A stretch of DNA of 37,117 nucleotides from Deltaproteobacteria bacterium (lineage in GTDB: Bacteria > Desulfobacterota > Dissulfuribacteria > Dissulfuribacterales > UBA3076), in contig JAGYNZ010000028.1 in the NCBI GenBank assembly GCA_018399745.1, forward strand, positions 1 through 37,117, read 5' to 3'. Of this stretch, positions 1 through 37,117 are shown in pieces (the stretch's first letter is position 1; every line of letters begins with the position of its first letter). The notes under the pieces are model-generated. The model searched no databases. It was given only the letters and a program-made list of their open reading frames with translations, and was not told where the DNA came from. The translations under genes were made by a program, and so were the position numbers.

Positions 1-29
1 GATACCTTATCTCAGTATAGAAGATTGAT

Positions 30-518
30 TCACTTCCATATTTCAAGCCTTCTGTACGCCTCGTAAAGGGCTATTCCTACTGCATTAGATAGGTTCAGGC
101 TTCTAACTTTGCCCCATATAGGGAGGTAAAAACTTCTCTCGATGTTTTCTTCAAGAAGAGAATGAGGGAGTCCCTCTGTCTCCTTCCCAAAGACGAGATA
201 ACATCCCGGTGTAAACTCCGCTTCAGTATATATATGTTTTCCCCTAGTTGAGAAATAAAAAAAGTCACCTCCAGCACTTTCAAACATAAAGGTCTTAAAG
301 TCTCTGTGATGTCTGACGATTATATTGGACCAGTAGTCAAGACCCGCCCTTCTGAGGTTCTTGTCGTCGACCTTAAAGCCAAGAGGATGGATAAGGTGAA
401 GGATAGAATTAGTTGCTCCGCAAAGCCGGGCAATGCTACCGGTGTTGGGTGGTATTTCCGGTTCTACAAGCACTACATTAAGAGAAGTAAGGGAAACGGA
501 TCGGCCGGGTTGGTTCAT
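30..518 (-). CDS. trmL: tRNA (cytidine(34)-2'-O)-methyltransferase TrmL
   Basis: SPOUT-class RNA 2'-O-methyltransferase of 162 residues, the usual length for TrmL/YibK. The family methylates the ribose of wobble nucleotide 34 in tRNA-Leu isoacceptors using S-adenosylmethionine. The N-terminal PPNTGSIAR motif (residues 23-31), the SAM-knot motif GKETEGLP (111-118) and the C-terminal RSLNLSNAVGIALYE segment (139-153) are all present. Its ATG shares an ATGA overlap with the stop codon of the upstream Fur-family gene, so the two are probably translated together from one minus-strand transcript. The assignment rests on these SPOUT motifs. A paralogous SPOUT enzyme is possible, but short length without an extra RNA-binding domain favours TrmL. 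Confidence 0.93.
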   Translation of the reverse strand: MNQPGRSVSLTSLNVVLVEPEIPPNTGSIARLCGATNSILHLIHPLGFKVDDKNLRRAGLDYWSNIIVRHHRDFKTFMFESAGGDFFYFSTRGKHIYTEAEFTPGCYLVFGKETEGLPHSLLEENIERSFYLPIWGKVRSLNLSNAVGIALYEAYRRLEIWK

Positions 519-967
519 GCCATTTTTCTAATCTTTTCTCTACATTCAGGGCACAACCCCTTCACATCCAACTTATGACCCAGTATCTTAAAACCAAAAC
601 GTTCTCCCAGGTCCCTTTCGATCTCATTTAGTCGCGGATCTGTAAATTCCTCGATCTTCCTGCATTCAACACACCGAAGATGACAGTGATGTTCGTGGCC
701 ATAAATATGCTCATAGTGCATATGGCCATCTTCAAAGAAGACATCCTGGATCAGGCCGGAATCTATCAAGAGGGGTAAAAGGCGATATATGGATGCCTTT
801 GAGATATGTATACCCTTTCGCCTCATAGTCAGATACAGTGTGTCTACGTCAAAATGATCGTGTGTGGCAAAGATTTCCTGTATTATCTTTTCTCGTTCCT
901 GGGTGTATCGTAATCTATTTTTTTTCAGGTATTCACGAAAAACTTGTAATTCCGATTTTTTATTCAT
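515..967 (-). CDS. Fur-family metal-responsive transcriptional regulator
   Basis: Winged-helix repressor of the Fur/PerR/Zur family, 150 residues from the chosen start. Residues 1-80 form the DNA-binding domain. A histidine-rich metal region lies at 82-96, and two CxxC pairs (99/102 and 139/142) make the structural zinc site. The frame is open to an ATG at 997, but the ATG at 967 is preferred because a GAGGG ribosome site lies about 7 bases before it and the ten extra residues are not family-like. It lies upstream of trmL with a 4-base overlap and is divergent from proC. A perfect palindrome about 40 bases upstream could be its own operator. The metal (iron, zinc, manganese or peroxide sensing) cannot be decided from the sequence. 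Confidence 0.9.
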   Translation of the reverse strand: MNKKSELQVFREYLKKNRLRYTQEREKIIQEIFATHDHFDVDTLYLTMRRKGIHISKASIYRLLPLLIDSGLIQDVFFEDGHMHYEHIYGHEHHCHLRCVECRKIEEFTDPRLNEIERDLGERFGFKILGHKLDVKGLCPECREKIRKMA

Positions 968-1007
968 GAAAAGAACCCTCGATTTACAAATTTTCAAAAT
1001 TTATAAA

Positions 1008-1024
1008 TTATGGTAAATCCATAA
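1008..1024. promoter_or_regulatory. Candidate operator palindrome upstream of the Fur-family gene
   Basis: TTATGG and CCATAA form a perfect 6-bp inverted repeat around the 5-base spacer TAAAT, in the AT-rich region between the divergent Fur-family gene and proC. The position suits autoregulation. The sequence is not a good match to a classical Fur box, so the regulator is a guess. Confidence 0.3.
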
Positions 1025-1026
1025 AA

Positions 1027-1115
1027 TATGCTCAATAATTACTTCAAGTTATACTTGTGAAAAATTGCTAAGTCAAGCTTAAAGCAAACATTTATTAATA
1101 AGCTTATGCTCAATA
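1027..1115. repeat. Intergenic repeats between the Fur-family gene and proC
   Basis: The 11-base sequence TATGCTCAATA occurs twice in direct orientation, at 1027-1037 and 1105-1115. Between them, AAGCTTA (1075-1081) and TAAGCTT (1099-1105) form an inverted repeat with a 17-base loop. The spacing suggests paired binding sites for one protein, or simply AT-rich coincidence. Confidence 0.35.
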
Positions 1116-1195
1116 TTATGCAGAGATAAATATTCCGCCCCTTGTCAGCAGGCAAACAGACAGGAAGTGAATAAATACGCACAGGGAGACGTTAA

Positions 1196-2026
1196 ATGAC
1201 AGCAAGAGAAAAAACAGAGATTTGTAAGACTTTGGGATTTATTGGTGGAGGACAGATGGCAGAAGCCCTTATCAAGGGAATGCTGTCAAAAAAAATTTTG
1301 AAACCAGGCCAGATTACGGCATCTGACTTGACAGAGAATAGAAGAAATTATCTAAAGAGATCATTTCAGATAAATATTACGTCAGAAAATAGGGAAGCAG
1401 TTGCCGGGTCTGATATTATTATCCTGGCGGTGAAACCCCAGGTCATTTCCACGATCCTTGAAGAAATCGGGCCTATTGTGAGCCGGAATCATATTATTGT
1501 ATCCATAGCTGCAGGAATAACCATTCACTCATTGGAAAAAAGACTCCCCAAGGGCACAAAAGTAGTGCGAGTGATGCCCAATACACCTGTATTGGTTCAG
1601 GCCGGTGCCACGGCAATCTGTAAAGGGACTGCCGCCAGACAAAGCGATCTGGATATAGTCAGACAAATATTGCAGGCAGTGGGCAAGGCGGTTGTGATAG
1701 CAGAAACTTTAATGGACGCGGTTACGGGTCTCAGTGGTAGCGGACCGGCATATGTATTCACATTTATTGAGGGATTAATTGATGCGGGGGTACGGGAAGG
1801 CTTGCCAAGAACTGTTGCCCAAGAGTTGGTGGTTCAGACCGTACTGGGAGCAGCCCTTATGTGTCAAAATACCGGGAAACACCCGGCGGAACTTACTGCG
1901 ATGGTTACCAGCCCGGGGGGGACCACTGTTGAGGGTCTGCATGTCATGGAACGGGCCGCGTTGCGCGGGATATTACTGGATGTAGTAAGGGCCGCAACAG
2001 AGAGGTCCAGAGAGCTTGGTGTTTGA
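1196..2026 (+). CDS. proC: Pyrroline-5-carboxylate reductase ProC
   Basis: Catalyses the last step of proline synthesis, the NAD(P)H-dependent reduction of 1-pyrroline-5-carboxylate, in the cytoplasm. The 276-residue length is standard. The dinucleotide-binding glycine motif GFIGGGQMAEA is at residues 14-24, VKPQ at 79-82, MPNTP at 127-131, the dimer and active-site segment GLSGSGPAY at 178-186, and TSPGGTTVEGL at 238-248. An AGGGAGA ribosome site about 7 bases before the ATG supports this start. The gene stands alone, divergent from the Fur-family gene and convergent with the MFS gene only 25 bases away. No proA or proB is nearby. Confidence 0.96.
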   Translation: MTAREKTEICKTLGFIGGGQMAEALIKGMLSKKILKPGQITASDLTENRRNYLKRSFQINITSENREAVAGSDIIILAVKPQVISTILEEIGPIVSRNHIIVSIAAGITIHSLEKRLPKGTKVVRVMPNTPVLVQAGATAICKGTAARQSDLDIVRQILQAVGKAVVIAETLMDAVTGLSGSGPAYVFTFIEGLIDAGVREGLPRTVAQELVVQTVLGAALMCQNTGKHPAELTAMVTSPGGTTVEGLHVMERAALRGILLDVVRAATERSRELGV

Positions 2027-2051
2027 AGGAAAAAATAGTTCAGTCTGTACG

Positions 2052-3257
2052 TCAGAAACTGGCTTTTCGAGGCAATTTTGCTGACGCAAGAAACATAAGG
2101 CCAGCTACTAAAGCAGACATGAAAAAGACCCATGGATAACCGAAGCGTATCCAGACAAGTCCTGCTATTATAGGGGCTATCATAGACACTACGTGTTCAA
2201 TTGAATAGCTCGTGGAGATGGAGGCTGTCAATTCATCTTCCGATTCAACGATCTTTGAAAGGTAGGTTATATGGGCTGAACGCAAGGAAAACAAGCTGTC
2301 ATCCAGGATAAAGCATGTGAACAGGCAAGGCAGTATAAGGGGTTGCGGAAGCGTTGTCTCTGCCAGACCGTAGCAGGCGCAGATCATCAAAAGTATAAGG
2401 GAATCAGCTATAAGCACGGTCCTTTCCCCCAATGTGTCTATGAGTTTTCCAAAATAGGGCTTTAAAAACAGGCCCGCAACAGAAGATACAAGAATAAGCC
2501 TTGCCATGGCCGGTGCATCCTGATCAAAGATCCTTATGAGTACCCATGGTCCGAACACGATGAAGATCTGTTTCCGTACACCGAACAGAACCGCAAGCAA
2601 ATAAAAAAGAGAATATTTTTTTTTGAATACAAAGCGTTTACGTTTTAATCCGGTATGTCTTTTTTCCTTGATCAGGAGTATAATTAAAGATGAAAGCAGG
2701 GCTATTAAAGCCGCGGTCCAATAGAGTTTTTCATATCCGAATCCCAATATGCCCATACCCAACCAGATGCAAGTGGCCCCTAATATAGTCCCAAGGCTCC
2801 GGAGGCTTCTGACTATTCCGAAAAGACGACCCCTGGTTCCGGGTTCGCTCAGGGCTACGCAGAAGCTTTCCCTTATAGTCATTACCATGTGGGCCCCGAC
2901 CGACCAGACAAACAGCCAGGCCGTCACCGTCAAGATATCAGGCGAAAGGCTGGCAGTACCCATAATACCCAGGGCAATAACAAGTGTGGCCCCAAACAGA
3001 ATTTTTCCTTCCTTTACCGCACTGAAAGGGGCCAAGAGTACAATGAGCAACATTCCGGGCATTTCTCTGACAGTCTCCAGCACTCCCCTCTGATCGGCGC
3101 TCATGTCATAGACATCCACCAGAAAGTTGTTGAGACTGCTGAAGAAAATTCCTGCGGCAACAGCGCCCAAAAATGTGCTAAAGAGAAAGATTAATTTCTG
3201 ATCCTTAAAGATGCGGGGCATGAGTGCATGGATATTATAATACTTGTGGGTTGTCAT
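2052..3257 (-). CDS. MFS transporter
   Basis: Polytopic inner-membrane protein of 401 residues with about twelve hydrophobic segments and a basic cytoplasmic loop in the middle (around residues 195-215), the layout of the major facilitator superfamily. After the second predicted segment there is a degenerate motif-A-like loop, and a second FGKLIDTLGERT-type loop begins the C-terminal half. Substrate cannot be predicted, although drug or metabolite efflux is common for this size class. The start codon has no strong ribosome site. A shorter start at Met13 has none either, so the longest frame is kept. It stands alone between proC and a 405-base gap. Confidence 0.85.
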   Translation of the reverse strand: MTTHKYYNIHALMPRIFKDQKLIFLFSTFLGAVAAGIFFSSLNNFLVDVYDMSADQRGVLETVREMPGMLLIVLLAPFSAVKEGKILFGATLVIALGIMGTASLSPDILTVTAWLFVWSVGAHMVMTIRESFCVALSEPGTRGRLFGIVRSLRSLGTILGATCIWLGMGILGFGYEKLYWTAALIALLSSLIILLIKEKRHTGLKRKRFVFKKKYSLFYLLAVLFGVRKQIFIVFGPWVLIRIFDQDAPAMARLILVSSVAGLFLKPYFGKLIDTLGERTVLIADSLILLMICACYGLAETTLPQPLILPCLFTCFILDDSLFSLRSAHITYLSKIVESEDELTASISTSYSIEHVVSMIAPIIAGLVWIRFGYPWVFFMSALVAGLMFLASAKLPRKASF

Positions 3258-3662
3258 AGGTTGTGAACTTAGCGCCCTTTGGTTTAGTTGTTAAGCTATT
3301 TAAGCTATTAGGCGGCTGGGCTGAAGATCCTGGCAGCATTTATACCTGATTAACCCGAAGCCCCTGTCGGGATACCCGCTCAGACGCACTATTCTGGTTC
3401 ACTCCTTTTGAAAAGGCCACAGCAAAAAATTTCAAAGATCGTAGAAAAACATAAAAAGTCATTCAGGTGAGATTTTTTCTATTCCAGGTTACAATTCCAG
3501 AAACCGAAAGAAAGAAAGAGACAGAAACTCAAGCACAGCATCAATGCCTTAAAGTAACACCATGCATAAATATATTTCTTAAAGAACGAATTTGGTATAA
3601 CAAAATCCACATATATTTTATAAGTAACCACGCGATTCACTCATAAGGCAGGACCCAGCATT
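3258..3662. other. 405-base intergenic region before holA
   Basis: No credible reading frame, tRNA or known riboswitch was seen. A short hairpin (CCCGA/TCGGG) lies near 3355-3372 without a T tract. AT-rich sequence near 3590-3625 (TTGGTA, then TATATT-like bases) could hold the holA promoter but matches consensus poorly. Confidence 0.5.
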
Positions 3663-5030
3663 TTGAATCTTAACTCAAAAAAATATCTCGGCCAGATTAA
3701 AGAGGTCATCAAAAAGGCAGAAGCTGGCAAGGTCTATCCTGTCTATATGTTTATAGGTGACAGGCCTATTATCCATCCTCAAATAAATAAATTAATAGAT
3801 TGCCTTATTCCGAAAGAGGCAAAGGATTTCAACTTCGAGATTTTATCCCCTGATTCCTTTTCAGAGGGCAGGTTACTTGAGCTTCTGGGTACCCAGGGTT
3901 TTTTCCCGGGGCGTAAGGTTATTTTAATACAGGATCTGCCCTTACTGATATCTTCAGATACTGCAAAAACAAGATGGAAGAAGGCCCTGGCGGCCATTGA
4001 AGCAGATGATAATGATCGGGCAACAGAACTGATTTCACGGATCTTTTCTGATTTGAATATAGATCCGATGGAGCTTAAAGGGCTTTCTTCGGGACAGATA
4101 AAAGATGTTTTGAGCTGGCCCAAGGATTTAAGGATTGCGAGTTTATCAGAATTTCTTGAAGTTCATTGTGGAGACATAAAAACTGCAGAACCCATGAATA
4201 CCGGCTCAGGGAATCGTCTTCTTGTCTGGCTTGCTCAGAGGGCCGACCCGTCCCTTGCAATTATAATTCTCGAATCCGAGATAGTAGACAAAAAGTGTTC
4301 CCTGTACAAAGAATTAAAAAAATATGGGCCTGTAGTAGACCTGGATAAGGAAAAAAAAGACAGAAAAGGTGGGACAGATTTTGCTATTGGCCTTATCAGC
4401 GATCTAATAAGGGAAAGCGGAAAAAAAACAGATAACAAGGCCATTAAGGTTATTATGGATCGGGTCGGTCATAAAGACCCTGTAGGTCTGAAGACGGAGA
4501 TTCAGAAACTCGTAGCCCGGGCAGGAGACAGCGTCAGGATAACGGCCGAGGACGTCTGCGAACTGGTCGTAAGACACAGGGATGAAGAATTATATAACCT
4601 TACCAATGCTATTGGAGAAAAAGATCTGGGTAAATGCCTTAACAGCTTGAATTATTTACTAGATCAGGGAATCCATCCCCTCGCAATACTTAAGACCATT
4701 GCAAATTTTCTGCGTAAGATGATAATTTTGAGGGCTGTTTTTGAATACGGGGCAGGCATTAAGGGATTTAAGAACCTGCGATTTAAGATATTTAAAGATC
4801 GGATACTGCCTGAAATAAAAGAGAGCCTGGGAGATGATCAGCCTGATGTCTTGAAGGGACATCCATATAGACTTTACAAATTGAGCCTGCAGGCATATGG
4901 TTTTGATCTGGACAGGATGCTGGTTTTTCTGGCTTTACTGGCCGAAGCAGATCTTGAGTTCAAGGGAGGAAGGACTCCCCATAGGGTATTGTTGGAGACG
5001 CTTGTTTTTCGTTTTATTTCAATGGAGTGA
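3663..5030 (+). CDS. holA: DNA polymerase III delta subunit HolA (long form)
   Basis: Clamp-loader subunit that opens the sliding clamp during replication. The N-terminal segment (KVYPVYMFIGDRP) and the C-terminal region with ELYNLTNAIGEKD, LNYLLDQGIHPLAILKTIANFLRK and a final LLETLVFRF helix match the delta family. It has 455 residues, while typical HolA has about 340. The extra length appears as a helical insertion around residues 105-175 and another near 360-400. It starts at TTG, with AGGCAGGA about 10 bases upstream. Its stop overlaps the GTGA preceding the HD-domain gene, so the two are likely co-transcribed. The insertion between the AAA+-like domains makes this an atypical delta, but the C-terminal similarity is clear. 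Confidence 0.85.
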   Translation: MNLNSKKYLGQIKEVIKKAEAGKVYPVYMFIGDRPIIHPQINKLIDCLIPKEAKDFNFEILSPDSFSEGRLLELLGTQGFFPGRKVILIQDLPLLISSDTAKTRWKKALAAIEADDNDRATELISRIFSDLNIDPMELKGLSSGQIKDVLSWPKDLRIASLSEFLEVHCGDIKTAEPMNTGSGNRLLVWLAQRADPSLAIIILESEIVDKKCSLYKELKKYGPVVDLDKEKKDRKGGTDFAIGLISDLIRESGKKTDNKAIKVIMDRVGHKDPVGLKTEIQKLVARAGDSVRITAEDVCELVVRHRDEELYNLTNAIGEKDLGKCLNSLNYLLDQGIHPLAILKTIANFLRKMIILRAVFEYGAGIKGFKNLRFKIFKDRILPEIKESLGDDQPDVLKGHPYRLYKLSLQAYGFDLDRMLVFLALLAEADLEFKGGRTPHRVLLETLVFRFISME

Positions 5031-5032
5031 CA

Positions 5033-5617
5033 ATGGACGACAAAGAGACAAATTGGGAGGCAATAGCCCGTTTTCTTTTTGAGGGATCAATGCTTAAGCA
5101 TACGTGGCGAACGGGCTATCCGTTTCTGGGTAAAGGCAGAGAATCAGTAGCTGCCCACACCTTTGGTGTGATCCTGAGTGCCATGATGCTGGCAAGAAAT
5201 GTCCCGGGAGTAGATATGGAAAAACTCTTAAAACTATGCCTGGTGCATGATCTGCCCGAGGCCAGAACCGGCGACGCCAATGCAGTACACAAGCGGTATG
5301 TAATTATAGATGAAGAATCGGCAATAACAGATATGATTCAAGGACTCCCGGGCGGTGAAGAGATATCGGATCTGTTATCAGAGTTTAGAGACTGCAATAC
5401 CATAGAGTCAGTATTGGCCCATGACGCCGATAAGCTCGATATGCTGCTTTCTCTCAAAGAACATTTGGATACCGGAAGCAGTGATGCGGCGCTCTGGATA
5501 CCATATGTAAAAGAGAGATTAAAATCAGAAGGGGCCAAGACCCTTGCCAAAGCCATTTTAAAGGAACACTGGGCGAGTTGGTGGATGAGGCAATTGCTTG
5601 GAACCAATTTCAAATAA
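5033..5617 (+). CDS. HD-domain protein, YfbR/HDDC2-like 5'-deoxynucleotidase
   Basis: Metal-dependent phosphohydrolase of 194 residues. The HD-domain ligands can be read as H42, H72-D73 and D131 (HDADKLDML), with E76 following the HD pair. The context LVHDLPEARTGD is typical of the YfbR/HDDC2 group, which hydrolyses deoxynucleoside 5'-monophosphates. A tryptophan-arginine pair at 25-26 corresponds to the substrate-binding region of YfbR. A GTG at 5027 overlaps the holA stop, but the ATG at 5033 is better because GGAG lies 5 bases before it. The gene is followed after 12 bases by the selenoprotein gene, which suggests an operon. Substrate choice is inferred from the family. Confidence 0.85.
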   Translation: MDDKETNWEAIARFLFEGSMLKHTWRTGYPFLGKGRESVAAHTFGVILSAMMLARNVPGVDMEKLLKLCLVHDLPEARTGDANAVHKRYVIIDEESAITDMIQGLPGGEEISDLLSEFRDCNTIESVLAHDADKLDMLLSLKEHLDTGSSDAALWIPYVKERLKSEGAKTLAKAILKEHWASWWMRQLLGTNFK

Positions 5618-5629
5618 GGAGACATTTTT

Positions 5630-6784
5630 ATGAATAAGATCAAAAAAACAATGCTTTTTGTCTTATCTGTATTTTTTATATCCTCTTTTGCCGCCGACTC
5701 ATTATTGGCTGATAATCAGAAACCTACAAAGGAATTTACTCTGCTTTATACTGGAAATACCCTTGGCTACCTTGATCCTTGCAGGGCTTGAGGGGGGAAA
5801 GAGATCGGGGGAATGGCCCGGCGGGTCCGTTGGATCCGCGATAATGTTCAGAATAATGTTCAGAACCACGGCAACTTTCTTCTTTTAGACGCTGGTAATT
5901 TTCTTTTCAGAAATGAATCAGCGCCGTCAGAAGCGGCGCTTGCCAGTGCAAGGCTTCTTTTAGACTTTTACCGTGACATGAGTTACACAGCGCTTTGTGC
6001 GGGCAAAAGAGATCTTGCGGGCTCTATCATATTTTTGTCGAAAGAGGCTGACAAAAGGGGTTTGCGGCCCCTATCCTCAAACCTGCGTTACAAAGATAAG
6101 GCCGTATTTGAGCCCTACGCTATATTTGATGTTAATGGTATAAAAGTAGGCGTCCTTGCCATCACGTCTCCTGAATTGGATCAAAGGATAAAGGCAGATA
6201 ATGTAGATGTACTCGATCCTTCAGATCGGCTTAAGTTGTTGGTTCCTGAGCTTAAGAACAGAGTCGATGTAATAATATTGTTGTCTAATCTCAGTGAGTT
6301 TGAGGATAGAAAGCTGCTAAGCACTGTTGACGGCATAGATATTATTATCCAAAGCGGTCAGGGTAAACAGCTTTATCAACCGTTAAAAGTGGGAAATACT
6401 TACCTTTTGAGGGGTGATATAAAGGGGAGGTCAATAGGAAAATGTGTAGTAAAACTCAATTCACAGAAGGATGTACAGGGGCTGAATAATGAACTGCATC
6501 AGCTAAAGGCAAGTCTTCCTGTGGATAGAGCCGCAACAAGTAAAATAAAAGGGTTAAAACAGAAATACTCCAGCACCGAGGTCACCACTATTAGGCCTAG
6601 CGATCCTGCTAAAAATCCGTTCCTGGAAGCCATTGAAAAGGCAAAAAGAAATAAAATGAAGGGCGATAGCACCAAATCCCGTGATGGAAGCAATCCCTTG
6701 CTGGAAGCTATTGAAAAGGCAAAAAAGAACAAGGTAGAAGGTGGCCCATCTCAATCTGATAATTCCACAGATAATTTGTTTTAG
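5630..6784 (+). CDS. Exported UshA-like selenoprotein (in-frame UGA at codon 54)
   Basis: The frame runs from an ATG at 5630 (AAGGAGA ribosome site) to TAG at 6784 and gives 384 residues if TGA at 5789-5791 is read as selenocysteine. Residues 1-27 are a signal peptide. The region LLYTGNTLGYLDPC is followed by R-A-Sec, GG and GGMARR, resembling the N-terminus of UshA-like metallophosphatases whose relatives carry Cys at this spot. The fold continues with LLLDAGNFL, VGVLAITSPE and VGNTYLLRGDIKGRSIGK. The metal ligands appear lost: DxH is NTL, GD is GN, GNHE is GKRD, the histidine of SHL is asparagine, and the final HxH is QGK. Two 17-residue repeats end the protein. It lies between the HD-domain gene and the GlcF-like gene. 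A nonsense mutation is the alternative, with a short downstream start at 5813. The unchanged frame and the SECIS-like hairpin argue against it. Confidence 0.85.
5789..5831 (+). promoter_or_regulatory. Predicted bacterial SECIS element after the UGA codon
   Basis: The UGA codon is at 5789-5791. A hairpin begins 20 bases later: AATGG and CCC (5812-5819) pair with GGG and CCGTT (5823-5831). There is one T-G wobble, a single bulged T at 5826 and a three-base loop GGC at 5820-5822. The loop starts 28 bases after the UGA and its first two bases are G. Both properties fit the published bacterial SECIS pattern. The bulged U lies on the 3' side, unlike the E. coli fdhF element, where it lies on the 5' side. 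Confidence 0.7.
6614..6742 (+). repeat. Two-copy repeat in the selenoprotein C-terminus
   Basis: Two copies of a 17-residue unit, NP(F/L)LEAIEKAK followed by a basic NK(M/V)(K/E)G end, are encoded at 6614-6664 and 6692-6742, a period of 78 bases. The linker is polar. The unit is a short basic amphipathic helix, so it may be a binding or envelope-attachment tail. Confidence 0.85.
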
Positions 6785-6799
6785 AGGTGAAAGCACCTG
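6784..6799 (+). promoter_or_regulatory. Ribosome site supporting a CTG start
   Basis: GAGGTGA at 6784-6790 overlaps the stop of the selenoprotein gene and lies six bases before an in-frame CTG at 6797. The next in-frame start, TTG at 6827, has no comparable site. The frame is open from 6791, directly after a TGA. Confidence 0.6.
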
Positions 6800-8119
6800 A
6801 ATGATCTTCGAAAAAATGAAGGCCGTTTGGCTGATGACGCAATTGATGTTGTAAATAAATGTGTCAGTTGCGGCGCATGCCTCTCTGTGTGCCCGGTATA
6901 CGACGTTACCAGACACGAACGCCTGTCACCAAGGGGAAAATACAGACTCATAACGGAAATTATTGGCGAAGGTCTGAATTTTGTTTCAGAAGACAAAGAT
7001 CCTGAAAAAAAATTGCTTCCAGTCAAGGTGCATGAGACCTTACAGGGCTGTGTTCAGTGCGGAGCTTGCAGTCACGTATGTCCCGCCGGAGTAAAATTAG
7101 ATGCCCTGGTCAGAAATGCCAGGGGGGCAGACTGCACAAAAGGGCTTTCAACACCAAGGTGGTTATGGGATATCCTTAAAAGTCGCAGGCTGGCTCCCCT
7201 ACTGGCAAAGCTCGTCTCCGGTATCCCCGTCACAAGTGGCCTTATCTGGCGTTTGATAGGCCTTGAAGACCGTCGGACCTTAAAGGATGAAAAGGCCTTT
7301 CATTTTGAGATGCCTTCTCTTGCTCACAGGCCGGCCCTTTCGAGAAGGCATTTCAGATTGCTTGATCCGGGTCGTGTGATCGATCTCAGGCCGGGACCCA
7401 GAATAGCCCTTTTTCTGGGATGCATTCAGAACTATCTCTATCCTGAAGTAGCTGAGGCCATGATCCGGTGTTTCGGGGGCAGGGTTATGGTACCATTGGG
7501 ACAGGGGTGCTGTGGTATGCCTGCATGGTCGGCAGGTGCAGTGAAGACCGCTAAAGAACTTGCACTTCAAAACCTTGAGGCCCTTGAGACCGCAAAGGCG
7601 GATTTCATAGTTACAGGTTGTGCTGCCTGTGCCTCCATGATCAAGCAATGGTCAAAGTTGTTCAGTGAAAAGGAGACAGAAAAACAAATCGCCATCAATG
7701 TGGCAAACAAGGTCAGGGAATTCAGCCAGCTTGTCGTTGAGTTAAACGCATTACCTCTCAGATTGTCAGGGAATAGATCAGCCACAGTGACGTACCATGC
7801 TCCATGTCACCAACGATTTGATCTAGGCGGTGTCGTGGAAAGCGAAGGACTGCTGGACAGGTTGTTTTCAGATGCCTTTTGGCCTATGTCTCATGAATGC
7901 TGCGGACAGGGAGGGCTCTTTAGTATTGGAAATCCTGAGCTCGCCTGGAAAATTTTCGAAAAAAGGCTTTCGGCCTGGCACAGGACCGGTGCATCTATTG
8001 TAGTTACGACATGCTCTGGTTGTCTGCTGCAGTGGAGAGCGGGATCTGCTCATAAGACCGAAGGGCACAAGGTGCTACATTTGGCTGAACTTATTGATAA
8101 ATACTCTGATAAAACCTGA
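6797..8119 (+). CDS. GlcF/HdrD-like iron-sulfur oxidoreductase subunit
   Basis: Cytoplasmic Fe-S protein with two 4Fe-4S ferredoxin motifs near the N-terminus (CVSCGACLSVCP and CVQCGACSHVCP) and two CCG domains. The first has GCCGMPAW and CAACASM. The second has APCHQRF, ECCGQGG and CSGCLLQW. This is the architecture of GlcF, LutA/LldE-related proteins and HdrD-type subunits, which pass electrons from 2-hydroxyacid oxidation or handle disulfides. It has 440 residues from the proposed CTG start, or 430 from TTG at 6827. CTG is preferred on its ribosome site and because it extends the helix before the first cluster. No GlcD/FAD partner is in the window, so the substrate is open. It follows the selenoprotein gene by 12 bases. 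Confidence 0.85.
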   Translation: MNDLRKNEGRLADDAIDVVNKCVSCGACLSVCPVYDVTRHERLSPRGKYRLITEIIGEGLNFVSEDKDPEKKLLPVKVHETLQGCVQCGACSHVCPAGVKLDALVRNARGADCTKGLSTPRWLWDILKSRRLAPLLAKLVSGIPVTSGLIWRLIGLEDRRTLKDEKAFHFEMPSLAHRPALSRRHFRLLDPGRVIDLRPGPRIALFLGCIQNYLYPEVAEAMIRCFGGRVMVPLGQGCCGMPAWSAGAVKTAKELALQNLEALETAKADFIVTGCAACASMIKQWSKLFSEKETEKQIAINVANKVREFSQLVVELNALPLRLSGNRSATVTYHAPCHQRFDLGGVVESEGLLDRLFSDAFWPMSHECCGQGGLFSIGNPELAWKIFEKRLSAWHRTGASIVVTTCSGCLLQWRAGSAHKTEGHKVLHLAELIDKYSDKT

Positions 8120-8227
8120 TCTGCGTTGTTGAATAAGGGCTGAAAGCCTGAAGCCGCTGGCCGAAAGAATTGTTTACGATAAATCTTTAAAATCCGGCCT
8201 TTAATTTTTGACAGGTGGTGTCTCATA

Positions 8228-8806
8228 GTGAAAAAGGTCCAGGATCATTATTTTAAAAAGGCCAAGGAACAGGGCTTTCCAGCCCGTTCAGTCTACAAGC
8301 TGAAAGAGGCCCAGGAGAAATACGGCTTCCTGAAGCCGGGACAGAGGGTTATGGATCTCGGGGCATCCCCGGGTTCCTGGTCAAAGTATACATCCGGAGT
8401 AACGGGGTCGAAGGGTCTGGTTGTGGCAGTTGATATCCAACAACTTGATATAATTGCAGATAATGTCCGTCTATTGCAGAACAATGTCTATGATCTCAAG
8501 TCCGTTAGCCTAAAAGAGTTTTCCCCGTATTTCGATGTGATACTCAGCGATATGGCCCCTAAAACTACCGGCCGCAAAGATGTGGATCACTTCCGGTCTA
8601 TAGCTCTCGCAGAACGTGCCCTGGTTTTGGCTGGAGACTTACTGAAACCCGGGGGCACCTTTTTCTGCAAGGTCTTCCAAGGGGAGGATTTTCCTTTTTT
8701 CCGGGACAAATGCAGAAAGAGTTTCCAATCAGTTCGCATGATCAAGCCAAAGAGTTCAAGATCGGAGAGCGTAGAAACATTTTTACTGTGTACAGACAGA
8801 AAATAG
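8228..8806 (+). CDS. rlmE: 23S rRNA (uridine(2552)-2'-O)-methyltransferase RlmE
   Basis: FtsJ-type enzyme that methylates the ribose of U2552 in the ribosomal A-loop late in 50S assembly. The 192 residues include the SAM site LGASPGSWS (residues 44-52) and the catalytic K-D-K-E tetrad at K24, D108, K148 and E183. Its 40 and 35 residue spacings equal those of the E. coli enzyme. The start is GTG, with AGGTGG 9 bases upstream. It is separated from the Fe-S gene by 108 bases and from purC by 204 bases, so it may have its own promoter. Confidence 0.95.
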   Translation: MKKVQDHYFKKAKEQGFPARSVYKLKEAQEKYGFLKPGQRVMDLGASPGSWSKYTSGVTGSKGLVVAVDIQQLDIIADNVRLLQNNVYDLKSVSLKEFSPYFDVILSDMAPKTTGRKDVDHFRSIALAERALVLAGDLLKPGGTFFCKVFQGEDFPFFRDKCRKSFQSVRMIKPKSSRSESVETFLLCTDRK

Positions 8807-9010
8807 TGGGGCAAGCCGCAAGTATTGCCCGCAGATGATTGCCATGGTCCTGTCTATTGGTTAGTCTGATTTATAATGACCGCATATTATAGAAATTTTC
8901 ATTTGGTCATGTATTACCAGGATGTCCATGGATTAGTTAGTGTAATCTAATGAGATTGGTGTCAGAGATCTTTTCAAATAGCCCAAAGGGTATTAACCGG
9001 AGACAAATAC

Positions 9011-9892
9011 ATGCCCATATTTAAAACGGACTTCACAGGCCTTCATCTTTTACACAGGGGAAAAGTAAGAGACATTTACAAGGTGGGGGAATGTTTGCTG
9101 ATCGTGGCAACGGATCGGCTTTCTGCATTTGATGTCGTTCTTCCCACGCCGATACCGGACAAAGGTCGTATACTTACTCAGATGTCACTGTTCTGGTTTG
9201 AAAAATTGAAAGACCTCGCAGTGAATCATCTGGTTCAGACAGACGTATCTCTGTTTCCTGAGGAGTTAAAGCCATTTTCAAAACTCCTTGAGGGCCGCAG
9301 CATGCTGGTCAAAAAGGCAAAACCCTTACCTGTCGAGTGTATAGTCAGAGGATATATTGCCGGCTCCGCCTGGAAAGACTATCTCCGGGCAGGTTCTGTA
9401 TGCGGTATAAGGTTGCCTGAAGGGATGCTTGAGTCGCAACAGCTTTCGAATGCCATATTCACACCTTCCACCAAGGCTGATGTTGCCTCTCATGACGAGA
9501 ATATAAGTTTTGAACAGGTCCGGAAGCTGCTTGGCAAAGATGTGGCAGAAAAGGTCAGGGATATAAGTATCAGGCTTTACAGCACAGCGGCGGATTATGC
9601 GATCGAAAAAGGGGTAATAATTGCTGACACCAAGTTTGAGTTCGGCATATCCGGCAGAGAGCTTATTCTGATTGACGAGGTTCTGACCCCTGATTCTTCC
9701 AGATTCTGGCCGGCTGAAGACTATAGTCCGGGCGGCTCACAGCCGAGTTTTGATAAGCAGTTTGTAAGGGACTATCTGGAGTCCATTTCGTGGGACAAAG
9801 AGCCGCCGGGACCGGAGATTCCTCCAGATATCGCAGAAAAGACCCGTGAGCGTTATCTGGAGGCCTTAAGGCGACTTACGGATAAGGGATGA
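9011..9892 (+). CDS. purC: Phosphoribosylaminoimidazole-succinocarboxamide synthase PurC
   Basis: SAICAR synthetase of de novo purine synthesis, which joins aspartate to CAIR with ATP. The N-terminal [12 protein letters not shown] loop, the [13 protein letters not shown] motif, [15 protein letters not shown] and KFEFG followed by [14 protein letters not shown] are all family signatures. The length of 293 residues corresponds to the longer bacterial/yeast-like form rather than the 237-residue E. coli form. GGAG lies 8 bases before the ATG. Its stop overlaps the start of the nuclease gene as ATGA. The 204-base region upstream contains a small GGGCAA/TTGCCC hairpin but no purine operator that I recognise. 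Confidence 0.96.
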
Positions 9893-10566
9893 TTCTGCTG
9901 AAAACACGCCGTCTGCCGCATTGTTTCTTTTTCCTCTTATCCACCGCCATCCTGATATTTGTTTTGGCAACTGTCTGGCTTCTTGCCTCTATTGGGTTGA
10001 CCTTTGCAGAGAAAAGCGCTTTTGTAGCCTATGTCATTGATGGCGATACTATAGTTCTCAAGAAAGGAACGAAGGTACGCTATCGCGGGATAAATTCTCC
10101 TGAGATACCTAAGAGGGACAAACCCGGAGAAACCCTGGGATGGAAAGCGACTGAACTTAACAGGGAACTGGTCCAGGACAGGTTTGTCATGCTGGTCCAA
10201 GATGATGAAAAGCGGGATCGCTTTGGCCGACTGCTGGCCTATGTATTTCTTCCTGATGGTCGAATGGTCAATGAAATACTTGTTCGTGAGGGCATGGCCT
10301 TTGTATGTTTTTCTCAAAAAGGTTCGCCTTTCAGCAAGAAATTGCTCGCTGCACAAAGAGAGGCTATAGACGCCAAACGTGGTATATGGTCAATTCCAGC
10401 GATCAGGCCCGAACCTTACTATGTGGGTAATAGCCAATCTCTCCGCTTTCACAGGCCCTCATGTCCTTATGGACAAAAGATGAGTAAATCAAACCGTGTA
10501 ATTTTTAAATCGCGATCCGATGCCTGCAGGGAGGGTTTTTGCCGATGCAAGAAGTGTCTGCCATGA
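9889..10566 (+). CDS. Exported thermonuclease-like (SNase) protein with C-terminal Cys motif
   Basis: 225 residues. A long hydrophobic N-terminus (about residues 10-38) is a signal peptide or membrane anchor. The SNase domain follows: [27 protein letters not shown], then [12 protein letters not shown] and [11 protein letters not shown], with the acidic and arginine residues of the calcium-dependent nuclease site in place. The C-terminal 45 residues (YVGN, HRPSC, CREGFC, CKKC) resemble the small Ada-like metal-binding module that often follows SNase domains and may bind nucleic acid or metal. It overlaps purC by four bases and the next gene at its 3' end, so it is translationally coupled on both sides. 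The role is probably envelope nucleic-acid turnover. Confidence 0.85.
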
Positions 10567-11615
10567 AAATGCCTGCCACGATAGTAATCAGAGATCCCCG
10601 GTACTTTGAGCATGACCAGGGGTTCGGTCATCCGGAGTCACCTGATCGTCTGAGGGTTATTTACGAGCGTTTGGACCAGGATGATGTGCAAGGCCTTTTC
10701 GAATATATTGTCCCAAGATCCGCTGGCCGGAATGAGCTTTTATGGAATCACACCGATAATTACATAGATAAGATAGCCAAGACCGCCTGCAGAGATTTCT
10801 GCCGGCTGGATCCGGATACGGCTACAAGCGCAGGCTCTTGGAAAGCATCCTGTCTGGCTGTCGGAGGCGTTTTTGCGGCCATGGACAAGATAGCCGGGCC
10901 TGATGCGCAAAATGGATTCGCATTGGTGCGTCCGCCGGGGCACCATGCAGAAAAAGATCGTGCCAAAGGCTTTTGCATTTTTAATAATGTGGCACTTGGT
11001 GCTCACTATGCAAGACGGGTCCTTGGTTGTGAACGGGTCCTGATTGTAGACTGGGATCTTCATCACGGGAACGGAACCCAGCACAGCTTCTACGATGATT
11101 CCAGCGTATTATACTTTTCCACTCACCAGTATCCCTACTATCCGGGAAGCGGGAAAGCAGATCAAACAGGTGAAGGCAATGGAAAGGGCTTTACTGTAAA
11201 TGTGCCTTTGGACCCTGGTGCTGGAGATGAGGACTTTGCCGCCATTTTCAATCGCCTGCTCTTGCCCATTGCCAAAACCTTTTCTCCGGATTTTATACTC
11301 GTTTCAGCCGGATTTGATATTTACAGGGATGATCCATTGGGAGGCATGGAAGTCACCGCAAACGGCTTTGCCTATATGTCCAGGATTTTAGTCAATATTG
11401 CAGAGTTGTGCTGTAAGGGCAGAATACTATTCTGTCTTGAAGGGGGCTATAACTTTAAAGGACTTAGAGATGGAGTTCTAGCGGTTCTAAATGAATGTAA
11501 GGGTATGGCGGTTCTGGACAATGATGCTCTTTCCCGGCTGGAAAATCCAGGGCCGGGTCCGCGGATAATAGAACATGTGATTGATATCCATAAAGATTAT
11601 TGGGCAACCGCATGA
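10545..11615 (+). CDS. Histone deacetylase family protein (acetoin utilization/deacetylase type)
   Basis: Zinc-dependent deacetylase of the arginase/deacetylase superfamily, 356 residues. Recognised motifs are HPESPDRL near the N-terminus, RPPGHHAEKD with the paired active-site histidines, GFCIFNNVA, the metal-binding DWDLHHGNGTQ, SAGFDIYRDDPLGG and the terminal LEGGYNFKGL with the transition-state tyrosine. Bacterial members act on acetylated lysines, polyamines or other amides, so the substrate is not predictable. Three starts are possible. ATG at 10545 has GGGAGG 9 bases upstream, while ATG at 10563 forms an ATGA overlap with the nuclease stop but has a weak site. A strong terminator follows. 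Confidence 0.9.
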   Translation: MQEVSAMKMPATIVIRDPRYFEHDQGFGHPESPDRLRVIYERLDQDDVQGLFEYIVPRSAGRNELLWNHTDNYIDKIAKTACRDFCRLDPDTATSAGSWKASCLAVGGVFAAMDKIAGPDAQNGFALVRPPGHHAEKDRAKGFCIFNNVALGAHYARRVLGCERVLIVDWDLHHGNGTQHSFYDDSSVLYFSTHQYPYYPGSGKADQTGEGNGKGFTVNVPLDPGAGDEDFAAIFNRLLLPIAKTFSPDFILVSAGFDIYRDDPLGGMEVTANGFAYMSRILVNIAELCCKGRILFCLEGGYNFKGLRDGVLAVLNECKGMAVLDNDALSRLENPGPGPRIIEHVIDIHKDYWATA

Positions 11616-11627
11616 CCAAAAACTCAA

Positions 11628-11658
11628 AAGGCCTGCCGGTTCATAATCGACAGGCCTT
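11628..11658. terminator. Bidirectional intrinsic terminator
   Basis: AAGGCCTG (11628-11635) and CAGGCCTT (11651-11658) form a perfect 8-bp stem with a 15-base loop. On the minus strand the stem runs into TTTTGAGTTTTT, so it should stop the cytochrome transcript. On the plus strand it closes the deacetylase transcript with a weaker T-rich tail. Confidence 0.75.
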
Positions 11659-11736
11659 CTCATTTCTCATGACATGGCCATGGTACAAAGTACTATTCGA
11701 AAAACACTTGCCAATCTTTTTTATTATCCGGCGGTC

Positions 11737-12168
11737 TTACTTAGGATGGCACTCTGTACACTTGGTAGGAGCGGCCTTGCCTTCCTTGTTTACATCCTGA
11801 TGGCACCCCTTGCAATTTTCATGAATGGCTGAGTAATGATAGCCCTTGATCTTTTCTTCTTTACTCAACTTTGGTTCCCTTGGTGCCTTTGCTTCGCTGT
11901 GGCAGCAATCACACTTCGCCACCTCGTCCCCTTCTTTCCAGACGTTCTCCCCATCCTTATACACATGGTGGCATTCGCTACAGCCTATTTGGTAATCCAC
12001 ATTATGTTTCTGGTGGCTGAAGGTGACCAGTGACTTTTTGTGCTCCGGGTACACCTTTGAATCCATGGTAATGGTCTCAGGTCCCTTATCAGTTGCTACA
12101 GCTACCCCTGCCATTACAAAGCCAAAACATACCGCAACCAACAGGCACAATACTTTCTTACTTCTCAT
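11737..12168 (-). CDS. Tetraheme cytochrome c3 (class III cytochrome c), periplasmic
   Basis: 143 residues with a signal peptide (about 1-25, ending AVA) and four CxxCH heme-attachment motifs at residues 63-67, 86-90, 119-123 and 137-141. Histidines at 43, 52, 55, 68, 111 and 116 can supply the second axial ligands (FSHQKH, CHH, YHYSAIH). This is the small periplasmic cytochrome c3 of sulfate reducers, which shuttles electrons from hydrogenases and formate dehydrogenases to transmembrane complexes. All four sites are CxxCH, without the CxxxxCH spacing found at some sites of classical Desulfovibrio c3. AAGGAGG lies 10 bases before the ATG and a good promoter lies upstream. It is a single-gene transcript. 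Confidence 0.93.
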   Translation of the reverse strand: MRSKKVLCLLVAVCFGFVMAGVAVATDKGPETITMDSKVYPEHKKSLVTFSHQKHNVDYQIGCSECHHVYKDGENVWKEGDEVAKCDCCHSEAKAPREPKLSKEEKIKGYHYSAIHENCKGCHQDVNKEGKAAPTKCTECHPK

Positions 12169-12196
12169 CCCGCAAATTCCTCCTTCTTATAATTAA

Positions 12197-12210
12197 TGAA
12201 TAATGATTCA
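12197..12210. promoter_or_regulatory. Palindrome at the cytochrome c3 transcription start
   Basis: TGAAT and ATTCA flank AATG in a perfect 5-4-5 palindrome just downstream of the predicted -10 box, a typical repressor position. A Rex- or CRP/FNR-family site is conceivable, but the match is too short to name the regulator. Confidence 0.4.
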
Positions 12211-12219
12211 CTTATTAAA

Positions 12220-12248
12220 GTAATAATTGCGCTTTGAAAATTTGTCAA
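12220..12248 (-). promoter_or_regulatory. Sigma-70 promoter of the cytochrome c3 gene
   Basis: On the minus strand a perfect -35 box TTGACA (12248-12243) is followed after exactly 17 bases by TATTAC (12225-12220). Transcription would begin near 12213, leaving a leader of about 45 bases that contains the AAGGAGG site. Confidence 0.65.
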
Positions 12249-12429
12249 TAAAGAAATGAAACTACCTCCAATGCCAATACCAACGTCAGGCCACAGTCTT
12301 CTATATTTTGCCGAATATGCATCAAACCCCTTTACAATTCTCCAATCGCGTTGGTATGATGAAGAACCAAATGCGTCCTTTCTGAAAGTTATTCCTGTTG
12401 TCCGACGCATTTTTTCTGGAGGCTACAAA

Positions 12430-12645
12430 GTGAAAATAGCATATGATACAGATATACCGACCACGCTTTATCCGTCTATTAAAAAGGTTATAAAAGAATC
12501 AATAAAAACCCCCTGTTCCTGTGGATGTGATGAGATCTACGTCTCATTGCAGGAGGAAAACAGGATAGATGTTAAATGCTACGATTGCGGGACCAGTTTT
12601 TTTGAACTTGAGGTGGAAGTAAATGAAGAGACAATTGATCACTGA
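12430..12645 (+). CDS. Small zinc-ribbon protein
   Basis: 71 residues from a GTG at 12430, which has GGAGG seven bases upstream. The frame is open back to an ATG at 12256, but that longer reading has no ribosome site and would run back close to the cytochrome promoter. Four cysteines (C-S-C-G-C before the centre and C-Y-D-C after it) form a likely zinc ribbon, flanked by an N-terminal helix with several lysines and an acidic C-terminus (FFELEVEVNEE). I do not recognise a named family. Small ribbons of this kind often bind nucleic acid or a protein partner. It is convergent with the DUF296 gene. Confidence 0.6.
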   Translation: MKIAYDTDIPTTLYPSIKKVIKESIKTPCSCGCDEIYVSLQEENRIDVKCYDCGTSFFELEVEVNEETIDH

Positions 12646-12808
12646 GTATCAACTTGACCAAAAGATGCAAAATAAAGGGTATATTCAGGCATAAAACATA
12701 TTCGTTCGTAGCTATTTCGTAACCAAGATCATATCTGATTACACTGCAAAAAGCCTGAAATATGATTCCTCTCAAAGGCCTGGATGAGATGCGCGATATC
12801 TCTCCACG

Positions 12809-13252
12809 TCAGGGCCACAGTAATTCAAATCCTGTAGTTGGATCAAAAGAACGCACTGCGGTTGTATCGACTAATTCAAATAATATTGCCTCCATTACAT
12901 GCCATACCTTAATACCTTTGCGAATGCATCCGGTTAATGAAGATGTTTTTCTTCCACAGGCCATATGCATATGTAATACGGATTTACCTTTTTCATCCGG
13001 GAAAATCGTTCCCGTCCCGGCAATCTCATGGACATTATCAAAAATATATTCCGCAGGAACAATTGGTTTTCCGCATCCATGTTGAGGACCCACTATAAGT
13101 TTACTTCCTTTGTCAGCTGCACCGAGAATTATTAAAGCCGCGGCCTTGACAGACTCTTTGCGACACAATTTTTCAATTTCTTGGTGAACAATGTCCCCAT
13201 CTTCAAGACGAATAATAAAAATTCTTCCCTGTTTAGCCTGCGAGTATCTCAT
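12809..13252 (-). CDS. DUF296/PPC-domain protein
   Basis: 147 residues forming a single PPC domain (plants and prokaryotes conserved, DUF296). Recognisable parts are the opening RIFIIRLEDGDIVHQEIEKLC, the central GTGTIFPDEKGKSVLHMHMAC segment containing the paired histidines, and the closing FELLW. In plants the domain accompanies AT-hooks. In bacteria it is usually free-standing, trimeric and of unknown function. The ATG at 13252 is chosen over that at 13273 because AGGTAGGA ends 5 bases before it. No partner gene is adjacent, and it is divergent from the sensor kinase. Confidence 0.85.
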   Translation of the reverse strand: MRYSQAKQGRIFIIRLEDGDIVHQEIEKLCRKESVKAAALIILGAADKGSKLIVGPQHGCGKPIVPAEYIFDNVHEIAGTGTIFPDEKGKSVLHMHMACGRKTSSLTGCIRKGIKVWHVMEAILFELVDTTAVRSFDPTTGFELLWP

Positions 13253-13358
13253 GGTTTTCCTACCTCTTACCATTTATTATGCTTATCACAAAACAACCCA
13301 TGCGGTAAAATATATCTCCATTACGATAATGCCTTGAATTGTCGGAGCTTACTAGTTT

Positions 13359-14729
13359 ATGGATTCATATTTTAAGGGAAAGCGGTCTGAAAACAACTTT
13401 TCAGTGGGTTATCTGATGTCAGCTTTAATAATATTATTGCTCTTCTCCGTATTGGCACTCATCAGTGCCGTTGGTATTTACCGTATATCCATAGAGGGGT
13501 CAAAGAATCTGCTTGAAAACCGGGCAGTGGACATAGCTGTGAGCCTGGGCTTTACCCTGGAAAGGATCGGCCTCAAAAATGAACTCTTTCCCGAACTTGT
13601 AGCTACTGATAAATGGGATGATCTTGCCTTTCTGGTCCTTTATGATCGAAGTGGTAACGTGTTACTCCATTCCAATCCTCTCCTGGTGGGAAGAAACCAG
13701 ATTGATGCCCATATAGAAAGCGTAATTTTGAAGAAACAGCCAGAGATCCATTTTTCTACCCTTGCAACCAGAGAGGAGGTATTTGTGCTGGATTTTCCCT
13801 TGCATCTTCATCTCTCTGTACAGAGCAACAGCGACACAATGAATGATATTATTGATTTTGAACAGTCCAGTGAAATGGAAAAAATTGAGTTTATTGACAA
13901 CGCCAAGGCTTACTGCCTAAGAGTCTCTATCCATCCATATCCAGCCCGGACAATTCTCAGAAAGGCCAATTTTCAACTTGTCTTAATTGGACTTTCGCTT
14001 ACTACTTTATGGATATTGACGTTCTTTTTTCTCTGGTCATGGCGCAGAAATTATCGTCTGGAAGCCAGGCTGCACAAACAGGAGCGAATGGCGGCCCTGG
14101 GTGAAATGGCCGCAGTCCTGGCCCATGAAATAAGAAATCCATTGAGCAGTATAAAGGGCTTTGCCCAATTTTATCTGGAGAATACAACAGATCCTGACGA
14201 AAGTGCGGATTTTTCCGTCATTGTGGAGGAATCCAAAAGGCTTGAGGGTTTGACAGCTGATCTGCTCACTTATGCAAGGCCTGCCAAACTCAATAAAGAA
14301 AAGCTTGATACAGAAAAGTTCTGCCAGGAAATTAAAAGAAGTGTTGCCCATTTAATTGGTGACGTGAAATTTCATATGTCGTGTGAGAAACTGGAACTGT
14401 ATATTGACAGAGAAAAATTGATGCAAGTAGTTTTTAATCTGGCACAAAATGCCGTTGAGGCAGTGAGTGAAATTAACAAAGGGGAAATCTGGTTCAGCAT
14501 AAAATCCAGCGGCCCTGTTTTGACTCTTATGGTAGAGGACAATGGCCCAGGCCTGCCTCTGGATGTGAAAAATCGTCTTTTTGAACCGTTTGTCACCACC
14601 AAAACAAAAGGTACCGGACTGGGTCTCGCCATAGTAGACCGTTTATTAGAAGCGATGGGTGGTGAGATCAGTTTTATGGATCGCGAAGGCGGCGGCGTAA
14701 TTGTCAAGATTACATTACCATGCCATTAA
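13359..14729 (+). CDS. Membrane sensor histidine kinase (NtrB/ZraS type)
   Basis: 456 residues. Two transmembrane helices (about 17-41 and 206-227) enclose a periplasmic sensor domain of some 165 residues. The HisKA domain carries the phosphorylated histidine at 256 (LAHEIRNPLSSIKGFAQ), followed by the ATPase domain with N360 (NLAQNAVEAV), DNGPGLP (394-400), FEPFVTTK and GTGLGLA (418-424). The HEIRNPL and AVLAHEIRNPL context is that of kinases pairing with NtrC-type sigma-54 regulators. No response regulator gene lies in the window, so it is an orphan kinase here. The stimulus is unknown. Confidence 0.9.
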   Translation: MDSYFKGKRSENNFSVGYLMSALIILLLFSVLALISAVGIYRISIEGSKNLLENRAVDIAVSLGFTLERIGLKNELFPELVATDKWDDLAFLVLYDRSGNVLLHSNPLLVGRNQIDAHIESVILKKQPEIHFSTLATREEVFVLDFPLHLHLSVQSNSDTMNDIIDFEQSSEMEKIEFIDNAKAYCLRVSIHPYPARTILRKANFQLVLIGLSLTTLWILTFFFLWSWRRNYRLEARLHKQERMAALGEMAAVLAHEIRNPLSSIKGFAQFYLENTTDPDESADFSVIVEESKRLEGLTADLLTYARPAKLNKEKLDTEKFCQEIKRSVAHLIGDVKFHMSCEKLELYIDREKLMQVVFNLAQNAVEAVSEINKGEIWFSIKSSGPVLTLMVEDNGPGLPLDVKNRLFEPFVTTKTKGTGLGLAIVDRLLEAMGGEISFMDREGGGVIVKITLPCH

Positions 14730-14812
14730 TTCTATAGTATGGGAATTCCCTTTTGGGGGGATACAGATTACACGGATTGACATGGATTAAGCAGTGTAAC
14801 CTTTAAAATCCG

Positions 14813-14818
14813 TATAAT
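14813..14818 (+). promoter_or_regulatory. Possible -10 box upstream of radA
   Basis: A perfect TATAAT lies about 50 bases before the radA start. No -35 box lies at the right distance: TTGACA is present near 14778 but too far away. Weak support only. Confidence 0.3.
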
Positions 14819-14868
14819 AAATTTTGGAGGGTGCTAAATTCAATACTAATAAATGAGGAATTCAGGTA

Positions 14869-16251
14869 TTGAGCAAAGATAACAAAACAATCTATGTGTG
14901 CCAGACATGCGGCCAGACTTCGGCCAAGTGGCTTGGTCGTTGTCCCGGTTGCGGAGAATGGCACACACTGGTGAAAGAATCTGTAAATACCCTGAATGTA
15001 CAAGACCGAAGTCTTTTAGGTGTGAATCGATCTGCCCCCTTACCCTTGATGGAGGTGTCTGCAGACGTCGATGATGCCAGAATTGTCATTGGGATAAGTG
15101 AAATGGATCGGGTATTAGGCGGGGGCCTGGTACCGGGCAGCCTGGTATTATTGGCCGGAGAGCCTGGCATAGGTAAGTCTACATTATTATTGCAGGTACT
15201 CTGCCATCTGGCCTCTAATCAAAAGCAGAAGAAAGTCTTGTATGTCAGCGGCGAAGAATCATTGGCTCAGATCAGGATGAGGTCTGAGCGGTTGGGAAAG
15301 ATCCCTGAAAATCTCTGGGTTGCTTGCGAGTCAGAACTTGATCGAATTATTGAAATTATGGAAGAACAGGATCATTCTATCCTGGCTATAGATTCCATAC
15401 AGACCTTGTTTTGCGGCGAGATATTGTCAGCTCCCGGGAGCATGGTCCAAGTCAGAGAAACCACTGCACGGCTCATGCAGCTTGCCAAGTCCAAAGCCGT
15501 ATCGACGATACTTGTGGGCCATGTAACAAAGGAAGGGGCCATAGCAGGACCTCGGGCACTTGAACATCTGGTGGACACTGTATTGTATTTCGAAGGGGAT
15601 CGGAGTCACACTTTCAGACTTCTGAGGACTGTAAAAAACCGTTACGGCCCAACTCATGAAATAGGTGTCTTTGAAATGACTGAAAGCGGACTGGAACAGG
15701 TTCCTAACCCCTCTGAGGTCTTCCTTGCCCAAAGGCCAAAGGCGCTTCCGGGTTCGGTAATTGTTCCATGTATGGAAGGCACCCGTCCTATACTGGTAGA
15801 AATTCAGGCCCTGGTAAGTCCCTCACACCTGGCGATACCAAGGCGAACCTCAACCGGTATTGACAGTAATCGTCTGGCATTGCTCATTGCGGTTGCAGAA
15901 AGACATCTGGGTGTGGTACTTTTTGACCGAGACATTTTTATAAATGTGGTTGGTGGGCTTAAAATATCCGAGCCTGCAAGTGAACTCGCCGTAATCATGG
16001 CTATTGTCTCAAGTCTCAGAGATATTCCACTTAATATGGACACCGCGGTTTTTGGTGAAGTCGGTCTTACTGGAGAGGTGAGATCGGTTGGAAGGATGGA
16101 ATTAAGAATCAACGAGGTTGCCCGTCTGGGGCTCAAGAGGTGCATTATTCCTCGAGCGGGATCTTATCGTATCAAGTATTCAAATAGCCTGGAGATCCTT
16201 TCGGTGAAAAGAATAGATGAGGCGATAACGGCACTGTCTGAAGTCTCTTGA
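14869..16251 (+). CDS. radA: DNA repair protein RadA
   Basis: 460 residues, the standard length. The N-terminal zinc finger uses C11, C14, C25 and C28. The RecA-like ATPase has Walker A GEPGIGKST (97-105), SGEES, the RadA-specific KNRYG motif and a C-terminal Lon-protease-like domain (GSVIVPCMEGTRP, then FGEVGLTGEVRSV). RadA is a hexameric helicase that drives branch migration of recombination intermediates. The start is TTG with GAGGA 9 bases upstream. It lies between the kinase gene (139 bases upstream) and trxA (128 bases downstream). Confidence 0.96.
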   Translation: MSKDNKTIYVCQTCGQTSAKWLGRCPGCGEWHTLVKESVNTLNVQDRSLLGVNRSAPLPLMEVSADVDDARIVIGISEMDRVLGGGLVPGSLVLLAGEPGIGKSTLLLQVLCHLASNQKQKKVLYVSGEESLAQIRMRSERLGKIPENLWVACESELDRIIEIMEEQDHSILAIDSIQTLFCGEILSAPGSMVQVRETTARLMQLAKSKAVSTILVGHVTKEGAIAGPRALEHLVDTVLYFEGDRSHTFRLLRTVKNRYGPTHEIGVFEMTESGLEQVPNPSEVFLAQRPKALPGSVIVPCMEGTRPILVEIQALVSPSHLAIPRRTSTGIDSNRLALLIAVAERHLGVVLFDRDIFINVVGGLKISEPASELAVIMAIVSSLRDIPLNMDTAVFGEVGLTGEVRSVGRMELRINEVARLGLKRCIIPRAGSYRIKYSNSLEILSVKRIDEAITALSEVS

Positions 16252-16379
16252 CAGTCAGTAAACCCTGGCCTACATTCACCCTTACTATTTGATACTGGCC
16301 TTTGAAGCATGTTGCCTTCGCAGAAATGTTGAGGTTAAGCCCTTATATTTTATTATAAATAATAGGAGATATATAGATC

Positions 16380-16712
16380 ATGTCTGAAGACAAGTTGATG
16401 CATGTAACTGATGCAGAGTTTGAATCCCAGGTCTTAAAATCTGATAAACCTGTACTGGTTGATTTCTGGGCGAGCTGGTGTGGACCATGCCTGGCCATTG
16501 CACCGATAGTTGAGGAGTTGGCAGAAGCCTATGAAGGAAAACTAATAGTAGCCAAGATGAACGTAGACCAGAGCCCTGTTACTCCAGGCAAGTATGGCAT
16601 AAGAGCCATTCCCACCTTAATCGTTTTTAAGGACGGACAGGTCGTGGAACAAATTACCGGCGCGGTAGGAAAGGCTGTTATCGAATCCGCTATTAACAAG
16701 GCGTTGTCCTGA
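16380..16712 (+). CDS. trxA: Thioredoxin
   Basis: 110 residues with the canonical active site WCGPC at 33-37, the DFWASWCGPC strand-helix context, buried aspartate 28 and the cis-proline loop GIRAIPTLIVF. It reduces protein disulfides in the cytoplasm, fed by thioredoxin reductase (not in the window). AGGAGA lies about 10 bases before the ATG. The proline/alanine pattern after the active site (LAIAPIVEEL) is standard. It is followed by bamD after 69 bases. Confidence 0.96.
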   Translation: MSEDKLMHVTDAEFESQVLKSDKPVLVDFWASWCGPCLAIAPIVEELAEAYEGKLIVAKMNVDQSPVTPGKYGIRAIPTLIVFKDGQVVEQITGAVGKAVIESAINKALS

Positions 16713-16781
16713 TCTTAAAAAAAATGCATTTTGAGCGCTTTGTGTTTTTGTTGTGAGAAAACATTTTCTGCAACGTAATCC

Positions 16782-17603
16782 ATGATGAATAAATCGCATC
16801 ATCGAACAAGAAGCTGTAAAAGATTGTCGGTAAGATATCTTGTGCTTTTAAGCCTTTTGATTACGGGTATTTCCTTCGGATGTGCCGGCAAGGATCGAGG
16901 TATTGAGTCCGACAAAGATAAAGGCATGTTTTCATGGTTTCGTTCTGCAGCTGGTCCAGCGAAACCGGAGAACGAGATTAATCTGTCTGACAGGGCCATG
17001 GACTATTTTCGGCAAGGGCGCTATACCATGGCAGAGGAGATATTTCAAAAAATAAGAGATCGTTACCCCTTCAGCTCGTATGCTGCGCTTGCGGAATTGC
17101 GTCTTGCAGATTGCAAGTTCCACATGGGCAATTATAGCGAAGCCTTACTCCTTTATGAGGAGTTTGAGAAGCTTCATCCTACCAATGAGGCGGTTATCTA
17201 TGTTATCTTTCAGGAGGGTTCCTGCTATTACAGGTTAATGAAAGGCCCTGATCGTGAACAGACCTCTACCCATAAACTCATTGAGACCTATGATCGGCTC
17301 CTGAGCAGGCATCCAAATAGTCCCTATAGTTATGAGGCCCGTAAGAGAATAGCGGAGGCAAGAGAGCGTCTGGCCCAACATGAACTCCTGGTTGCACAAT
17401 GGTATACCCGAACCGGGCAGGTGCCTCAAGCTAAAAATCGTCTGGAGATCGCCATGAATATTTATCCAGATACCTCAGCCGGGTTAAAAGCGGCACATCT
17501 TCTAAAAGAGGATGAAATATTTCGGCAGGCCTCTACTAACGAGACAGATATAGCAAAAGAATCAGAGGAATCCTGGTGGAGGCGACTGGTACCATTTATG
17601 TGA
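16782..17603 (+). CDS. bamD: Outer-membrane assembly lipoprotein BamD
   Basis: 273 residues. A lipoprotein signal ends at C34 (SFGC lipobox). The mature protein consists of TPR-like repeats: DRAMDYFRQGRYTMAEEIFQKI, ALAELRLADCKFHMGNYSEALLLYEEFEKLHP, the YETYDRLLSRHPNSPYSYEARKRI-like region and LVAQWYTRTGQVPQAKNRLEIAMNIYPD. This repeat order is that of BamD/ComL, the essential partner of BamA in inserting beta-barrel proteins into the outer membrane. Its 3' end overlaps the convergent ABC ATPase gene by 8 bases. Confidence 0.9.
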   Translation: MMNKSHHRTRSCKRLSVRYLVLLSLLITGISFGCAGKDRGIESDKDKGMFSWFRSAAGPAKPENEINLSDRAMDYFRQGRYTMAEEIFQKIRDRYPFSSYAALAELRLADCKFHMGNYSEALLLYEEFEKLHPTNEAVIYVIFQEGSCYYRLMKGPDREQTSTHKLIETYDRLLSRHPNSPYSYEARKRIAEARERLAQHELLVAQWYTRTGQVPQAKNRLEIAMNIYPDTSAGLKAAHLLKEDEIFRQASTNETDIAKESEESWWRRLVPFM

Positions 17604-18570
17604 AAAGGTGACAGGAAACGCGCCTGTTGTTTTCCAGACGCAAATCTTCAGGCTCTATCTTTCTGCAAATATCCATGGCCCTGGGACAACGGTCCTGAAA
17701 AGCACATCCCGAAGGGATGGAATCCAAGGCAGGGACATGCCCCGGGATGGAAATGAGACGCTTGGAGCCCGGAGGCATACCATAGGGTACCGAATCCAGG
17801 AGACCCTGGGTGTATGGATGGAGGGGATTTTCAAAAAGATCATCAATTAATGCCTCTTCAACTATTTTCCCCGCATACATTATGATTACCCTGTGGGCTA
17901 TCTGGGCTACTACTCCAAGGTTGTGCGTTATGAGTAAGAGGCCGAGATCATGTTGTTTCCGAAGCCTGTTCAGTACTTCAAGGATTTGGGCCTGTATGGT
18001 CACATCCAGAGCAGTAGTGGGCTCATCTGCTATCAAAAGTTTTGGTTGACATGCAAGGGACATGGCTATCATAGCCCTCTGACGCAACCCTCCTGAAAGC
18101 TGATGAGGATAAGCTGTAATCCTCTCTTCGGGTGAGGGCATTCCAACCTGTCTTAAGAGCTCAATAATCCGTTCTCGAACCTGTCTTTTTGAAAGTCTGA
18201 TATGGGTTGTTATGGCTTCAGAAATCTGATCTCCAATTGTGAAAACCGGATTGAGGGCCGTCATAGGTTCTTGAAAAATCATGGCTATTTTTTTACCCCT
18301 GATGCTGCATAACTGACCAGGGGTAAGGTCCATGAGATCTACACCCTCAAATACTATTTTTCCACTTCTTAAGTTAAACGGAGGACTTGCGAGCAGGCCC
18401 AGCAGGGAAAGAGCTGTAACGCTTTTTCCACAACCGGATTCCCCTACGAGACAGACGTTTTCCCCCTTTTTAACAGAAAAAGAAAGATCCCTTACAGGGA
18501 GCACGGGTCCTCTATTAGTCCTGATCTCAATTTCAAGCCCTTTGACAGAAAGCAGGATATTGTCACTCAC
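17596..18570 (-). CDS. ABC transporter ATP-binding protein, OppD/DppD type, without permease
   Basis: 324 residues of a peptide/nickel-type ABC ATPase. Walker A is GESGCGKSV (43-51), the signature is LSGGLRQRAMIA, Walker B leads into ADEPTTALDVT, and the oligopeptide-transporter C-terminal region is present (NPLHPYTQGLLDSVP, then GCAFQDRCPRAMDIC with the Fe-S-like cysteine motif). Usually such genes sit with two permeases, a binding protein and an OppF partner. None is found here. The start is GTG at 18570, nine bases after the stop of the upstream P-loop gene. Its role without the other subunits is open, and partners may be encoded elsewhere. Confidence 0.88.
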   Translation of the reverse strand: MSDNILLSVKGLEIEIRTNRGPVLPVRDLSFSVKKGENVCLVGESGCGKSVTALSLLGLLASPPFNLRSGKIVFEGVDLMDLTPGQLCSIRGKKIAMIFQEPMTALNPVFTIGDQISEAITTHIRLSKRQVRERIIELLRQVGMPSPEERITAYPHQLSGGLRQRAMIAMSLACQPKLLIADEPTTALDVTIQAQILEVLNRLRKQHDLGLLLITHNLGVVAQIAHRVIIMYAGKIVEEALIDDLFENPLHPYTQGLLDSVPYGMPPGSKRLISIPGHVPALDSIPSGCAFQDRCPRAMDICRKIEPEDLRLENNRRVSCHLFT

Positions 18571-18579
18571 GGTTTCTAA

Positions 18580-19236
18580 TTACAGGACCTTGTCCAGCCT
18601 TTGTCCCTTGATGAGTTGCACATTGATTTCATGTCCAGCAGGCCTGAGCTGCACTATTACTTCAAAAAGATCTGATATCGGGCTGATTGGGAACGGGATA
18701 TCACCTTGTTGTCCAAGGTTATCTTCCCTGTGAATCCTTACAGTAAACCATATAGGAAAACCGTGTTCCTTGGCCAGTGCTTTGAGTTTGATTAAGGCAG
18801 CCTGATCTATTTTATCAAATGACAATCCGTCTACCAGGGCTATCTGAGGAAAGAATATGCCCTGTTCAGTAAGGTCGCCTAGACGTTCTTCAAGCCGCTT
18901 TACGCTGAAGTCATCAATACTGAAAGTCATAATAAAACGGTGGGGAAGTATCATCTCCCACATCAAGTTGGTATTATTTGACTCGTACTGATCTGATATG
19001 CCCTGGAGGATTTCCTCGTACCAGAGACACACCTTTTTTATCGGTTGCCCCAGACATATATGAAGCACATTTTCTCCTCTGAGCAAGTTGTCCAGGGCCA
19101 GGTGCATCATGAAAGAAGTCTTGCCTTCTCCGGCCCTGGCGAGTATTGCACCGAATTGTCCATCCTCCGGGAGATGTCCGGCATTTTCCTTGATAAATTC
19201 CAGCGGATTTTTAAAAATTAGATTGTTCCCTGACAT
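18580..19236 (-). CDS. RecA/RadA-fold P-loop ATPase of unknown role
   Basis: 218 residues. Walker A ARAGEGKTS is at 33-41 and a Walker-B-like strand is IALVDGLSFD. The opening (GQFGAILARAGEGKTSFMMHLALDNLLRGENVLHICLGQPIKKV) resembles DnaB/RadA/KaiC-type RecA folds, followed by a C-terminal FPIWFTVR and DLFEVIVQLRP. No zinc finger, Lon domain or membrane segment is visible. I do not recognise a characterised family. The 9-base gap to the ABC ATPase gene indicates one transcript, but a shared pathway is only an inference. An AAAGGT element precedes the ATG. Confidence 0.7.
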   Translation of the reverse strand: MSGNNLIFKNPLEFIKENAGHLPEDGQFGAILARAGEGKTSFMMHLALDNLLRGENVLHICLGQPIKKVCLWYEEILQGISDQYESNNTNLMWEMILPHRFIMTFSIDDFSVKRLEERLGDLTEQGIFFPQIALVDGLSFDKIDQAALIKLKALAKEHGFPIWFTVRIHREDNLGQQGDIPFPISPISDLFEVIVQLRPAGHEINVQLIKGQRLDKVL

Positions 19237-19412
19237 ATTAAAGACCTTTTCTAAAAAAGAGAGGTTTTATAAAATATTGAATGCTGAGTACTGGATTAAT
19301 GAAATAACTATATAGTATGATATTTTATTCCAAAAATTTAAAATTTAATATTCAAAATTCATAACTTTTTTCAAAGTTTCGTCTGGAAAAACCAGATTGA
19401 AAGACATGGGGA

Positions 19413-21494
19413 TTAAGCGGCCCTTTTCTTTTCCTCGACGGCTTTTTTTATCAATTCATCTGCTATGTTTTTAGGTACCTGACGATAGGTAGAAAATTCC
19501 ATGGTAAACTGGGCCTTCCCCTGCGTGCCGGAGCGCAGAGTTGTAGAGTAGCCGAACATCTCGGCGAGCGGGACCTCAGCCTCTATTACGCTTATATTTC
19601 CTTCATCCTGTGTACCCAGAATCATCCCTCTCCGCTGGTTAAGTAATCCCATTACAGCACCCTGAAATTCAGTAGGCGTCTCCACCGCCACTTTCATTAT
19701 GGGTTCCAGTATGACAGGTTTGGCCTTTTTGTAGCCTTCCGAAAAGGCCCTGCGGGATGCAGCCTGAAAAGCCATGTCAGAAGAGTCAACAGGGTGGGAT
19801 TGACCATCGTTGATAACGATTTTTACTCCTGTAACAGGAAAGCCCAACAGTTGCCCTTTCTCCATACTTTTTTTGAAACCTTTTTCACAGGAAGAGATAA
19901 ATTCCGTGGGTATAGCACCACCGACTATCTTGTTTTCAAAGACAAATTCGTCTTCAACGGGCTCAATATAACCGGCTACCCTTCCAAACTGACCCGCACC
20001 ACCTGTCTGTTTTTTATGGGTATAGTTGAATTCGGCATGCCTGGTAACAGTCTCCCTGTATGCTACTTGTGGTATGCCGGTAGTAACGTCTGCATCGTAT
20101 TCCCTGCGCATTCGCTCAACATATATCTCAAGATGAAGTTCTCCCATGCCGGAGATAATAGTGTCTCCGGTCTCGTGATTAACGTACGCCCTGAATGTAG
20201 GATCTTCTTTGGTAAATCTGGAAAGGGCCTTTGACATTTTGACATGGGCCTTGTTGTCTTTAGGGCAAATTGCCAGTGAGATAACCGGCTCGGGTATATG
20301 CATGGAGGTCATGCTATATCTAATTCCCGGAGCCGTGAAGGTATCACCGGATGCACAGTCCACACCGAAGAGTGCCCCAATATAGCCGGCAGGGACAGAC
20401 CCTATTTCCTCCATCTGGTCGGCATGTATATGTACAACCCTTCCCACCCTGACCTTTTGACCGGTTCTTGAATTTACTATGGTGTCTCCCTTGGAGAGGG
20501 TCCCCTGATATACCCTGATATAAGTGAGTTGTCCGTAACGGCCTTCTTCCAGCTTGAACGTGAGGGCTACAAGAGGTTTTGAAGGATCTGTTTCAAGTCT
20601 CTTCTCAACTCCCTCATTTTCCAGATCTATGGCGTAGTTTTCAATATCCATTGGTTGCGGCAGGTATTGAGCTACTGCATCAAGGAGAGGCTGTACCCCT
20701 TTATTCTTGTAAGCAGACCCAATAAATACAGGGGTAAGTCCGCGGACAAGAGTGCCCTTTCTTATCGCTTCAACCAATACATCTGTCGTGACCCTGTCAT
20801 CAAGGGCGGCCTCCATGAGTTCATCAGAAAACATTGAAGCGGCATCAATAAGTCTTTCCCTGGAGGCCTCAGCCTCTGCGCGAAGCCCTTGGGGTATTTC
20901 TTCCAAACGTGTCTGTTCACCGCTTGGGCCGTCAAAATATATAGCCTTCATGGAGACAAGGTCTACAACCCCCTGAAAGTCAGATTCAAGACCTACAGGT
21001 ATTTGCATTGCAACAGCGTTATGGTTCAGCTTTTCCCTGAGTTGTTTTATAACGCGGAACGGGTTGGCACCACTACGGTCACACTTATTTATAAAGGCGA
21101 TACAAGGGACCTTGTATCTGGACATCTGCCGGTCGACTGTAATCGACTGAGACTGTACACCTCCAACGGAGCAAAGGACCAGTACGGCGCCGTCAAGTAC
21201 CCTCAGGGCCCTCTCGACTTCAATAGTGAAATCTACGTGCCCCGGAGTATCAATAATATTTATCTCATAGCCCTTCCACTCACAGTAGGTGGCGGCAGAG
21301 GTAATTGTTATTCCACGTTCTCTTTCGAGCTCCATGAAATCCATGGTCGCTCCGATGCCGTCCTTGCCTTTCACGTCGTGGATGGCGTGAATTCGTTGAG
21401 TATAAAAAAGAATTCTTTCGGTAAGAGTGGTCTTTCCCGCATCAATGTGGGCACTGATGCCGATGTTTCTTACCATTGCCCTATCTCTATTCAT
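19413..21494 (-). CDS. fusA: Elongation factor G, spdEFG1/mitochondrial EFG1-like
   Basis: 693 residues, a complete EF-G. G1 is AHIDAGKTT, followed by [18 protein letters not shown] and NKCD, and the protein includes domains II-V. The sequence [40 protein letters not shown] and the [24 protein letters not shown] region resemble mitochondrial EFG1 and the 'spd' EF-Gs of spirochaetes, planctomycetes and deltaproteobacteria, more than E. coli FusA. In mitochondria EFG1 performs translocation and EFG2 recycling. The gene stands outside the str operon. A GAGG site about 12 bases upstream supports the ATG at 21494, with Met7 an alternative. Confidence 0.92.
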
Positions 21495-21745
21495 GTTTTT
21501 GTTGCCTCAAAAAAATATTTAATCCTTAATTCTATTTTATATCTTTGATTGAATATAATAATTAAGAGAGAAGTCGCGGTTTTTAACTTTTTACATTCAG
21601 CTTGTCAAGACAAAACGATTCATAGTACAACACAAGGCACAGGAATTCATAATTTATTGAAAATCTTTATCGTTCACGCATTCAAGGATCAAGCCCGCAC
21701 ACCACAAAGACACCGGCCATTTAAGGCTCACAGGGCCTGTCTTTT

Positions 21746-23164
21746 CTATTTCGTCAGTAATGCGACGGATTCAATATGCCAGGTATGAGGAAACATATCC
21801 ACCGGCTGAATCTTTTCCACTTTATAACCATACACCAAAACAAATTGTTCAACATCTCTGGCTTGAGTAGAAGGATTACAGCTGACATAAATAATCTTTG
21901 AAGCGCCTGAACTCACTATATGGTTGAGAAACTTCGGATGGATTCCAGCCCTTGGCGGATCAATCACAACAATATCAGGAGGCAGTAAGGATCGAATAAG
22001 TTGCTGATTCATTTGAAAAAATTTATCTAAATTTGCTTCAAAAAATTCGCAATTATCAATGTTATTTTTGTGCGCATTTTCATTAGCATTTTTTACTGCT
22101 GCAGAACAGACTTCAAAACCATAGATCTTTTTTGCGATATCCGCCAGAAATAAGGCAATTGACCCTGTTCCTGAATAAAAATCCCAAATAACCGGTTTAT
22201 CCGTCTCCAGAGCGAACTCTCTGATGACATCATATAATTGTTCCGCTCCCCTCGTATTTGTCTGGAAAAATGCATTTGCTGAAATTTCGTATTGAATACC
22301 TCCAATTTTATCGTGAATAACAGAATCGCCATAGAGAAGGATCTCTTCACCACCACAGGAAGTCTGGCCCTTTGATTTTATAACATTATTTACTATGGAA
22401 GTAATTTCCGGATAACGTATGATCAAATCATCAATCAAAGTCTTTAATACTTCTTTTCCACTCTCTCGAGTAATGAAATTGATCATTATCTCACGAGTAT
22501 GAGCCCCTTCGCGGATCATTATATTGCGAAGAAAACCCGTGTGATTTCTTGGACTGTCCAGGGTAATTTTGTTTTCCTGCATCCATTGCCGGATATTTGC
22601 AAATATTTTATTGGGAGTATCATTTTGTAGAAGGCACTGTTTAATATCTAAAATCTTATCGAATCGTCCCGGTGCATGTAGACCAATTGCAAAATCTTTT
22701 GGTGTTTCAGGATCATTCTCCTTCATCAACCATCGATTATCTCCGGCGGAAAATTCCATTTTATTTCTGTAGCCCCAGATTTCAGGTGAGGCCAAAGGCT
22801 CCAAAATCTTTACGGATGTCAACCTTGTTAAATGTGTGTACACACCTTCAATTTGCTGCTTTTTTATCTTTAACTGTGCTGAATATCGAAGATTTTGAAA
22901 AGTACAACCACCGCAATCATTAAAATATACACATTTGGGATCTACATAATCCGGACTTTGAGTAATAATTTCTTCGATAATAGCTTCAGCAAACGAAGAC
23001 TTTTTTTTAATAATTTTTACCTTCAGACGCTGACCGGGAAGCGCATCTCTGACAAAAATTACAAAATTATCAAGTCGAGCGACACCTTTACCCCCATAAG
23101 CCACTGAATCAACACTGATGGTAATAGATTGATTTTTTTTAATATTTATTGGTGATATATCCAT
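21746..23164 (-). CDS. rlmD: 23S rRNA (uracil(1939)-C5)-methyltransferase RlmD/RumA
   Basis: 472 residues. An N-terminal TRAM domain (VAYGGKGVARLDNFVIFV, ALPGQRLKVKI) binds RNA. A cysteine cluster follows (C at CVYF, then DCGGCTFQ) that holds a 4Fe-4S cluster in RumA-like enzymes. The methyltransferase part shows DFYSGTGSIALFLA, the IDPPRAGIHPKF motif and the catalytic YVSCNPSTQARD. This family includes RlmD, RlmCD and RumA paralogues. RlmD is favoured by the Fe-S cysteines. AGGGA precedes the ATG. Codon use is more AT-rich than in the neighbouring EF-G gene. Confidence 0.85.
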   Translation of the reverse strand: MDISPINIKKNQSITISVDSVAYGGKGVARLDNFVIFVRDALPGQRLKVKIIKKKSSFAEAIIEEIITQSPDYVDPKCVYFNDCGGCTFQNLRYSAQLKIKKQQIEGVYTHLTRLTSVKILEPLASPEIWGYRNKMEFSAGDNRWLMKENDPETPKDFAIGLHAPGRFDKILDIKQCLLQNDTPNKIFANIRQWMQENKITLDSPRNHTGFLRNIMIREGAHTREIMINFITRESGKEVLKTLIDDLIIRYPEITSIVNNVIKSKGQTSCGGEEILLYGDSVIHDKIGGIQYEISANAFFQTNTRGAEQLYDVIREFALETDKPVIWDFYSGTGSIALFLADIAKKIYGFEVCSAAVKNANENAHKNNIDNCEFFEANLDKFFQMNQQLIRSLLPPDIVVIDPPRAGIHPKFLNHIVSSGASKIIYVSCNPSTQARDVEQFVLVYGYKVEKIQPVDMFPHTWHIESVALLTK

Positions 23165-23286
23165 TTTCCCTGATTATAACGGATTTTTGGAAGGCGTGCC
23201 GGACATTTCTGGAATATCGATAACAAAAACAAAATTAATCCTAGCACTTCAGCCCGAAGGGAAATCTTCCGATTGACACGTTAGAT

Positions 23287-23338
23287 CTGAAAATACAGAA
23301 GGTCTTTTGACTGCGTATTTTCAGAAAAATATGCAGTC
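23287..23338 (+). promoter_or_regulatory. Mutually exclusive hairpins in the PilZ gene leader
   Basis: Hairpin A pairs CTGAAAATAC (23287-23296) with GTATTTTCAG (23315-23324), ten perfect pairs with an 18-base loop. Hairpin B pairs GACTGCGTATTTT (23309-23321) with AAAATATGCAGTC (23326-23338), thirteen pairs including one G-T, with loop CAGA. They share 23315-23324, so only one can form at a time. Hairpin B ends five bases before the AAGGAG site of the PilZ gene. A TTGACA lies at 23273. Such an arrangement resembles a leader switch, but no known riboswitch consensus is matched. Confidence 0.6.
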
Positions 23339-23355
23339 AGGAAAGGAGAAAGAGA

Positions 23356-23703
23356 GTGTCTGGAACCGAGCAAAGAGCAAGTGTCCGTATCCCCGCCCGA
23401 TTCAAAGTAGACTATTCCCATGAGGACAATTATCTCATTTCATACAGTAAGAACATCTCTGCCGAAGGTATGTTTATCTGTACACACAGTCTCGTCCCTG
23501 TCGGGACCCATGTCAAACTGGTTTTCTCCATTAATGAGCTTTACGAGATAGAAGTAAATGCAGGGGTTGCATGGGTTAACTCCCAGGGGAAAAAGGAGGA
23601 CATCGGACTGGGTTTAAGGTTTTTTAATCCGCCAACCCCGTTAAAAGAAGCCATTCTGCGTATAGTCAATCGAATAGCGGTTGTTGATCCCCCGAATCAG
23701 TAA
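23356..23703 (+). CDS. PilZ-domain c-di-GMP-binding protein (MG-PilZ type)
   Basis: 115 residues, almost entirely one PilZ domain. The c-di-GMP ligands are in place: RASVR (R7 and R11) and N-x-S-x-x-G at 33-38 (NISAEG). The ending GLGLRFFNPPTPLKEAILRIVNRI matches the short myxobacterial/deltaproteobacterial MG-PilZ group. Such free-standing domains transmit c-di-GMP levels to motility, surface or regulatory partners. The start is GTG with AAGGAG seven bases upstream. It stands alone, followed by 200 bases without a gene and then the DUF748 gene. Confidence 0.88.
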   Translation: MSGTEQRASVRIPARFKVDYSHEDNYLISYSKNISAEGMFICTHSLVPVGTHVKLVFSINELYEIEVNAGVAWVNSQGKKEDIGLGLRFFNPPTPLKEAILRIVNRIAVVDPPNQ

Positions 23704-23903
23704 CTGATTTTTTAAGGATTTCCAAATGGTATCTTAATTGCTGGCTCTCGACATTTTTCTGAAGCGGCGTCATTGCTTCATCATTTACTTACTCAATTAT
23801 TTAGTCAATCCCCTCTTCTTTTATTCTTTTGATCTTTTTGGGAATTCCTTTGCTTTCTCACTTCTGAAAGTATAAAATTTATCAGACAGAGGGAATAACA
23901 TTC

Positions 23904-26900
23904 ATGAATCTAATCCAAAAAATCAAAGCTATGGGACGTATTAAAAAGATCGGTCTCGGAGTCGTTGTCTTTTTTACAGTTTATACAATCTTTGGTTTTC
24001 TGATTCTGCCTCTGATAATTAAAAACGTCGCGGTCAAAAAACTGGCAGAGGCCATGCATCGTACCGTGATGATTCAAGATCTGAAGCTGAATCCTTATGC
24101 GCTGTCATTGACCATCAATGGACTGTCAGTCAAGGAACGGGAGAGGCCTGCGGACTTTGCATCCTTCAACAGCCTTTACGTAAACCTGCAGGGCGTTTCG
24201 ATCTTTAAACTTGCCCCTGTCATTAAAGAATTCAGGATAGAAGGACCTTATATCAAAGTTGTCCGCAACATGGACGGGAGCTATAATTTTTCAGACCTGC
24301 TTAACTCCACGGAGCCGGGCGACTCCACAGATGCTGAAAAATCTGCCGATTCTTCATCCAGGCCATTCAAATTTTCTTTGTATAACATACAGATACTTAA
24401 CGGAAGTGCGGACATCCTTGATCAGCCAAAAGACAAGATCCATAAAATCAGCCGACTAAACCTGATAATTCCTTTTATTTCCAATATCGGCAGCAATCTG
24501 GAAGTATTCGTTCAACCACACTTCTCGGCCGCCTTTAATGACAAACCGATATTGTTGGTCGGCAAGACCAAGCCTTTGCATGAGTCTCTGGAAACCGTCT
24601 TTGATATTGAACTCAAGGGGATAGACCTCCCCTATTACTTTGCATACATTCCTTACAAGACAAATCTGAAAATTCCTTCGGGTTCTCTTGATCTTAATGT
24701 CAGCCTGTCCTATATCCAGTCTAAGGACAAAAAGGCGGAGCTTTCATCCTCTGGAGTTCTGGCGCTCAAAGACCTGGAGATAATCGATACTTCGAACCAT
24801 CAACTGCTGAAACTGGCATTATTTCAGGCCACCTGGTTAAAGTCCCGTCTTCTGGCTAAAGATATTCATCTGACAAAAATTGAGCTTAAATCACCTGAAA
24901 TCAACATAACCCGCGACAAAGCCGGAATGCTTAATATTCACTCTCTGTTTCCGGATACAGAAATTGAAAAAACTGCCTCCGAGTCCGAGGAAACCGAGCC
25001 TCTCACTTTGGCCATCGACCAAATCCGGATAGATGGTACTCGAGTGTCGTTGTCGGATTTTTTTCAAATCCAAGATGCATACGCCCCCGAGCAAACAGAT
25101 ATCTTCAATCTGCCGTCACTATCATTAATGGATATATCCGCTGATACTGCACGAAAGGAATTGTCTGTAGGGGAATTTTCAGGGGAAAAAGGTTCCCTGA
25201 TGATCGGCAGGCTGAAAAATGGAGATCTGAACATTCAAGCCCTTACCGGTTCACGGGAGACCGCAGAAACTCCTCCCGCCGACATTGAAAATGAGCAACC
25301 ATGGGTGACCACCGTCACCAAATTATCCATCAATAATTTCACTATCCAGGGAACAGGACTGGCATCCGAGCAGGACGGCAACCTGACCCTGGATGAAATC
25401 AACTTCGAAGGCCTGGACATCTCATCCAAGACCAATTCACAGGGGAAAATTGATCTGTCATGTAAATTGAATAAAACCGCCAGCATCGGAACCCGGGGCG
25501 AACTCGGCATCAATCCGGTTGCTGCTGATATGCAGCTGGAAATCAGTGATGTGAATCTCACATGGTTCCAGCCTTTTCTTGCCGGAGTCCTTGATATCAT
25601 TATCTCCGACGGCAGGTTCTCCACCGCCGGGACGGTCTCCCTGTCTCAGTCTGAGGATAAAGACCTTCAGGCAAAATATAGAGGCAGCGCTGTTGTGGCC
25701 GATCTTGCCGTAAAAGAAAATATCCAGGCCGATGATTTGATAAAATGGAAACAGCTCCTGGTAAAGGGTATAGACGTGGGAATTACGCCCATCTATGCCA
25801 ACATAGATGAGATTGCCCTTGAAAATCTGGATAGTCGGATCATCCTTAATGCAGACGGCTCTCTTAATCTGCAAAACATCGTCAGTGCCGACACCAAGAC
25901 ATCCCCGGAAGCTTCAAAAACACCGGAGACTCAAACCGAATTGTCCCCGAAAACGTCCGCTTCAATAGACACTGCAAACATTCCGGTCAACATAGGCAAG
26001 ATAATCTGCAGGGATGGCAAAATCAGCTTTACCGACCGCTCCGTATCCCCAAGCTATTCTGCAAACCTGGAGGACATTCAGGGCTCTGTAAGCGGCCTCA
26101 TATCCGAAGAGAACCAGAGGGCCGATGTAAGCTTCCAGGGCAAGCTCGACAGCTACGCCCCTCTTGAAATCATAGGCACCATTAATCCTCTCGCGGGCGA
26201 CCTCTTTGTCGATCTGAAGATCAGATTCAAAGACCTTGATTTGAGCCACGCCAGCCCGTATTCAGGTAAATATGTGGGTTACAAAATCCGGAAAGGGAAG
26301 CTCTCCCTGGACCTCAGCTATCTTATTGACCAGAAAAAACTGGATTCGACCAACGACATCTATATAGATCAGTTTGACTTTGGTGAGACCGTCAAGAGTC
26401 CGGATTCCCTGAACTTGCCGGTAAAATTGGCAGTTGCCCTGCTGAAAGACAGAACCGGTGAAATCTCTCTTCATCTGCCTGTGACCGGCCGCATCGATGA
26501 CCCTGAATTCAGTATAGGCGGAATTATCCTACAAATGATCAAGAACATTCTGGTCAAAGCGGCTACATCCCCGTTCTCACTCATAGGCGCAATGGTTGGC
26601 AGCGATGAAGATTTGAGTCAACTTGAATTTAATGCCGGAAAAGCTGATTTGACAGATGCACACAAGGCAAAACTGGATACACTGGTAAAAGCCCTTTATG
26701 ATCGCCCAAACCTGAAACTGGAAGTCAGTGGTTTTGCTGATATGGAAAAAGACAGGGAGGCGCTTATTTCATACCGGTTCGACAAACAGATCAAGGCACA
26801 GAAATTTAAGAAAATGGACAAAAACGAGTCGGCTGCTGTTTCAGTGGATTCTGTGGCGATCAAGCCGGGAGAGTATGAGAAATATCTGAAAATGGCCTAT

Positions 26901-27173
26901 AAGGCCGGTCAGTTTGAAAAGCCCAAGAATATTCTGGGTTTCACCAAGGACGTCCCGGTACCTGAAATGGAAGCGATGATTCTGAAAAACATTGAGGTCA
27001 CCGATGACGACCTGAGAACCCTGGCAAATGAACGGGCACAAGCAGTAAAAAACTACATACTGGGTCAGGGAAAAATCGAACCCGGCAGACTGTTCCTGGT
27101 CAAACCTCAATCACTGACGCCGGAAAAGGCTGAGAACCTGAAAGACAGCCGTGTGGAATTGAGTCTCACATAG
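23904..27173 (+). CDS. Giant DUF748/AsmA-like envelope protein
   Basis: 1089 residues. A single transmembrane helix near residues 17-36 (signal anchor) places the rest in the periplasm. The repeating DUF748 pattern follows: HRTVMIQDLKLNPYALSLTI, VKVVRNMDGSYNFSDLL-type segments, LEIID and GSLNLQNIV. DUF748 belongs to the AsmA-like group of long beta-rich proteins, some of which bridge the two membranes and carry phospholipids. The last ~180 residues (LEFNAGKADLTDAHKAKLDTL, LEVSGFADMEKDREAL, ANERAQAVKNYIL) have OmpA-like spacing and may touch peptidoglycan, although the usual key residues are poorly kept. AGAGGG lies upstream of the ATG. Function is unproven. Confidence 0.85.
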   Translation: MNLIQKIKAMGRIKKIGLGVVVFFTVYTIFGFLILPLIIKNVAVKKLAEAMHRTVMIQDLKLNPYALSLTINGLSVKERERPADFASFNSLYVNLQGVSIFKLAPVIKEFRIEGPYIKVVRNMDGSYNFSDLLNSTEPGDSTDAEKSADSSSRPFKFSLYNIQILNGSADILDQPKDKIHKISRLNLIIPFISNIGSNLEVFVQPHFSAAFNDKPILLVGKTKPLHESLETVFDIELKGIDLPYYFAYIPYKTNLKIPSGSLDLNVSLSYIQSKDKKAELSSSGVLALKDLEIIDTSNHQLLKLALFQATWLKSRLLAKDIHLTKIELKSPEINITRDKAGMLNIHSLFPDTEIEKTASESEETEPLTLAIDQIRIDGTRVSLSDFFQIQDAYAPEQTDIFNLPSLSLMDISADTARKELSVGEFSGEKGSLMIGRLKNGDLNIQALTGSRETAETPPADIENEQPWVTTVTKLSINNFTIQGTGLASEQDGNLTLDEINFEGLDISSKTNSQGKIDLSCKLNKTASIGTRGELGINPVAADMQLEISDVNLTWFQPFLAGVLDIIISDGRFSTAGTVSLSQSEDKDLQAKYRGSAVVADLAVKENIQADDLIKWKQLLVKGIDVGITPIYANIDEIALENLDSRIILNADGSLNLQNIVSADTKTSPEASKTPETQTELSPKTSASIDTANIPVNIGKIICRDGKISFTDRSVSPSYSANLEDIQGSVSGLISEENQRADVSFQGKLDSYAPLEIIGTINPLAGDLFVDLKIRFKDLDLSHASPYSGKYVGYKIRKGKLSLDLSYLIDQKKLDSTNDIYIDQFDFGETVKSPDSLNLPVKLAVALLKDRTGEISLHLPVTGRIDDPEFSIGGIILQMIKNILVKAATSPFSLIGAMVGSDEDLSQLEFNAGKADLTDAHKAKLDTLVKALYDRPNLKLEVSGFADMEKDREALISYRFDKQIKAQKFKKMDKNESAAVSVDSVAIKPGEYEKYLKMAYKAGQFEKPKNILGFTKDVPVPEMEAMILKNIEVTDDDLRTLANERAQAVKNYILGQGKIEPGRLFLVKPQSLTPEKAENLKDSRVELSLT

Positions 27174-27284
27174 CTGGCTGAGAAAAAGCATGTCATGCGG
27201 TGTTGCCTTGACGATAAATCTCTCTTGCAATATTAATCCAAAATCTCGAATATTCCACCTATAGTATCTGTATAATATGAAGAA

Positions 27285-27692
27285 TTATTTGAGAGTATTA
27301 AGGGAAAGAATGTAATAAGTAAGCCCTATGTATAGAGATGTCAACGTTACCTTCAGCCACATGGGATCAATAGCAAATATTATAGTGTAACCGAAAACGA
27401 GTGTAAGAGTGGTTAGCGCCAAAAATTTTGATTTAGGCGTCATGCCGCGTTTTTCCATGTAGTCAAGCACAAACTTTCCCAGACATTTGTTGGTCAGAAG
27501 CCAAATGTAAAACTTCTCTGAACTTCGGGCAAAGCATACAGCGGCAATTACGAGGAAAACCGTAGTCGGCATAACCGGCAGAAAAATACCTATTACGCCC
27601 AATGCAACACAAAACCACCCAATAATAATCAGCAATATTCGTACGAACCTGCTTGTTGAAATCTTTATAAGAGATCTGTCAATTTCTTTCAT
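27285..27692 (-). CDS. DUF454 (YbaN-like) inner-membrane protein
   Basis: 135 residues with about four hydrophobic segments. The stretch LGVIGIFLPVMPTTVFLVIAA, followed by CFARSSEKFYIWLL and the LGKFVLDYMEKRGMT loop, is diagnostic of DUF454, the family of E. coli YbaN. Its function is unknown. An AAAGGA element precedes the ATG. It ends the minus-strand run of sixA, comB, the L,D-transpeptidase-like gene and this gene, and may be co-transcribed with them (gap 47 bases). Confidence 0.85.
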   Translation of the reverse strand: MKEIDRSLIKISTSRFVRILLIIIGWFCVALGVIGIFLPVMPTTVFLVIAAVCFARSSEKFYIWLLTNKCLGKFVLDYMEKRGMTPKSKFLALTTLTLVFGYTIIFAIDPMWLKVTLTSLYIGLTYYILSLNTLK

Positions 27693-27739
27693 TAAAATCC
27701 TTTACTTATTGAAAACAAGACAGGTAACATGTCCATAGA

Positions 27740-28411
27740 TTATACATGTAAAAAATTTGATTTTCTGATATAGCTGCTGTCCTTTCCAAAAACAAAAATA
27801 CAGCTTCCATTTTTTATTGTATTTATTATTTCAGCTGATTTATCAAGTGGTAGAGCAGGACAGCCCCAGCTCCTTCCCAATCTGCCATAACTATTAATAA
27901 ACTCGTTGCTGACATATTTTGCACCATGTATTACGATCATCCTTTTTTCTGCATTATCATTAATATTCCTTTCAATACCTTTAATCCTCAGTGAATATCC
28001 ATGTTTTCCTTTATAGGTTTCTTCTGTAATAAAAAAACCGAGACTACTACTTTTTGACCCTGGCTTATTGGAAAATGTTTTAGCATAATTATTTCCTGTT
28101 CCCTTGCCATGGGCTACAAGACTGCTATACAAAATTTTTTTGTTTTTAAGATCAATCACAAAAAATCTCTCTTCTGTTGAGGCCTTTCTATAGTCAATTA
28201 CTGTAATTATATCCCTGTTAATATGACTCTTTATATTCTTAATGCCGATTATGGCATAAGCAAAAATGTCATAATGTACTTTCTTATTTAAATTACAGGC
28301 ATTATATAAATTTTCAACCTCCGGCGAATTAAAGTCAGCCCGATTACAGGAACAACACATAATAAAAGTAATAAGGATCATTATATAATTAATAGTAAAC
28401 TTCTTTTCCAT
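27740..28411 (-). CDS. L,D-transpeptidase-like lipoprotein (YkuD_2 family)
   Basis: 223 residues. A hydrophobic N-terminus ends in a cysteine cluster (IMCCSC), a probable lipoprotein signal. The catalytic part has VIDLKNKKILYSSLVAHGKG, FSNKPGSKSSSLGFF, MIVIHGAKYVS and GRSWGCPALP. The histidine and the cysteine of SWGC form the transpeptidase dyad. This is the murein L,D-transpeptidase catalytic family (PF13645 type). Members would crosslink or tether peptidoglycan in the periplasm. It has no clear ribosome site and is very AT-rich compared with comB upstream. Whether it is an enzyme or a pseudo-enzyme cannot be told, but the dyad is intact. Confidence 0.8.
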   Translation of the reverse strand: MEKKFTINYIMILITFIMCCSCNRADFNSPEVENLYNACNLNKKVHYDIFAYAIIGIKNIKSHINRDIITVIDYRKASTEERFFVIDLKNKKILYSSLVAHGKGTGNNYAKTFSNKPGSKSSSLGFFITEETYKGKHGYSLRIKGIERNINDNAEKRMIVIHGAKYVSNEFINSYGRLGRSWGCPALPLDKSAEIINTIKNGSCIFVFGKDSSYIRKSNFLHV

Positions 28412-28489
28412 TTTATATTAACTTTTATTAATCAATTATTTCATTCACATAATAGTTAAGGTCTTTTAACATTCGCTCCAGGGTAGCGA

Positions 28490-29182
28490 TTATACATCAA
28501 TTTTAATAAGTTCAACATTTCCATCAGCCCTTCTTTCGCCTTTCAGGATAAAACTGAACCTGTCCCTAACTGTGCAGAGGGAAAAATCCGTGGGAGGGGA
28601 AAAGTCTATATTTGAAGGATCAAAAAATCTCCTGCCGGCACTATATCTCAGCCTGCTGATTCTATCATCAAAGTCCGACTTTATACCTTCAAGTCCTGAT
28701 TTTATTATCTCTGCGCAGACAAGATCCTCCTCAGCAGGCAAAACAGCCCCGTATCCCATGGCCACAAGAGATACATTTTCCGGATCGAGGCACTTTATAT
28801 AGTTTATAACCGCACCGGAATTTACAATACTTCCGGTAATCAGAATATCGGCATTCACGGCCTTGATCAAACCATTGGTTCCCGCTGTTGTAGTCTGTAT
28901 AACCGTCTTCCCCCGAAGATCGGCTTTTGTGATCTCTGTGGGACTATTGCCGAATTCAAAGCCCTCAATTTTCCGTTCTCCTCTTTCCCCTATTAAAACA
29001 GAATTCCTGTAGATTTTTCGCAATTCAAATGCCTTATGCACATCAGATGCTGCTATCAATCGAGCGGCACCGGCATCAAATACATAGCAGACAACAGAGA
29101 ATGCCCTGAACACATCAATAACTACCGTCAGTCCTCTGGCCTTTTTTGCTCCGCTTTCAAATTCAAGGATTTCTACATTCAT
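28490..29182 (-). CDS. comB: 2-phosphosulfolactate phosphatase family protein ComB
   Basis: 230 residues. Diagnostic segments are TVVIDVFRAFSV, LIGERGERKIEGFEFGNSPTEI, TVIQTTTAGTNGL, SLVAMG and EEDLVCAEII. In methanogens ComB removes phosphate from 2-phosphosulfolactate in coenzyme M synthesis. In other bacteria the family acts in sulfolactate formation or an unknown pathway. No other coenzyme M or sulfolactate genes are in the window, so the substrate in this organism is uncertain. It lies 51 bases downstream of sixA on the same strand. Confidence 0.85.
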   Translation of the reverse strand: MNVEILEFESGAKKARGLTVVIDVFRAFSVVCYVFDAGAARLIAASDVHKAFELRKIYRNSVLIGERGERKIEGFEFGNSPTEITKADLRGKTVIQTTTAGTNGLIKAVNADILITGSIVNSGAVINYIKCLDPENVSLVAMGYGAVLPAEEDLVCAEIIKSGLEGIKSDFDDRISRLRYSAGRRFFDPSNIDFSPPTDFSLCTVRDRFSFILKGERRADGNVELIKIDV

Positions 29183-29233
29183 GCTCCCATATCCAGGAAG
29201 GCTTTTTCGGTTCTAGGAATACCCTGTTCCTTC

Positions 29234-29692
29234 CTAAGACATGCCAGGAAAGACGGTCCAATTGATAAACCATGAATTTGTCTCCTCATCCAGGTCCAGA
29301 CAGACAATGCCTCCGTTTTGGAATTTGAGCACCGGGAATCTGTCAGGAGACCCCGTAACCAGGTAAGAGGTCAACTTCTCCATGAATGGCAAATGCCCGA
29401 CCAGCATCAGGTTTTCGTCTGACTTCAGACCCAGTTTTGTGACGTCATCGAGAGGTGCCAGACCCTTAATCTCCTGGACGCCTCCGCCGGGATTAATGAA
29501 CTGGGCGAAGATCTCGGCTGTCTCCCGGGCCCGCTTCTTGCCGCTGTGCCTGATTGCGGAAACCGATATTCGGTGTTCTCCGGCCAGAGCGGCTATGCCC
29601 TGTACCTCGTTTTTACCCTCACCAGAAAGGCCTTTTTCCGGATCTACGTCTTTGGACAGATTCTTACCGTGTTGTACCAGAAAAAGTGACAT
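29234..29692 (-). CDS. sixA: SixA-like phosphohistidine phosphatase
   Basis: 152 residues of the histidine-phosphatase superfamily. The motif is LVQHGK (catalytic H8) instead of the common RHG, a variant known in SixA-like proteins. A second motif, AIRHSGKKRARETAEIF, supplies arginines, and LMLVGHLPFMEKL supplies the second histidine. SixA removes phosphate from histidine-phosphotransfer domains of kinase relays. GAGGAGGG precedes the ATG. The first histidine of the pair is intact, so activity is likely. Confidence 0.85.
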   Translation of the reverse strand: MSLFLVQHGKNLSKDVDPEKGLSGEGKNEVQGIAALAGEHRISVSAIRHSGKKRARETAEIFAQFINPGGGVQEIKGLAPLDDVTKLGLKSDENLMLVGHLPFMEKLTSYLVTGSPDRFPVLKFQNGGIVCLDLDEETNSWFINWTVFPGMS

Positions 29693-29878
29693 TTTCCCTC
29701 CTCAGTAAAATTTTATGGCAGTTGAACAGGTCCGAAGCCGGAGTAAAACGGATTCGAGCGCCCAGTCCCCCTTACGCCGTTGATCCAAGGCCTGTTTCAA
29801 ATTTCCAACTCCTTCATTATTCCGCCTGGATGTAAAATCGACATCGGTAAAATGAATATAGCATATAGCCCAATAAAA

Positions 29879-29895
29879 AAGTCATATTTTGACTT
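29879..29895 (-). terminator. Weak AT-rich hairpin, possible terminator on the minus strand
   Basis: AAGTCA and TGACTT form a perfect 6-bp stem around a 5-base loop. On the minus strand it is followed by TTTT, giving a run of six T with the stem end. It lies about 350 bases beyond the sod stop, so it would end a long untranslated tail. The low GC stem makes this weak. Confidence 0.35.
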
Positions 29896-29951
29896 AATTA
29901 AGGGTCTGTCTAAAGATTCAGCGCCATTCAGCCGCTGCATTCGACTTTCCG

Positions 29952-30089
29952 ATGGAAGAACTGAGTTATATGCCAGCCGAGCGACAGCGCTTTCAACACC
30001 TTGAAAAAAACGCCATCTGTTTGACTGATATCCAGGTTGTACTGAGCCTATCCTGCGATGGGTTGTCTGCTGAATTGCGCTTTGTCTGA
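29952..30089 (+). CDS. Possible small protein of 45 residues
   Basis: A frame of 45 codons (begins MEELSYMPAERQRFQHLEKN) with codon-like composition and a mixed hydrophobic C-terminal half (AICLTDIQVVLSLS). No good ribosome site precedes the ATG, and I recognise no family. It could be the remnant of a longer gene, since the frame is open upstream to 29898. Low confidence. Confidence 0.25.
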   Translation: MEELSYMPAERQRFQHLEKNAICLTDIQVVLSLSCDGLSAELRFV

Positions 30090-30248
30090 ATATTTTTCCC
30101 AAACCCGTAGCGGGCGAATGTCGAAATGTCTGTCAGGCGAAGACCGCAGATAACCCGGCACATGGCAATATGCGGCGGGGAACCTGGCGCCGCTGAAAAA
30201 AATGATTATGCAGCAAGATCTGGTTATGTACAACCTTGGCCCCCGATA

Positions 30249-30965
30249 TCAACCGGCGTTCTGCAGGGCGAATTCCCAGTTGATCAACTTGTCGAGCACG
30301 GCATTAACATAGTCGGCGCGGCGGTTCTGATAATCCAGGTAATAAGCATGTTCCCATACGTCAACGGTAATTAGCGGTTTCATGCCTGTTGTCAAAGGGA
30401 CATCGGCATTGGAGGTCTTTATTGCCTTGAGTTTTTCTCCATCAAGGACAAGCCAGGCCCAACCACTCCCGAACTGCGAAACAGCGGCGCTGAAAATCTC
30501 CTTTTTACAGGCTTCCACACTGCCGAAGGATGCCTCCATTTTCAACTTCAGTGCGTTGGGCGGTTCGCCGCCGCCCTTCGGTATCATGCTCTTCCAATAG
30601 AAGGTGTGGTTCCAGATTTGAGCCGCGTTGTTAAAGATAGCGGTTTTTTCAGCTTGACCTGCCGTACGCATGATAATCTTCTCCAATGGCAGATCGGCAT
30701 ATTCGGTTCCTGCGATGAGCTTGTTAAGGTTGTCTACATAGCCTTTATGATGTTTTCCATAGTGAAAACCAATCGTTTTGGCGACTATGACCGGTTCCAA
30801 TGCATTTTCAGCATAAGGAAGAGGGGCCAGGACATGGGACGCGGCAGCTTCGGCGGTTCTGGAATGACCGCCCATTGCGAGCCAAGCAGCGGTTGCAGTG
30901 GATGCAATGATAAAACTGCGACGGCTGAGCGTGATTGAGGAATTGTTTGAATCTGTTTTTTTCAT
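30249..30965 (-). CDS. sodB: Tat-exported iron superoxide dismutase
   Basis: 238 residues. A twin-arginine signal is at residues 14-18 (SRRSF), followed by a hydrophobic stretch and a mature domain from about residue 44. Metal ligands are H68 (FHYGKHH), H120 (WNHTFYW), D202 and H206 (VDVWEHAYY). WNHTFYW and FGSGWAWL favour the iron-type enzyme. Most bacterial Fe-SODs are cytoplasmic, while this one should be folded with its metal and exported. It dismutates superoxide and would protect an anaerobe's envelope, including the cytochrome c3. AGGAGG lies upstream of the ATG. Confidence 0.92.
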
Positions 30966-31436
30966 ACCGGCCTCCTTATGTTTGGTTGTGAAAAACGCAT
31001 GACGCTGCTGACCAACCGAGCAATCTCTATGCCCCGGAAGATAAGTCAGGCAATAAAGTCTTTTATATCATAGAATTCCGCCATCACCAAAAGCATAAAT
31101 GCCAAATCAACCAGGGCAAAAAACTCGCCGTATGCTGACAGCAGGAACACATCACCAATCAATCCACGGATATCCCCATTGCATATCTCAAAAGATTCAT
31201 AAAAAATTTCATATATGTCAAAAATTCATGACACATAGTACACCGGCGCTATAATTACCTCTTGTTAAGAAAACTTTAAAAATTCCAATATGATTATGGC
31301 AGGTTCAGCAAAGTATTCAAGCCCTTGCAAAATTTTTTCGGTTCAATCCTGAAAATTGACTATACTGAAGCTTTATCCCTGCGAATATATGATACTGCAG
31401 AAAGAGATTGGGCCCTGGCAGACTGGTTCGGCAATT
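30966..31436. other. 471-base region between marC and sod
   Basis: No credible reading frame. It carries the sod upstream region and a plus-strand promoter-like sequence at 31228-31255 with no gene after it. A T-arm-like stretch near 31338-31358 has no acceptor or D arm, so it is not a tRNA. Confidence 0.5.
31216..31255 (+). promoter_or_regulatory. Promoter-like sequence with an overlapping palindrome
   Basis: ATGACA (31228-31233), a 16-base spacer and a perfect TATAAT (31250-31255) on the plus strand. The inverted repeat TGTCA/TGACA with an 8-base spacer (31216-31233) overlaps the -35 box. Nothing recognisable is transcribed downstream, so a small RNA is possible. Confidence 0.3.
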
Positions 31437-32027
31437 TCAGGACACTTGTAGTGCCAGAATGCCCATGATTCCTTTACGCATCAACATGACGGCAATGGCG
31501 GCCAGCAGAAGGCTGGCAAGTTTCGACGCGGTCTTTGTGCCCGTTCTCCCCAAAACTCTGGTGATGGGCCCCGCAGCCAAAAACACCAGCCCGACAAAAG
31601 CAATGTTCACGACAACCGCTGCTGTAGTAATCCACCGCCCGTGCATGCTGGTAAGGAGAAGGCAGGTTGTCAACACGGCCGGGCCGGTAATCAGTGGAAT
31701 CCCGATCGGCACGGCGCCAAGACTATCCGGCTCAACCTGGCGTTGCCTCTTCTCACCCGTAATGAGATCACTCAGGGAAATCGCCAGGAGGAGGACACCG
31801 CCGGCCACCATAAAATCAGCAACAGTAATGCCCAGGAAACGCAGAAGCGCGGGGCCGAACCACAGAAAGGCCACCGCAACGATGGATGCGGTACTGATGG
31901 ACTGCAGAATAACCGCTCGTCGCCGCGCCTTGTCCATTTCCTCGGTAAGTGAGACAAACAGAGGCAGCACTCCGATCGCATCAACTGCGACGAACAGCGG
32001 CACAAAACACAGCCAGAATTTCGTCAT
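31437..32027 (-). CDS. MarC-family integral membrane protein
   Basis: 196 residues from the ATG at 32027. The frame continues upstream, but that part is the shadow of the preceding gene. About six hydrophobic segments are present, with MarC motifs VDAIGVLPLFVSLT, VAGGVLLLAISLSDL and GIPLITGPAVLTT. MarC/YchE/YhgN proteins are of unknown function despite an old antibiotic-resistance association. The ATG forms an ATGA overlap with the stop of the 103-residue gene, a sign of translational coupling. GC content is higher than in the neighbours. Confidence 0.85.
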   Translation of the reverse strand: MTKFWLCFVPLFVAVDAIGVLPLFVSLTEEMDKARRRAVILQSISTASIVAVAFLWFGPALLRFLGITVADFMVAGGVLLLAISLSDLITGEKRQRQVEPDSLGAVPIGIPLITGPAVLTTCLLLTSMHGRWITTAAVVVNIAFVGLVFLAAGPITRVLGRTGTKTASKLASLLLAAIAVMLMRKGIMGILALQVS

Positions 32028-32335
32028 CTCTTTTTTAGATCGATTACCCTTCCACTTTCTTTCTTCACATTCTTCACTTTGCCGAGTAAATGGGGAGAAA
32101 CATTCCATTTCTGCCCAGACTCTGTAATCACAGTAACAGTCTTTCTATTATATTTTACAAGGGTGCCAATCTGTTTATCTTGACCCGGTGATGCAAAACA
32201 AACCTGATCACCCGGGCTGAACCGCATCATTTCATTATGGGTATGCATTGAATCAAGAAATTTTAGCCGAGCTACAATTTTATGATTCAATTCAACAAGC
32301 TCACCATAGTTTAAAGAGTCTATATCTATTTTCAT
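32024..32335 (-). CDS. Small SH3/KOW-like hypothetical protein
   Basis: 103 residues. An N-terminal helix (LNYGELVELNHKIVARLKFLDSM) is followed by a beta barrel typical of SH3/KOW modules: FSPGDQVCFASP, IGTLVKYNRKTVTVIT, GQKWNVSPHLL. Such modules often bind RNA or protein. I recall similar uncharacterised proteins in other proteobacteria but no function. It is translationally coupled to marC by a 4-base overlap. Confidence 0.65.
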   Translation of the reverse strand: MKIDIDSLNYGELVELNHKIVARLKFLDSMHTHNEMMRFSPGDQVCFASPGQDKQIGTLVKYNRKTVTVITESGQKWNVSPHLLGKVKNVKKESGRVIDLKKR

Positions 32336-32392
32336 CTTTTACTCTCAATATCTTTTCATAAAAAAGAACTGACGGGCAGGCGGGACATATCA

Positions 32393-32693
32393 CTACAAGT
32401 TTTTGAACCAAAGGTCGCCGCAAAACTCAGGAAGATAATTCGGCAGTCTGTCCTGATCAGATAAGCGACTTTTTATCGTTTTTTTTGAATAATCATCAGT
32501 GAATTGTTTCGGGCTCTGTATTTTAATTCCCATATAATCTTTTATCTTTTGTAAAGCTTTATCCCCTGTAATAATGGATTTTGCATTTAATTCCACAGCA
32601 CATTCAATGAATTTGTTATCATCATGGTCTTTTTCAACAACGTTCAAAGAAAGAAGACATAAAAATATTTGTGTCAACAACCGCCCTGATCAA
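32393..32693 (-). pseudogene. VapC-like PIN-domain toxin with internal deletion
   Basis: A TTG at 32693 begins a typical PIN start (IRAVVDTNIFMSSFF) that stops at TGA 32636-32634. In another frame the C-terminal half follows directly: NVVEKDHDDNKFIECAVEL, SIITGDKALQKIKDYMGIKI and SPKQF. The two halves belong to the COG1569 PIN family, but the middle (roughly 60-90 residues) is missing and the frames disagree. The gene is therefore dead. No antitoxin was recognised upstream. The C-terminal frame alone (32680-32393) is not a plausible protein. Confidence 0.8.
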
Positions 32694-32974
32694 TGGTTTT
32701 TCCCAGTCAAACGCCGAACTGCTTTGTATCGATCCACTCCATACGCAGCAAAGACCAGAAGTCCAAAGCCAGTTTGTTTATCACATAGTCGTAAAGTAGC
32801 CAGCCATATCCATCTGCCAATTGACAAAATAACCTGCCTGCCCTGGACAAATTCATCGCTTCCTGAAATCCTGTGATCCGACGCAATCCTTATTCCCTTT
32901 CTCCTGAGAGAAAGCACCTGAAACCAGTCCCACTTACTCAGGCGATATTTCGAAACCCCAAATGTTATTACAGT
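32694..32974. other. 281-base region upstream of the vapC relic
   Basis: Two overlapping minus-strand frames exist. One of 75 codons runs to the relic's start. One of 49 codons begins MNLSRAGRLF after AGGA and reads like protein (LADGYGWLLYDYVINKL). This is where an antitoxin would lie, but neither resembles a known antitoxin. I leave them unassigned. Confidence 0.35.
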
Positions 32975-35572
32975 CTAATAATAGAATTCTCCTAATGGCA
33001 GTATCCATCGGCTGTCAGGACCGTCGCTGTCTCCCCTGATAATCAACTCACAAGGAATACCTGGAGCGATGGGATCATCATCATACCAGGCGGTGATCCG
33101 GTAGTTGTGGGAATCAGTTAGCTCAATCACTTCCATTTCTCCCATGCAGGTACCCCAGTCGTCATACTCAGCGCTTAGTTCACCCAGGTCCTCTGAGGTC
33201 CCATCGTCCAAATCGTCGACCACGAGCCTGGCAGAATAGGCATCCACATGGCAATTTTGAACAAAAACTTGTCTGAAGCCCATAATCTCCGGTCCGTCTG
33301 CGCTAATTCTTGCCCGGACGCGCAGACTCTCGGTCGTTACCGGCGCCCCCTCACGGGCACAAGCCTCCAGGGTGAAGGTATGGGTTTCGTTGAGGGTGAT
33401 CTGGAAGCTGTCAGTTTCATGCCTGACGCAGTGAGCCGAGTATTCCCGGGACAAGACTTCACCCCGGATGTCCGAAGTGATAGTAATGTGACGGGCCTTG
33501 AATACCTCCCATTCCAGAGTCACAAGGGTGCCTTCCGGCCTGATCGTAATGGAATCGGGAGATGCCGCGAAGCGGACTATTTCCGCACGGCAGGCCCCGG
33601 AATCGCTTAACACATCAAGTATAGCAGGCTCACTCTCCAGGCTGTGACTGGTGACGTAGATCTGCCATAGACCGCAGGACAGATTATTGCCCTCCAGGTG
33701 CAGCAACTGATTGTGAACACGGTTTTCCGGTCGCTCGAAACTGATCCCGGTCACATCAAGCGTTCTCCAGGCATAGCCATCAGTTACCCTTACGGTGTTG
33801 GCATCGTACTCGATGTCAAAACTCGACCCTTCTAAGTCCAGAGTGAATGGACCGCATTCCATGACCTGCCGAAAGGAATCAGGATGATGAATGACAGGAA
33901 CGTCATATACCAGCAGCCTTATGGAACCCGATTCGTGATCGTCAGCATCGCCGCGGATGCCTGCTTCATATGTATGTTCTCCGGCAGTCACCGTAACCGT
34001 GACGCCCATTTCTCCTTCCGGAATTATGACCAGGCCAGGGACCTCTATCACATCATACACGCCGGTCGTATTGATCAGATTGATCGACAGACCCCCAGCC
34101 GGGGCAGGGCAGGATATGCTGGCATACAGGTCAACGGTGTGACCGACCCGCACCTGCGTTTCAACCACCGAAAGATGGACCGCCCGATAGGTCTCAACGA
34201 TCAACTCCCTGACAATACGGCCGCAGAAGCCGGATATCTCAAAGATATAGGTCTCATTTGCCGGCGTGTTAAGTCCCACCCCGCCGCTTATCCCCGGCCC
34301 CTCCTGTTCCCAAACAACAAAGCCGCTGCCGTCAGTGAGGACCGCCCGGTCAGCATTATCACCAGCAATGTATAAACTAAAGCTTTGGCATGCCTCCACC
34401 CGCACATGATCCTCCCCGATTACCTGGACAGAGCCGCTGACCCTGAATTCAGAAAGGATCACAGGTTCGGAGATCTCCAGATAGCGATCGGTGTCGCTGG
34501 CTGGAAGCCGGCTCATGCCCAAGCGGGAGCACTCTGGTATCCTAATCGGGATCTCGATGGTGATATTACCAGAACGCGTCCCCTCCGGGACCCTGCACCG
34601 GATAAGGCTGCTTGTACGGACAGTATACTCGGCTGGTGCATACCCGCCTGGAAAAACAACCAACGGCGCCCCACCAAAACCGCTGCCACTGATCTCTATA
34701 AGATCGCCCGCACAGGCCCTGCGGCTGATGGTCTCCTCATCTGTGGAGCGATCTATGTCGATGATCTCCTCTATCTCGTATCGCGGTTCGTTTCCAAGTT
34801 GCTTGAAACACTCCTCGGCATCACGGGTTGCCTGCCACTTCTCAAGTCGGCACAGATCCAAGGGTAATGGTCCTGGATTGCCGTACTTGAAGTAGAAATA
34901 ACCCGCTCCCTTCAAAGGCAGGCGCACCGTAGTGTCTTCCAGAAAAGCCAAGGCGGTGTCAAAGGACTCATATGTCACTGGGCCAGAGGCGTCGTGTACG
35001 GTCGTGGCTTCAGCGTAAAGGATTTCCAGAGCGGAGATTTCCTCTACCAATGTGCTGACCACCGCCAGGTATGGTCCGAAGCCCCCGGAGACCTCCTCCT
35101 CCAGTCTCAATACGCCAAAAACAATGTCGGAAATCGCTATGGGGCTGACAAAACAGGGCCAATTGTGGTGGCGTCCCCTGAATCCGCCTCCCGAAGGTCC
35201 GGGGCTTCCTCCCTCTGGGCCCCGGCTGCCCGACGCATCCGCCTGTGTCTGTTTTGCCACTGAACGGGAACCGGCGTGCATAGCCTCGGTTCTCTGAACC
35301 AGATAATTCAGCAGAGAAAGGAGACGATCGCCGGCCCGGGAGTCCCCCCTGAGGAAACCTCTGGAATGACAAAGGAGAAGAGACAGATGGGAAGCCCGTT
35401 CCAGCAGACGGTCGATCCGCTCTCGATAGGCTGCTTCCTTTGATCTCTCCCCGCCGGCAGCCAGCTCGGCAGCCCGATAGATGGCATTTATCCTTTCCTG
35501 ACACAAGATTTTTTCAAACCTGGTTGCTGTTCGCCCGATAACCCTTTTAGACTTTCGCATTTTACAGACCAT
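32975..35572 (-). CDS. Large TIG/Ig-like repeat protein of unknown function
   Basis: 865 residues, GC-rich relative to most of the window. Residues 1-100 are helical and arginine-rich. A glycine/proline/serine linker follows (about 108-135). A further helical part reaches about 260, and an IPT/TIG domain lies at about 288-345 (GDLIEISGSGFGGAPLVVFPGG, then LIRCRVPEGTRSGNITIEI). The remainder is a chain of beta-sandwich-like units with alternating hydrophobic strands, such as FTLDLEGSSFDIEYD, ITIRPEGTLVTLEWEVF and ITLNETHTFTLEACA. No signal peptide or membrane anchor is visible, which is odd for an Ig-rich protein. GAGGTG precedes the ATG. No close family is recognised. Confidence 0.7.
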   Translation of the reverse strand: MVCKMRKSKRVIGRTATRFEKILCQERINAIYRAAELAAGGERSKEAAYRERIDRLLERASHLSLLLCHSRGFLRGDSRAGDRLLSLLNYLVQRTEAMHAGSRSVAKQTQADASGSRGPEGGSPGPSGGGFRGRHHNWPCFVSPIAISDIVFGVLRLEEEVSGGFGPYLAVVSTLVEEISALEILYAEATTVHDASGPVTYESFDTALAFLEDTTVRLPLKGAGYFYFKYGNPGPLPLDLCRLEKWQATRDAEECFKQLGNEPRYEIEEIIDIDRSTDEETISRRACAGDLIEISGSGFGGAPLVVFPGGYAPAEYTVRTSSLIRCRVPEGTRSGNITIEIPIRIPECSRLGMSRLPASDTDRYLEISEPVILSEFRVSGSVQVIGEDHVRVEACQSFSLYIAGDNADRAVLTDGSGFVVWEQEGPGISGGVGLNTPANETYIFEISGFCGRIVRELIVETYRAVHLSVVETQVRVGHTVDLYASISCPAPAGGLSINLINTTGVYDVIEVPGLVIIPEGEMGVTVTVTAGEHTYEAGIRGDADDHESGSIRLLVYDVPVIHHPDSFRQVMECGPFTLDLEGSSFDIEYDANTVRVTDGYAWRTLDVTGISFERPENRVHNQLLHLEGNNLSCGLWQIYVTSHSLESEPAILDVLSDSGACRAEIVRFAASPDSITIRPEGTLVTLEWEVFKARHITITSDIRGEVLSREYSAHCVRHETDSFQITLNETHTFTLEACAREGAPVTTESLRVRARISADGPEIMGFRQVFVQNCHVDAYSARLVVDDLDDGTSEDLGELSAEYDDWGTCMGEMEVIELTDSHNYRITAWYDDDPIAPGIPCELIIRGDSDGPDSRWILPLGEFYY

Positions 35573-35721
35573 TCTACACCTCGTTAATTTACTGACTCGT
35601 CTATATCGCCCGCAAAACTAAGTGATTAATTATGAATAAGGAATTTTATCAATGCATTTGGCCGAATGATGATTCGGTTCAGTCAGCAACCTCGCTGAAA
35701 CCTGGAACAGATCAACTGGAT

Positions 35722-35743
35722 TGCGCAGGCTTTGCCTGGCGCA
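35722..35743. repeat. GC-rich hairpin with one bulged base
   Basis: TGCGC then AGGC (35722-35730) pair with GCCT then GCGCA (35734-35743) around a TTT loop, leaving one bulged G at 35738. Nine base pairs. No T tract follows, so it is not a terminator. It may be a REP-like or IS-end palindrome. Confidence 0.5.
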
Positions 35744-35913
35744 CTAGGAAATCGCTTTTCAGAAATTGGGGAACAGGTTGACAGCGAAATATGAATTTTG
35801 AGCACACAATCTCCTGGAATTCTATTTCTGCCAATTCCTATTATATGAAAATCGTGTATCACAACTGGTATCTGAATGTCAAGCAATCAAATAACCCTTT
35901 TTGAGCTGAGGCA

Positions 35914-35948
35914 GGGCAAAAGAGACTTCGACTGGTCTCTTTCAGCCC
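35914..35948. repeat. Hairpin with eight-pair stem
   Basis: AAAGAGAC (35919-35926) and GTCTCTTT (35935-35942) form a perfect stem around an 8-base loop, extended outward by GGGC/GCCC beyond a small internal loop. It lies just upstream of the istB remnant. Confidence 0.5.
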
Positions 35949-35970
35949 AGACCACCCTGCTGGCTTCTTT

Positions 35971-36204
35971 ACGGATTCTCTCTCGCAGACAGGGGATATG
36001 TTGGAAACTATACACTACAGCCATAAAAGAAGGTCCACGACCTCTGCTACCCAGCTGCCTATTTCTTAATAACATTCAAGGTCTAAAGATCTTATCCTGG
36101 CAGATGCCGTAATGGACAGGGCAGTACACAATGCTTACCGATTAGGACTAAAGGAGGAATCAAAAAGAAAAAAACAAAAAAACTATACCACAAAAATCAG
36201 TTGA
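35971..36204 (+). pseudogene. IS21-family istB remnant (C-terminal part)
   Basis: Reading one frame through two adjacent TAA codons (36067-36072) gives GDMLETIHYSHKRRST, ATQLPIS, two stops, then DLILADAVMDRAVHNAYRLG and KEESKRKK. These match the end of IstB, the AAA+ helper of IS21 transposition, whose family reads DMLEIIEDRYERRST, TSQLP and LADAILDRLVHNAYR. The N-terminal two thirds, including the Walker motifs, are not found, nor is istA. The element is therefore decayed. The frame ends at TGA 36202-36204. Confidence 0.8.
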
Positions 36205-36641
36205 AACATTGACAGCATCCTCTTTCGTATGCACGATGGATATAGCTATACTTTGCTCACGATATGTAGAATAACGGAAATGAGTATAGTGGCAATCCCA
36301 GTGAATGAACAGATAAAAGGGTGGCCAAGATATTTAAGATACCAGCCACGAAACCATATTTGATAAGAAAGATACAACAGTTTCATTGTTTTGAACTATT
36401 TATTTAGCCATATAGAAAGTGAGACATATAGGGATGAATAAGCCCCTGGTCGGAAAGCGTATTCTGGTTCCCCCAGCCAGGCGAAATGGTTTATGACGCA
36501 ATGAGATCACCGCTTTTTGACTCTTCTTGACATTTGGGACCTGCACAGGATAGCGTTTTCATTGAATACGGCCATTGATGACCCCATTTTTTGAATCGTT
36601 CAGAAGAATTGTCAGATCAAAATGACAGAAGGAGCACAGAA
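36205..36641. other. 437-base gap after the istB remnant
   Basis: No gene. It may include the right end of the old IS element: GTGGCAATCCC near 36289 and GGGTGGCC near 36318 recall the terminal repeats of IS21 relatives. A nested inverted repeat (CCTGG/CCAGG around CTGG/CCAG) lies near 36448-36482. Confidence 0.35.
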
Positions 36642-37085
36642 ATGGAGAAACTATCTCGAAACTACCATCTCAAACTTCAAGAGATGTGCGGTTGTTATTT
36701 AGAGACAAATTTCCAGGAACAGTTGTCAGCCATGGTATCTCACAAAAGCGCAGATGTTGAAGAGGATGCATTTAAGTATCTATCTCTGGCCATTCTGGCT
36801 GCACTGACGGAAAAAGCCAAAAAGCTCTCTTTCAAAAAGGGGAAAGACTCCGCAAAAATTACCATAAAGGCAAAGGAACGGAAAATTAAACTTCCAGCAC
36901 CATCACGGGATCTGATTGATAAAATCATAGCCATCACCAGGGCCATCACACACCTGGAAGAGGATAAGGGAGAATGTCCTCTTGTGCTTGGACTCCAAAA
37001 CGACCAGGTTGAACTGCTTGTCAAGGTGAAAAAAGACAAAGAGAAAGAATCCATAAAGTTTGAGTTTCCTGATATGGAAACCTGA
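36642..37085 (+). CDS. Hypothetical protein of 147 residues
   Basis: The ATG at 36642 has AAGGAG about 8 bases upstream. The upstream extension from 36591 lacks such a site. The protein is mostly helical, with a lysine-rich middle (KKLSFKKGKDSAKITIKAK) and a C-terminal strand region (CPLVLGLQNDQVELLVKVKK) ending in an acidic tail. No signal peptide or membrane segment is visible. I recognise no family. Base and codon use resemble the core genes, so it may be native rather than part of the insertion. Confidence 0.6.
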   Translation: MEKLSRNYHLKLQEMCGCYLETNFQEQLSAMVSHKSADVEEDAFKYLSLAILAALTEKAKKLSFKKGKDSAKITIKAKERKIKLPAPSRDLIDKIIAITRAITHLEEDKGECPLVLGLQNDQVELLVKVKKDKEKESIKFEFPDMET

Positions 37086-37117
37086 ACGGTTACTGTCCGG
37101 CCCTTTCCAGCCGCCAG

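Follow-up and report, generated by a model that had tools for sequence, protein, structure and literature searches.

UshA-like selenoproteins are already known (PMC2398784, PMC9312934, PMC13188914) and have been listed since 2008 without an assigned function. The earlier note on the present locus had mentioned such a protein from marine metagenomes, and it can indeed be traced to previous work as the COG0737 UshA-like family of GOS (PMC2398784). Two curated models are available for these proteins: NF041198 (UshA_like_PCGU) and NF049981, which represents UshA-like family 2 with a CxxU motif (PMC13188914). UshA is not mentioned in the deep-Sep and 2016 ISME J papers, and in the open-licence literature we found no paper joining “metallophosphatase” with “selenocysteine”.

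The gene described here is located in the window (the whole stretch of 37,117 nucleotides that was analysed), and its features are collected in Table 1. The window protein resembles the NF041198/COG0737 proteins in the N-terminal domain (E 1.2e-52), in the place of selenocysteine (Sec) in the loop after beta strand 1, and in the replacement of Sec by Cys in some members. NF041198 is characterised by the CxU motif (PCGU), and its two tested passing members, L090 and L084, bear C-terminal haem-binding motifs (CxxCH), with a Cytochrome_C554 domain in L090, whereas the window protein possesses CxxU (C-R-A-U) and is haem-less, with neither a Pfam hit nor CxxCH. Several C-terminal CxxCH motifs each are present in the CxU/CxC UshA-like proteins L084, L090, L100, and L142. 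The window protein scores 179.3 bits against NF041198 (cut-off 275), its residues 25-348 being aligned to positions 13-338 of 519. With NF049981 it has the CxxU motif in common, but it remains below the cut-off of that model (86.5 bits vs 140) and matches NF041198 better. The branch, which has been little studied, lies outside both curated models and is of the already known UshA-like selenoprotein kind. Since it falls below both of them, annotation pipelines may truncate its genes at the UGA.

The best explanation of the data is an exported selenoprotein in which Cys51-x-x-Sec54 is placed on a metal-free nucleotidase/SoxB fold and which would act as an envelope redox protein; we assign to this reading a probability of about 0.85. 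As far as the open-licence literature shows, the new elements are the uncurated branch itself, the family-wide loss of metal ligands, the stricter retention of Sec than of Cys, and the Sec-specific hairpin.

Table 1. Features of the selenoprotein gene and its neighbours (positions in the window)
Feature	Position	Strand	Basis or remark
HD-domain phosphohydrolase (PF13023), upstream neighbour	5027..5617	+	adjoins the gene across the order
Shine-Dalgarno-like AAGGAG	5616..5621	+	8 nt upstream of ATG 5630; from sequence
CDS, UshA-like selenoprotein	5630..6784	+	384 residues, Sec at 54
N-terminal export signal, codons 1-28	5630..5713	+	approximate boundary; inferred from hydropathy of the window protein and 27 relatives
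5'-nucleotidase-type catalytic-domain fold, metal ligands absent	5732..6580	+	profile, predicted structure, alignment
Cys51 codon TGC, CxxU partner residue	5780..5782	+	absent in L038, L076, L077
TGA codon 54, almost certainly decoded as selenocysteine	5789..5791	+	conservation, Sec machinery, homologues, hairpins
4-bp hairpin CGGG[GGAATGG]CCCG, candidate SECIS	5806..5820	+	apical loop 18 nt past the UGA
8-bp hairpin GCGGGTCC[GTT]GGATCCGC, candidate SECIS	5821..5839	+	apical loop 37 nt past the UGA, -12.3 kcal/mol
Charged helical tail, repeated NPFLEAIEKAK / NPLLEAIEKAK	6581..6781	+	low model confidence
4Fe-4S/CCG-domain protein (GlcF/LdhH/HdrB-like), downstream neighbour	6827..8119	+	adjoins in part of the order

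Decoding of the UGA at codon 54

The frame from ATG 5630 to TAG 6782-6784 is interrupted only by the TGA, which is the 54th of 384 codons and is embedded in LDPC-R-A-(TGA)-GGKEIGGMARR; translation thus bears out the earlier description of a frame that is otherwise open. The mechanical ORF list begins the gene at 5813 (5813-6784), as had been predicted, and this start would indeed cost the protein its export signal, since ATG 5813 falls 3' of both the signal and beta strand 1. It corresponds to Met 62, where the relatives carry Ile or Leu (GGIARR/GGLARR) and Met otherwise occurs in L021 alone. Because Ile/Leu is nearly universal at this place, ATG 5813 is not a conserved start. The proposed signal peptide ahead of the TGA is also probable, as judged by hydropathy only: the hydrophobicity of the N-terminus is kept across the window protein and 27 relatives. 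In four within-genus comparisons, dN/dS was 0.18-0.44 ahead of the UGA (codons 30-53) and 0.21-0.32 behind it (codons 55-310), so that within the genus both sides are under similar purifying selection. None of the other read-through candidates in the window is gene-like.

The genes for Sec synthesis and insertion, sought in the genome by family searches, were all revealed above the cut-offs, in accordance with the check proposed earlier for selA, selB, selC, and selD. These comprise tRNA-Sec (74.5 bits) and, above the curated thresholds, SelA (607 bits), SelB (355 bits), and SelD (384 bits). The SelD gene (L042, G000:C2:62587-63513) has one in-frame TGA, so that the selenophosphate synthetase is probably a selenoprotein as well.

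Homologues were detected in 49 of the 60 related genomes searched, and in most cases the matched stretch contained a single TGA. In alignment A1, composed of 30 same-order members (the window protein plus 29 relatives whose identity to it ranges from 83 to 27%), TGA occupies the codon-54 column in every row, and it is also found in the same-order L076 and L077, so that all 32 order-level sequences read here have TGA. In the phylum sample, the family profile matched in 224 of 395 genomes, a few of these matches being true nucleotidases. Reading the column in about 110 matched proteins gave Sec in most cases and otherwise Cys in the equivalent motif (PCxxU vs PCxxC; PCGU vs PCGC). The expectation of Cys or Sec at this column was therefore correct for the homologues as a whole, but Cys is confined to distant branches while the close relatives have Sec. 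The nearest named loci belong to uncultured Deltaproteobacteria/Thermodesulfobacteriota genomes from metagenomes, and no relatives were found on viral contigs. The conserved TGA, the Sec machinery, the Cys/Sec homologues, and the known UshA-like selenoprotein group jointly uphold the selenoprotein reading of the earlier note, and we consider it almost certain that UGA codon 54 specifies selenocysteine.

According to the bSECIS model, the hairpin has a loop of 3-9 nt with G in the first two places, a stem of 4-16 bp, a UGA-to-loop distance of 16-37 nt, and an MFE of -7.5 kcal/mol or lower (PMC13188914). The 8-bp hairpin at 5821-5839 is within these values, its spacing of 37 nt being the largest that the model allows, and the hairpin at 5806-5820 occupies the usual position of the SECIS-like hairpin in most Sec genes of the family. 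For each gene, the best hairpin of bSECIS geometry (with loops of up to 14 nt) was scored against synonymous-codon shuffles. Values below -3 kcal/mol were reached by 74 of 82 Sec genes vs 7 of 24 Cys genes, and comparison with the shuffles, which do not keep local base composition, gave p ~1e-13 for the Sec genes and 0.97 for the Cys genes. A family-wide hairpin separates the Sec genes from the Cys genes. Many Sec genes have in common the form CTTGGC[GGTCTG]GCCAAG, located 18-19 nt past the UGA, and the stems vary yet stay matched.

On the alignment, which consists of related rows, the 8-bp hairpin shows two-sided changes at four pairs, with 79% of cells paired, and scores higher than the slid registers by almost all measures; this signal is partly imposed by the protein sequence R-V-R-W-I-R. 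The fold of the window past the UGA is not exceptional relative to dinucleotide shuffles (z -1.3). The RNAalifold consensus hairpin is weak because different lineages use different hairpins, and this variation between lineages also makes the covariation moderate. Either of the window hairpins, the 8-bp one at 37 nt or the 4-bp one at 18 nt, may be the SECIS element.

Two other readings of the codon have to be weighed against these data. If the TGA were a true stop, or the gene were broken, with its downstream part translated from ATG 5813, the coordinates given by ORF callers would be explained. However, all the order-level relatives read share the codon over a span of roughly 70% divergence in protein sequence, so that a true stop is already refuted by conservation; nearly all relatives lack Met at the supposed start, which falls past the first strand of the fold, and purifying selection acts on both sides of the UGA. 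Were UGA to specify Trp or some other standard residue, through an altered code or general read-through, the frame would equally be open, but none of the relatives read has Trp at the column, and homologues have Cys there. The full Sec machinery in the genome and the hairpins, which accompany Sec genes but not their Cys counterparts, argue in the same direction, and both alternatives appear to us extremely improbable.

Fold, metal site and proposed role

The AlphaFold2 model of the window protein (pLDDT 83) matches 5'-nucleotidase catalytic domains and SoxB with Foldseek E of 1e-19 to 1e-23 and with VIA Z ~32 (rmsd 2.3-2.7 A, ~277 residues), and the sequence profile picks up the same families as the structure search. 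The catalytic-domain fold is common to E. coli UshA and CD73 (Z ~32) and to the SoxB thiosulfohydrolase (Z 31.7), which is a di-manganese enzyme. The SoxB model TIGR04486 gives weak matches in 29 of the 30 A1 members; in contrast to SoxB, the present family has lost the metal ligands, and the score is 46.5 vs a cut-off of 550.

Seven UshA metal ligands (D41, H43, D84, N116, H217, H252, and the ligand at 254) were scored by alignment to E. coli UshA. All seven are present in UshA itself and in L112 and L114, true 5'-nucleotidases of the same phylum, while the window protein retains none and the clade of its order at most two. Among the 82 Sec members, 25 retain no ligand, 35 one, 11 two, nine three, and two four. 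The 5_nucleotid_C domain was not found in the window protein, although UshA shows it with the same library. Hence, the label “UshA-like” is appropriate for the fold only: unlike UshA and CD73, the window protein is devoid of the metal ligands and of the C-terminal domain that binds the nucleotide substrate, and it adds CxxU after motif I. As every UshA metal ligand is absent, a nucleotidase reading would be inappropriate.

In the model, Cys51 and Sec54 are placed in the loop between strand 1 and helix 1, and the end of strand 1 is the site of metal-ligand motif I in UshA. The sequences and the model suggest that the redox pair replaced the metal centre. Beyond the domain, the tail at 6581-6781 contains two near-copies of NPFLEAIEKAKxNK; similar repeats are found in L010, L016, L017, L020, L022, and L025 and are missing in others.

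We suggest that SelB and Sec-tRNA-Sec would decode the UGA with the help of a hairpin just 3' of it, and that the product would carry Cys51-x-x-Sec54 in the loop after metal-ligand motif I. As its scaffold it would use the catalytic (N-terminal) domain of the 5'-nucleotidase/SoxB fold, stripped of all metal ligands and of the C-terminal domain that binds nucleotides. Sec54 would be the reacting residue, assisted by Cys51 where present, for example, via a selenenylsulfide. We infer Sec insertion itself, export, and the redox chemistry from the above data. A nucleotidase fold that has no metal-binding residues and carries a Cys/Sec pair in the former active-site loop points to a probable redox function, and it is likely that the gene encodes an exported redox protein on this metal-free scaffold. 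An additional redox hint is provided by the NF041198-passing members with their C-terminal CxxCH.

CxxU and CxU with Cys counterparts are typical redox motifs, and Sec seldom evolves as a purely structural residue; both points speak against a selenoprotein in which CxxU binds metal or haem iron, or plays a structural part, instead of serving as a thiol/selenol redox catalyst. A non-catalytic CxxU would fit the loss of the partner Cys in 6 of the 82 Sec members, the c-type haems fused to sister families, and the omission of UshA-like proteins by the GOS authors from their list of families with clear Cys-based redox motifs (PMC2398784), and we regard it as unlikely. Even less probable, indeed hardly tenable, is a metal-dependent phosphoesterase merely tuned by Sec: it is suggested by the fold and the overall similarity to UshA, CD73, and SoxB, but it is opposed by the complete loss of the seven ligands and by the missing C-terminal domain, which is detected in UshA.

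For the preferred redox protein, an envelope sulfur compound or a protein disulfide may be guessed as the substrate by analogy, because of the closeness to SoxB and the haem fusions of the sister families. A broader scenario is conceivable, although we hold it as rather doubtful: a metallophosphatase fold would have turned into an exported selenium-based redox enzyme, losing its di-metal centre and gaining a Cys/Sec site within that same active-site loop, and would be represented across Desulfobacterota by forms that are haem-fused, haem-less, CxxU, CxU, or Sec-alone and that act on an envelope sulfur substrate akin to the one used by SoxB. With the fold kept, the ligands lost, and Sec stricter than Cys, the misleading “nucleotidase-like” label can be replaced by a testable redox hypothesis.

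Motif variants and gene neighbourhood

When the motif columns were left out of the tree, 33 rows formed a group with support 95; almost all of them come from the window's order, and all have Sec. Outside this group, the tree implies no fewer than 10 exchanges between Sec and Cys and no fewer than 5 between CxxU and CxU, these counts being rough because of the quick tree method and several long branches. The 82 Sec members include 45 with CxxU (L037 was reassigned to this type by hand from an upstream UGA), 31 with CxU, and 6 with Cys at neither place. The latter are L038, L076, L077, L119, L137, and L146 (e.g., RESKSU, EAVHSU, IADSGU), and the first three, belonging to the 33-row group, have retained Sec while the partner Cys is gone. 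Since Cys51 is lost in these three members of the order, an intramolecular Cys–Sec bond cannot be universal. As judged from the sequences read, Sec is kept in the window's order more strictly than the partner Cys, and no order member has lost it. A paralogue without both redox residues (DPSGRFRNPLGG) is represented by L105 (G153:C168), and the same genome has the Sec copy L120.

The gene order holA, HD-domain hydrolase, selenoprotein gene is conserved, followed in part of the order by the CCG/4Fe-4S protein and rlmE. In two genomes of the same genus (G002 and G007), the HD and Fe-S genes are adjacent and the selenoprotein gene is absent altogether. In G008, from the same family, they are adjacent as well, and only a distant homologue is found, elsewhere in the genome. 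The loci at which the Fe-S gene comes immediately after the HD gene are L154, L155, and L156 in G002, G007, and G008. We weighed a role shared with the HD and Fe-S genes but claim no functional link, since these two remain neighbours even in genomes that have no selenoprotein gene at this place. Loss of the Sec machinery was likewise rejected as the cause of the gene's absence in G002 and G007, SelB being present there. The selenoprotein gene can be dispensed with, and its distribution reflects loss or gain. Elsewhere in the window, an ORF of 865 residues on the minus strand (32975-35572) has stretches which by eye resemble IPT/TIG-type beta domains.
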